A stretch of 36,431 bases of DNA from IMG/VR virus record IMGVR_UViG_3300036466_000081, positions 1 to 36,431 of that record; one strand, written 5' to 3'. Positions 1 to 36,431 of this stretch are shown here, in pieces. Numbering within the stretch: the stretch's first letter is position 1; each line of letters opens with the position of its first letter. The position numbers were made by a program, and so were the translations under genes. This stretch comes from a virus. The notes under the pieces were generated by a model. It ran no database searches, was not told where the DNA came from, and saw nothing but the letters and a program-made list of their open reading frames with translations.

Positions 1-107
1 CCAGCATTAATTTCATGATGACATTCGCAGCACTTATGCTGTTTCCTTGCTTTTCTTGTTTCCTGCTTAAATGCAGCAGGCATATCGCAACTATAAAAAT
101 CACTCAT
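1..107 (-). CDS. Partial small phage protein with a Cys-pair motif (C-terminus off the left edge)
   Basis: The ATG at 107 overlaps the stop of the upstream gene (ATGA), so the two are translationally coupled. Thirty-five codons are visible. The stretch RKARKQHKCCECHHEI holds a CxxC pair followed by His-His, which resembles small phage zinc-binding proteins that start with MSDF. The product at 5729-6004 shares the MSDF start and a similar basic-Cys stretch. If the window is circular, the frame continues into 36431-36272, giving a protein of about 88 residues. No second CxxC pair is visible in that part. Function unknown. Confidence 0.65.
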   Translation of the reverse strand, partial: MSDFYSCDMPAAFKQETRKARKQHKCCECHHEINA

Positions 108-271
108 CTTGATAACTCCACTCTCAGAATTTCATCTAACAACGCATTGCGCCTATTACGGCACTGATTAAGCGCCGCGCCTCGGTATTGTCTTAGGATT
201 GCAACGCTATTGCATTCACCAAGAAAGCGCCGAGCGTTGCGGTAGTTTTGGATTAGTTGCAGCAGGCTCAT
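104..271 (-). CDS. Hypothetical 55-aa basic protein
   Basis: This small ORF is coupled on both sides by 4-nt ATGA overlaps: its start lies in the stop of the 268-492 gene and its stop lies in the start of the 1-107 gene. The protein begins MSLLQLIQNYRNARRF and is rich in Arg, Asn and Leu, with a predicted helical character and no membrane segment. The coupling makes it a credible gene even though no family is recognised. It belongs to the short operon driven by the promoter at 526-553. Confidence 0.6.
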   Translation of the reverse strand: MSLLQLIQNYRNARRFLGECNSVAILRQYRGAALNQCRNRRNALLDEILRVELSR

Positions 272-492
272 TCTGACACCTCAATAACTATGCCATCATC
301 TAAATGTTCCTCATTAGCGCAGCACCAACCACCATCGTCAGTCAACCCTACAAATGCAGTAACATCCAATGACCAAGCATCTCCATCTTCATCAATTCTG
401 TGGCACGTGAAAATGTCTCCAATTTTAGAATCCAGCGTGCGCAAAACCAAGCTGGCGAATTCATATTTTTTACCAATTTCAAATTTTTTCAT
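268..492 (-). CDS. Hypothetical 74-aa acidic protein
   Basis: The best start is the ATG at 492 (MKKFEIGKKYEF), which has a GGAG ribosome site seven bases upstream; the in-frame TTG at 504 overlaps that site and is less likely. The protein has a short basic start and then an acidic, aromatic-rich body (DEDGDAWSLDVTAFVG) that looks like a small beta-rich domain. It is the first gene after the promoter at 526-553 and is coupled to the next gene by ATGA. Function is unknown; it is probably an early or accessory gene separate from the portal operon. Confidence 0.7.
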   Translation of the reverse strand: MKKFEIGKKYEFASLVLRTLDSKIGDIFTCHRIDEDGDAWSLDVTAFVGLTDDGGWCCANEEHLDDGIVIEVSE

Positions 493-525
493 GCTAATCT
501 CCAAAAACCATTTATCAACAATTTT

Positions 526-553
526 AAATTAGCACATCAGCACAGCATGTCAA
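526..553 (-). promoter_or_regulatory. Sigma70-type promoter with 16-nt spacer
   Basis: On the minus strand TTGACA (553-548) is followed after 16 nt by TAATTT (531-526). An AT-rich stretch lies upstream. The 18 bases at 548-565 are identical, on the minus strand, to the promoter block at 27350-27367. A TTGATAA arm lies just downstream of the -10 box (near 510-516), like the operator arms at other promoters here. It should drive 492 to 1. Confidence 0.75.
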
Positions 554-573
554 CATTTATTTAAACTGTTGCG

Positions 574-597
574 CAAAATAAAGCCCACAAAGTGGGC
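574..597 (-). terminator. Probable rho-independent terminator after the portal gene
   Basis: GCCCAC (83-88 of the 500s block) and GTGGGC (592-597) form a 6-bp stem with a 3-nt loop. On the minus strand it is followed by TTTATTTTG, a broken U tract. It lies directly after the portal stop at 606 and before the promoter at 553, so it separates the packaging operon from the small downstream genes. Confidence 0.6.
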
Positions 598-605
598 GAT
601 ATTGG

Positions 606-2072
606 TTAGGATTGTTCTTCATCCAGTTGCTCATCGGGAGCTTCCGGTATCTCTCCGCTAACCTGCGTATTGAGTGCTGGCGCTGGAGCTGGTGGCATAC
701 GCTCAAGTTCTTCCTCAATCTCTGCGTCAGTCCAGTTTGTAGCCCCCGCCGCCCTCATGGCTGCATAGTATGACCTGGCTGGCAATAGTCCTGCGTTGAT
801 GTCAGCAATCCAAGCTGCGCGGTCTTGTGCTGTCATTTGCTGCAAGAAAAACTCAGTGTTTAACTCGAAAACTATCTCACCACTGGCGCCAATCATTTCA
901 GCGCACCAGCCTATGGCCTGCTCGTACGCCATTGACACGTTCTTAGCGATAGTGGCCATGATGGAAGTATCAGCGCCGCGCTGTAGTCGTGCCGCCTCTG
1001 CTGTGACTTGAATCGTTGGCGTTATTAGCTGAGCGCCAATCATCACAGCCTGGTTTTCTTTCTGCTCCATGAGCTTTAGCGCCAAATTGCTCTCTTGCGC
1101 CTGGATAAGTTCTGCCGCCCCACCAGACCCAAGGTTGTGGCCCGTCCTTGACCCAACTCGAATCCCCTTTGGGTTAAGCTCTTTGAAAATCTCGGGAGAC
1201 ATATTCTCGCCAGGGTAAATCATCAGAGTAGGCTGCGAGCAGATAAAACTGGAATCCTCAACGTCCGCTGAGTTGCGATAGTGCCCGACATTCACATCAC
1301 ATAGCGCGTCAATCGGTGGAGTGTCTACCGCGCCATTGTTGTTATCTGAGCCAATGAACGTGAACGGAATATCAGTTCTGCGCTCGCTCATCTCGATGAT
1401 TTCTTCTGCTATCTGCTCGCCATCACATCCAAATGTGAATATTCTCTGACGATAAACGCCATCCACGATTTCAAGTACTCGATAAAGCTCGCCGCACTCC
1501 CACCAGAATTCGTTTCCATCAACCTGGTACTCGTATTGCTCGCGCAAGATAACCATGTCTAGAACTTTGGTAGAGCCTACCTTCCGATAATGCCAGTGAC
1601 GAATGTTCTCCGTCGTGTAAAACAAAATCCTCGGGTTTAGGCGTCCGGCGTTTTGTTCTGCCCTGGTTGCTGCTGCTGTTTGTGGCGCGTCAACTAGCAA
1701 TCCTCCACGGCCTAGTGAATCAATTTCATTTAGTGCGTCCTGCGCGTGTTGCTCTAACCCGATGCCTGAGCCATCACAGTTTTCTTTGAGGTATTCAAGC
1801 TTCGTGGGCAGCTTAACTTCTGGGTCTTTCCGCATCACAGCGCCAACAATGCCTGACAGTGTTCGCTTGGTGAAGTTGTAGAAAATCGCCCCGTCTTCAT
1901 ATTCGGTTTGCCGCTGCTTGGCGATTTCTGGCTCTGACTCACTTGCACCAACATCGCGCAGATATGTTTTGCAGTTGGCCGCCAATACGTTGCGCACCTT
2001 TTGCCAGCGCCTCAGGTTGGCGTCATAGTCTGGATGCGTTGACTTAACGCCGTAGCTTTCATTTGCGGCCAT
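606..2072 (-). CDS. Portal protein (DUF4055 family)
   Basis: The protein has 488 aa, the usual length for DUF4055 proteins, which act as the portal: a ring at one capsid vertex through which DNA is packaged and which later holds the neck. The start MAANESYGVKSTHPDYDANL and the block SGIVGAVMRKDPEVKLP are typical of the family. A long helical stretch near residues 330-420 (LNPKGIRVGS to the AQESNLALKLMEQKENQA region) fits portal stem and clip architecture. It lies 4 nt after terL, with a GGGAGA ribosome site, in the order terS-terL-portal. The C-terminus is acidic and Pro-rich. Family assignment is from memory of sequence style; position supports it strongly. Confidence 0.88.
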   Translation of the reverse strand: MAANESYGVKSTHPDYDANLRRWQKVRNVLAANCKTYLRDVGASESEPEIAKQRQTEYEDGAIFYNFTKRTLSGIVGAVMRKDPEVKLPTKLEYLKENCDGSGIGLEQHAQDALNEIDSLGRGGLLVDAPQTAAATRAEQNAGRLNPRILFYTTENIRHWHYRKVGSTKVLDMVILREQYEYQVDGNEFWWECGELYRVLEIVDGVYRQRIFTFGCDGEQIAEEIIEMSERRTDIPFTFIGSDNNNGAVDTPPIDALCDVNVGHYRNSADVEDSSFICSQPTLMIYPGENMSPEIFKELNPKGIRVGSRTGHNLGSGGAAELIQAQESNLALKLMEQKENQAVMIGAQLITPTIQVTAEAARLQRGADTSIMATIAKNVSMAYEQAIGWCAEMIGASGEIVFELNTEFFLQQMTAQDRAAWIADINAGLLPARSYYAAMRAAGATNWTDAEIEEELERMPPAPAPALNTQVSGEIPEAPDEQLDEEQS

Positions 2073-2075
2073 AGT

Positions 2076-3644
2076 CTATCTCCCATAAAACGAAACATTG
2101 ATGTTACCAATCGGCTGATTCTTTGTTACTGCCATCGCTAAATATCTGAACGCATCAGCACAGTGAGAAGTCCAGTCATGCAGCGGCTTATCTCGCCAGC
2201 ACCCAAGTTTGTCGTTCCACTCCTTGCGGTACTGTTCTAGCCTTGTGATGCCTTCCTCGCATTTTGATTCATCAAAGCAGCAGCGCGGTAATAACTCGCG
2301 AACCAGTTCAATCCCTTCGTCAATGCCCATTAGCTTAAGCACTTTGAAGTTAATAGAATAAGTCGTGCCATCAATGATAAACCCTTCTGCTGCGATTTGT
2401 CGCCTGCTTTTCGCATCACTGCCAAATTCAGCGTGATTCATGTCGTGCGGGGCGAAGTGATCGCCGTACTTCCACCCATTGGCGCTAGCCTTATCCTTTA
2501 GCACTTTGAAGTAATGGCGCATACCCTCGCCGCTATTTTCGTAAAAATCAATTAAGTGGATCTTATTGCCAATCAGTTGATAAAACCATATCGCTGTCGA
2601 GTCGCCCACACCCAAGTCCCATGCGGTATGAACTGGAGCGTCATTCTTTGGCATTGCGCCTATGCGCTTATCAGCGTAAATCTGCGCGAACTGCTTAGCG
2701 TAATAAGCGCCTTCAACAGATTGAGCAAATGCCTCGTCAGGTGTCGATGGATATTCCCGCTTCATATCGTCGCCAAGTGTACGCCACTTTGCCGAGTACC
2801 AAGCCTTTTGATTGTCAGTAAGCGTTATTCCATGCTTTTTCTCTAGCTCTATAAAGTATTCAAGCAGTCCGTTAGCAATGCGCCCAGATATTGAGTATTC
2901 GCCGCGAGTCCACCATGGGTAAAAATGAAACGCAAACTCAAGCACGGATGGCTTGCGTCCTGAGTCTAGTATCTTCTTGGCTTCATTGCAGTAATTAAAG
3001 AAATAACCTTCCTTGCCTTCTGCTGTCGACTCTATTGTGATCTCGTTTCCAACCGCCACAGCCTCGAATGCGCCAGTAACGATTTCCTTTGCTTTCTCAG
3101 GATACTTTTTACATATTTTCCCGAACTCTGATACGTGCAGGCTTTGCAGTGTTCCACCACGGTAAGACACGCTCACCTTGATGCTTGATCCGTTATCGAA
3201 CACGTAGCTGTTATCTTTGTCGTTCAATGGCACTGGCAACTGGTAGCCAATCTCAGCTAATAGCTCGCGCTGGTCATCGGTGATATTTTGGTAAGCATAC
3301 TTGATCTTGTTTCTAAAAATATCTTTGGCATCTTCCAAGTTGTGACAGATACACCCAGCTGAAAAGTTTTCAGTGAAAAGGCAATTGTCCAAGTCTGAGA
3401 TCATCTTGAATGTGGTAAACCCAAGCTGCCGAGCCTTAAGGATAATGTCTAGGCCGTGCTGAGTTAGGTAGAAGTCCTCTTGCTCTGCATTTGGCGTAAA
3501 AAGCACCTTCTTCCCTGACTTGTCTTTGATGTGATAAAGCGTGTTTAGCCGAAACCATTTGTAAGTCATGGCATCGGCTAATTCGTTGTATGTGAGGGAG
3601 TCTATCCGGCTGAGATAGTCTTTTGCTATCTCGTGGTTTGTCAT
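2076..3644 (-). CDS. terL: Terminase large subunit
   Basis: The 522-aa protein is the ATPase-nuclease that cuts concatemeric DNA and pumps it into the prohead through the portal. A Walker-A-like KARQLGFTT is at residues 70-78, an adenine-binding FTPNAEQEDF block lies before it, a Walker-B-like LHVSEFG ends near 175, and TIESTAEG (203-210) is coupling motif C. The C-terminal nuclease begins with VHTAWDLGVGDSTA (Asp343, Asp348) and ends with SHCADAFRYLA, which holds the last acidic residue. The Walker A lacks the classical GKS/T, as in other terminases with a degenerate loop. The start overlaps the terS stop by 4 nt (ATGA). Confidence 0.93.
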   Translation of the reverse strand: MTNHEIAKDYLSRIDSLTYNELADAMTYKWFRLNTLYHIKDKSGKKVLFTPNAEQEDFYLTQHGLDIILKARQLGFTTFKMISDLDNCLFTENFSAGCICHNLEDAKDIFRNKIKYAYQNITDDQRELLAEIGYQLPVPLNDKDNSYVFDNGSSIKVSVSYRGGTLQSLHVSEFGKICKKYPEKAKEIVTGAFEAVAVGNEITIESTAEGKEGYFFNYCNEAKKILDSGRKPSVLEFAFHFYPWWTRGEYSISGRIANGLLEYFIELEKKHGITLTDNQKAWYSAKWRTLGDDMKREYPSTPDEAFAQSVEGAYYAKQFAQIYADKRIGAMPKNDAPVHTAWDLGVGDSTAIWFYQLIGNKIHLIDFYENSGEGMRHYFKVLKDKASANGWKYGDHFAPHDMNHAEFGSDAKSRRQIAAEGFIIDGTTYSINFKVLKLMGIDEGIELVRELLPRCCFDESKCEEGITRLEQYRKEWNDKLGCWRDKPLHDWTSHCADAFRYLAMAVTKNQPIGNINVSFYGR

Positions 3645-4114
3645 CGTTTTGAACCGCCAAGTAAACGCTCAGCAAGTGACTTGTCGACCTTGTGTGTCAC
3701 TTCGCTAGTTACTTTATCGTTAAATGCCTGAACGTCTACATGCTTGCCGATGGTATCAAGCGCCTTGTTAGCACCACTTGAGTCAAATTTATAGGCGGCC
3801 ACAAACTCGCCGTTGCCATCAGTCACAACCACCGGCTTTCCTTCGCGATCTAGGATTGGTTCCTCTTGCATGCAGCGGTCGTAAATTTTCTTGGCAGCCA
3901 TCAGCACCCAGTCGGCATCAATCTGCACTCTTTGGCATCGTTCTTGCTTAAGTTCTGCGATTCTTTCCTGGATGTTGACTTTTGTCAGCATTTTGCAAGC
4001 CATAGACCTGGCCGTGTTTTCTTTGTACCCTGCCCTTATAGCCGCCTGTGTCGCGTTCATATCGACAACGTACTCTTGACAGAATGCCTCCTGTTTATCT
4101 GTTAGCTTACCCAT
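3641..4114 (-). CDS. terS: Terminase small subunit
   Basis: The 157-aa protein opens with LTDKQEAFCQEYVVDMNATQAAIRAGY, typical of the Terminase_2 family, followed by a helix-turn-helix region (ARSMACKMLTKVNIQERIAEL). The small subunit recognises the packaging site on phage DNA and loads the large subunit. It is first in the packaging operon and is coupled to terL by an ATGA overlap. The ATG at 4114 has a GGGGGCG ribosome site. The C-terminus is basic (ERLLGGSKR), as expected for terL contact or DNA binding. A promoter should lie in 4115-4197, but I could not pick a convincing one. Confidence 0.92.
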   Translation of the reverse strand: MGKLTDKQEAFCQEYVVDMNATQAAIRAGYKENTARSMACKMLTKVNIQERIAELKQERCQRVQIDADWVLMAAKKIYDRCMQEEPILDREGKPVVVTDGNGEFVAAYKFDSSGANKALDTIGKHVDVQAFNDKVTSEVTHKVDKSLAERLLGGSKR

Positions 4115-4197
4115 AACGCCCCCAGCGAATTAAGCGGCCACCGCCACCAGCGACGGCCTTTGCTGAAAGTTTATCAGTGTTGCAGGTGGAAATAAAG

Positions 4198-4220
4198 AAA
4201 CCCGCGCGAGGCGGGTTTTT
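4198..4220. terminator. Bidirectional rho-independent terminator
   Basis: AAACCCGC (4198-4205) pairs with GCGGGTTT (4211-4218) around GCGAG. The plus strand ends in five Ts, and the minus strand reads GGGTTTCTTTATT. It lies at the end of the minus-strand recombination operon and upstream of terS, so it most likely ends that operon and insulates the packaging genes. Confidence 0.85.
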
Positions 4221-4227
4221 GTAACTG

Positions 4228-4281
4228 TTATGACTTGTGCCAATTATCATCAAACCAGTCTTCAAACTCTTTGTCTGTCAT
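4228..4281 (-). CDS. Possible 17-aa microprotein
   Basis: A tiny ORF, MTDKEFEDWFDDNWHKS, starts inside the end of the RMF-like frame and stops a few bases before the terminator at 4198-4220. It is acidic and aromatic. It fills the space between the RMF-like gene and the terminator, and overlaps the former, as genes do in this operon. No clear ribosome site is present, so it may be only the end of a decayed gene. Confidence 0.25.
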   Translation of the reverse strand: MTDKEFEDWFDDNWHKS

Positions 4282-4432
4282 TGATAGCCCTCGCTAGCTC
4301 ATTGTGTTTATCGTAATGCCCGGCCTGCCATGCGTGAAACGGCAATATCTGTGTTTTACGATTGTATGGGTTTAGCTCGTTTTGCTTGCTTTCGAATCCT
4401 TCGTTGTAGAAGTGTGCGGTGTTATTGTCCAT
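4262..4432 (-). pseudogene. RMF-like small protein gene split by a -1 frameshift
   Basis: The ATG at 4432 overlaps the end of the Bet gene and has a GAGGTG ribosome site. Frame 1 reads MDNNTAHFYNEGFESK and stops after two more codons (TS, then TAA). A second frame, entered by a one-base backward shift in the AAAA run (near 4388-4391), reads NELNPYNRKTQILPF then HAWQAGHYDKHNE and continues to TGA at 4262. Together they follow the pattern of ribosome-modulation-factor-like phage proteins (GxxSK..NPY....HAWxAG). One missing A in the run would explain the break; a sequencing error or programmed slip is also possible. Confidence 0.6.
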
Positions 4433-5234
4433 CAATCACCTCACCAGTATCTGCATCAAACTCAACAACTATCTCATCGTCTACCGAGTGGCGCGACTCG
4501 ATAACCTCGGCCACTTCGCGATTCATCAGCACGATGTCGGCTTTGTATTGCGCCCATTGGCCGCTTGCCTCAAGCTCCTGGCGAATGCTGCCTGATATTT
4601 CGCGCAGTTCGTTGTTGTCTTTCGCTGCCAACATGCGCTTATGCAGTTCATCTAGGTTAACTGGCTCTGCCTCCTTCTGAGGTGTTACGTCCTTGATTGG
4701 CTGGCTATTGCCTGTGATGCGGCTGGCTTCGTCGTCGTCCACCATTTCGCTAATGCCAAACGCCATGCGCGCAGCTTGAATGTATGCCTTGTGGCGAAGC
4801 ATTCTTGCTGGCCATTTGCGCCAAACGCTTGACTTTTCGTCTCGACATTCAGCCAGGTACTCGGTAACAACTACCGGATGACTGCGGTTTTTTAAGTACA
4901 TTTTGCATGTTGTGGCTGTGATGTTGCCTTTGTCGTCGAACTTATCTTCAAGCTCAACCCCATCAAAATCAGGTTGACGATTAACGATTCTATACCAGCC
5001 GTCAATCATCACTATCATTTGAAGCTTTCCACCGCTAACGAATGCAGCGCACTCTTTCACAAGCGGGTTTAAGTCGTACTTAGCGCAAACGCTCGAAACA
5101 ATGGTTAACTCTGCGTCTGTTGCTGTCGCGCCGTGCTGGTTCTTAGCGCTTACAATCATGCCTTTCAGCACGTCTTTAATTTCTTCCGGTGTTGAGCCGG
5201 TATTGCTTGCTATAACTGATAATGCGTTGCTCAT
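4422..5234 (-). CDS. bet: Bet/RecT-family single-strand annealing protein
   Basis: The 270-aa protein anneals complementary single strands exposed by the partner exonuclease, for phage recombination and replication. Recognisable blocks are AKYDLNPLVKECAAFVSGG, KLQMIVMIDGWYRIVNRQPDFDG, AECRDEKSSVWRKWPARMLRHKAYIQAARMAFG (given here in family order from residue 45 to about 180) and the acidic C-terminus DADTGEVIDG. I start it at ATG 5234 (MSNALS), which has AAGGA nine bases upstream; the ATG at 5243 has no room for a ribosome site. The gene follows four short genes after the exonuclease at 6001-6795. Confidence 0.9.
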   Translation of the reverse strand: MSNALSVIASNTGSTPEEIKDVLKGMIVSAKNQHGATATDAELTIVSSVCAKYDLNPLVKECAAFVSGGKLQMIVMIDGWYRIVNRQPDFDGVELEDKFDDKGNITATTCKMYLKNRSHPVVVTEYLAECRDEKSSVWRKWPARMLRHKAYIQAARMAFGISEMVDDDEASRITGNSQPIKDVTPQKEAEPVNLDELHKRMLAAKDNNELREISGSIRQELEASGQWAQYKADIVLMNREVAEVIESRHSVDDEIVVEFDADTGEVIDGQ

Positions 5235-5235
5235 T

Positions 5236-5403
5236 TTATGCATCCTTGTTTTCTGTTAATTTTGCATCAATTGATTGACCAGTAAGCTCGTATTCACCTA
5301 AAAGGTTTTGCGATGCTGAAAAGTAAATGCAGTCGATTACTAGCCCTTGTCGCCTTGCTTCATGCCACAATTGTTCTGCTAAAACCTTAAGTTCGTTGCT
5401 CAT
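5236..5403 (-). CDS. Hypothetical 55-aa protein
   Basis: The start at 5403 (MSNELKVLAEQLWHEARRQ) has GGAG nine bases upstream and overlaps the stop of the preceding gene (ATGA). The protein is mixed charge with a helical first half and a short beta-like end (GEYELTGQSIDAKL). It ends two bases before the Bet start, so the two are co-translated. I recognise no family; it is probably an accessory to the recombination module. Confidence 0.65.
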   Translation of the reverse strand: MSNELKVLAEQLWHEARRQGLVIDCIYFSASQNLLGEYELTGQSIDAKLTENKDA

Positions 5404-5654
5404 TTTGGCTGCTCCAATTTCAATAAACATTCAATTTCGACATTTGACGACTTTAGAACCTCGGCTAATTTCCCCAAAGCCTTAGCGTTCTCAAGCAAGC
5501 CATCGGCTATCGTTTCAATGGCATCCACAGCCTTTGCATCATAAACAACACCCTGAAACGTCGAGTTTTTTACTGTTGTTGTTTTTATCTTATCGTTAAA
5601 GCGCTCAAGCGCTTCATCAATGTATTTTTGTGTTGGTGTTTTTTTATTGCTCAT
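5400..5654 (-). CDS. Hypothetical 84-aa helical protein
   Basis: The ATG at 5654 has a GAGG ribosome site and is the first gene after the promoter at 5685-5713. The sequence starts with MSNKKTPTQKYIDEALERFN and continues in heptad-like helices (GLLENAKALGKLAEVLKSS), so a small coiled-coil or dimer is likely. It is coupled to the next gene by ATGA. Function unknown. Confidence 0.68.
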   Translation of the reverse strand: MSNKKTPTQKYIDEALERFNDKIKTTTVKNSTFQGVVYDAKAVDAIETIADGLLENAKALGKLAEVLKSSNVEIECLLKLEQPK

Positions 5655-5684
5655 TTCAATTTCCTCGTTTTATTAAGTCAGTTA

Positions 5685-5713
5685 ATTTTATGTTGATGCG
5701 TTGCTAAGGTCAA
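5685..5713 (-). promoter_or_regulatory. Internal promoter in the recombination operon
   Basis: On the minus strand TTGACC (5713-5708) is followed after 17 nt by TAAAAT (5690-5685), with AT-rich ATAAATAAAA upstream as in the other promoters of this phage. An ATCAAC half-arm lies just before the -10 box. It would give Bet and its two partners a separate transcript. Confidence 0.6.
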
Positions 5714-5728
5714 CTTTTATTTATATAA

Positions 5729-6004
5729 CTACCACTGATACAGGTCGTACTTATTGCATATAGCATCAATATCTTTGTCATACCATACGCTATACATATC
5801 TCCGTCAAATTTCCCTGTTGAGAAATAACATTCAGTTCCGGCAGGTATCATTCCATTATTTTCACGTAAACGCTTAACATGCATCCACTCTTCATTGTCT
5901 AAGTCTTTCTCTCCAAATCCAGAGTTATCAAGGAATAAAAATGCATTGCATTCATGCTTTTTTCTTGTTTTAACAAATTTAGGCTGTGTGCTGAAATCAC
6001 TCAT
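5729..6004 (-). CDS. Hypothetical 91-aa protein, MSDF family
   Basis: The start at 6004 has AAGGAG upstream and overlaps the exonuclease stop (ATGA). The order of elements is MSDF, a basic stretch with Cys (KTRKKHECNAF), a linker, then IPAGTECYFSTGKFDGDMYSV. This follows the small phage proteins with a zinc-ribbon start and a G-E-x-Y...GK/F-D-G core, but here the usual CxxC pairs are not complete, so metal binding is doubtful. It appears to be a diverged relative of the partial gene at 1-107. Function unknown. Confidence 0.7.
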   Translation of the reverse strand: MSDFSTQPKFVKTRKKHECNAFLFLDNSGFGEKDLDNEEWMHVKRLRENNGMIPAGTECYFSTGKFDGDMYSVWYDKDIDAICNKYDLYQW

Positions 6005-6795
6005 TTAAAACTCCTTGCCATCTTAATCGCTTCCGGCTCAAACCCGCCGCCAAACGCTTTAAACTCCTGGTATCGCTCAAGGTCTGCCATAAACTCTGCG
6101 CGGCCTTCGTCTTTGTCTTCCTGCGTCAGTTCAAATACCCGCACAGGATGACGCCCAAAAACGCGTTTTTTGCCGACTACTACAAACGGGAATCTTGGCA
6201 ATTCTCCAGTAAGCTGTCTGTAGCCTTCGCTGTAATACGCATCTTGCACGTGATACCGATAGTCGCGCACTGAGTAAGCAAACTTTTCAATGTCGTCTGT
6301 GGTTTTTACGTCAGGCAGAATGTGACAGTCAAACACGCTTGGGTCGACAATTCTATCTGGCCTGCACTTGCACTTGATGCCGTCCACCTCAAAGAAAATG
6401 CTTGCCTCGCTTTGCCCTGGTGACGTCAGCAGCCTGTTTGCCAGTGGATGCGCTAACACGCTGTCGCGCATTGCTATGACCATGTCGTAATCTGTAGCTG
6501 ATAGGACTGTGTTGTTTTTGTTGGCTTCAACGAATGCGGCTGCGTCTGCCTTGCCTGCGTTAGTGCGTTTATCGAACGCTGGCATCTTGACATAATCTGT
6601 CGAGAACCTATCAGGCTCCAGCAGTGCGCAGTGGACAGCGTTGCCAATATCCGCTGTGTCGTTTGGCGCTGCCGGAGCATTCCGCACCCACTCAAGCAGG
6701 TCTGGCGACTTGCTCACCAGGTCAAGGTCTGACTTTGATATTGCATCGGCTGCGCGGTATTCGGCGTTGGTTAGCGTGGTGGTTATGGTTGGCAT
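6001..6795 (-). CDS. RecE-like PD-(D/E)XK exonuclease
   Basis: The 264-aa protein matches the C-terminal nuclease domain of RecE (exodeoxyribonuclease VIII), which chews 5' ends to leave single strands for Bet. Motifs in order: SKSDLDLVSKSP (about 20-31), GNAVHCALLEP (51-61), Glu130 in SEASIFFEVDG, CRPDRI with Asp147, LPDVKTT with Asp162 and Lys164, and YHVQDAYYSEGY (181-192). These are the conserved active-site and motif-III positions. The start at 6795 is chosen because GGGAGGG lies six bases upstream; the ATG at 6810 would begin before it. It overlaps the preceding gene by 13 nt. Confidence 0.92.
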   Translation of the reverse strand: MPTITTTLTNAEYRAADAISKSDLDLVSKSPDLLEWVRNAPAAPNDTADIGNAVHCALLEPDRFSTDYVKMPAFDKRTNAGKADAAAFVEANKNNTVLSATDYDMVIAMRDSVLAHPLANRLLTSPGQSEASIFFEVDGIKCKCRPDRIVDPSVFDCHILPDVKTTDDIEKFAYSVRDYRYHVQDAYYSEGYRQLTGELPRFPFVVVGKKRVFGRHPVRVFELTQEDKDEGRAEFMADLERYQEFKAFGGGFEPEAIKMARSFK

Positions 6796-7346
6796 TGCTT
6801 GCCCTCCCACTCCTTCACAGCCATCTCAACCAGACGTGAGTCAATCATCTCGTCTAAAACGGACTGTAATTGATTTTGAGCAGCTTTTGAGTTTTCCTTG
6901 GCGATGTTAGCCAAAATATTATTTAACGACTCTGTGAGCGATTCTGGCGCATTCTCGATGGCTTCCACGATGCCTCCTTGGTCATCCATGAATTCCGTTA
7001 GGTGTTTCGCGATGTAATCGCTAACAAAATCAGCCTTAGCGTCATCTGCTGCGGATTGCTGCTCCAGGTGTAGCTCATAAGCTCGCTGTGATGATGTGAT
7101 CATGTTTTTCTCCAATTCTGCCAGTAGTGCGTCTGCGTATTTCACCGCTACTACAGCTACAGTTTTTGAATCGTGATTCCACTCTCCGTCATGGTTATGC
7201 GCACCAGAAAGCCCCTGTAATGCTGCCATGGCAAAAGCCTCACGCTTGGTTAGGCCTTCGTGTGTTTCAGTGCCTAACTCTGGATTTGTAGGGTCAATCC
7301 AAAATTCTCCTTCTACTGGCATAGCTGGTAAATCTGCGTTTTTCAT
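6783..7346 (-). CDS. Hypothetical 187-aa protein of the recombination module
   Basis: I start it at ATG 7346 (MKNADLPAMPV), with GGAG about ten bases upstream; the ATG-like start at 7367 would lie in the hairpin. The blocks DLPAMPV, GLTKREAFAMAALQGL and VKYADALLAELEK are widespread in small phage proteins found near replication and recombination genes; their role is not known. The second half is acidic and helical (FVSDYIAKHLTEFMDDQGG onward). The end overlaps the exonuclease start, so the two are co-expressed. Confidence 0.75.
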   Translation of the reverse strand: MKNADLPAMPVEGEFWIDPTNPELGTETHEGLTKREAFAMAALQGLSGAHNHDGEWNHDSKTVAVVAVKYADALLAELEKNMITSSQRAYELHLEQQSAADDAKADFVSDYIAKHLTEFMDDQGGIVEAIENAPESLTESLNNILANIAKENSKAAQNQLQSVLDEMIDSRLVEMAVKEWEGKQCQP

Positions 7347-7359
7347 TTTGTTTTCTCCA

Positions 7360-7379
7360 AGCGCCACCGAAGTGGCGCT
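7360..7379 (-). other. UUCG-capped mRNA hairpin upstream of a ribosome site
   Basis: On the minus strand the RNA reads AGCGCCAC-UUCG-GUGGCGCU, an 8-bp perfect stem with the C(UUCG)G loop, one of the most stable RNA tetraloops known. It lies between the coiled-coil gene's stop (7388) and the ribosome site of the next gene (start 7346). There is no U run, so it is not a terminator; a role in mRNA stability or as a barrier between cistrons is more likely. Confidence 0.7.
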
Positions 7380-7387
7380 GTAATCAG

Positions 7388-8479
7388 TTAATAAAAAATC
7401 TTTACGTTACGAACTTGCCCTTTTGCAATAGCAGTCACCACCGCCTTCGCCTGATCTTCATCAAGTCCAGCCTGAGCAATCAAGTCCACAAGCGCAGCTC
7501 GGTTAATCGTGATGCGGTGTTCTTTGTCTGCTGCGCGAGCGTCAGCCAGGCGCTTCGCTTCTGCTTGTTCTGCTTCGATGCGTTCACGTTCTGCCTTCGC
7601 TGCACGTTCTGCTGCTGCCTCAGCTTCGGCCTTGGCTTTTGCTTCTGCTTCGATAGCGGCTTGTCTTGAGCGTTCTTCTTGCTCAATACGGCGCTGCTCT
7701 GCCAGCTCAGCATCACGTTTTGCCTGCTCTGCAGCCATGCGTTGCGCTTCTTCACGCTGCCTTGCCTCTACTGCTCGGCGCTCGATATCTTCACGCTCTT
7801 GTCTGGCTTTGGCTTCAGCCTCTGCTCTTGCTCTGGCTTCTGCCTCCTCTCGAATTTTGCGATCACGTTCTTCCTGCTCGCGCTTTGCTGCCTCTACACG
7901 TAAACGCTCAAGTTCTTCTGCCTGCGCCTCTGCTGCACTGATACGGTCAAGCGCGTTTTTCGCCACATCAATCGCGGTTTCTTTTGCTGTCTTGGCTTTC
8001 TTCCTGAGCTCAGGCCAGAACGATTCTAAGTCAACTGACTCAGCATAAGCCAAATCATCTCCAGCCATTGATGATGTCGCATCGGCAGCCAGGCAACGAG
8101 AAGGGATTTCGTTTAGCTTTGCCAGTATCGCATCTTGCTCAGCTTGCGCTTCGTTCAATGGTGCCAGCGTTTCATCACGTAAAGCGTCAAATCTGGCAAT
8201 ACTTTCACGGGCATTTTGCTCTAACACCTTCGGAATTGCCTTTAGCGCCCGAAGATGCTCACGGATTGGCTTGTCAATTGCCGTTTTGCTGCTGCTGATT
8301 TTTGCGGCCAGCGACTTGATACGCTTACGGCCCTCATCGGTTTCCACGTCAGGAACTTCAGCCTTGACTTCTTCCTCGACCTGCTTGTAAAGCGCTTCAA
8401 GATTTTCTGATCCAAACACGATTGGCAGCTGCGGCATTTCGCCAGTTTCAATATCGCTGATTTCGATTGGTAGGTTCAT
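7388..8479 (-). CDS. Coiled-coil protein of the recombination operon
   Basis: The 363-aa protein has a helical N-terminal domain (MNLPIEISDIETGEMPQLPI, then residues to about 170), a very long charged Ala/Glu/Arg-rich coiled coil (about 175-315, for example RIREEAEARARAEAEAKAR), and a small C-terminal domain (RITINRAALVDLIAQAGLDE...AKGQVRNVKIFY). The N-terminal KSLAAKISSSKTAIDKPIREHLR resembles phage proteins of the DUF1351 type that sit beside RecT/Bet. The TolA-like repeats make database hits unreliable. No catalytic residues visible. It is the second gene of the operon. Confidence 0.78.
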   Translation of the reverse strand: MNLPIEISDIETGEMPQLPIVFGSENLEALYKQVEEEVKAEVPDVETDEGRKRIKSLAAKISSSKTAIDKPIREHLRALKAIPKVLEQNARESIARFDALRDETLAPLNEAQAEQDAILAKLNEIPSRCLAADATSSMAGDDLAYAESVDLESFWPELRKKAKTAKETAIDVAKNALDRISAAEAQAEELERLRVEAAKREQEERDRKIREEAEARARAEAEAKARQEREDIERRAVEARQREEAQRMAAEQAKRDAELAEQRRIEQEERSRQAAIEAEAKAKAEAEAAAERAAKAERERIEAEQAEAKRLADARAADKEHRITINRAALVDLIAQAGLDEDQAKAVVTAIAKGQVRNVKIFY

Positions 8480-8493
8480 TTCGTGCTCTCCTG

Positions 8494-8703
8494 TTATGCA
8501 ATGCGCTTGACGTACAGAATGCCAGTCGCTTTATCGGTCTTGGTTTTGAATTTCCATCTTGGGTTCTGAGCGCTTGCGTATGCGTGCGCAGTTCTTTGCG
8601 CCCTAAGCGCGTCTCTATCCTCAAGCTTGACTACTTGGCCAATAACCATGTGTTTAAATGGCCAAACAGAACTCTCAAAAAAATCATCTGGTAAATCTGT
8701 CAT
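8494..8703 (-). CDS. Hypothetical 69-aa protein, first gene of the recombination operon
   Basis: The ATG at 8703 has an excellent AAAGGAGGAAG ribosome site, and a promoter lies directly upstream at 8731-8758. The sequence MTDLPDDFFESSVWPFKHMV has an acidic aromatic start and a basic second half (RAQRTAHAYASAQNPRWKF) ending in a beta-like KATGILYVKRI. That pattern resembles small winged or DNA-binding phage proteins, but no family is recognised. It probably accompanies the downstream coiled-coil protein. Confidence 0.72.
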   Translation of the reverse strand: MTDLPDDFFESSVWPFKHMVIGQVVKLEDRDALRAQRTAHAYASAQNPRWKFKTKTDKATGILYVKRIA

Positions 8704-8730
8704 CGCTTCCTCCTTTGTTAACCTGTTTTA

Positions 8731-8758
8731 ATTGTAATCATTTTTGAGTTGTTGACAA
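8731..8758 (-). promoter_or_regulatory. Promoter of the recombination operon
   Basis: On the minus strand TTGTCA (8758-8753) is followed after 16 nt by TACAAT (8736-8731). The plus strand over the -35 box reads TTGTTGAC, identical to one half of the 16-bp palindrome at 12617-12632, so the same regulator may touch both. The first gene starts 28 nt downstream of the -10 box. Confidence 0.7.
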
Positions 8759-8897
8759 GTCTTTTTTGTTAAAAAATAACCAAAAAACTAATTTTGCCGT
8801 AAGTCATTGATTTTTAAGTCTAACGCATCACATTTGCCAAATTTGGCGGCAGTTGCCAAAAACTTGCCCAAGCTGAAACCGTTGCCAGGCGTGGGTT

Positions 8898-9119
8898 TCA
8901 AGCATTTTGGTACAAGGTACAAATAACTATAACTAAAACTATACTAACTACTACTACGTAATAAAGAATAAAAGGGATGACCAAGACCCCATAAATCTGA
9001 CCAATAACCAAGGGAGGGCGCTTTTCACTTGCCAAAAATGAAAAAAGTGCTCTAGCCCTTGGTACGCCTACGTTTGAGCTTGGTCGAATGGCCGTGTAAT
9101 TTTTTTCAATTTGCGCCAT
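8898..9119 (-). CDS. Doubtful 73-aa ORF in the origin-like region
   Basis: An ATG at 9119 opens 73 codons ending in a hydrophobic stretch (YYVVVVSIVLVIVICTLY). That stretch is simply the translation of the ACTA repeats, and no ribosome site precedes the ATG. The middle (VPRARALFSFLASEKRPP) is encoded within a long inverted repeat. I think it is more likely a chance ORF across repeats, but a small membrane protein cannot be excluded. Confidence 0.2.
   Translation of the reverse strand: MAQIEKNYTAIRPSSNVGVPRARALFSFLASEKRPPLVIGQIYGVLVIPFILYYVVVVSIVLVIVICTLYQNA
9007..9063. repeat. Long inverted repeat in the origin-like region
   Basis: ACCAAGGG (9007-9014) pairs with CCCTTGGT (9056-9063), and inside it CACTT (9026-9030) can pair with AAGTG around 9045-9049. 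One TTGCCAAA copy sits in the loop. It could extrude as a cruciform or be a binding site for a replication initiator. Confidence 0.6.
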
Positions 9120-9142
9120 TTACATTTCATTAACAATGTAAA
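9119..9142. promoter_or_regulatory. 8-bp inverted repeat, operator-like
   Basis: TTTACATT (9119-9126) and AATGTAAA (9135-9142) are perfect inverted copies separated by 8 nt, so the arm centres are 16 bp apart. That geometry suits a dimeric DNA-binding protein better than a hairpin. No strong promoter is visible beside it. Confidence 0.45.
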
Positions 9143-9296
9143 GGTTTTTGCAGAGTTTTGAATTGTACCTCGTGAAAATAGCGTGTTTCCTTAGTTAAAT
9201 CATGCAGTTAGGCGTGATTTTATTTTTGGCAACTCGATTTGATTCGACAAAACGATTTTTTCATACAAGTATCGTGCCAGTATTGATATGCAGGCA

Positions 9297-9319
9297 ATAA
9301 AAAACCACCGTGATGGTGG
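9297..9319 (-). terminator. Rho-independent terminator of the primase operon
   Basis: On the minus strand CCACC (9319-9315) and GGTGG (9309-9305) form a stem with a 5-nt loop, followed by six Ts (9304-9299). It lies about 40 nt after the primase-helicase stop at 9358. Confidence 0.88.
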
Positions 9320-9357
9320 CTTTTGGTGGGTGATGCTGACTACTTACTTGGTAAAAA

Positions 9358-12054
9358 TCACTTCTTCAACCTAATAAGTTTGCCGCACTCCGACCTTTCA
9401 ATACGACCATAAAGCGCCGCCAAAGCGTTGTTGAAGGCGTCCTGGTCGTGCTTGTCGCACTCCTTTTGGATGTCCTTATAGTACTTGTTTCGCTTGATTT
9501 GCTTCTTGATAAATGACTCATAACGCCAGCCTTTCATCGAGTCTCGTCTGTCGATGTTTAGGTGCTTTATTATGGCCTCCTTCACTGCCTCAATCTTGGC
9601 TTCTACGCTGCTATCTGTGGCGCCCTCGTTGATGCTCAGATTGCTCAGTAGTTGTTCCACAGAGTTGAGCGACAACATCAACGCATAGCGCACGAAGTCA
9701 CGCTCAATGACTGCCACACCTTTCTGGATATTGCCAAGCGCCATCACCGATGACAGCGCTAGAATACGCTCAAGAAAGCGCGCATAGATGGAGCCAACCC
9801 TGGTGTGATTGCGGTATTGATACTGGTCATAGTGCCTGGCTATAGATTTTAAATCCTCTAGCGCCTCATCGGTTGGCACGTAGCGGAATTTCACGCCTGT
9901 GAACGCCTGTTCCACATCACCATTAACGACGTCTTGCGCTAGCTGACAGATAAGGCCGATTTGCGATTTAAGGTATGTCAACTGTGGATCATCCCCTTCT
10001 TGCTTGCCGGTGCTGTCAGATAGGAAGTCCAAATCAACCAATGACTCAGAGCGCTCAACACCACAGTCCGCAATCAGCGCGCGCCCCAAGAAGCCGTTAT
10101 CAATGGTTTTCTCGTTAACGATTTCAGCTAGCTCCTGTGGCGTTGAGTAGGCCAGCAGGTTAAGCGCTGGGTTTTTTACGCCAGTTTGCGCGGTGTGCAT
10201 TCGCTGATCGAACTCTTCTAGTTTGGTTTTAAGGTTAGCGATATCAAGCTCTGTCTTTTTAATCTTCCCCTCGTCTAAGTCTGGATTGAATTGCTCCAGG
10301 TCTTTTTCCTTGGCCGCTACCATTTTTTCAAAACGAGACTTGGCCAGCTCCATTTGGGCTAGAAACTCATCCCTGTGGAGTTGTGAAAGTTTGTAGCAGC
10401 TTGTGGTCGATAGCTCCATGAGCGTGTTAACAACGTTGCTCATGTGTTTGCTGCCGCCGTCTGTTTTCAGGATTTTCTGTCCCTCGTCAATAACGTAAAA
10501 ACAGTGGCCGTTGTCATAAATCGCACTGCGAATAATGTCTTTGTCCGAGCGGATATCGCCGTAAAGCGTCTTTCCGTTTGCGTCTAGCAGCTCTTTGATG
10601 ACACGCTGCGGCCATTCTTTACCAGATGCTGACATGCCTAGCGTGAGAGTGATTAGGCTCAGTTTTACGCCCTTCAGTCCTTGCATTCCAGCGCCAGCCA
10701 TAGCCATGCACTGCAACGCCATTAGTGGATAGGCACCACCTTTCAACAGGCGATTTGCTCCGTCTTTCATGTAATCGACTATCTCACCAGCAAGCCCTGG
10801 CGGCGAATCAATGTCATATTCGTCTAGGCTGATTCCGTATGGCAGTCCGGTTTTGTTTAGTTTTGGTTTGGCTGCCTTCGGCTCAGGTTTTCTAGCTGGT
10901 GGCGCTGGCAAAGCCTCCTGCGCTTCATCGATCCTAGTAACTGGCTCATGCTTTGGTTCTGCTGGCTTTTCTGTCTGCTGAGTAACTTCTTTATCATTGT
11001 GTACCTTTGAATCTTTACGAATCGCGTCACGCATTGCTTGCTTGCATTGCTCTGCACCATGCTTTTGTCGATAGTCGTCCCAGTCGCCAAGCTCTGGCGG
11101 TAGCGCGACAATGCCGCTAACTGCAATAGCGGCCTCCTCTGCATACTTGGTGCCAGGCCTCCAGTTATGCACTGGGTCGATTTCGTCATGGTCTGCAAAG
11201 AAAACGATTCTTGAGTCTGGATGCTGCGCTCTTGCGCGCTTGCTAACATCCATCAGATTGCCAGTGTTGAACGCGCAATAAGTTGTCGCGCCAGTCATGC
11301 GGTTTACTGTTACGCCGGTTGCAAAACCCTCGACAATGGCGATCATCTTTGTTTTACCTTCAATCAGATGATAAACGCCGGCCATATCACCGCCTGTGAT
11401 TGGGCGCTTTTCTCCGTCTAAATTTATTTTTTGCATGTTCACCAACTGTCCATTTTTGTAGGCGGGGATCAATAACAGCTCACCGGCAGCAATGCGATCT
11501 CCGAATCTGTCAATCATCATGTCGCCATTGGTCGGCCATTCTCCATCAAGCCCCTTCTTGTTCATGTATGGATGCGAGCGCATAACGGCAGAGTCAAGCA
11601 TTGACTGAGCGCCTCTCGCTGCCCGCTCATGGTTTAGCCTGGCGATTTTGTCGCGGTCTATCTTTGGGCGCACTGGTGCTATTGTCCGTGGAGTTAGGTC
11701 GTCACCGACAAGCTCTTTTGCTGTATCAATAACCGACTTGCCAATGAATAGAGACAGCAGCTTGAGTCCACCAGCAGAGCCGCAGTGACTACAAAACCAA
11801 GTGCCACGCCCGTCTTTGTCGTCGAATCTAAAGCGGTCTTTCCCGCCACACATAGGGCATGGACCGTGTTTTCTGCCGCTTGGGAGGTGGCAGCCATAGC
11901 TTTCTAGCGTATCGCGCCATCGCCCTTGGAATTGTGACAGCGCATTATCAACTGGCGAGTCTTGGCTGTATTCATATGCGCGCTGCGGTTTGCAATCGCA
12001 TAAAGAAGCGGCGCTATGGCCGCAACTTAGGGTTAGTGGGAATTTTATGTTCAT
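9358..12054 (-). CDS. Primase-helicase (zinc ribbon, TOPRIM, DUF3987-like ATPase)
   Basis: The 898-aa replication protein should both prime and unwind phage DNA. An N-terminal zinc ribbon has CPMC (66-69) and CSHC (88-91), in the P4-alpha style GPCPMCGGKDRFRF...WFCSHCG. A TOPRIM domain follows with VEGFATG (241-247) and FADHDE (286-291). After a Pro/Ala linker (about 360-400) comes a RecA-fold ATPase with Walker A GMSASGKE (473-480) and Walker B FYVIDEGQ (519-526). The Walker A has Glu where Ser or Thr is usual, which I recall in DUF3987-like phage ATPases. Three more Cys lie at the start (C11, C19, C21). A GGACAGGCGA ribosome site precedes ATG 12054. Confidence 0.92.
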   Translation of the reverse strand: MNIKFPLTLSCGHSAASLCDCKPQRAYEYSQDSPVDNALSQFQGRWRDTLESYGCHLPSGRKHGPCPMCGGKDRFRFDDKDGRGTWFCSHCGSAGGLKLLSLFIGKSVIDTAKELVGDDLTPRTIAPVRPKIDRDKIARLNHERAARGAQSMLDSAVMRSHPYMNKKGLDGEWPTNGDMMIDRFGDRIAAGELLLIPAYKNGQLVNMQKINLDGEKRPITGGDMAGVYHLIEGKTKMIAIVEGFATGVTVNRMTGATTYCAFNTGNLMDVSKRARAQHPDSRIVFFADHDEIDPVHNWRPGTKYAEEAAIAVSGIVALPPELGDWDDYRQKHGAEQCKQAMRDAIRKDSKVHNDKEVTQQTEKPAEPKHEPVTRIDEAQEALPAPPARKPEPKAAKPKLNKTGLPYGISLDEYDIDSPPGLAGEIVDYMKDGANRLLKGGAYPLMALQCMAMAGAGMQGLKGVKLSLITLTLGMSASGKEWPQRVIKELLDANGKTLYGDIRSDKDIIRSAIYDNGHCFYVIDEGQKILKTDGGSKHMSNVVNTLMELSTTSCYKLSQLHRDEFLAQMELAKSRFEKMVAAKEKDLEQFNPDLDEGKIKKTELDIANLKTKLEEFDQRMHTAQTGVKNPALNLLAYSTPQELAEIVNEKTIDNGFLGRALIADCGVERSESLVDLDFLSDSTGKQEGDDPQLTYLKSQIGLICQLAQDVVNGDVEQAFTGVKFRYVPTDEALEDLKSIARHYDQYQYRNHTRVGSIYARFLERILALSSVMALGNIQKGVAVIERDFVRYALMLSLNSVEQLLSNLSINEGATDSSVEAKIEAVKEAIIKHLNIDRRDSMKGWRYESFIKKQIKRNKYYKDIQKECDKHDQDAFNNALAALYGRIERSECGKLIRLKK

Positions 12055-12076
12055 TTCGCCTGTCCGTTATTGTTGT

Positions 12077-12157
12077 TTAGCAGAGCAGATAAATTAATAG
12101 CGTCCAGAATGCAATGCAATAGATTAGTATTATGTACCTGGCGGTTTGCTTGGTCAT
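12077..12157 (-). CDS. 26-aa single-pass membrane microprotein
   Basis: This ORF is too short for ordinary gene calling. It reads MTKQTARYIILIYC followed by IAFWTLLIYLLC: a short basic head and about 19 hydrophobic residues, which would insert with the basic head in the cytoplasm. Its ATG overlaps the stop of the 12154-12351 gene (ATGA), and the preceding AGAGGTG is a good ribosome site. It sits just upstream of the primase-helicase in the same transcript. Function unknown; small phage membrane peptides often target host envelope proteins. Confidence 0.55.
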   Translation of the reverse strand: MTKQTARYIILIYCIAFWTLLIYLLC

Positions 12158-12351
12158 TGTTCACCTCTTGCTTTTGCTAGTAGTCTATCAATCTGTCGAT
12201 GCCTAGCCACGCCAAGACCGCCCTCGATTTGTAACTGAATTAGCATCTCATACATCTCATCAGCACATTGCTGTTTTGTTGTTAATTCACCGACAAAAAT
12301 GTTTCTTGCTTCAAGCATTGCATGCTCTGTTTGTTCTGATGGAGTTTTCAT
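12154..12351 (-). CDS. Hypothetical 65-aa helical protein
   Basis: The ATG at 12351 overlaps the HTH gene's stop (ATGA) and follows a GGGGGCG ribosome site. The protein MKTPSEQTEHAMLEARNIFV is mostly helical and mixed charge, with two likely helices (about 10-45) and a basic end (ARHRQIDRLLAKARGEQ). No domain recognised. It is the second gene of the early replication operon. Confidence 0.7.
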   Translation of the reverse strand: MKTPSEQTEHAMLEARNIFVGELTTKQQCADEMYEMLIQLQIEGGLGVARHRQIDRLLAKARGEQ

Positions 12352-12560
12352 AACGCCCCCTTAATCACATCCAGAGCACGGCATACTTCGGTGCATTCCT
12401 CATCTGTTAGCGCTGTGCCGCGGCTGTATGACTTGGCCGAGCTTGTAAGCCCGTTAAGCTTCCACCGCGCCACGCCAGACAATGCGCAAATTTTGCTAAT
12501 CTTCACCCCATTCTCAAATGCAGCTTGCAAGCGCTCGATAGTTGTTTCTTGTAATGTCAT
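12348..12560 (-). CDS. Small helix-turn-helix regulator
   Basis: The 70-aa protein contains VKISKICALSGVARWKLNGL (about 19-38), which fits a helix-turn-helix with the turn at SGVA and a recognition helix following, then a conserved-looking tail (TALTDEECTEVCRALDVIKG). It resembles short Cro-like phage regulators. It is the first gene after the minus-strand promoter at 12602-12629, and an operator-like repeat (12580-12593) lies in its own 5' leader, so autoregulation is likely. The same protein is the best candidate to bind the TTGATAA arms at other promoters. A GGGA ribosome site precedes ATG 12560. Confidence 0.72.
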   Translation of the reverse strand: MTLQETTIERLQAAFENGVKISKICALSGVARWKLNGLTSSAKSYSRGTALTDEECTEVCRALDVIKGAL

Positions 12561-12579
12561 AATTCAAATCCCGTAGTTA

Positions 12580-12593
12580 TCAATAAGTGTTGA
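12580..12593. promoter_or_regulatory. Operator-like repeat TCAA-N6-TTGA in the HTH gene leader
   Basis: TCAATAAGTGTTGA has inverted TCAA/TTGA ends spaced by 6 nt. It lies 9 nt downstream of the minus-strand -10 box, over the likely start of transcription. The same arrangement, TCAATTAATGTTGA, lies at 27394-27407 just after the -10 box there. On the minus strand both read into TTGATAA. Confidence 0.55.
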
Positions 12594-12601
12594 CGCTGGA
12601 A

Positions 12602-12629
12602 ATATTATCACAAATATTGTTGACGTCAA
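12602..12629 (-). promoter_or_regulatory. Minus-strand early promoter
   Basis: TTGACG (12629-12624) is followed after 16 nt by TAATAT (12607-12602). It drives the HTH gene and the primase operon. Its -35 box is one half of the palindrome shared with the plus-strand promoter. Confidence 0.75.
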
Positions 12630-12632
12630 CAA
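12617..12632. promoter_or_regulatory. 16-bp perfect palindrome over two -35 boxes
   Basis: TTGTTGACGTCAACAA is identical to its own reverse complement. It contains a TTGACG -35 box on each strand, so RNA polymerase can bind in only one direction at a time, and a dimeric regulator here would switch both operons. Confidence 0.85.
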
Positions 12633-12648
12633 AAAATAGCTATATCGT
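12620..12648 (+). promoter_or_regulatory. Plus-strand early promoter
   Basis: TTGACG (12620-12625) is followed by TATATC (12641-12646, 15-nt spacer) or TATCGT (12643-12648, 17-nt spacer). It drives the SSB-helicase-nuclease operon starting at 12695. The -10 match is weaker than on the minus strand. Confidence 0.6.
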
Positions 12649-12694
12649 AATCAACAGAAATTTAGTAAAACACAACCAAAATGGAGCAAAACAC

Positions 12695-13270
12695 ATGGCA
12701 TTTTTCACACAACAAATGGCCGAAGATATCGCTGAATACGAAGGTTTTTTCGATGGGGTGCAGAAAATTATCCCAGACAACACCGAGCTAACCGCACTGG
12801 TGTATGACGGGTTTAACGGCATTGAAGAAGGCAAGGCGGTAAACATCTGCAAGATTGACCTGGTGATAACCAGTGAAGGCGAGTTTAAGGGACAAAAATA
12901 CACGTACAAGCCGAAGATTTACGACAATGACGCAGGCAAGCGTGACCTGGCAATGCGCAACTTGCAAGTTATTGACGCTCAAGCCGGATACCCAATGACA
13001 GACGGACGCTTGGATTTAACCACTGATAACATTGCCGATTGCTGGGTTGGCAAGTCGGAAGTACGCGTCAAGTTTGGACACACTGTGCTAACAGAAAACA
13101 TGGACGGCACCGAGCGCGACAACCCGATGGAGATTAACTTTGTCCGCGGCCTAGCGTACTACCGCGAGAAGATGCTACCACGGGCGAGCGCGCAGAAAGC
13201 AAAGCCGCAGCAGGTACAGCACCAAGTGCCAGTTGATGATGGGCTGGATGATTCCGATATCGATTTTTAA
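12695..13270 (+). CDS. SSB-like single-strand DNA-binding protein
   Basis: The 191-aa protein starts at ATG 12695 (MAFFTQQMAEDIAEYEGFFDG) with TGGAGC eight bases upstream; the longer frame from 12587 runs through the promoter and is rejected. The body is beta-rich and of mixed charge (TELTALVYDGFNGI, VNICKIDLVITSEGEFKG), in line with phage SSB functional analogues of the DUF669 style. A Gln/Lys linker (about 165-180) leads to an acidic tip DDGLDDSDIDF ending in Phe, the same type of tail that bacterial SSB uses to recruit partners. Its place beside the helicase and primase supports the call. Confidence 0.75.
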   Translation: MAFFTQQMAEDIAEYEGFFDGVQKIIPDNTELTALVYDGFNGIEEGKAVNICKIDLVITSEGEFKGQKYTYKPKIYDNDAGKRDLAMRNLQVIDAQAGYPMTDGRLDLTTDNIADCWVGKSEVRVKFGHTVLTENMDGTERDNPMEINFVRGLAYYREKMLPRASAQKAKPQQVQHQVPVDDGLDDSDIDF

Positions 13271-13283
13271 CCAATAACAACAA

Positions 13284-13300
13284 GGCCGCCAAGTGCGGCC
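13284..13300 (+). other. Intercistronic mRNA hairpin
   Basis: GGCCGC (13284-13289) and GCGGCC (13295-13300) form a perfect stem with a 5-nt loop just before the AAGGAAAT ribosome site of the next gene. No U run follows. It may protect the SSB message or lower downstream translation. Confidence 0.6.
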
Positions 13301-13314
13301 ATAAGGAAATAGAA

Positions 13315-13542
13315 ATGAACAATGCAAAATTAAAAGAAGGCGCAGTTATTGGTTATGCAATAGTGTCTGAGAGCGATACCTATCTGGATGCTTTCGGAAA
13401 TCCCCAGCCAAACTCAAAACCTATTGTTTGGGAGTCAAACCTAAACAACAGTCTTTATACAACAAGAGATAGGGCTAAAAATCTCGGTGATTACGGACGC
13501 AGAGTAATTTGCAAACTTGTTGTGGTTGAGGAGGTCGATTGA
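13315..13542 (+). CDS. Hypothetical 75-aa protein
   Basis: The ATG at 13315 has AAGGAAAT upstream. The product MNNAKLKEGAVIGYAIVSES reads as a small alternating beta protein: GYAIVSESDTYLDAFG, SKPIVWESNLNNSLY, RVICKLVVVEEVD. It carries no recognisable domain. Its stop overlaps the helicase ATG by one base (TGATG), so the two are coupled. The SNLNNSLYTTRDRAKNLG part resembles small phage proteins of unknown role in replication operons. Confidence 0.7.
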   Translation: MNNAKLKEGAVIGYAIVSESDTYLDAFGNPQPNSKPIVWESNLNNSLYTTRDRAKNLGDYGRRVICKLVVVEEVD

Positions 13543-15494
13543 TGACCTTCCAACTCCGCCACTACCAGCAAGACGCAGTTGATATCACTATCGACTACGT
13601 GAAGAGGCACACATCGCCAGCCCTGCTTGAGCTCGCGACAGGTGCAGGTAAGAGCCTTATTGTTGCCGAGCTCGCCCGCTTCTTCGCCAAAGCTGCGCCA
13701 CACAAGCGAGTGCTATGTATTGCGCCAAGCAAAGAGCTTGTGACTCAAAACGCAGCCAAGTATTTAGCATACGGATACCCAGCAAGCGTTTATTGCGCTT
13801 CTGCTGGCTCAAAGTGCCTACGGTCGCAGGTGATATTTGCAAGCCCTCAGACAGCCGTTAAGCAAGCCGAGAAAATCGCCCGCCTTGGCATCAGCGCGAT
13901 CATCATTGACGAAGCACACGGTATCACAGAGTCGCTAAAATCAATCGTTGACACTATCCGCGAGTTTTCAGAGAGCGGCAAGCAGATTAACGCCAACGTG
14001 CGCGTGATTGGCATGACTGCCACGCCATACCGCCTAGGAACTGGGTATATCTATGCAATCGATGACACTGGCGAGGAACCCATTCACTATGATGAAACCA
14101 AGGCCATTGATCCGTATTTCAACAAACTGATTTACCGCATTACCGCTGGTGAATTGGTCGGTGAGGGATTTTTATCTAAAGTGATCATCGGTGAGCACTC
14201 GGAAAGCTATGACACCAGCACACTGGAAACTGATAAATTCGGCCAGTTCAGCGCAAAGTCGGTGGCGGCAACGTTCGAGGGGAACACCAAAACAGAGCGA
14301 ATCATTAACAAGATTCAGTACTACTCGCAAGACCGAAAAGGGGTGATGATATTCGCGGCCACGATTAGCCATGCCGAGGAAATCATGCGCTATTTGCCAG
14401 GTGATGCGCGAATAGTTACTGGGTCGACCAAGAAAAAAGACCGTGAATCAATAATCGAGCAATTCAAACAACGCAAGTTCAAGTACCTTGTCAACGTGGC
14501 CGTCCTAACCACTGGCTTTGACGCTCCTCACGTTGACTTTGTTGCCGTACTCCGCGCCACCGAGTCAGCAGGACTATTACAGCAAATTGTAGGCCGTGGA
14601 TTGCGCCTGTGTGACGATAAAGAAAATTGCCTGGTGATGGACTTCGCCGAAAACATCGAGCGCCACGGATTGCAATCAGACCTGTTTACGCCAGAGATTA
14701 AGACCCGCAAAGCGCCAGCAGGTGAGGGAGTGGAAATCGAGGTGCAATGCCCATCATGCTCATGCGTCACGATGAAAAAGCGCAGAAGCGATCCAATGTA
14801 TGACGGCCTAAAAAACGACCGCTTTGGTAACTTCTTGATATCTGGAACAGAGCAGGCTATTGCATATGACGATGAAGGCTTGCCAAGCGAGTACACTGGC
14901 GAAGTGCTCACGATGCAAATTCTTGACCCGCAAAACAAGGATGAGTTTGGCGAGTGTGGAGTAAAAGAAATCCCAGTTCCAGCGCATTACTCGCGCAGAT
15001 GTGCCAATCCGGCCGCATACACCATCAAAGGCGTTGATGTGCCATGTGAACATCGGTACTCGCTCAAGATTTGCCCCCACTGTTACGCTGAGAACGACAT
15101 TGCAGCCCGCCACTGCATTGGATGCAAAGAGCGCCTTGTTGACCCAAACAAAAAGCTAACCGAGCAAGCTGGCAGCGCTGTTATTATGGATGACGGCGAA
15201 ACCCGCGATGTGAAATGCCTTGGCGCAGAATATGCAATCCACAAATCGCGCTTAGGAAATGAGACACTAAAAGTCACATACAAGACGGAGCTTGGCGCTG
15301 TCACTGGATGGCACAGCAAAAAACAGCATTGGATATTCAACCGAGTAGCCAGGGCTAACGGCGTTGAACCAGAGTTCGTTGGCTCGATACAAGATTGCGA
15401 GTCATGGAGCGCAATACCGACAACGGTTAAAATCAAGAAAGTGATCCGCGATGGGTTCACTAATTTTGAGGTGAAAGAGGTGAGGTTTTTATGA
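13542..15494 (+). CDS. DEAD/DEAH-box superfamily 2 helicase with zinc fingers
   Basis: The 650-aa protein has all main SF2 motifs: a Q-type LRHYQQDAV at the start, Walker A ATGAGKS (32-38), DEAH (123-126), GMTATPYR (157-164), TTGFDAP (323-329) and QIVGRGLR (348-355). It resembles the SSL2/type I restriction-like helicases seen in phage replication modules. C-terminal Cys sets at C403/C406 (CPSC) and C511/C514/C525/C528 (CPHC...CIGC) suggest two zinc-binding elements, probably for DNA or partner contact. I use ATG 13542, which overlaps the upstream stop; the frame opens one codon earlier at a TTG. It likely unwinds or remodels replication intermediates. Confidence 0.9.
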   Translation: MTFQLRHYQQDAVDITIDYVKRHTSPALLELATGAGKSLIVAELARFFAKAAPHKRVLCIAPSKELVTQNAAKYLAYGYPASVYCASAGSKCLRSQVIFASPQTAVKQAEKIARLGISAIIIDEAHGITESLKSIVDTIREFSESGKQINANVRVIGMTATPYRLGTGYIYAIDDTGEEPIHYDETKAIDPYFNKLIYRITAGELVGEGFLSKVIIGEHSESYDTSTLETDKFGQFSAKSVAATFEGNTKTERIINKIQYYSQDRKGVMIFAATISHAEEIMRYLPGDARIVTGSTKKKDRESIIEQFKQRKFKYLVNVAVLTTGFDAPHVDFVAVLRATESAGLLQQIVGRGLRLCDDKENCLVMDFAENIERHGLQSDLFTPEIKTRKAPAGEGVEIEVQCPSCSCVTMKKRRSDPMYDGLKNDRFGNFLISGTEQAIAYDDEGLPSEYTGEVLTMQILDPQNKDEFGECGVKEIPVPAHYSRRCANPAAYTIKGVDVPCEHRYSLKICPHCYAENDIAARHCIGCKERLVDPNKKLTEQAGSAVIMDDGETRDVKCLGAEYAIHKSRLGNETLKVTYKTELGAVTGWHSKKQHWIFNRVARANGVEPEFVGSIQDCESWSAIPTTVKIKKVIRDGFTNFEVKEVRFL

Positions 15495-15772
15495 GCAATA
15501 AAATTGATAAAAAACATGCAACATGTGGTAATTGCGAAAATGTTCGTTATGGTGATATGTGCGGCTTGAAAACTGCATATTGCGGATTCCAAATGGATGA
15601 TGATGGGCCAATAGTTCCTCACCATGCAGAGTTGAAAAACGGGAATCGAGGAGATCCAACAATCATTATTTTTTGGCGTGTTCCAATGTGGTGCCATAGG
15701 GATGACAACGAGGTTATCAAGTCTGACTCTAAAGCGAAAGAATCAGAATGGGTTTATAAGGAATTAAAATGA
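15491..15772 (+). CDS. Cys-rich hypothetical 93-aa protein
   Basis: The ATG at 15491 follows GAGGTGAGG and overlaps the helicase stop (ATGA). Cys residues fall at HATCGNCENVRYGDMCGLK, then AYCGF and MWCHRDD, which suggests a small zinc-binding fold with a CxxC-x8-C start. The gene lies between the helicase and the VRR-NUC nuclease and is coupled to both, so it may assist them. No family recognised. Confidence 0.7.
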   Translation: MSNKIDKKHATCGNCENVRYGDMCGLKTAYCGFQMDDDGPIVPHHAELKNGNRGDPTIIIFWRVPMWCHRDDNEVIKSDSKAKESEWVYKELK

Positions 15773-16191
15773 ACCTCACCAAACTAAACACCCACAACAT
15801 CACCGTGTTCGGTGACAATAGCTACCGCGGAGATTGCCCGTTTGAATCAGCAGAGCAAGTCAGCTTTCTGGCACAGCTTCGCAGGCTATATCCAGAGCTT
15901 GCAGAAATCGCGGTACACATTCGCAACGAAGGCAAGCGCACAAAGCGCCAAGGCCACCAGCAGAAGATTGAAGGGATGAACACAGGCGCCAGTGACATTG
16001 TTATTCCATGCTCACCGCCGATACTCATCGAGTTGAAGAGGCAAGACCACACGCTAAGCAGCATCAGCGACAAACAGATAAAGTACCTGGCACTCAGCCA
16101 GCGACAAGGCGCGTTTGCCTGCGTAGCGTTAGGAGCATCTGGAGCAATGGAGGCTGTGAGACAATGGCATACACAAAACCGCAAAAAATAA
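15769..16191 (+). CDS. VRR-NUC domain nuclease
   Basis: The 140-aa protein has the compact VRR-NUC pattern of PD-(D/E)XK nucleases: an early Glu (E29 in SAEQVSFLAQLRRLYP), HIRNEGKRT (50-58), TGASDIVIP (72-80) with Asp76, ILIELKRQD (85-93) with Glu88 and Lys90, then SDKQIKYLALSQRQG with Gln103. Stand-alone phage members are thought to resolve branched DNA or flaps. Its pairing with an SF2 helicase in one operon is common in phages. The start has AAGGAATT upstream and overlaps the preceding stop. Confidence 0.9.
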   Translation: MNLTKLNTHNITVFGDNSYRGDCPFESAEQVSFLAQLRRLYPELAEIAVHIRNEGKRTKRQGHQQKIEGMNTGASDIVIPCSPPILIELKRQDHTLSSISDKQIKYLALSQRQGAFACVALGASGAMEAVRQWHTQNRKK

Positions 16192-16427
16192 CAGGACAGA
16201 TGCCGCTAAATTACTTCTCGCACGATGAACAGTGGATTAATTCACAGTTGGCATACTGCGTTGATGTTGTTGAGCGCACCAAGGTTTGCCAAGCGTACAG
16301 CAAAGTTTATCTGCAAGCGCATGATGCAGAGCCACACGAAGTGCGCAAAGATGGCAAAGCCAGGTACGCTGCTAACAGCCGATTGCGCGAGTATGTGGCG
16401 AAGAAATTTAGGGTGTTTAATAAATAA
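16164..16427 (+). CDS. Hypothetical 87-aa basic protein, end of the plus-strand operon
   Basis: I start it at ATG 16164 (MAYTKPQKITGQMPLNYFSH); the frame is open upstream to 16008, but that part is a shadow of the nuclease gene. It overlaps the nuclease by 28 nt. The sequence has VVERTKVCQAYSKVYLQAHD and a basic end (KARYAANSRLREYVAKKFR), typical of a small helical nucleic-acid-binding phage protein. A last-gene position could suit a late regulator, but I see no antiterminator signature. Confidence 0.68.
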   Translation: MAYTKPQKITGQMPLNYFSHDEQWINSQLAYCVDVVERTKVCQAYSKVYLQAHDAEPHEVRKDGKARYAANSRLREYVAKKFRVFNK

Positions 16428-16429
16428 TG

Positions 16430-16457
16430 TTGACACATAAATAAATGTTGATATACT
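16430..16457 (+). promoter_or_regulatory. Promoter of the accessory cassette
   Basis: TTGACA (16430-16435), a 16-nt spacer and TATACT (16452-16457) make a strong sigma70 promoter. The spacer itself contains ATAAATAAATGTTGA, a near copy of the block upstream of other -35 boxes in this phage. Confidence 0.85.
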
Positions 16458-16466
16458 TGTTATCAA
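16448..16466. promoter_or_regulatory. Operator-like inverted repeat over the -10 box
   Basis: TTGATA (16448-16453) and TATCAA (16461-16466) are inverted copies with a 7-nt gap and cover the -10 box at 16452-16457. The arms match the TTGATAA arms at 12580, 27394 and near 510, so the same repressor may act at all of them. Confidence 0.55.
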
Positions 16467-16484
16467 GAGCTGAGGAATAGACCG

Positions 16485-16508
16485 ATGCGATATGAGATAA
16501 GAAGATGA
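16485..16508 (+). CDS. 7-codon leader peptide MRYEIRR
   Basis: ATG CGA TAT GAG ATA AGA AGA TGA begins 8 nt after a strong TGAGGA ribosome site (16471-16476). Its stop overlaps the next ATG (16505) as ATGA, and that ATG has no good ribosome site of its own. Three of its seven codons are rare in many enterobacteria (ATA, AGA, AGA). Translation of the downstream gene therefore looks dependent on reading this leader. Confidence 0.5.
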   Translation: MRYEIRR

Positions 16509-16831
16509 AAACAGTTACACTTTACCACGGCACAACTCTTGAGAACGGCAAAAGCATTCTTAATGATGGCGTTATCAATGGTCCCGTGTATATGTCTCCA
16601 TCATTCAAAACCGCTGAGGATTACGCGGCCAATAATTCTTCTGATTACATGATATTTGAGCTGGAAATTGCATTTGATGAGCTCGAATATGATGCAGAAT
16701 TTATCAATGGTGACACTGATGACTTGGTTCAAGAGTCGCTTGATGCTGGTTCGGTGTTTGTGGATGGTGACGTATCAATATCAAATGCAAAAGTTAAAAC
16801 ATTCATCGATTACGAAGAAGTTGATGCGTAA
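16505..16831 (+). CDS. Small protein resembling the ADP-ribosyltransferase fold
   Basis: The 108-aa acidic protein starts MKTVTLYHGTTLENGKSILN. The order YHGT (7-10), a helix with ENGKSILNDGVI (13-24), a strand VYMSPSFKTAEDYA (28-41), and IFELEIAF (50-57) follows the small ART/KptA-like layout, in which His, a Ser/Tyr pair and later Glu line the NAD pocket. The closing VSISNAKVKTFIDYEE is also typical of such folds. The second half is very acidic (ELEYDAEFINGDTDDL). It is alone with one 58-aa gene behind its own promoter, as accessory anti-defence or host-modifying genes often are. The call rests on motif pattern only. Confidence 0.45.
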   Translation: MKTVTLYHGTTLENGKSILNDGVINGPVYMSPSFKTAEDYAANNSSDYMIFELEIAFDELEYDAEFINGDTDDLVQESLDAGSVFVDGDVSISNAKVKTFIDYEEVDA

Positions 16832-16834
16832 TCG

Positions 16835-17011
16835 ATGAAAACCATAACAGTAACACTAACCAACCAGACAGAAACAATCGAGCGAACCATCAAGACAAGA
16901 GGAAGCGCAAAGAAGGCTGCCAACGCTTTGGCGTATACGATGGAAGGATTTACAGCTGTTTGTTACAAAGTTGAAAATAATACTTGCAAAAATGAGGCCA
17001 ATAGCAAATAA
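16835..17011 (+). CDS. Hypothetical 58-aa basic protein of the accessory cassette
   Basis: The ATG at 16835 starts 3 nt after the stop of the ART-like gene and has no clear ribosome site, so it is probably translated by re-initiation. The product begins MKTITVTLTNQTETIERTIK, an alternating beta pattern, followed by a helix (GSAKKAANALAYTMEG) and a tail with two Cys (VCYKVENNTCKNEA). The charge is opposite to that of its acidic partner, so the two could bind each other as a pair. No family recognised. Confidence 0.65.
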   Translation: MKTITVTLTNQTETIERTIKTRGSAKKAANALAYTMEGFTAVCYKVENNTCKNEANSK

Positions 17012-17060
17012 TTACGTTGTTCATTTCGTGTATTTCCTTTTGTATTGCTCTACCTTGAAC

Positions 17061-17090
17061 AACCCGCTCTCTCCGGCGGGTTCTTTTTTT
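17061..17090 (+). terminator. Rho-independent terminator closing the plus-strand cassette
   Basis: AACCCGC (17061-17067) pairs with GCGGGTT (17076-17082), followed by CTTTTTTT. It sits between the convergent accessory cassette and the last gene of the minus-strand late operon. Confidence 0.9.
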
Positions 17091-17472
17091 ATGTGGATGG
17101 GTAATTTAGCGCCCACCTTATCACCGCGGCAATAGCCCCACCAATAGCACCCCACTTAACAAGCCAGAGCAGCACATTTTGCACCGACTTCCCTATCCTT
17201 GCCGTTCCCTGTATATCCCTGTGAAGCTCGACAATAGACCTAGTTTCTTCTGTGAGCTTGTCTATAGACTGAGTATTCTGGTTAACTGCATTTATCATCG
17301 AATCAAATTTGGCTGCCTCGTCAGTAACATGCTTTTCAAAACGACTTGTTAGCGAGATTATGGATTTATCAACTGACAATTTATGTGAATCGAACCTGTC
17401 TGATAGATCTTTCAATTCGCCATGCATTGCCGACAATTCCTCGTCACTGAATCTTCGCGCCATTGGTTCCAT
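17089..17472 (-). CDS. Coiled-coil protein with a C-terminal membrane segment, lysis module
   Basis: The 127-aa protein has a soluble helical region with heptads (about 8-85: ELSAMHGELKDLSDRF, DEAAKFDSMINAVNQN) and one membrane segment near 100-123 (VLLWLVKWGAIGGAIAAVIRW). This resembles small lysis-associated proteins of the XhlA type, although the sequence match is loose. It is the last gene of the late operon, after the holin-like gene and endolysin. ATG at 17472 or 17463 both fit; a GGCAAGAG site favours the first. Confidence 0.65.
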   Translation of the reverse strand: MEPMARRFSDEELSAMHGELKDLSDRFDSHKLSVDKSIISLTSRFEKHVTDEAAKFDSMINAVNQNTQSIDKLTEETRSIVELHRDIQGTARIGKSVQNVLLWLVKWGAIGGAIAAVIRWALNYPST

Positions 17473-17554
17473 AACTCTTGCCTTTTAACTTTCGGCTATG
17501 ATAACAACCATTTGACCGCATGTCATTGATGTCAGTAATTTGTTTATGCAAATT

Positions 17555-17956
17555 TCATGCCTTGCCCTTACCAATAGCCCCAGACAGCACGCTAACGCCA
17601 TGAACCCCAAAGTAAAACATCAATATCAAACCAAACCCATCGTTGATATTCAGACTCATAAACGCGCTTATATCAGCCGCAAGAACAGTACCTGGATTAA
17701 ACGCCTCATCATAAATAAAGCGGCCAATCACCGACGACACAAGCCAGCTGACAGTCATTAACAGCCATACCATTGCAATCATAGTGGCAATAAATCTGCG
17801 CGCCGGGCTCTGGTGTTTAGTCGCCTCCACATATTGCAAGAGGAAATCGGCTTTTTGCTGCGGAAGCCAGTCGGTGCCTGCAATCCGATCTACTATCTTT
17901 GTCGCAGAATCGACAACAGAGCTAACACCAAACAAGCCTTTTATGAATGCCAACAT
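17555..17956 (-). CDS. Probable holin-like membrane protein
   Basis: The 133-aa protein has a helical start (MLAFIKGLFGVSSVVDSATK), a soluble amphipathic part (DWLPQQKADFLLQYVEATKH, which recalls phage holins of the three-helix family), and two membrane segments: about 55-78 (ATMIAMVWLLMTVSWLVSSV) and about 105-126 (GFGLILMFYFGVHGVSVLSG). It lies one gene after the M15 peptidase, where a holin is expected to form pores that release the endolysin. The GAGGTG ribosome site fits ATG 17956. Confidence 0.7.
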   Translation of the reverse strand: MLAFIKGLFGVSSVVDSATKIVDRIAGTDWLPQQKADFLLQYVEATKHQSPARRFIATMIAMVWLLMTVSWLVSSVIGRFIYDEAFNPGTVLAADISAFMSLNINDGFGLILMFYFGVHGVSVLSGAIGKGKA

Positions 17957-17964
17957 AATCCACC

Positions 17965-18327
17965 TCAGTATTCAAAGCTGACGTTTTGCGGCAGCGTTTC
18001 GTCAATGTCGATGTGAATGAATTTTTTGGCAGTATTAACGCCAATGCGTTTTATCCCATGTAAGTGCGCATGATGCTCAATAGCGTACCTGACGAGGCTG
18101 TCAGAATAGGCAATATCAACAGCCAACCCTCTTGTGTGTGCACTGTTTTGTTTGCCGCCAACCTTGGAATTATGAGCGACGCATCTAGCCCCGCTGGTGA
18201 CAATGAACGGCACCCCTGCATCCTCTCGCATTTCAAATACAATGCATTTGAGCTTGTCGCTGATATCCATTCCGCAGCCACAGCGACATTGGAACTCGTC
18301 ACGTTTGAAATATTTGCTTTGCTTCAT
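17965..18327 (-). CDS. Peptidase M15 endolysin (D-Ala-D-Ala carboxypeptidase type)
   Basis: The 120-aa enzyme cleaves peptidoglycan cross-links to lyse the host. Zinc-binding motifs are SAHTRGLAVDI (62-72; His64, Asp71) and FIHIDID (103-109; His105). The block PFIVTSGARCVAHNSKVGG (40-58) is standard for Peptidase_M15_3 proteins. The start CRCGCG (14-19) adds three Cys residues, seen in some phage members. No signal peptide, so it depends on the adjacent holin. The GGTGG site and a possible 19-aa ORF lie directly upstream. Confidence 0.93.
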   Translation of the reverse strand: MKQSKYFKRDEFQCRCGCGMDISDKLKCIVFEMREDAGVPFIVTSGARCVAHNSKVGGKQNSAHTRGLAVDIAYSDSLVRYAIEHHAHLHGIKRIGVNTAKKFIHIDIDETLPQNVSFEY

Positions 18328-18383
18328 ATTGTACCACCATATAACTCATTCGCCTTGTCGATCAGTCTCGGCAATAACCGCAT
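18324..18383 (-). CDS. Possible 19-aa ORF before the endolysin
   Basis: MRLLPRLIDKANELYGGTI starts at 18383 with AAGAG seven bases upstream and ends in an ATGA overlap with the endolysin start. It fills the only gap between the tailspike and the endolysin. It could be a coupling leader or a decayed gene; there is no further support. Confidence 0.3.
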   Translation of the reverse strand: MRLLPRLIDKANELYGGTI

Positions 18384-18399
18384 GAATAACTCTTGTTTT

Positions 18400-20490
18400 T
18401 TATTTACCTATAACTTTAATGTAAAGGCTTACGTTTGTTGCTGAACATCTAACAGTGATGCCCGTAGTTGTTAGTCCGGTAACTGACCATGTACGACCAG
18501 TAATGCCAACTACATCTACGCTAGGCGACCATGCAGCTCTAGGGAATACAATGGGGAAATTAAACGTTTGATCAGTGTTTTCTGTGACGTTGTAGTTAAC
18601 TAACATCCATTGCTCAAGAGTTCCATCCGAATTAAAACGATATCCATCGCTTCCATCTTGTGACCTTGGGTATTTTAAGTCAGAAAAGCTTGCAGAGCCA
18701 ATAATCATATTAGTCCCATCAATCACGGCACTAGGAGCTACCACCCTCCATATTGACCCAGCAGAGTGTAGGTTTTTTAGGGAGATAATCCCAAATGCTC
18801 TTGGGGTTTCAACTCTGTTAATATTACCTGTTGCTCCACCGTTAATGACTTTAAAGTCAGACAAGTCCAAATTGTCGAATACCGGTGAAGTTGTATAAGG
18901 TTCTACGTCACCGTCTTGTGTAGCTTGAATTGAGATATCAGCCCAAGATGAGGCGCTAAGAGTTTGTGCTTCTCTATCGATAACACCTGAGATTTTAATG
19001 TTGTCGTACCGGTTAGTTGGAAGCCATCCAGTAGTACCACCTACCCCAGCAGTATTTTCTAGCCTGAACCCGCCAAGGGTTCTGTTTGCGTCAGATGTTT
19101 TAGTATATAGATTAATGTGAACATCACTGAATTTTGTGTCAGGGGCTACCCATTGGTAAGCAAGACCAGACATGGCACGGTTTGATTGTGTTCCTGTGCT
19201 TCCCTCATCTACAATGTTGATTTTTACATTACTGCATCCGTCAGCGCGGCGGTCAGCATCTAATACCGCATTTACAGTGACTGATGTTGTGAACAGTACA
19301 GAGATTGCGGCATACGTAAAACCATCATAAGTCACAGTTCCGCGCACGTTACTACACCCAGCAAAATATGCTGCACGATGCTGTACATTGGATTTAATGT
19401 TAACTCTGATATCATCGGCGAGATACAAAGCGCATGGGTAGCCGACTGACTCAGCTACAATGTCTAAATCAAAATGAGAGCAGCCACCTTTTGACGGATC
19501 AGAATAACTCCCTGAGCGCACCCCGTAACGGACATTGCTCATTTTGTTTTTTACAAAAATCCCTTTGCAATTTTCCTCAAAGTATAGTGCAGATGAACCA
19601 GCATAGCCCAACCCAAAAGGTGACGGAGCAGCTATATTCGCTAATGGATTAGCGTCAAAATTAACTGTTACTACAATCATTCCGCACCTTACGAATTTTA
19701 TTAAATCCGTGAGATAATCCTCTGAGTATGTAGAGACGTCTTTTACTGTTGCATTGGCGCCTGTGATATACACGAATGGTTCATCAGTAAATGTTACAAG
19801 TGAAGCATTTCCTGTGATGGCTCCAAAATCCACCTCATAGACATCGTCATCAGGGAAGTGGACTTGGTTACTCAGTCCGCAAGCCGCAATAAATGCACCA
19901 GTTGAGTCAACCCCAGTTTTACCGCCTAGGTGTTTTACGTTGGCTACACCGTCAATTAGTTGATAAACTGCGGTATTTCCATTTCCTGCATCCCGAATGT
20001 TATAGCCGTTAGCAGTGCCTCCACTAACAACATCAAATGGAGCATTATTCAGTTCAATGACGTAAACTCGACCACCAACACTAACATCCCCAGCAGCCAA
20101 TTGCGCTATGGTAACGTGTCGGCGGTATAAGTTAGTGTCGCCAGCATAAAGCACATCAGTCACATGCACCACCTGATAAGCTGGCTCGCTAGGCACAGTA
20201 CCTGCTGTTGCTGTAAACGGAAGTGACCCGGTGTAAATCCATTGTGTGCCAACTGAATCAACCGCAAAATCAGTTTTCTTGGTAAACGTCACACCGTCAG
20301 CAAACTTTCCGACATACGACCAATCAATCCCATTAACAGTTGCTGGCAATGTCTTTTGTACTTGGCCTGTGACAGCGTTTGTTGCGTAATCAGAATCAAC
20401 ACCGTTGACCTTACCGGTGATAACCTCTGTGTGAAACGTGTCATGTTTTTTAGCGGCCTCTAAATCCGCAACTTTCAATAAGTCAGCCAT
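18400..20490 (-). CDS. Tailspike with beta-helix body
   Basis: The 696-aa protein is long and rich in Gly, Asn, Thr and Val with short strands, as in right-handed beta-helix tailspikes that bind or cut surface polysaccharide. The first 60-70 residues (LLKVADLEAAKKHDTFHTEV, GKVNGVDSDYATNAVTGQVQ) form a separate head-binding module. A TGVDSTGAFIAACGL block near residue 200 is a common beta-helix entry motif, and later repeats such as ANATVKDVSTYSEDYLTDLI follow. The end (FNFPIVFPRAAWSPSVDVVG...VSLYIKVIGK) looks like a trimerisation or cap domain. Active-site acids cannot be picked by eye. ATG 20490 is preferred over 20493 because of AGGGG spacing. Confidence 0.8.
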   Translation of the reverse strand: MADLLKVADLEAAKKHDTFHTEVITGKVNGVDSDYATNAVTGQVQKTLPATVNGIDWSYVGKFADGVTFTKKTDFAVDSVGTQWIYTGSLPFTATAGTVPSEPAYQVVHVTDVLYAGDTNLYRRHVTIAQLAAGDVSVGGRVYVIELNNAPFDVVSGGTANGYNIRDAGNGNTAVYQLIDGVANVKHLGGKTGVDSTGAFIAACGLSNQVHFPDDDVYEVDFGAITGNASLVTFTDEPFVYITGANATVKDVSTYSEDYLTDLIKFVRCGMIVVTVNFDANPLANIAAPSPFGLGYAGSSALYFEENCKGIFVKNKMSNVRYGVRSGSYSDPSKGGCSHFDLDIVAESVGYPCALYLADDIRVNIKSNVQHRAAYFAGCSNVRGTVTYDGFTYAAISVLFTTSVTVNAVLDADRRADGCSNVKINIVDEGSTGTQSNRAMSGLAYQWVAPDTKFSDVHINLYTKTSDANRTLGGFRLENTAGVGGTTGWLPTNRYDNIKISGVIDREAQTLSASSWADISIQATQDGDVEPYTTSPVFDNLDLSDFKVINGGATGNINRVETPRAFGIISLKNLHSAGSIWRVVAPSAVIDGTNMIIGSASFSDLKYPRSQDGSDGYRFNSDGTLEQWMLVNYNVTENTDQTFNFPIVFPRAAWSPSVDVVGITGRTWSVTGLTTTGITVRCSATNVSLYIKVIGK

Positions 20491-20502
20491 CATAAGCCCC
20501 TA

Positions 20503-23028
20503 TTAGGTTGAATATCCATCACTATAACCGTTGCTATAAGCACCGCCAAGTGTGCCGCCATCGTATAAGTAAATGTCTGGATGATAATTTTTACCTGTAA
20601 TCTTAACACTTTTATCGTTTTGTGGGTCAATTGTTGAAGGAATAATCATCTGTGCCAAGTGTCTAGCCTCGTTCCCGAATGAAAATTCTGTCTTTAGCGC
20701 ACTGTTACCAGTATAAATCGGCTCTGTCGGTGCGGATTGCATGATGACTTTTTTATCGTCTGCGCCAGGTAAAACCCTGATAGATTCAACAGTCCCATCT
20801 CTGCGTTTAAGTTGGATATAGTGGTCATCTCCTGCCGTGAAAAACACAGGCTGAGATAACTGCAATGTTAACCCATCTTGCGCCACTACAAACCCATCAT
20901 AAGACGCAATGCGAGAGCCTTTGACCACGCTAATCGGGTCGCCTTCAATGGCGTATATTCCCTCTTGTGTGGCAGTAAACTCACAATTGACGCGCTGCAA
21001 TAGCTGCTTTTGTCTGATTCTGTGCGCCAGCCAGTAAGCTTGCTGGTAGTTGCGAACACCTTTGGATTCGACCTTCTCCGCATCAATGCCACCAGTTTCA
21101 GGGATTTTTATGGTTTCGCGGATGTTGGTATCTGGGTCAATATAGCTAAACTCCACAGAATCCTTGGCTTTACTGCCAAAGTTGCGCGTCCATTTATCTG
21201 AGCCTATTTTTGACCTGTGCGTAAACACCATAGATGGCCCACTAACAGGCTTTTCAAACTTCAAGCGAATCTCGGTGCCGCTTTCTCGGTAAATCTCGCT
21301 AAACACCGCCTTGGCTATCGTCTGCGCTATCGTCTGCGCCGTTTCTTCCTTGTCGTCAAACGTGTAGCAGAATTGCCCGGCTTGAATATCGTTAAAGTAT
21401 GTCTCAATGTCGTCTTGCACTTCTAGCAGTCTATCCATGCTGTCAGCAGACATGTCGATGTTGCCAATAAGTGGATCACGCATCAGCCTTATCAGCGATT
21501 GCACCGCCTGAGTGTTGGGAGTTTTAACGCTATCAAAAACACCGTTCCCCAGGTATTTATGCAGCATCTCAGTGGCAAGCACCTTGAGCTGTGGCTCTCT
21601 GATTGCTGTTGCCTGCGGCGTTGCCCTGCGCTTTGTATGGACGGTTGTCATATCACCATAATCAGGCGTAGTGTCGATGATTTGGCCATACAGGTCAGCA
21701 AACGTGAGCGCATCAGACACGCTGCCATCATAATCTTTGTCTAAATCGCTAGACCTGCGCACGCGCACGCGCACGGCTGATTGCGTTGGCAAGTCAACTA
21801 TCATTGAAATCCCAACCTGGTCGCGTGTTTTGTCGGACAACGTTTTGAATACGTCATAGACCAGGCCAATCGGATTGCCGCTATCATCGACAAATTGCCA
21901 CTGTAGCTGCGCCGTGACATCTGATGTGTTAAGCGCCGACTTGCCGCTATTGATGCGGTACATGCCCTGTCTTGCGATAATATTGGCCACTATTCGTTTT
22001 GGCTTGATAGTGCTAATTGTCGTCCAATCTGTGAATCCGACCTCTGCGCTGTCTGCTGGTGATATTGTGGCGCTGTTATTGGCGTCCATTGGCGCGTTGC
22101 CACCTGCTATCTGCTGCCACTGAGTAAGATTGCCGGAAACGTCAAGGCTAATGTCAGTTGTGGAGACCGCCAAAACCTCATAAGTGCCATCCAAAACAGC
22201 AGTACCAGATTTCACCGATGTTAGCTTTACGCTTTGGCCAACGGTGAATAGGTCGTCAAACTTCATTGAGCCGGTAGCCTCAACCAGCGCACCGACTGAG
22301 CCATTCAGCTGGCAAGTTACAGTAGCGTCAATCAGGTTTAGGTCATATTCGTTAGGCGCGCGCAGCTCTAGGCCGTCTACTGAGTTTGAGCGGATTGTTA
22401 TGAATAGCGGTTCATCAATCGGGTCGCCTATTTGCAGATAAGGCAATCCATTATTCGGAGTCGTAAACGGCTTGTAAAATGCAGCGCTTGAGCCTGACAC
22501 AGTGCTATAAAGCGTGTCTCCGTCTAAAACCCCGCTTTCTGGCGTGTCCACTTCACCGCGCGAAACGTAGTAATATCCATACTGAAACTGCTTATGGCTC
22601 AACTCGTCATAGATGTTGTATGACTGCATCAGGTCGCTAGGTATTGATTGCACAGTGCCGCAAATATCCCACACTCGATCGTATGCCCTTGGCTTGTTTG
22701 CTCGGTCACTGAGCGAGTTGTTTGCGCTGGCCGCCTGCTGGTTTGTTTTGGGTATCTCTGGAGTTGGGACTAAAAAACTAAATAATTTTTTTATTGGTTT
22801 AAATATAGCATCAGCAACCCCACCCCCTGCACCTTCGATAATGTGAAACTCGCCATCCTTGAGCATCGCTTCAACGTCTTGACTAATATCAATGCCGCCA
22901 ACAAAACAGCGAAACGGTACCCCGTCAGGAATATTATCAACAACAAATTCAGCAGGGCTTTCGCAATAGCTGGTTTTTTTGTCGTATTCGCCATTTGCTA
23001 AACGTCTGTAGTGATTAATTAGCGCCAA
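20503..23028 (-). CDS. Tail tip protein, J/TipJ-like host specificity factor
   Basis: The large tip protein sits after the DUF1833 and NlpC-like genes, exactly where lambda J lies. It has the early block VPFRCFVGGIDISQDVEAML, a hydrophobic Gly-Ala segment (about 70-90), then ANKPRAYDRVWDICGTVQSI, typical of J-like proteins, and a central barrel-rich part up to about residue 700 (SIRVLPGADDKKVIMQSAP). The upstream 48 codons of the open frame are a shadow of the preceding gene. I propose TTG 23028, giving 841 aa, with GAGAGGA upstream and a 10-nt overlap with the previous stop. Confidence 0.82.
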   Translation of the reverse strand: MALINHYRRLANGEYDKKTSYCESPAEFVVDNIPDGVPFRCFVGGIDISQDVEAMLKDGEFHIIEGAGGGVADAIFKPIKKLFSFLVPTPEIPKTNQQAASANNSLSDRANKPRAYDRVWDICGTVQSIPSDLMQSYNIYDELSHKQFQYGYYYVSRGEVDTPESGVLDGDTLYSTVSGSSAAFYKPFTTPNNGLPYLQIGDPIDEPLFITIRSNSVDGLELRAPNEYDLNLIDATVTCQLNGSVGALVEATGSMKFDDLFTVGQSVKLTSVKSGTAVLDGTYEVLAVSTTDISLDVSGNLTQWQQIAGGNAPMDANNSATISPADSAEVGFTDWTTISTIKPKRIVANIIARQGMYRINSGKSALNTSDVTAQLQWQFVDDSGNPIGLVYDVFKTLSDKTRDQVGISMIVDLPTQSAVRVRVRRSSDLDKDYDGSVSDALTFADLYGQIIDTTPDYGDMTTVHTKRRATPQATAIREPQLKVLATEMLHKYLGNGVFDSVKTPNTQAVQSLIRLMRDPLIGNIDMSADSMDRLLEVQDDIETYFNDIQAGQFCYTFDDKEETAQTIAQTIAKAVFSEIYRESGTEIRLKFEKPVSGPSMVFTHRSKIGSDKWTRNFGSKAKDSVEFSYIDPDTNIRETIKIPETGGIDAEKVESKGVRNYQQAYWLAHRIRQKQLLQRVNCEFTATQEGIYAIEGDPISVVKGSRIASYDGFVVAQDGLTLQLSQPVFFTAGDDHYIQLKRRDGTVESIRVLPGADDKKVIMQSAPTEPIYTGNSALKTEFSFGNEARHLAQMIIPSTIDPQNDKSVKITGKNYHPDIYLYDGGTLGGAYSNGYSDGYST

Positions 23029-23375
23029 AACTCTATCCTCTCGCAAACCCGTTGCAATGATTCTAGCGAATCTAAGCGAACTTGTCGCGCGTTGCGGTCG
23101 CAGTGGCTTACATCGCCGTCGAGGTAAACGCCTGAGTGCCAACGGCCATCGCTCAGCATTAACACAGCGCAAAGGTCATCTGGTTCGCTTGATTGCTCTA
23201 GTCCCTTCGTGTTGCTGTGAGCCGCCTCGAAAGTCTCATTTGACAGCTCTGGAGACGTGCAATCGAAATCAGGGGTGTCTAGACCAAAGTCTTTACGCAC
23301 GTTTATGACATGGTGCCAACAGTTTCTTGTTTCGAAGCAGTAGGCTAGGCCGGTATATTCAGATAGCGGATTCAT
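23019..23375 (-). CDS. NlpC/P60-like tail tip peptidase (lambda K position)
   Basis: Started at ATG 23375 (MNPLSEYTGLAYCFETRNCW), which overlaps the upstream stop as ATGA; the frame opens nine codons earlier in the neighbouring gene. The catalytic-type Cys is in RNCWHHVINVRKDFGLD (about residue 19) and the His in RWHSGVYLDGDVSHCDR (about 83), matching the shape of phage C40 peptidases that assist DNA entry or tail assembly. At 118 aa it is short. A nearby acidic insert (SSEPDDLCAVLML) is typical. Its order between DUF1833 and the J-like protein supports the call. Confidence 0.82.
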   Translation of the reverse strand: MNPLSEYTGLAYCFETRNCWHHVINVRKDFGLDTPDFDCTSPELSNETFEAAHSNTKGLEQSSEPDDLCAVLMLSDGRWHSGVYLDGDVSHCDRNARQVRLDSLESLQRVCERIEFWR

Positions 23376-23890
23376 GCCAAAAGCCCTCGAATCAGCGGGC
23401 ACAGGTCTGGAGTCAATATCAAGCCGGTGCCGCGGCTGTTCAGCTTTGGTGATGACACCTCAGCCGTGAACGTGCCTTTGCCCTGGTTAATGTCCTGCGC
23501 TTCATACTCAATTGGTCCAATTGCTGGATAGCTCAAATCTGTAGGCAAATACTCGCGATAAATCAAAGTCGGCAATATGGTGCTATCAAGCGGTATCAAA
23601 TCAAGCTCAGCGTCAAGCGTGTTATCAACGTCAGCAGCCGTAAGCGTTGCTGACTGATTCATGTCTGCATTGTTGGCCGCATTCTTAGTGCTGATTTTTG
23701 CCGCTGTGAATGTTACCTGTGTCGTGCCATCTTCTAGGTAGGCAGTTAAATCCACCATGTCGTTAACCAGATAATAACGCTTCGACATTAGCGGATGATA
23801 GATTTCCCAAGTTTTTAGCGGCTCGTCTACGCCTTCTGGATTTGACGCCAGCTTTAAGCGATAGGCTTCCGCGACTGATTGTTGTGTCAT
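23372..23890 (-). CDS. DUF1833 minor tail protein (lambda L position)
   Basis: The 172-aa protein carries the DUF1833 pattern: VAEAYRLKLASNPEGVDEPLKTWEIYHP at the start, a beta-rich middle (LVNDMVDLTAYLEDGTTQV), and the end SSPKLNSRGTGLILTPDLCPLIRGLL, where a Pro/Cys-containing tail is usual. In siphoviruses it is the equivalent of gpL and links the tape measure tip to the J-like protein. It lies between a gpM-like gene and the NlpC-like gene. The GTAGGTGATG site precedes ATG 23890. Confidence 0.85.
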   Translation of the reverse strand: MTQQSVAEAYRLKLASNPEGVDEPLKTWEIYHPLMSKRYYLVNDMVDLTAYLEDGTTQVTFTAAKISTKNAANNADMNQSATLTAADVDNTLDAELDLIPLDSTILPTLIYREYLPTDLSYPAIGPIEYEAQDINQGKGTFTAEVSSPKLNSRGTGLILTPDLCPLIRGLLA

Positions 23891-23898
23891 ATCATCAC

Positions 23899-24387
23899 CT
23901 ACAAGTCGTTAATAAAATCAGGAGTAGTGCAATAAATGGCGTAGTAATCAAGAAACGCTGGCAGTGTTTCGCCGTATTGATCGTATAGGTCAACCAGCGA
24001 ATCACCAAACTCTGTTGGGTCTTGAATGCTAGTGCGCTCTGCTGTGGCAGTGAACGACACGTAATAATAAACATCGGTTTGCGTGGTGATGTTAACATTA
24101 GTTGTCATTTGAACTAAATGCTCTTCAATGCCGTTTCCGCTGTCTAAGTCCATCAGAAACCGGTCAGCACCGCCGCTAATGCGATTCAGGAAGTTTTGAA
24201 AAACCTGCAAGCCAAGCTTTGACACAACCAAGTTGACTTGAATCGGCACTGGCTCATAAAACGTATCACGTGCTTGCCGTGGAGAGCCACCCTGCACCTG
24301 CGACCTGAAAACATTGCTGCCGCGGGAATAGCTGTATCCACGGTTAACGACTGGCTTTAGTGTTGAAGGGAATTTGAAATCGCTCAT
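23899..24387 (-). CDS. Minor tail protein, gpM position
   Basis: The 162-aa protein lies directly after the tape measure gene, as lambda M does. The start MSDFKFPSTLKPVVNRGYSY followed by GSPRQARDTFYEPVPIQVNLVV and a beta-rich body (NVNITTQTDVYYYVSFTATA) fits distal tail proteins of this position. I do not recognise a named family. A GGGCTTAAT leader gives a modest ribosome site. Confidence 0.7.
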   Translation of the reverse strand: MSDFKFPSTLKPVVNRGYSYSRGSNVFRSQVQGGSPRQARDTFYEPVPIQVNLVVSKLGLQVFQNFLNRISGGADRFLMDLDSGNGIEEHLVQMTTNVNITTQTDVYYYVSFTATAERTSIQDPTEFGDSLVDLYDQYGETLPAFLDYYAIYCTTPDFINDL

Positions 24388-24388
24388 A

Positions 24389-26503
24389 TTAAGCCCTCAA
24401 AGACTTTGAAAACATAGAATCAGGGTCTAGCGCCCTATCACTCATAAACTCTTCAATACGCAGCAACCAAGAGCCGTCATCTTGTTGCTCCATGCTTGTG
24501 TTATCAACTCTGCCGCTGGTCTGATTCAAAATTGTGATGTTAGGGGCTTGATTCGTTTGATTCTGCCCCATAATGTCACGCATTTGTGCAGCAGTGCGAG
24601 CACGTGATGAGCCTGAAGGGACGATAACCTCTGCCTTTCCGCGCTCAGCCATTTGGTAAGCGCTGCCGCCAATCATTGTGCCGCCTTGCTCCCTTGCTGA
24701 GCGAATCGCTGCAACGTTGGCCATACCTGCCACTATTGCGGCACCAGCAGCGGCAGCGCCAAGAACAGGGCCAACATATGGGATGCTGGCCATTGCTGAA
24801 TAAGCGCCAGTGGCTGCTTGATAAGTGTTAATGATAGCTGATGTTATTGCAGACGCTTTATAGATAGATGATTGCTCGCCAAGGCTTGATTTTAAGTCCT
24901 GCGTCATTTGTCTCTGCGCCGTGATACCATCATCAATCTGTTTTTCTTTTTGTTCAGCTTGAGCCTTAGTGGCTGCAATCTCAGCCTTGCGTTGTTCGTC
25001 TCTGTTCTTTGACTCAATATCCAAATATTTGTTTTGCAGCTCTGCGCGTTGTATTACTGCGTTGGTCTGTATCTCAGTTAGCGCATCTTGATACTGCTGC
25101 TCACTGATTAAAGCCGCGTTTTTGTACTCAAGCAGTTTTGCCTGCTTTGCTGCCTCCTGAGCGTCAATCAGTTCCATTTCGTTAAGGTTTGCTTGCCTTA
25201 GCTGCTCAAGATATGCTTCTGCTTGTTTTTGCTGTGCGGCAGTGCCGCCACCACCTACGTCAGTGCCGCCACCAGCAGGCGCAACGCTGAACTGTGACAA
25301 ATCAATGCTTGTATTGTCATTGTCGTAAGCATTTCTGAGTTCGTTTGCTTTTGCAATCTCGTCTTGCAACTTGCTAATGCGCTTGTCTCGCTCGGCAAGA
25401 AACACTGAGTTTGTATCAATAACGTTTTTATCAATCGTGTCGAATTGGTTTTGATACTTAGCCCTGAACTCGTCAATCGTTAGCAGCCAGTTCTCTGGCT
25501 TTAGCGCCTCAGCCCAAACTTTCGTTTTATCAATGAATCCTGCCACTTCGACAGTTGCGACCTGCACTATTGCGCGAATATTTGCGGGGAATTGCCAGAA
25601 AGCATCTGACATAAGTCTTGATGATTCGTTGGCACTTAGCCCAAAGTCCATCAGTTTTTGATTAATGAAAATGCTCGCATCATTAACAGCGGCTTTAATG
25701 TCTTTGGTTGTTTCTTCCCATTGATTGCCCCACGCCATGATAAGGCCAAGCGCTTGCCCGGATGAAATGGCCGCCGATAGCTCATTAACAGCCTTGGTTG
25801 CAGAGATAACTTGGTCTTGAATGATGCCGCCAGCGCCTTGACTTGAAATAGCCCTAAACAGCCCGTCCCAAGAATCTGAAAGATTACTAATAGCTCCGTC
25901 AAGTGTTGCCATGCGGTTTGACATTGCGCCAGCAAAGTTATTCTCACCAATTCCCTGCAAGTAGCCCTCAATCGCAGCAGAGTTTTTGGCGACCGTTGTC
26001 GTGACGCCTTGGAATGTAAAGGATACCTGGTCACCTTGTTGCTTGGCCTTGATGCCAAATTCTTTTAGGCGCTCAAATTCAAACGTGGTCGCATCAGCTA
26101 CAGCCTCAATCATTTGATTCAGGTCTTTACCCATTGCTGCCGCTGTATTGCCGTAAGCCGTAAGCGCCTTTTGGCTTGGGGTAAGTCCAAGCGATACCAG
26201 CTTAGTAAATGCTGTTACTGATTGATCTAGCGCGTATGGAGTGGATGCCGCGAATTTTGAAAGCTCACCGAATGCAGCGTTGGCATTTTCCATGCTGCCA
26301 GTCATCGTGACTAAGCTGGCCTTGAGTACATCAGTTTGACGAGAAACGGTTACCAACTTACTAAGCGCTGCGCCAGCAGAAGCAAGCCCTGTGATCGCAC
26401 CTGTGGCTTTTACTGCTGCTCCAGTTAGCGAGCTTAGCCCCGTGGCAGTAGATGAAACCCCTTCACCCTTAACCCGAACAATTAGGCTTGCAATATCGGC
26501 CAT
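24389..26503 (-). CDS. Tail tape measure protein
   Basis: The 704-aa protein sets tail length. The start MADIASLIVRVKGEGVSSTA, the block LKASLVTMTGSMENANAAFG, and the tape-measure N-terminal ending ATTFEFERLKEFGIKAKQQG...NFAGAMSNRMATLDGAISNL are typical of the TIGR02675-like domain. A long helical, Lys/Gln/Glu-rich part (about 390-540) and a hydrophobic Ala/Gly segment (about 575-605: VGPVLGAAAAGAAIVAGMAN) follow, the latter a likely membrane-crossing portion during DNA injection. Its length (about 700 aa) predicts a tail of roughly 100 nm by the usual 1.5 A per residue rule. GAGAGGTG ribosome site. Confidence 0.93.
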   Translation of the reverse strand: MADIASLIVRVKGEGVSSTATGLSSLTGAAVKATGAITGLASAGAALSKLVTVSRQTDVLKASLVTMTGSMENANAAFGELSKFAASTPYALDQSVTAFTKLVSLGLTPSQKALTAYGNTAAAMGKDLNQMIEAVADATTFEFERLKEFGIKAKQQGDQVSFTFQGVTTTVAKNSAAIEGYLQGIGENNFAGAMSNRMATLDGAISNLSDSWDGLFRAISSQGAGGIIQDQVISATKAVNELSAAISSGQALGLIMAWGNQWEETTKDIKAAVNDASIFINQKLMDFGLSANESSRLMSDAFWQFPANIRAIVQVATVEVAGFIDKTKVWAEALKPENWLLTIDEFRAKYQNQFDTIDKNVIDTNSVFLAERDKRISKLQDEIAKANELRNAYDNDNTSIDLSQFSVAPAGGGTDVGGGGTAAQQKQAEAYLEQLRQANLNEMELIDAQEAAKQAKLLEYKNAALISEQQYQDALTEIQTNAVIQRAELQNKYLDIESKNRDEQRKAEIAATKAQAEQKEKQIDDGITAQRQMTQDLKSSLGEQSSIYKASAITSAIINTYQAATGAYSAMASIPYVGPVLGAAAAGAAIVAGMANVAAIRSAREQGGTMIGGSAYQMAERGKAEVIVPSGSSRARTAAQMRDIMGQNQTNQAPNITILNQTSGRVDNTSMEQQDDGSWLLRIEEFMSDRALDPDSMFSKSLRA

Positions 26504-26872
26504 TTATTTCACCTCTCTCATCTCAAATATTGCATCAATATCCATAATTGTCTCGATTTCGCTTGATGTCGGTTGCCAGTTAACTAAGCGCGAATAGCTC
26601 TCAATTTCTGCGTAACTAAGCGCCGCTCTTGACACTAATGTTACCACATCAGCGCCATAGCAAACACCAAACCGCAATCTCTTGTAGTGGCCGTACAAAA
26701 GCGCCATATCCTCTGGAAAGTCTGGCGATTGTCTTTGCTGCTGCTCTGGGGGTTTTTCGATTACCCCCATCGCTACAAGAGCCTCGTTATGCGCATCACT
26801 TATTGCGTCAAACTTAGATAGATTCTGTTTCTCGCCCCACTCCCACGCGCAATATTCAAGCAGGGCTTTTAC
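26504..26872 (-). CDS. T extension of the tail assembly chaperone, made by -1 frameshift
   Basis: This frame is open without a stop from the slippery site to 26504: 122 codons read VKALLEYCAWEWGEKQNLSK and then pass into MGVIEKPPEQQQRQ and the DUF1799-like SPDFPEDMALLYGHYKRLRFG. The ATG at 26770 has no ribosome site, which argues that the region is expressed only as a fusion. The fusion with the G frame would have 262 aa. By analogy with lambda gpGT it chaperones the tape measure protein onto the growing tail. Confidence 0.85.
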   Translation of the reverse strand, partial: VKALLEYCAWEWGEKQNLSKFDAISDAHNEALVAMGVIEKPPEQQQRQSPDFPEDMALLYGHYKRLRFGVCYGADVVTLVSRAALSYAEIESYSRLVNWQPTSSEIETIMDIDAIFEMREVK

Positions 26873-27291
26873 TTTTTTTGGTGTTCACCGAGCGCTTTGT
26901 AAAACTCATCGCGTATTTGCAGCGTTAACGATGGCATGACGTCAAGCAACTGAGACAACGTATCTGCGCTAAACTCATCATCAAAATCCCAGCCATCGAC
27001 CAATTCAATCGCAAATGCTTTGTGAAGCTTTAGCACTTCGATGCCATGTTTAACGTTGTACTCGCCAAAATCCTTGGCAGCTTCGCACTCGTCTTTGAGT
27101 GCTTCGTTGTCTTTTTCGAATCGTTCATCAAATAGCTTTAGCAACCGATGGTAGCGGGTAAGCGCTAGGCTTGTATCATCAGAGCCAACTGCTTTCAGCG
27201 TTAAGTGATTTCCGCTTGGCTCATCACCGACCATCACCGGCACTTTGCGGCCATTGCTTTCTGCTTGCTTCAATAAATCTGCTAATTTCAC
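26869..27291 (-). CDS. Tail assembly chaperone G
   Basis: The 140-aa protein MKLADLLKQAESNGRKVPVM begins at a GTG (27291) with GGAG eight bases upstream. A helical acidic body (ERFEKDNEALKDECEAAKDF, AIELVDGWDFDDEFSADTLS) is typical of gpG-type chaperones. It ends at a stop three bases past the AAAAAAG slippery site, so most ribosomes make G alone and a minority make G-T. Confidence 0.85.
   Translation of the reverse strand: MKLADLLKQAESNGRKVPVMVGDEPSGNHLTLKAVGSDDTSLALTRYHRLLKLFDERFEKDNEALKDECEAAKDFGEYNVKHGIEVLKLHKAFAIELVDGWDFDDEFSADTLSQLLDVMPSLTLQIRDEFYKALGEHQKK
26872..26878 (-). other. Slippery heptamer A AAA AAG for -1 frameshifting
   Basis: In the G frame the end reads CAC CAA AAA AAG TAA. 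The heptamer A AAA AAG lies in the correct phase and is one of the most efficient -1 slip sites known in E. coli (used in dnaX). After slipping, the next codon is GTA and the new frame stays open for 122 codons. A stem candidate (GCCC with GGGC, about 5-40 nt downstream) could stimulate it. Confidence 0.88.
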
Positions 27292-27349
27292 GTTGTCGTC
27301 TCCATGTTGTTGACTGTAACAGTGTAGCTATAAGCATCAGCAAATTGAA

Positions 27350-27389
27350 TTTAAATAAATGTTGACAGCAGCAAATGATGAGCTAGAAT
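27350..27389 (+). promoter_or_regulatory. Promoter of the plus-strand cassette in the tail operon
   Basis: TTTAAATAAATGTTGACA (27350-27367) provides an AT-rich upstream element and the -35 box; TAGAAT (27384-27389) follows after 16 nt. The 18-bp block is identical to the one at 548-565 on the other strand. Confidence 0.85.
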
Positions 27390-27393
27390 GATG

Positions 27394-27407
27394 TCAATTA
27401 ATGTTGA
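27394..27407. promoter_or_regulatory. Operator-like TCAA-N6-TTGA repeat
   Basis: TCAATTAATGTTGA begins 5 nt after the -10 box and runs into TAA, giving TTGATAA. It has the same spacing as the element at 12580-12593 and covers the expected start of transcription, so a repressor here would silence the cassette. Confidence 0.55.
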
Positions 27408-27428
27408 TAACCAAAAAGGAACCACAAA

Positions 27429-27821
27429 ATGAACGCAGCACAAAAACACGCCCAAGAAATCCTGCCGCTAGTCACGGCGCAGGCCAATGGTGAAGTTATT
27501 CAGCAGTACGTTGATTCTAATGGCTGGATTGATTGCACAGACCCAGTCGCATTTGTTCATGGCTGCAAGTACCGCATCAAGCCGCGCACGATTATTGTTA
27601 ACGGGTTTGAAGTGCCGGAGCCGATGCGTGAACGACCTAGAGATGGTGATACCTACTTCTGCCCTCATGCATCATCAATTGACATGTACGGATTTGCAGA
27701 CTGGGAAGAGTGCGCTGTGGATTTGGTGCGCCTAAAAAGAGGCCTCTGCCACTCAACCAAAGAAGCAGCCATTGCACACGCTAAGGCGATGTTGGGGATT
27801 TGTCCTAAGGATGGTGAGTGA
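27429..27821 (+). CDS. Accessory (moron) protein, 130 aa
   Basis: The gene runs against the surrounding tail operon and has its own promoter, the definition of a moron. RBS AAAGGAACC precedes ATG 27429. The N-terminal half (AQEILPLVTAQANGEVIQQY, DPVAFVHGCKYRIKPRT) and the C-terminal half (VNGFEVPEPMRERPRDGDTY to RGLCHSTKEAAIAHAKAML) look like two modules; the latter (NGFEVPEP...GLCH.T.EAAIAHAKA) recurs in many enteric phage proteins of unknown role. It may alter the host or block other phages, but no mechanism is visible. Confidence 0.75.
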   Translation: MNAAQKHAQEILPLVTAQANGEVIQQYVDSNGWIDCTDPVAFVHGCKYRIKPRTIIVNGFEVPEPMRERPRDGDTYFCPHASSIDMYGFADWEECAVDLVRLKRGLCHSTKEAAIAHAKAMLGICPKDGE

Positions 27822-27985
27822 TGCTTAAAAAATACTATACGTATGAAGCGATAATAGACGGGACTGTTCTCGGCTCTGGAGTTATTGCGGTTTGGTTTTG
27901 GCAATCGCCTGTAAAGGCTCACAGGCTTGTAACAGAAATGCTTGGTGAAGGTGTGCAGCAAATAAATTTCAGGCCAATAAAATAG
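27821..27985 (+). CDS. 54-aa second protein of the moron cassette
   Basis: This ORF was missed by a 60-residue cut-off. Its ATG overlaps the stop of the 130-aa gene by one base (TGATG) after a GGTGAG ribosome site. The sequence MLKKYYTYEAIIDGTVLGSG continues VIAVWFWQSPVKAHRLVTEM and ends in a basic tail. It is a compact soluble alpha/beta pattern with aromatic residues (no convincing membrane segment). It ends 28 bases before the tail tube stop; no terminator is obvious. Confidence 0.7.
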   Translation: MLKKYYTYEAIIDGTVLGSGVIAVWFWQSPVKAHRLVTEMLGEGVQQINFRPIK

Positions 27986-28013
27986 TCGCACTTCCCTGTG
28001 CTTATCCAAAACC

Positions 28014-29174
28014 TTAGTAAACTATGCGCTGGATGACGATTGACGATTCCAGCGCGCTACCAGTGGCCTGGCCTTCAATTGATACAGTCACGGATTCTGG
28101 GCCACCAATCTCAGGTGTTGCAGAAGTCATGCGAGCATTGCGCAGAGTGAACGACATGGCACCACTAACGCCAGTCAGAACGCTTGTGAACTCTGTTTCA
28201 GCCTCAGCTATAAACTTTTCAACCATAGTTAAATCGTAAAGCTTGCCAGCTAGTGAGAATGTGTTGTTTGCTCGACCACGCTCAACGAATGCAACTGACT
28301 TGTTGCCAAGCTCAAACTGCGCGCTTGTCTCGTTGTCGTTGGTGATTGTGAACGTGTCAATAAGCTCAAGCGGCGTAACGCCTTCAAACGCTGTGACGTC
28401 AACAGATGCGAATGGATCGGCGTCAAAGTTCACTGTGAACGTTGAGCCAGCTGGCAAACCGGTCAGCACTTCTTGACTCAGACCAATGAACGGGAATGAG
28501 CCAGTAACCATTGCGTTAACAGCTTGCTCAATGGTGAATCCGGTAAACTCAACGCCGCGAGTAATCACGTAAGCGTCAGGATTGCCGCACTTGCCTTTGA
28601 ACCAAGTCAGGATTGAAACCGATTTACACAGATTGCCAGTTTCAAGCTTGTCAGCTGTTGCAAAATCTGTGCTAGAGCCTGTTTCATTGGTCAGAGTGTG
28701 CTGGATGCCTGCGCCGGTGATAACCAGAGCTGTGACGGTGGTTGCAATAAACGGCTTAGCGTTATCACCAGTAAGCTCTGGGAAATAAACCAAATCGCCG
28801 ACCTCTGCGACAGCTGTGAAATCGCCTGCGCTGCGAGTGAACGTCTTAGCGTTAGCGTCAACTGAGACTGTTAGCCCAGCATCGGTATCACCAGCAACCC
28901 AATCAGACGTCATTGCATTGGCCAGCAGCTCATCCTGTGACGATTGGCTCAGCTCTATAGCGTACTCACCGGTGACTTGCTCGTTACCAGTGCGAATCGC
29001 ATTAACTTCACGCCCATTATCAAGCTCGTTAGACACCAAAGCGTCGCGAGTGATTGCAGGAATGCCGCCTGTGGAGCGCAGAGGCGACCACGATGGGTTT
29101 TCAGGCGTAACACCTGGTGTTGTTTCGACTACATAAAACTGAGCGGTTGTCGCGCCCTTATATGGTTGGGCCAT
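28014..29174 (-). CDS. Major tail tube protein
   Basis: The 386-aa protein starts at the ATG at 29174 (MAQPYKGATTAQFYVVETTP), where GAGG lies eight bases upstream; the ATG at 29180 is too close to that site. It is beta-rich with repeated VTALVITGAGIQHTL and ASVDVTAFEGVTPLELIDTF type strands and a long insertion, which suits a tail tube subunit with an extra Ig-like domain (about 90-180). The position between terminator and chaperone genes is standard for the tube. This is the most abundant tail protein, hence the strong expression expected. Confidence 0.85.
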   Translation of the reverse strand: MAQPYKGATTAQFYVVETTPGVTPENPSWSPLRSTGGIPAITRDALVSNELDNGREVNAIRTGNEQVTGEYAIELSQSSQDELLANAMTSDWVAGDTDAGLTVSVDANAKTFTRSAGDFTAVAEVGDLVYFPELTGDNAKPFIATTVTALVITGAGIQHTLTNETGSSTDFATADKLETGNLCKSVSILTWFKGKCGNPDAYVITRGVEFTGFTIEQAVNAMVTGSFPFIGLSQEVLTGLPAGSTFTVNFDADPFASVDVTAFEGVTPLELIDTFTITNDNETSAQFELGNKSVAFVERGRANNTFSLAGKLYDLTMVEKFIAEAETEFTSVLTGVSGAMSFTLRNARMTSATPEIGGPESVTVSIEGQATGSALESSIVIQRIVY

Positions 29175-29176
29175 AA

Positions 29177-29596
29177 TCATAACCTCGCTGTATAGGCTTT
29201 AAAAGTAATACTAACGGGCCTTGTCGCCCATCCGTTTTCAATAGTAACACGATCATAACTAAAGTTAGTGACTTCAACGCAAATCTGGCTGCGCTGAATC
29301 GTTGTCGATGGCTTGAATGCAACATTAAGCAAGTCAATCATCTTGTTAATCGGCGCGCTGCCTAGATGGCTGGCATAGTTAACATCAATCTGATAAATCC
29401 CGCTGCGCCTGTCTGTGAAGTATAGGTCGGCATCCTCAACAGGTGCTGGCAGCAAAAAACCTGCCAGATATGGTGTGTCTGTACTGGTTGGCTTATTTAT
29501 GTTCTCAAGTGCATAGCCAATGCTATTAGCGTTGCTAAACTGCACCAGCGCAATATCAAATGCTTTTTGTAGTGCTTCTGTGTATCCTTCTGGCAT
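29177..29596 (-). CDS. Tail terminator-like protein (DUF4128)
   Basis: The 139-aa protein sits directly upstream of the tail tube gene and has the DUF4128 layout: EALQKAFDIALVQFSNANSI at the start and TPYLAGFLLPAPVEDADLYF in the middle, closing with SRVTI-like strands (SYDRVTIENGWATRPVSITF). Such proteins form a ring that caps the tail and joins it to the head (lambda gpU role). GGAG ribosome site; its last bases lie next to the tube start. Confidence 0.82.
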   Translation of the reverse strand: MPEGYTEALQKAFDIALVQFSNANSIGYALENINKPTSTDTPYLAGFLLPAPVEDADLYFTDRRSGIYQIDVNYASHLGSAPINKMIDLLNVAFKPSTTIQRSQICVEVTNFSYDRVTIENGWATRPVSITFKAYTARL

Positions 29597-29598
29597 TT

Positions 29599-30042
29599 TT
29601 AACTCCTAGGCGAATCAACATTGAAAACATGGACTTCGCCGCCAGTGTAGCAGTCTCGCCTCTTGGCATACTCTACAGATTCTTTTGCATCACAACCGAA
29701 ATCCATAGCGCACAAAGCATACACTCCACCGCTACCAATCGAATCGCTGTAGTTTAGTTCTATTTCCCAATAACCAATAGAGTCAGAATAATTGCCCTTG
29801 AACACCTTGCCATCTCTAACTATTAGAGCCGAGCACTCTATTGGTGTTTCTGGCTTAAACCCCCTAATCTTGCTTGAATTTATAAAGTCACTCTCGCAAT
29901 GAACTGAGCCAGAAAAAAAATAAAATACACCATCTTTTTCTTTCATTTTTATCACTGAATCGCTTTTTATTTCGTCTCCGGCAGTCTCCCTGCTATCATA
30001 TGCAATCTGCTTGTCTTTATGGTTATATGCAATAGTCGTCAT
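29599..30042 (-). CDS. HslV/proteasome-like Ntn-hydrolase fold protein
   Basis: The 147-aa protein starts MTTIAYNHKDKQIAYDSRET, so removal of Met exposes Thr, the nucleophile in HslV and proteasome beta subunits. Asp16 (DSR), Lys32/Lys34 (VIKMKEKDGVF), and the turn SIGSGGVYALCAMDFGCDAK (101-120) match the known HslV pattern TTIvayd...D..G...K...iGSGg.yAl.Aa. Phage members often occur in the head-tail connector region. It may process connector or tail proteins, but no substrate is visible. ATGA overlap with the gp10-like gene. Confidence 0.78.
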   Translation of the reverse strand: MTTIAYNHKDKQIAYDSRETAGDEIKSDSVIKMKEKDGVFYFFSGSVHCESDFINSSKIRGFKPETPIECSALIVRDGKVFKGNYSDSIGYWEIELNYSDSIGSGGVYALCAMDFGCDAKESVEYAKRRDCYTGGEVHVFNVDSPRS

Positions 30043-30440
30043 CTATTAACCCTCGCCTGTTCGTCCAATATCCGCTGGAATCGTGCCACGTTAATCCGTA
30101 CCATGCCTTGCGGTGCCTGTTGAGAGTATCCGTACTCCAATTTATAAGCATACGGCAAATTGTTTGCTAGGGTGAATTCCATATTAATTCGCTCGCCGTT
30201 GATGTGTGCCACAACTTCATTAATGGTTTTGTTACCAGATTTGTCGTTATCGTTTTTAATGCCCGTCTCTGGCGACTCGCCACCTACCTGCCAATTTGCT
30301 CGAAATCGCCCAGTATCAACAGGACTGGCAAGAATAACCGCCGAAAACAGCTTAATCGAGGTGCCGCGAATGGTTTTCTCGACAGACATATTCGCCTTTT
30401 TTGCAAACGCTTTTATCTGCTTATCGAATGCTAGAGCCAT
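30039..30440 (-). CDS. HK97 gp10-like neck protein
   Basis: The 133-aa protein contains FDKQIKAFAKKANMSVEKTI, SPVDTGRFRANWQVG and NNLPYAYKLEYGYSQQAPQGMV, the classic pattern of the HK97 gp10 family, which binds at the portal-tail joint. It is coupled to the next gene by ATGA and to the preceding 52-aa gene by a 20-nt overlap. Basic C-terminal helix (INVARFQRILDEQARVN). Confidence 0.88.
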   Translation of the reverse strand: MALAFDKQIKAFAKKANMSVEKTIRGTSIKLFSAVILASPVDTGRFRANWQVGGESPETGIKNDNDKSGNKTINEVVAHINGERINMEFTLANNLPYAYKLEYGYSQQAPQGMVRINVARFQRILDEQARVNR

Positions 30441-30579
30441 AATTTTTCAATTTCTCCACAGCCGCAATATAATCAGGATGATTAGGCGATAATTCTTTGC
30501 CACCAGCAAGAACTTTAACACTGATAATTTCTCCAGTGTCGCTGTGGCGCAGCTTGATTTGTGGCCTAGGCTTAATCAT
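30421..30579 (-). CDS. 52-aa protein in the connector region
   Basis: Missed by a length cut-off. The ATG at 30579 overlaps the stop of the 30576 gene (ATGA), and the TAA at 30421 lies inside the next gene. It reads MIKPRPQIKLRHSDTGEIIS, then VKVLAGGKELSPNHPDYIAA and a helix. The strand-turn-helix order and the tight coupling support a real gene. Family and function unknown; connector clusters often carry such a small protein. Confidence 0.65.
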   Translation of the reverse strand: MIKPRPQIKLRHSDTGEIISVKVLAGGKELSPNHPDYIAAVEKLKNYGSSIR

Positions 30580-30953
30580 TTCCGCACCTGCATTTTGTAA
30601 ACAATCGGCAAATCTCTGCCAGTGTATTCAACGTGAGGCGTGTCAACGATAGACCATTGCTCACCGTCAAGAATGACCTTGTCGGCTGTGGTTGGTCGAT
30701 AGCCCAAGTTTGTAGATAGCGTTACCATCTTGTCGCCTGCCTGAATCGTGGTGCCATTGACCATAGATTCTGAAATCGTGATAACAACACCAGTGGCCGC
30801 GTATTCTTCATCTGGCACCGCCACAAACTCGCCAAGCACCTCGTCAAAAACCGTGCCAACTCCAAGCTTAATGATTTTTATTGGCGTTGCTCGCTCGTCA
30901 AACTTTGTTAGTAGCCTAGTGGCTACCTTGTTCATTCTGCTTGCAAAACTCAT
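30576..30953 (-). CDS. Head closure / head-tail connector protein
   Basis: The 125-aa protein has MSFASRMNKVATRLLTKFDE and a beta-barrel-like body (DEEYAATGVVITISESMVNG, TTADKVILDGEQWSIVDTPH) like the phage head closure proteins (gp16 of SPP1, FII of lambda in function). It stands next to the gp10-like gene in the standard connector order. Starts with an ATGA overlap with the upstream stop. Confidence 0.75.
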   Translation of the reverse strand: MSFASRMNKVATRLLTKFDERATPIKIIKLGVGTVFDEVLGEFVAVPDEEYAATGVVITISESMVNGTTIQAGDKMVTLSTNLGYRPTTADKVILDGEQWSIVDTPHVEYTGRDLPIVYKMQVRK

Positions 30954-31642
30954 AATGTGGCCACCGGTTCAATATCTGAAACAACCAATAGAGCCGTTGG
31001 CGCTATTGTCCATCCGTGGCTAGATGACTGCGCGCAAAGCCCACCCGACGCAGCACCTGCGCTATCTTGGATTATCTCAACTGTGAACACGTCACCGGCA
31101 GTAAGCTGAACAAGCACACGGCTATCGAATGCATTGGTGACGTCAGAAGATGACAGTTTTGAAACCTGACTGACACCGAACTGAACGCCGTTAACGAGGA
31201 TCCGCGTCATGATGATGCTAGTGCCGATGGCGCCGGTTCGACCGAGTTGCAGCTTCACTCTGACAGCGTATGCCCCTGAAACCAGCGCCGTGAGCGCCCC
31301 CGATGCTGATAACGATACATGTGAGTTGGACTGAACTGGGCCAAACTCAACCTGTAAAGGTGTTCCAATCGCTGCTGGCACCTGGCTTGCGGCAGTAGAG
31401 TGGGCTCTTATCAGGTCAGCCTCGCGAAAGCTTGCGCTTACGTCTTGGCCGCCAACTTGCAGGCCTCCGGTGAAGTTAACTGGCCCCGCAACAGTCTGCG
31501 CCCCAGTCTCAACAGTGTTCAGCGCAGAATCAGAAATCTGTGTTTCGACTTCTCGATGCTTCTGCGGAGTGATCAATCCGGTTGTGTTATCTGGCAGATT
31601 CCCATTTATCAGCGCCAGCAGGTCAGCTTTGTTTTGTGCCAT
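30950..31642 (-). CDS. Fibre-like protein with a jelly-roll (C1q/TNF-like) C-terminus
   Basis: The 230-aa protein has an N-terminal NKADLLALINGNLPDNTTGL, a short anchor seen in phage fibre and decoration proteins, a coil-like middle (about 30-70), then a beta-rich domain (ALVSGAYAVRVKLQLGRTGA, TSIIMTRILVNGVQFG, VLVQLTAGDVFTVEIIQDS) that follows C1q/TNF-like jelly rolls. That fold trimerises and often binds sugars. It lies among connector genes, an unusual spot for a fibre; it may decorate the head or neck. Start overlaps the upstream stop by one base (TAATG). Confidence 0.6.
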   Translation of the reverse strand: MAQNKADLLALINGNLPDNTTGLITPQKHREVETQISDSALNTVETGAQTVAGPVNFTGGLQVGGQDVSASFREADLIRAHSTAASQVPAAIGTPLQVEFGPVQSNSHVSLSASGALTALVSGAYAVRVKLQLGRTGAIGTSIIMTRILVNGVQFGVSQVSKLSSSDVTNAFDSRVLVQLTAGDVFTVEIIQDSAGAASGGLCAQSSSHGWTIAPTALLVVSDIEPVATL

Positions 31643-32124
31643 TATCTGTATACCCCAAACTCAAAACCGTTGTTCTTGCAGGCCACCAGCAGAGACTTTA
31701 GCGCATCCATTGCCCTAGTAATGGTCACGGCCCCGCCCGTCTTGCCGTTGTTAAAATACGACACAGCAACAGCACCAGTCACTTCCTCGCTTGCAATCGC
31801 TTTGCCGTCATCGGTGGCGCGAACATCAGTGCCCAAGGCGAACTCAGCCGCAGCATAAACAGTAGCCTTGCCAAGCGCTGCAGGCATGCCGCTATTATTG
31901 TCGCGCGGATAGGCCAGCGCTTGCGTTGACTTTAGCCTGTCGCCAGAAAAGCAATCTTCCTGCAAATCAACATACTGAGTGCCTTGCCTTAGCGTGATTT
32001 CAGCTTCTGTATCGTCTACCGGCAAAGTGATCCCGTAATTAGCGGCAAACGTGCGGGCACCGGCTAACGAAATATAGCTGTCAGCGTCAGCTAGACCTGT
32101 GCCATCTTCAACTATCAAAGCCAT
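31642..32124 (-). CDS. Head-tail adaptor (DnaT-like domain)
   Basis: The 160-aa protein begins MALIVEDGTGLADADSYISL, then ARTFAANYGITLPVDD and a helical part (TLRQGTQYVDLQEDCFSGDR), a pattern that databases label DnaT-like but that in phages is the adaptor below the portal (HK97 gp6 role). The RMA/KTGG region near the end (NNGKTGGAVTITRAMDALKS) is also typical. GGAGCGC ribosome site. Confidence 0.82.
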   Translation of the reverse strand: MALIVEDGTGLADADSYISLAGARTFAANYGITLPVDDTEAEITLRQGTQYVDLQEDCFSGDRLKSTQALAYPRDNNSGMPAALGKATVYAAAEFALGTDVRATDDGKAIASEEVTGAVAVSYFNNGKTGGAVTITRAMDALKSLLVACKNNGFEFGVYR

Positions 32125-32192
32125 CTCAAGCGCTCCAAACGAATTGATAATTTTTCATACAATGAGTTTACCACAACTTCAAAGCCGCGCCA

Positions 32193-32363
32193 TTACTCTT
32201 GTTTTGCTGTTCGCTTGGTGCGGCGCTTTGGCTTTTCTTCTTGCGATTGATCTTCAATTTCGTCTGGCTTAAATCTTGCATCGACAATCTTAAACCCTAG
32301 CGCCAATAATTCAGCCTTACGCTCTGCGCTTACAGGGTGTTTTTCATAGTGAACTTGCTTCAT
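32193..32363 (-). CDS. 56-aa protein with a HeH/LEM-like helix pair
   Basis: Missed by the cut-off. The ATG at 32363 has AGGGG six bases upstream. MKQVHYEKHPVSAERKAELL then ALGFKIVDARFKPDEIED forms a helix, turn and strand, followed by a very basic Lys/Arg tail (KPKRRTKRTAKQE). Similar short proteins with an Ala-Glu-Leu-rich helix and basic tail accompany phage capsid genes. It lies between the capsid terminator and the adaptor gene. Confidence 0.75.
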   Translation of the reverse strand: MKQVHYEKHPVSAERKAELLALGFKIVDARFKPDEIEDQSQEEKPKRRTKRTAKQE

Positions 32364-32373
32364 AATTTTCCCC

Positions 32374-32400
32374 TAAAAATAAGGCGGCACATTGGCCGCC
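32374..32400 (-). terminator. Partial terminator after the capsid gene
   Basis: On the minus strand GGCGGC (32400-32395) and GCCGCC (32388-32383) form a stem with a 6-nt loop, followed by TTATTTTTA. It sits after the major capsid stop (32419) and before the next gene, a common way to keep capsid mRNA more abundant than the connector mRNA. Confidence 0.78.
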
Positions 32401-32418
32401 TATATTAATTAACTTGCA

Positions 32419-33387
32419 TTATGCGTCTGCGCTGCCGATTGCCAGCGTACCAAGCAAGTGCTTGTTGGAAGTCATAGCTGAATCCCAGTTTGTTCCTGTA
32501 AACAGATCCACATCTGTTGGTGATGCGCCACCGTTTGCAACGTCCCATGCGAAGCCTTTCAGCTTGACGCCGAATGTGTAATCAGCTTGCCAGGTTGTCT
32601 GAATGCGGGTTTGTCCGTTGGTGGTGTCCATGTTTGTAATGATATCGCCAGCGTTATCAACAATGATACCTTGAGCCACAACCGACAGCACCTTGTCTTT
32701 ATTTGGCGTACCAGCAGCATACAGCGCTGGAATGTCAGAAACAATGAATCGCTTACCGAGGATCTCAAGGATCTGCACGTTCCCAGACTGGAACAACTGA
32801 CTTGAGTTGGTCAGCGCTTCGGTCATCAGTCGATGATAAACAGAGCCGGTCATCACATCAGCAACCAACATTTGAGACATATCGCCAAACTTAGCATGAG
32901 ATCCGTTCAAAGCGACCTGGGTAATGCCACCAGTTCCTGAAACGTCATTCACCAGAGCAGACACGTTTTCAACAGCAGCAACACCGCAGCCAACAGCAGT
33001 GTTAAGCTGGTCTGCAAGCAATGCGTCAGCAAAGCCTTCTGAAATCGCCATGATTGCATCAGAAGGGGATTTTTGCAGGTATGTCATTTGGGCAGGCTCA
33101 AACAGCACTGGGCCAAAACCGCCTGCAACTTTAACGCCGACCAGTTCGCCTGCGGTCAGTGCAGTAGATGCCTGTGATCCAATCGCGGCATAGCGATCGA
33201 CTCGGCGCTGAGCGCTTGCAAGTGATGCAAAGAAAGATTCTTTGGTGAAGTCACCTTCCCATGCGGCAGAGTTCAACACAATTGCACCGCCAGATGCAGC
33301 GTTGAACATGTTAATTTTTTGCGCCAACAATTCAATTGTAGTGCCTTGAATCTCGGTCTGGTAGACCTTCATATCAGATAAAGCCAT
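32419..33387 (-). CDS. Major capsid protein (gp13-like)
   Basis: The 322-aa protein MALSDMKVYQTEIQGTTIEL is of the gp13-like major capsid type, with the HK97 fold implied. Blocks FNAASGGAIVLNSAAWEGDF, VLFEPAQMTYLQKSPSDAIM and the C-terminal KLKGFAWDVANGGASPTDV are typical. It is directly downstream of the scaffold gene. AGAGGTGA is a strong ribosome site, matching the need for hundreds of copies per particle. The hairpin at 32374-32400 follows. Confidence 0.9.
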   Translation of the reverse strand: MALSDMKVYQTEIQGTTIELLAQKINMFNAASGGAIVLNSAAWEGDFTKESFFASLASAQRRVDRYAAIGSQASTALTAGELVGVKVAGGFGPVLFEPAQMTYLQKSPSDAIMAISEGFADALLADQLNTAVGCGVAAVENVSALVNDVSGTGGITQVALNGSHAKFGDMSQMLVADVMTGSVYHRLMTEALTNSSQLFQSGNVQILEILGKRFIVSDIPALYAAGTPNKDKVLSVVAQGIIVDNAGDIITNMDTTNGQTRIQTTWQADYTFGVKLKGFAWDVANGGASPTDVDLFTGTNWDSAMTSNKHLLGTLAIGSADA

Positions 33388-33398
33388 GACTCACCTCT

Positions 33399-34079
33399 TT
33401 ACTTAAATTTTTCATCCAAGCTGGCTTTTAATTCGGCTCGCTTGGCATCGACTGGGTTAGTAAATTTTTGCTGTGAACCTTTGGCACCACCATTTGGATC
33501 ACGATTCCCGCCAGCCCCGCCGCCGGAAGCTGCATCCGCTTTCATCAGATGCGAAATAGCTGGATGATTGCCCATCCACTTTTTAAACTCTGCTGGGTCT
33601 GTTGTGATAACGTTGCCAGCAAAATCTGTGAACTGTGTCTTAACGTCTGTGCCGTCGAACTCTGTTTTAACCAATTGCGCTACTAGGTCGAGCGATTCAG
33701 TGTTGATGAAGTCGCCCGAGAACGAGCCAAGAATCGCTTTCTTGCTCTCTCCTGTTACTTTGGCTGTCAACGCTTCAAGCTTGGCATTAAGCCCGCCGCG
33801 CTCTTTTTCAAACTCACTGCGGAGGCTTTCTTCGAATTTATCAAGCTCGCCTGCTTTCTTAGATGCTTCCTGCTCTGCTTTCAATCGCGCTTCTTCGGCT
33901 TCTTTGGCCTTTGCCGCCGTCTGTTTCTTTTCAGTCAGCAGCGCATCACGCGAATCTTTCAGCCCTTTAAGTGCAGCATCCAGCTCTTCTTGAGTATAGG
34001 TTTTTGGCGCTTCACCGCCGCCACCTTCGCCGCCTTCTGGATTCACTTCTTCTTGCAATCGGTATTTCAGTTTGAACAT
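33399..34079 (-). CDS. Scaffolding protein
   Basis: The 226-aa protein has an acidic Gly-rich start (LQEEVNPEGGEGGGGEA), a long Lys/Glu/Ala coiled coil (about 30-115) and a basic, Gly-rich C-terminus (GGAGGNRDPNGGAKGSQQKF) ending in a helix, the standard layout of phage scaffolds that bind capsid protein by their C-terminal helix. It precedes the major capsid gene and starts after GGGGCT at 34079, behind the late promoter at 34128-34155. Confidence 0.87.
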   Translation of the reverse strand: MFKLKYRLQEEVNPEGGEGGGGEAPKTYTQEELDAALKGLKDSRDALLTEKKQTAAKAKEAEEARLKAEQEASKKAGELDKFEESLRSEFEKERGGLNAKLEALTAKVTGESKKAILGSFSGDFINTESLDLVAQLVKTEFDGTDVKTQFTDFAGNVITTDPAEFKKWMGNHPAISHLMKADAASGGGAGGNRDPNGGAKGSQQKFTNPVDAKRAELKASLDEKFK

Positions 34080-34100
34080 AATAGCCCCTAGCTAATATGG

Positions 34101-34115
34101 TTGGTCACAGACCAA
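34101..34115. promoter_or_regulatory. Inverted repeat TTGGTC-N3-GACCAA in the scaffold leader
   Basis: TTGGTC (34101-34106) and GACCAA (34110-34115) are inverted copies 3 nt apart. They lie just downstream of the late promoter, in the leader of the scaffold message. The spacing suits a small operator more than a hairpin. Confidence 0.45.
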
Positions 34116-34127
34116 TGAATATAAGTC

Positions 34128-34155
34128 ATTCAAATGTTATGCCATGTGGTGTCAA
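34128..34155 (-). promoter_or_regulatory. Probable late head-gene promoter
   Basis: TTGACA (34155-34150) and TTGAAT (34133-34128) with a 16-nt spacer precede the scaffold gene on the minus strand. The -10 match is 4 of 6. The terminator at 34167-34189 lies just upstream, so the head genes need their own start here. Confidence 0.6.
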
Positions 34156-34166
34156 TTTGCAACAAT

Positions 34167-34189
34167 AAAAAAGCCGCTTGATGCGGCTT
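34167..34189 (-). terminator. Rho-independent terminator of the RNA/tRNA unit
   Basis: On the minus strand AAGCCGC (34189-34183) and GCGGCTT (34177-34171) form a 7-bp stem with a 5-nt loop followed by six Ts. It lies 8 nt past the tRNA CCA end and closes the transcript that begins at about 34672. Confidence 0.92.
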
Positions 34190-34196
34190 AGTGGTT

Positions 34197-34273
34197 TGGC
34201 GCTCCATGAAGGACTTGAACCCTCAACCTAGGCGGTAGAAACACCTTGCGCTATCCTGTTGCGCTAATGGAGC
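34197..34273 (-). tRNA. tRNA-Arg (anticodon UCU)
   Basis: The 77-nt gene folds as a canonical cloverleaf: acceptor GCTCCAT / ATGGAGC, discriminator G and an encoded CCA; D stem GCGC/GCGC with loop AACAGGATA; anticodon stem AGGTG/CGCCT (one G-U) with loop TTTCTAC, anticodon UCU; 5-nt variable loop; T stem GAGGG/CCTTC with loop TTCAAGT. It decodes AGA (and AGG by wobble), codons often rare in enterobacterial hosts. It is expressed with the upstream structured RNA and ends at the terminator 8 nt further on. Confidence 0.95.
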
Positions 34274-34279
34274 GTATTT

Positions 34280-34672
34280 GTTTTAGTGCCTTCGCCACGC
34301 TTCACAACGTTGCTAAGCTTGCAGTCTATGGCCTGACTGCTGCCCTATCTTTCCAGAGTCAAGACGGAATCACCTCCATTCGGCTGTGTTACCGTTATAT
34401 GTGTACGCAAGCGTCCATAATTGACCCAACGTTGCGCGCCCTAGTCCCAAGCAAACACATTAAGATGATGACTATGACATATTTACACAGGATGCCACCA
34501 CCTATCAAATCACCATCTTAAAATTCCCCACAGATTACGCACTGTGGGCTGCGGTGTGTTGGCAGGCGCTGAACCCCTGCATCATGTAACGACCACATGC
34601 TACCGAGATAGCGGCCAGTCATGTTTTAGCTATCGACCACGTATTAGCGTATCAGCCTACGCATTCAACACA
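34280..34672 (-). ncRNA. Structured non-coding RNA co-transcribed with the tRNA
   Basis: Transcription from the promoter at 34679-34706 should begin near 34672, at the first base of helix P1. On the minus strand a five-helix cloverleaf-like fold is visible: P1 34666-34672/34555-34561 (TGTGTTG/CAACACA), P2 34658-34662/34647-34651, P3 34629-34634/34607-34612, P4 34595-34599/34583-34587, P5 34576-34580/34562-34566. P5 abuts P1 as a T arm does. Further downstream: 34542-34548/34527-34533 (7 bp), a 12-bp helix 34510-34521/34460-34471, 34335-34340/34321-34326, and paired CAACGTTG at 34427-34434 and 34305-34312. No convincing minus-strand ORF. It differs from a normal tRNA. Confidence 0.6.
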
Positions 34673-34678
34673 AAACAA

Positions 34679-34706
34679 ATCCTAGCACACCTATTTATCT
34701 GGTCAA
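34679..34706 (-). promoter_or_regulatory. Promoter of the structured RNA and tRNA
   Basis: On the minus strand TTGACC (34706-34701) is followed after 16 nt by TAGGAT (34684-34679), with the AT-rich ATTTATTTTTATG upstream seen at other promoters here. No TTGATAA operator arm is present, so it may be constitutive. Confidence 0.75.
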
Positions 34707-34718
34707 CATAAAAATAAA

Positions 34719-35753
34719 TCAATTCCGCAAATAACTAGCAACTCTTTTATCAGCCTCGGCCATTTCTTCGATTGTCAGCGGCCTCCCTAGATTGTCTACA
34801 GACAGCTTTCTAAATTCTTCGGCATCAAGGCCGGAATTGCGGAATATCAACCCTTTTGTTTTCCCCAGAACCTCATCTTGATATGCCGCTGGCTGCCGCT
34901 TAAGCCAACCGTAGTAAGTTGTGTCTGCCGTTACCTGGCCGTCAGCGCTTGCTCTGGTTGCGCCCTGGTCGAATATGTCAAACTCTGGGGATAGTTTTGG
35001 CGCAGTTGTGGAGCGGCAATTGTAATGCGCTGGCGGCTTAGGCTGGTCGCGGTCTTTGAATAAATAAACCTGCCCGTCACGACTGCGGCAAATGTCGCTT
35101 GTACGGCTATCAAGCGTTGAAACCCAAGTGTAACCAATAACCACGTCGTCATTTTCTTGATACGTGGCAAATCGCGCTTCATTGGCCAAGTGCATTACCA
35201 ATGTGCGACCGTTTGCCATGGCGTTACGCTGCGATATGTCAGCAAGTCCACCGGCACCAACGACCTGTTTTATGATTTGTCTTGTTGTTAGCCCTTCGAC
35301 AAATCCAGACTTCACGCCCATCACCAGGCGCGAAACCTCATCATCGCCCCATGAATCAATTAGCGCATCAAAATCAATCGGGCTAGTTGCCAATTTTAGC
35401 GGCTCAAACTTTGCGGCCGTCCAAACCTGGTTAACTGTTGGTGTTACCAAATCAACGCCAATCCAGCCGCCGATAGTGTCGGCTTGATAACGTGCCTCAT
35501 ACCTGGCGAACTCGCGCAATTGCTTGATTAATTCCTTGCGATACTCTCCAGCAGGAACATCAAGGTCTTTTGCTAACTTCTCAATGAGCTTTTGCAGCCT
35601 GGCAGATGTGCGCTTTTCGCTGTCAAACCCAGCAACAGATTTGCGCACAATGGCCTTCATCGCGTCCAAGTGTGGCTTTACTGTGTTGCCCACTTCGGCG
35701 CCGTGTTTAACAGTGCTGATATGGTGCGCTAGTAGTTCGTCATTTAGTGGCAT
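34719..35753 (-). CDS. MuF-like phage head morphogenesis protein
   Basis: The 344-aa protein matches the Mu gpF-like (PF04233) pattern: helical N-terminus (ELLAHHISTVKHGAEVGNTV, AIVRKSVAGFDSEKRTSARL), then the C-terminal MuF core with GYTWVSTLDSRTSDICRSRDG and PAHYNCRSTTAP (the D-x-R...C...H-x-N-C-R-S motif near 210-265). MuF proteins are minor head proteins injected with DNA or joined to the portal. I choose ATG 35753 with AAGGGGG nine bases upstream; the upstream TTG start lies in the previous gene, with a 14-nt overlap remaining. Confidence 0.88.
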   Translation of the reverse strand: MPLNDELLAHHISTVKHGAEVGNTVKPHLDAMKAIVRKSVAGFDSEKRTSARLQKLIEKLAKDLDVPAGEYRKELIKQLREFARYEARYQADTIGGWIGVDLVTPTVNQVWTAAKFEPLKLATSPIDFDALIDSWGDDEVSRLVMGVKSGFVEGLTTRQIIKQVVGAGGLADISQRNAMANGRTLVMHLANEARFATYQENDDVVIGYTWVSTLDSRTSDICRSRDGQVYLFKDRDQPKPPAHYNCRSTTAPKLSPEFDIFDQGATRASADGQVTADTTYYGWLKRQPAAYQDEVLGKTKGLIFRNSGLDAEEFRKLSVDNLGRPLTIEEMAEADKRVASYLRN

Positions 35754-35994
35754 TCCCGCAACCCCCTTCATCACTTGGTCTGCCAATCATCAAATAGGCT
35801 TTCTTGGCCTGCTTGGTTCCTTTAATTACTTTAGTTGTGTGCTTTTCGTGGTGCCACACACAATACTCGATTTCTGGCGCAATCTGCTCAATCGTGTCAC
35901 TAAGCTTGCGCATCTGCATCAACTGCATGACTGAAACGAACACCAGTGCCACGATTGCCGCCATGAATAGCGTTCTGAATAGTTCGTTAGTCAT
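35740..35994 (-). CDS. Hypothetical 84-aa membrane-anchored protein
   Basis: Started at ATG 35994 (MTNELFRTLFMAAIVALVFV), which overlaps the upstream stop (ATGA). A single membrane segment near residues 8-24 is followed by a soluble domain (QMRKLSDTIEQIAPEIEYCV, then WHHEKHTTKVIKGTKQAKKA). The HH and Cys-containing tail is Gly/Cys-rich at its end (EGGCGN). It lies in front of the MuF gene; role unknown, perhaps an envelope-acting accessory. Confidence 0.62.
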   Translation of the reverse strand: MTNELFRTLFMAAIVALVFVSVMQLMQMRKLSDTIEQIAPEIEYCVWHHEKHTTKVIKGTKQAKKAYLMIGRPSDEGGCGNATK

Positions 35995-36275
35995 AGTAGC
36001 AACCACTCAACAATCGACTCACCACAAGAAATAAACAATATCACAAGCGCCACGGCGGTGACCCAGCAATTTAACGACTCACATTCTAGTGCGTGAACAT
36101 CGTTTCTCATAATGTACTCGGCATCAATCCAAGCCACAATCTCCCAGCCGTTGCCGTCCATGAAATCAACTGACACATTGTCGTCATCGTCAATTTTAAA
36201 GAACCACAGTCGGCCGTTAAGGATTTGCCAGTAGTGCGCTCCTTTTGGCGCTAGTTTACGTATTTGGTGGGTCAT
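35991..36275 (-). CDS. Hypothetical 94-aa protein with a C-terminal membrane segment
   Basis: The ATG at 36275 overlaps the stop of the 36272 partial gene (ATGA). The soluble start (MTHQIRKLAPKGAHYWQILN, then LWFFKIDDDDNVSVDFMDGN) resembles a small Trp-rich beta domain, and the end (CWVTAVALVILFISCGESIV) is a membrane segment. It is coupled to the next membrane protein; the pair may act together. Confidence 0.65.
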   Translation of the reverse strand: MTHQIRKLAPKGAHYWQILNGRLWFFKIDDDDNVSVDFMDGNGWEIVAWIDAEYIMRNDVHALECESLNCWVTAVALVILFISCGESIVEWLLL

Positions 36276-36431
36276 TCATCTTCTCCACTATCTTCAATAA
36301 TTATCTCACCAGCTTTCGGCTGTTCAGTTCTATTGCGCCATCCTTGGCCGATATTATCATCTAGCCACCTCTCGCAGTTTGTTCCTTGTGGCGTGTTGCT
36401 GAGAACATAGGCTAGGAGCTCCTTGACGTAA
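36272..36431 (-). CDS. Partial hypothetical protein at the right edge
   Basis: The visible 53 codons read from 36430 to TGA 36272 as YVKELLAYVLSNTPQGTNCE then RWLDDNIGQGWRN and an acidic end. The stop overlaps the next start (ATGA). If the genome is circular this would be the C-terminal part of the MSDF protein at 1-107, since the phase fits exactly. It is otherwise an unknown partial gene. Confidence 0.6.
   Translation of the reverse strand, partial: YVKELLAYVLSNTPQGTNCERWLDDNIGQGWRNRTEQPKAGEIIIEDSGEDE

Follow-up and report, generated by a model that had tools for sequence, protein, structure and literature searches.

Is a protein of 108 amino acids that has the look of a bare ADP-ribosyltransferase (ART) a working enzyme, and what would a phage do with it? 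The question is raised by a gene on the plus strand at 16505..16831 of the window, by which is meant the whole stretch of viral DNA analysed here (36,431 nucleotides, IMG/VR record IMGVR_UViG_3300036466_000081). ARTs are already known from phages; sections of PMC9503650 report that only about 3% of siphoviruses and podoviruses have them, and link many phage ARTs to virion packaging. What sets the present protein apart is that it stands alone, is minimal in size, is acidic (pI 4.05), and is unusual at the third position of its active site, a position that would tell whether such minimal ARTs are enzymes.

An earlier note on this DNA had proposed an ART from the motifs YHGT, VYMSPSF, and FELEI, all of which are indeed found in the translation, at residues 7-10, 28-34, and 51-55. 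The ORF begins with ATG, its single start, which closely follows an in-frame stop (TGA, 16493). A 7-codon frame, MRYEIRR (16485..16508, plus strand), has a GAGG ahead of it that looks by eye like a better ribosome-binding site than that of the ART gene itself and, because its stop and the start codon of the ART gene overlap, translational coupling of the two is possible, as a single example. The only near-identical copy of the region is on IMG/VR contig 3300043122_000036, which matches the window exactly over contig positions 1-12,862 (loci L001 and L002). Because the compared stretches are identical, and because the 26,465 nt of this contig equal the extent of window positions 9967-36431, it is taken to be the same virus and to provide no independent evidence.

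Searches with the single protein returned little: phmmer against the PDB found nothing, tblastn gave only spurious minor-tail matches in phages (E 0.6-0.8), and the plasmid matches were weak, from Enterococcus (E 0.5) and from Fusobacterium (E 0.02), the latter to a KptA-like ORF. The related-locus search recovered the same virus only, whether the query was the single protein or alignment A2, while query P0001, and the single protein in genome contigs, found nothing. Relatives were instead gathered by scanning viral contigs with the pattern YHGT.......I...G, which adds the downstream Gly/Ile spacing to YHGT and which yielded 46 and at least 119 stretches; in genome contigs it matched six stretches, none of whose listed candidate ORFs looked like an ART, and none of which was used. 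Pooling all stretches, those six included, gave at least 127 distinct candidate ORFs, and at least 42 candidates, counting the window copy, cleared HMMER's threshold for inclusion when compared with the ART protein. Alignment A5 (20 rows, one of them the window) was picked by eye from these and from further candidates; four KptA-type rows (L171, L091, L083, and L097) were deliberately kept out of it and used in alignment A7 only.

Because the relatives were selected by this pattern, conservation of the residues in it is circular, as is part of the profile scores. Outside the seed motif, Asp63, Gly82, Ser83, and Val84 are invariant in a five-row alignment (A3), and a C-terminal SV..(G)D(V/L).I, also outside the selection motif, is common to the window protein, L172, and L080, with partial versions in L117 and L114. 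These observations bear on the possibility that the ORF is a chance reading frame with a chance YHGT, a view to which the absence of close relatives from 50,697 phage records, 72,556 plasmid records, and a close-relative scan of genome contigs lends something. Such a view is hardly credible, given a confident structural model, a strong promoter, snug packing in the operon, and relatives that align over most of the ART's length (the closest among the matches listed, L117, has 38% identity over 105 alignment columns); since the relatives have common residues beyond the seed motif, the ORF is taken as a real gene. One locus outside the viral contigs, L014, encodes at 2501-3064 a 187-aa Enterococcus faecalis plasmid protein with YHGT and alignable ART-like sequence, adjoining a tyrosine recombinase.

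Family models gave weak matches to the single sequence. The Pfam matches are ART-PolyVal (PF18760, E 0.075), at 14.2 bits short of the curated cut-off of 31.2, and PARP (E 0.16), and the second Pfam match, at 11.9 bits, is far below its cut-off of 26.7. The NCBIfam KptA model matches with an E of 0.0012, as does phrog_13493, followed by phrog_38345 (E 0.009); phrog_13493 also matches 12 of 16 aligned relatives (E<=0.1). At E<=1, the Pfam matches of those 16 relatives are to ART-PolyVal (5), PARP (4), PTS_2-RNA (3), DRAT (1), and DarT (1). Searched against PDB sequences, profile A5 gave 32 matches at E<=10, of which 30 are to named ARTs or ART toxins, with a best E of 2.8e-4. When A3 and A5 were compared by hhalign to A7, the KptA set, the E values (3e-9 and 1e-9) were not counted, because both sets, except L013, had been chosen by YHGT. 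A PADLOC match to MTase_II (E 8e-4) was set aside as chance, with 97 residues matched to a methyltransferase model of 399 positions.

The earlier note had called the fold from motif pattern and named AlphaFold as a check. An AlphaFold2 model, built from the 20 rows of A5 with no templates, reached a pLDDT of 88.4 and a pTM of 0.77, block averages falling below 70 in residues 61-80 only, and it contains the split beta-sheet of the ART core. In VIA-align, Tpt1/KptA is the best match of known structure (Z 10.4, 86 residues, 2.4 A), in agreement with the compact KptA-like core that had been suggested; the best 14 rows are all Tpt1/KptA (Z 8.7-10.4), and named ARTs make up 48 of the 50 matches listed, the other two being the uncharacterised CC0527. 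The top Foldseek rows against the PDB are mostly ARTs as well, at probabilities of 0.85-1.0, with a best E of only 0.018 and no match reaching 0.001. Against viral models, Foldseek found gp336 of Bacillus phage G (E 2e-5) and a phage protein named DarT (E 2e-4). Taken together, the model, the structure matches, and the profile search indicate that the 108-aa protein almost certainly has the ART fold. AcrIF11, DarT, and phage T4 Alt and Mod do not appear among the PDB fold matches listed, nor AcrIF11 among the sequence and profile matches listed against the PDB, absences that exclude nothing.

The nearest solved fold raises the question of whether the protein is an RNA 2'-phosphotransferase (KptA/Tpt1, PF01885) for RNA repair, a function to which the NCBIfam KptA match would also point. 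The resemblance covers the C-terminal half of KptA only: the window protein begins six residues before YHGT and therefore has no N-terminal lobe, the second His of KptA/Tpt1 is replaced by Tyr29, and the positions of the conserved Arg residues (invariant in A7) are not Arg. With all three features absent, KptA identity was rejected, and a role in RNA repair is very unlikely. The ART domains of phage polyvalent proteins (PF18760; the Tox-ART-HYD2 clade in parts of PMC5512222) provide a second comparison, as they have in common with the window protein YHGT on strand 1, an aromatic position on strand 2, and a compact core. Of the nearest relatives found, most are domains of larger phage ORFs (188-2171 codons), in the manner of ART-PolyVal domains. 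Several (L114/L185, L188, L189, and L192-L195) lie within ORFs of 1,000-2,171 codons, a size typical of polyvalent proteins, and two others (L117 and L172) within ORFs of 188-191 codons; a few (L080, L157, L109, and L159) are seemingly solo. Unlike the polyvalent domains, the window protein is a solo 108 aa encoded in the early region, scores below the Pfam cut-off, and lacks an Asp where the strand-5 residue aligns. Three proteins of Bacillus phage G (gp336, gp532, and gp568) are among the best viral model matches, but these belong to a jumbo phage and are 143-157 aa in length.

Whether an ART fold of this size is also an enzyme depends on its active site; the earlier note had named His8 and Tyr29 for mutation. 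Both residues are present: His8 and Gly9 lie on strand 1 of the model (residues 3-11) and are kept in all 20 rows of A5, rows that were selected on the motif, and Tyr29 lies on strand 2 (residues 28-31). Close relatives do not all have Tyr29, however, and it is Ser or Ala in two of the four closest, L172 and L080; over the 20 rows its column is Y in 12, F in 6, S in 1, and A in 1. Eleven residues further on, the Tyr40 column reads Y in 10, F in 5, M in 3, and G in 2. In PARP1, the pair of tyrosines that stack on nicotinamide are spaced likewise. In the alignment, the place of the usual acidic third residue is taken by Ser83, a column that is S in 11 of the 20 rows and acidic in none, and because of this the sequence does not conform to the H-Y-E/D triad. 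Asp87 and Asp89 come directly after strand 5 in the model, so that the acidic residue may be either missing or supplied from the following loop. By the clade definitions in sections 3.3.1 and 3.7.1 of PMC9503650 and in parts of PMC5512222, the protein looks like an ART of the H-Y type.

The lack of an acidic residue at the aligned third position is also what the main rival to an NAD-dependent modifier builds on, namely a dead or non-transferase ART fold that would act by binding, either holding NAD+ or an ADP-ribose-derived signal or, alternatively, occupying the nucleic-acid-binding site of a defence protein with its strongly negative surface. The charge of the protein speaks for such a role, at a calculated value of about -18 in 108 aa; per residue (-0.170) it is the most acidic of 45 window ORFs examined, the next being -0.102, and also the most acidic of the 20 aligned ARTs. 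A protein so acidic leaves room for binding or mimicry. Set against this are the retention of His8 and of the aromatics at 29 and 40, and the nearness of Asp87/Asp89, which could supply the acid in the way of Asp115 of AcrIF11, located in a loop according to parts of PMC12421852. On balance, the modelled protein is probably an active transferase, and a binding role, though a serious contender, is considerably less likely.

The setting of the gene offers some guidance as to what a transferase would be for. The earlier note had given the ART a promoter and terminator of its own at the end of an early operon. A sigma-70-type promoter, TTGACA-16-TATACT, is found on the plus strand at 16430..16457 with 11 of 12 matches and with a TG before its second hexamer, internal to the upstream run of replication genes. 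At 11 or more matches the window has only two such sites, at 16430 and 27362, each of them AATGTTGACA with a spacer of 16 bases; 20 first-order Markov sequences as long as the window had 0-3 apiece. An intrinsic terminator, a hairpin with a T-run at 17061..17082 on the plus strand (fold z -3.6), closes the cassette; because the upstream replication-gene run also ends there, the claim of a private terminator is borne out as to its existence but not clearly as to its being private. Rfam gave no match over 16000-17500. Upstream on the same strand lie an SSB-like gene, a RadD-like helicase, a 93-aa gene, a VRR-nuclease-like gene, and an 87-aa gene, and downstream, in convergent orientation, the endolysin and tail genes. 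With replication-type genes on one side and convergent endolysin and tail genes on the other, the end of an early run is a fair description of the position, and from this gene order we infer early expression. The promoter overlaps two AATGTTGA direct repeats (16426-16433 and 16444-16451), and pairs of these repeats, 18-19 bases apart, overlap a promoter both here (16426-16451) and in a kin phage contig, L004 (about 8605-8632); as read from the sequence, they could be an operator for some regulator.

Comparison with L004, which has a helicase 92% identical to that of the window, shows that the ART occupies an exchangeable accessory slot and is not part of a dedicated pair. The upstream border of the slot is the conserved 87-aa gene (phrog_852, 16164..16427, plus strand), which is also present in L004 and is followed there by a promoter-like TTGACG-18-TATTAT (spacing by eye) with the same two AATGTTGA repeats. 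Three genes that differ from those of the window come next (69, 50, and 100 aa). They are followed by a 70-aa gene, the C-terminal part of which shares 48% identity over 46 columns with the 58-aa protein encoded after the ART, and by a terminator-like hairpin. The 100-aa protein of this equivalent slot (L004 9031-9333) has a CxxC pair and a second cluster, HHCVAC. Ten annotated relatives (one phage each of Aeromonas, Shewanella, Serratia, and Erwinia, and six of Vibrio) have other genes in the slot, whose annotations include Kil-like, methyltransferase, restriction endonuclease, and dUTPase. The ART profile matched one of 16 kin records, several of which are viral contigs in fragments, and that one is the copy of the same virus. 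Because other kin carry different slot genes and the ART is in 1/16 records, the ART is regarded as an exchangeable accessory gene.

The 58-aa basic protein (16835..17011, plus strand, calculated pI 9.3) exists as the earlier note described it, but its standing as a partner of the ART did not survive: L004 keeps the promoter and the 58-aa homologue with other genes between them, leaving a dedicated pair unsupported, and because that homologue occurs without an ART the gene is assigned to the slot and not to the ART. By tblastn the protein had no match in phages and plasmids, and its L004 version had only Lactococcus matches (E 1-6). The model, built from two sequences only, is beta-beta-alpha-beta with a single helix (E-E-H-E, pLDDT 83.3); it is weakly similar, to much the same degree, to T7 Gp2 (Z 6.0) and T4 Dmd (Z 5.8, 52 aligned, 2.4 A), though by the tool's own note a Z below 8 is not discriminating for so small a fold. 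An ART plus Dmd-like pair has been proposed for some enterophages in parts of PMC9503650, and two adjoining genes, acidic then basic, would suit an ART toxin with a 58-aa antitoxin; as such a partner would always accompany its ART, and a homologue stands without one in L004, this arrangement is improbable. An acr-aca operon, of which a helix-turn-helix partner is the mark, is disfavoured by the same model, in which the 58-aa protein is not helix-turn-helix.

The reading we prefer is of a minimal stand-alone ART-fold enzyme that a strong promoter of host type would express early in infection. NAD+ would be bound in a cleft formed by His8-Gly9 of strand 1, Tyr29 of strand 2, and Tyr40, and one ADP-ribose would be transferred, most likely, to a host or host-defence macromolecule; NAD binding and catalysis are what we infer from the model and the retained residues. 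The gene sits in an accessory slot between replication and lysis/tail genes, and this slot is filled differently in different phages, as one would expect of genes for host takeover or counter-defence. As a whole, an early NAD-dependent ADP-ribosyltransferase acting on a host or defence target is somewhat favoured, and the candidate probably helps the virus to take over or disarm its host, while an anti-defence role specifically is a tentative suggestion. The anti-CRISPR AcrIF11 is likewise a small mobile-element ART with an H-Y pair, but, as described in parts of PMC12421852, it has a helical region at about residues 51-107 that is without a counterpart of the same size here; the window protein, moreover, has no type I-F link and no sequence or fold match to AcrIF11 among the matches listed. 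A solo ART of near-minimal size, in an exchangeable early slot with promoter and terminator, would be a clean candidate for a modifier that is newly made and serves host takeover or counter-defence.

A more speculative and rather unlikely version would see a minimal, extremely acidic ART in which the usual acidic catalytic position has been lost and which serves early counter-defence by capture of NAD or ADP-ribose ligands in the ART cleft together with a negative surface that mimics nucleic acid, as one of the exchangeable slot proteins under a common AATGTTGACA promoter module, by which a second accessory gene at 27429-27821 would be driven as well. The gene at those positions (phrog_18768, 130 aa, plus strand) stands alone among minus-strand late genes with the second AATGTTGACA promoter ahead of it, and promoter and gene together (27358-27821) appear moron-like. 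The two AATGTTGACA promoters would fit accessory genes that carry host-type promoters of their own.

What the first reader, a model, noticed from the sequence alone, without database searches (positions are those of the whole stretch)
34280..34706. About 390 nt of structured non-coding RNA beside a phage tRNA-Arg
The sequence shows a promoter (34679-34706), a predicted start near 34672 at the first base of a 7-bp closing helix, a five-helix cloverleaf-like fold with a T-arm-like hairpin abutting the closing helix, a 12-bp helix further on, then tRNA-Arg and a terminator. One pair in the 12-bp helix is G-U on the minus strand but would be A-C on the plus strand, so the transcribed strand is clear. 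Known large phage RNAs such as GOLLD and ROOL also sit next to tRNAs; this one is shorter than those as I recall. It could be a new family, a decayed tRNA array, or an RNA that acts in infection. The evidence is pairing in one sequence, so covariation is still needed.
Basis: partly seen in the sequence, partly recalled or inferred. Interest (0 to 1): 0.88.

Follow-up and report, generated by a model that had tools for sequence, protein, structure and literature searches.

The report
Modular phage RNA beside tRNA genes
The gap holds a real structured RNA gene, one of an uncatalogued family in phages (several infecting the marine bacterium Shewanella): a conserved end with an unusually strong ribosome-binding sequence, carrying exchangeable parts, some of them tRNA-like; its job is unknown, but it may dock on ribosomes during infection.

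Summary
The non-coding RNA is real, but not for the reason first given. The five-helix cloverleaf (34672-34555) occurs only in this phage and a near-identical contig, and folds no better than shuffles. What holds up is the rest. The same gap in relatives, and intergenic gaps before tRNAs in unrelated Shewanella phages (3/49, 1/4, ZP9, 1.076.O), hold an RNA with a conserved 3' core at 34377-34285: a Shine-Dalgarno-like element (GGAGGUGAU), then two hairpins with compensatory base changes (covariation score 0.363 against 0.195 in shuffles, 0 of 500). Upstream come exchangeable modules. The SD-like element is stronger than at all 37 gene starts tested in this window. No Rfam family matches. It resembles GOLLD (conserved 3' part, variable 5' part, next to tRNAs) without being one. 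Most likely it is an infection-stage RNA that docks on ribosomes. The family is well supported; the function is inferred.

The parts
34679..34706 (-). promoter-like site (TTGACC-16-TAGGAT, extended -10); predicted start about 34672
   Evidence: relatives 3/49, L006-L009 and L061 have a strong promoter-like sequence at the same place (sequence); no transcript data
34555..34672 (-). 5' variable module: 7-bp closing helix (34672-34666 with 34561-34555), T-arm-like hairpin 34580-34562
   Evidence: z -0.27; only in window and L003; no covariation test possible
34527..34548 (-). hairpin CCCACAG-UGCGUAAU-CUGUGGG (loop UGCGNARU shared with L222, L001, L008, L061, L063)
   Evidence: z -3.06; arms differ and still pair in relatives: CCCAC/GUGGG, CUAAC/GUUAG, CCAAC/GUUGG (sequence); shuffle test weak, 1609/20000 with 4 arm pairs
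34462..34519 (-). P1: 12-bp helix (34519-34508 with 34473-34462); contains GGUGAUU/AGUCAUC, the acceptor stem of the tRNA-like module in L222
   Evidence: z -3.0; a 9-18 bp helix at this place in the 13 members tested; L222 module = Rfam tRNA 35.1 bits
34399..34460 (-). P2: AUGUGU/ACACAU closing helix with inner module GGGACUAGG..GGGUC..GGACGC (also in Shewanella phage 1/4, L004, L222)
   Evidence: tRNA-like modules fill P2 in L236 and L239
34381..34394 (-). P3: small hairpin just before the SD-like element (arms differ between members)
   Evidence: arms picked by hand, so only suggestive
34369..34377 (-). SD-like element GGAGGUGAU, complementary to the 3' end of 16S rRNA (AUCACCUCC)
   Evidence: -16.9 kcal/mol; stronger than all 37 gene starts tested in the window, best -14.4
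34343..34362 (-). UUGAC element with hairpin CUCUG-GAAAGA-UAGGG
   Evidence: sequence; same element in L004, L005, ZP9 and, upstream, in the 3/49 group
34321..34340 (-). hp1: GCAGUC-AGGCCAUA-GACUGC
   Evidence: compensatory change to GCAAUC/GAUUGC in L004; covariation
34297..34310 (-). hp2: ACGUU-GUGA-AGCGU (GNRA loop)
   Evidence: ACGUU/AACGU, ACGCU/AGCGU, ACGUC/GACGU, ACAUU/AAUGU in relatives
34197..34273 (-). tRNA-Arg (anticodon tct)
34171..34189 (-). intrinsic terminator

Best explanation
This is a phage gene for a structured non-coding RNA of about 390 nt, made with the tRNA as one unit that has its own promoter and terminator. It belongs to an uncatalogued family in phages, several of which infect Shewanella. 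The family has a fixed 3' core (SD-like element, hairpin hp1, GNRA-capped hairpin hp2) that runs into tRNAs or a terminator, and a 5' part of exchangeable helical modules, some of them derived from tRNAs. Most likely mechanism (inferred): the over-strong SD-like element binds the 3' end of 16S rRNA and docks the RNA on 30S subunits or ribosomes during infection, while the modules carry changing cargo or act as tRNA-like decoys. Shown by computation: family, conserved core, covariation, SD-like strength, tRNA-like modules. Inferred: transcription, ribosome docking, purpose.
For: Relatives: same locus in L001 and L003-L009; other phage types 1/4, 1/40 and ZP9, and Vibrio phage 1.076.O, host Shewanella, found afterwards and matched by the model at E = 2e-7. 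Covariation on a MAFFT alignment not fitted to structure: score 0.363 vs 0.195 +/- 0.027, 0 of 500 shuffles; slid controls at most 0.114; 8 of 11 pairs with changes on both sides. A model built without window-type sequences finds the window core at the right place, E = 0.0055 in 36 kb, and ranks true members above the first false hit. P1 helix of 9-18 bp in the 13 members tested. tRNA-like T-arm plus 7-bp acceptor in 4 of 18 bodies, 0.01 expected; one passes Rfam's tRNA threshold. The SD-like element is the best anti-SD site in 16 of 18 members and stronger than all 37 gene starts tested. An ARAGORN tRNA follows closely in 12 of 19 listed members, a tRNA-like element in 2 more.
Against: No transcript data. 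SD-like elements usually serve translation, and an AUG, UUG or CUG follows at 3-8 nt in 17 of 19 members, so a short leader frame remains possible. L001 and L006 have weak SD-like sites. The 5' modules turn over so fast that no single function for them is evident. The window itself matches the model built from the 3/49 group only modestly (23.5 bits).
Confidence: 0.45

Rival explanations
1. Anti-defence or decoy chassis: the conserved core only makes and stabilises the RNA; the swapped modules, several tRNA-like without a usable anticodon arm, are the working part and soak up host tRNA-targeting enzymes or defence nucleases.
For: Modules are replaced between phages whose MuF proteins are 91-96% identical while the core is kept (window, L004, L005); tRNA-like modules in L222, L037, L236, L239; phage tRNAs lie next door.
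Against: Many modules (L005-L009, L061, L251, L253) show no tRNA likeness; no partner or defence system is known; does not explain the strong SD-like element.
Confidence: 0.2
2. Leader or minigene: the SD-like element plus NUG start a very short frame whose translation controls stability, termination or processing of the downstream tRNA transcript.
For: Strong SD-like element, NUG at 3-8 nt in 17 of 19, short frames such as LTLER, MPATRL, LTPEQMVQPKR.
Against: Peptides are unrelated between groups and 4 to 29 residues long; phage 1/4 and L006 have CUC; several members have no tRNA downstream; hp1 and hp2 follow closely with compensatory changes.
Confidence: 0.2
3. Decayed tRNA array and recombination debris without function.
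For: tRNA remnants in several modules; fast turnover; tRNA regions are recombination hot spots (general knowledge).
Against: Core conserved in unrelated phages with compensatory changes; paired P1 helices of changing sequence; SD-like element kept.
Confidence: 0.08
4. An RNA cage or oligomer like GOLLD and ROOL, built from the conserved core.
For: Same plan: conserved 3' part, variable 5' part, tRNAs nearby or inside; GOLLD binds ribosomes in pull-downs (PMC12286853).
Against: No match to any Rfam family; core is only about 95 nt; members are shorter than most GOLLD.
Confidence: 0.06
5. A protein-coding gene on either strand.
For: A 91-aa plus-strand ORF lies at 34246-34521.
Against: It is broken by in-frame stops in L004, L005 and L222; no minus-strand ORF of 40 aa or more.
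Confidence: 0.01

Closest known systems
GOLLD RNA (Rfam; PMC12286853)
   Same: phage and prophage RNA near tRNAs; conserved 3' region and less conserved 5' region; tRNAs sometimes inside; ribosome binding reported for GOLLD and suggested here by the SD-like element
   Different: no Rfam match; about 390 nt here against often over 800 nt; core is a simple SD-like element plus two hairpins; tRNA-like modules instead of tRNAs
ROOL RNA
   Same: phage RNA near tRNA islands, function unknown
   Different: no Rfam match; shorter than the 659-nt ROOL env-120; in PMC12286853 the conserved-3'/variable-5' split is given for GOLLD, unlike ROOL
T4 RNA C and RNA D
   Same: phage RNAs of unknown function, late in infection (PMC9697503); encoded in the T4 tRNA gene cluster (own knowledge)
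   Different: sequence relation not tested; T4 RNAs are much shorter (own knowledge)
tRNA (RF00005) and tRNA pseudogenes
   Same: some modules keep a 7-bp acceptor stem and T-arm; the L222 module passes the tRNA threshold
   Different: the modules read here lack an evident anticodon arm that could decode, and some are enclosed in longer clamp helices; the core is not tRNA-derived as far as seen

Membership tests
GOLLD | match to the Rfam covariance model | tested here: not met
   no GOLLD match in the window up to E 5, nor in 10 relatives up to E 3
GOLLD | conserved 3' region, variable 5' region, next to tRNAs | tested here: met
   the GOLLD description is from PMC12286853
GOLLD | closed 14-mer nanocage | not testable with these tools
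   needs purified RNA
ROOL | match to the Rfam covariance model | tested here: not met
tRNA (upstream module of the window) | tRNA model or ARAGORN call at 34672-34462 | tested here: not met
   only 34197-34273 is called
tRNA (module of L222 at the place of the window's 12-bp helix) | tRNA model above the gathering score | tested here: met
   35.1 bits, cut-off 29; ARAGORN does not call it
tmRNA | ARAGORN or Rfam tmRNA call | tested here: not met
known Rfam family of any kind | match above the gathering score outside the tRNA | tested here: not met
T4 RNA C and D | sequence or structure similarity | not tested
   no direct comparison made

The most novel reading that the evidence does not exclude
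A new class of phage RNA: a ribosome-docking chassis (over-strong SD-like element plus two-hairpin core) that carries exchangeable tRNA-derived modules into the host's translation machinery or against its tRNA-directed defences, swapped like cassettes between unrelated phages.
Probability: 0.25. Interest if true: 0.88.

Novelty: new variant of a known kind. Interest (0 to 1): 0.7.

Why it matters
Large structured phage RNAs beside tRNAs have no known function. This family adds one with a strong testable clue, near-perfect complementarity to the 3' end of 16S rRNA. It also occurs in cultured Shewanella phages (3/49, 1/4, 1/40, 1.076.O, ZP9), so transcription, ribosome binding and deletion can be tested in the laboratory. 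The cassette-like exchange of tRNA-like modules in a fixed RNA frame has, as far as I know, not been described for phages.

Tried and rejected
The cloverleaf as the main evidence: rejected, it is not conserved and folds no better than shuffles. Whole-region folding energy: uninformative (z -1.55). Direct blastn of the window gap against cultured phages finds only tRNAs in the rows listed, so homology had to go through relatives. ORFs: rejected. Group I intron, tmRNA, riboswitch: no Rfam match. A search of 369 genomes in the class of a hit MAG found nothing, but with strict filters, no positive control and no Shewanella guaranteed, it proves little. Plasmids: no match with the ZP9 core. The hand-picked-arm shuffle test is biased towards pairing because I chose the arms; I rely instead. 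L071-L073 and Pseudoalteromonas phage TW1 share the SD-like element (and, in L071-L073, the UUGAC hairpin) but do not match the core model, so I left them out. Several pattern scans returned mostly chance matches.

Full report
WHAT IS THERE. On the minus strand the gap between the MuF head-morphogenesis gene (34719-35786) and the scaffold gene (33399-34079) holds no ORF of 40 aa or more. It contains a promoter-like site at 34706-34679, tRNA-Arg(tct) at 34273-34197 and a terminator at 34189-34171. A further promoter-like site follows at 34145-34118, so RNA plus tRNA look like a self-contained unit inserted in the head-gene region. Rfam finds only the tRNA.

The 7-bp closing helix, the hairpin beside it and the 12-bp helix exist. 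The cloverleaf as a whole folds no better than shuffled sequence (z -0.27, 73 of 200), while the 12-bp helix (z -3.0) and the CCCACAG/CUGUGGG hairpin (z -3.06) do. The cloverleaf is found only here and in L003. L004, whose MuF protein is 96% identical, lacks it; L005 (91%) has another module. The 12-bp helix has two G-U pairs, both indicating the minus strand.

RELATIVES. The same MuF gap in Shewanella phage 3/49 (L001) and in seven viral contigs carries related RNA. Pattern scans and blastn then found it in phage types with other genomes and at other places: Shewanella phages 1/4 and 1/40 (133-139 kb, next to an annotated 'pseudo tRNA' and tRNA-Gly), ZP9 (before tRNA-Gly), part of it in 1/41, and further contigs L037, L061, L068, L222, L236, L238/L239, L251, L253/L259. 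Vibrio phage 1.076.O, whose host is Shewanella, came from a later blastn with the 5' part of L251; the core model, built without it, then matched it at E = 2e-7, just before tRNA-Trp.

THE CORE. The shared 3' core is: SD-like element; 3-8 nt; in the window group a UUGAC element with a GAAAGA-loop hairpin; hp1, with GGCYAU in the loop of most members; a linker; hp2, usually ACGYU-GUGA-ARCGU; a short tail; then a tRNA, a tRNA-like element or a terminator. In the window it spans 34377-34285. On a MAFFT alignment not fitted to any structure, 16 sequences give a covariation score of 0.363 against 0.195 +/- 0.027 in shuffles (0 of 500), at most 0.114 when the partners are slid, and 25 compensatory cells against 10.3. 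Window and L004 differ by a full G-C to A-U exchange in hp1 and by U-G to U-A in hp2. 1.076.O adds ACAUU/AAUGU in hp2. A model trained only on the 3/49-type group (nine sequences) ranks ZP9, L006, 1/4, L004, L005 and the window above the first false hit in 436 kb and gives the window E = 0.0055 in its own 36 kb.

THE 5' PART. It is made of exchangeable pieces in two recurring clamps. P1 lies just before the anchor AAUGUG: a 9-18 bp helix is present in the 13 members tested, with changing sequence (the automatic anchor failed for L068, where AAGGUGUUUG/CAAACGCCUU pairs by eye). Individually the P1 helices of L222, L006 and L037 are not significant in that test; most others are. The window's 12-bp helix is P1. 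In L222 the same stem (GGUGAUU/AGUCACC; window GGUGAUU/AGUCAUC) closes a module that Rfam's tRNA model accepts at 35.1 bits although ARAGORN does not call it; its anticodon arm is replaced by a GAAA-capped stem. ZP9 carries GGUGAUU/AAUCACC downstream (sequence). P2 (AUGUG.../...CACAU) holds the window's GGGACUAGG...GGGUC...GGACGC module, shared with phage 1/4, L004 and L222, or tRNA-like modules in L236 and L239. Perfect T-arms joined to 7-bp acceptor stems occur inside 4 of 18 RNA bodies; shuffles give 0.01.

THE SD-LIKE ELEMENT. It pairs with the 3' end of 16S rRNA at -15 to -20 kcal/mol in 16 of 18 members and is the best such site of the RNA in all 16. In the window, -16.9 kcal/mol beats all 37 gene starts tested (best -14.4, median -6.2). 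Its letters vary (GGAGGUGAU, GGGGUGGUC, GGAUGGUGAU) while complementarity stays. An AUG, UUG or CUG follows within 3-8 nt in 17 of 19, but the frames are short and unrelated, and the plus-strand ORF is broken in relatives.

HOW IT LIKELY WORKS. Shown by computation: a conserved, covarying RNA core; modular tRNA-like inserts; a very strong anti-SD match; tRNA neighbours in most members. Inferred: it is transcribed with the tRNAs in infection and docks on 30S subunits through the SD-like element. Whether that serves host shut-off, recruits ribosomes to phage transcripts, or brings tRNA-like decoys to translation is open. My split: ribosome docking 0.45, decoy or anti-defence 0.2, leader or minigene 0.2, debris 0.08, cage 0.06.

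COMPARISON WITH KNOWN RNAs. GOLLD is nearest in plan: phage RNA near tRNA islands, conserved 3' part, variable 5' part, tRNAs sometimes in the linker, ribosomes bound in pull-downs (PMC12286853). The Rfam model does not match, and the RNA is shorter, so it is not filed as GOLLD. T4 RNA C and D are also phage RNAs of unknown function, made late (PMC9697503); sequence relation was not tested.

LIMITS. About 19 distinct members, many from uncultured phages; several are related to each other, so the shuffle counts are not strict probabilities. No expression data. The search of host genomes lacked a positive control.

Noticed in passing
L222:10456-10539 (-); L280:1001-1082; L279:1001-1062; L283:1001-1052; L282:1001-1059: A second uncatalogued RNA element (UGAC hairpin with GGAAAGAC, then CCGUUAUGAG, a hairpin whose stem changes in step by eye, and CUUGAAAA) is shared, in whole or part, by L222, Pseudomonas phage M1 (about 170 nt before tRNA-Pro/Asn/Thr), Vibrio phages PWH3a-P1 and VnaP, and Salmonella phage MS2 LVA, with a match in one E. 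coli chromosome; no Rfam hit.
   Followed up: partly
L084:1370-2420; L071, L072, L073: Pseudoalteromonas phage TW1 and three contigs carry another RNA-like gap with an SD-like element (and, in L071-L073, UUGAC-GGAAAGAC hairpins); TW1's lies between holin and major tail genes. The core model does not match it.
   Followed up: partly
L082:1711-1832; L066:2535-2635: Shewanella phages 1/4 and ZP9 enclose different tRNA-like elements in the same clamp helix (AAAUAUUAU.../...AUAAUAUUU) just before tRNA-Gly; in 1/4 it is annotated as a pseudo tRNA.
   Followed up: partly
L004:5440-5540; L239, about 90-180 nt after the SD-like element (-): tRNA-like elements with an unusual long D domain (UUAGyUUGAGUGGAG...UUCUAGAG...AAGCAGGCAAA) directly after the RNA core; not called by ARAGORN.
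   Followed up: no
window 34118-34189 (-): The terminator after tRNA-Arg is followed at once by a promoter-like site before the scaffold gene; 3/49 shows the same order, so the RNA-tRNA unit appears insulated inside the head-gene region.
   Followed up: no
L236:780-860 and 950-1040: L236 seems to hold a partial second copy of the P2 anchor (CUUUAACAAUAUGAUAUACGAAA) upstream of the first, as if the module had been duplicated.
   Followed up: no
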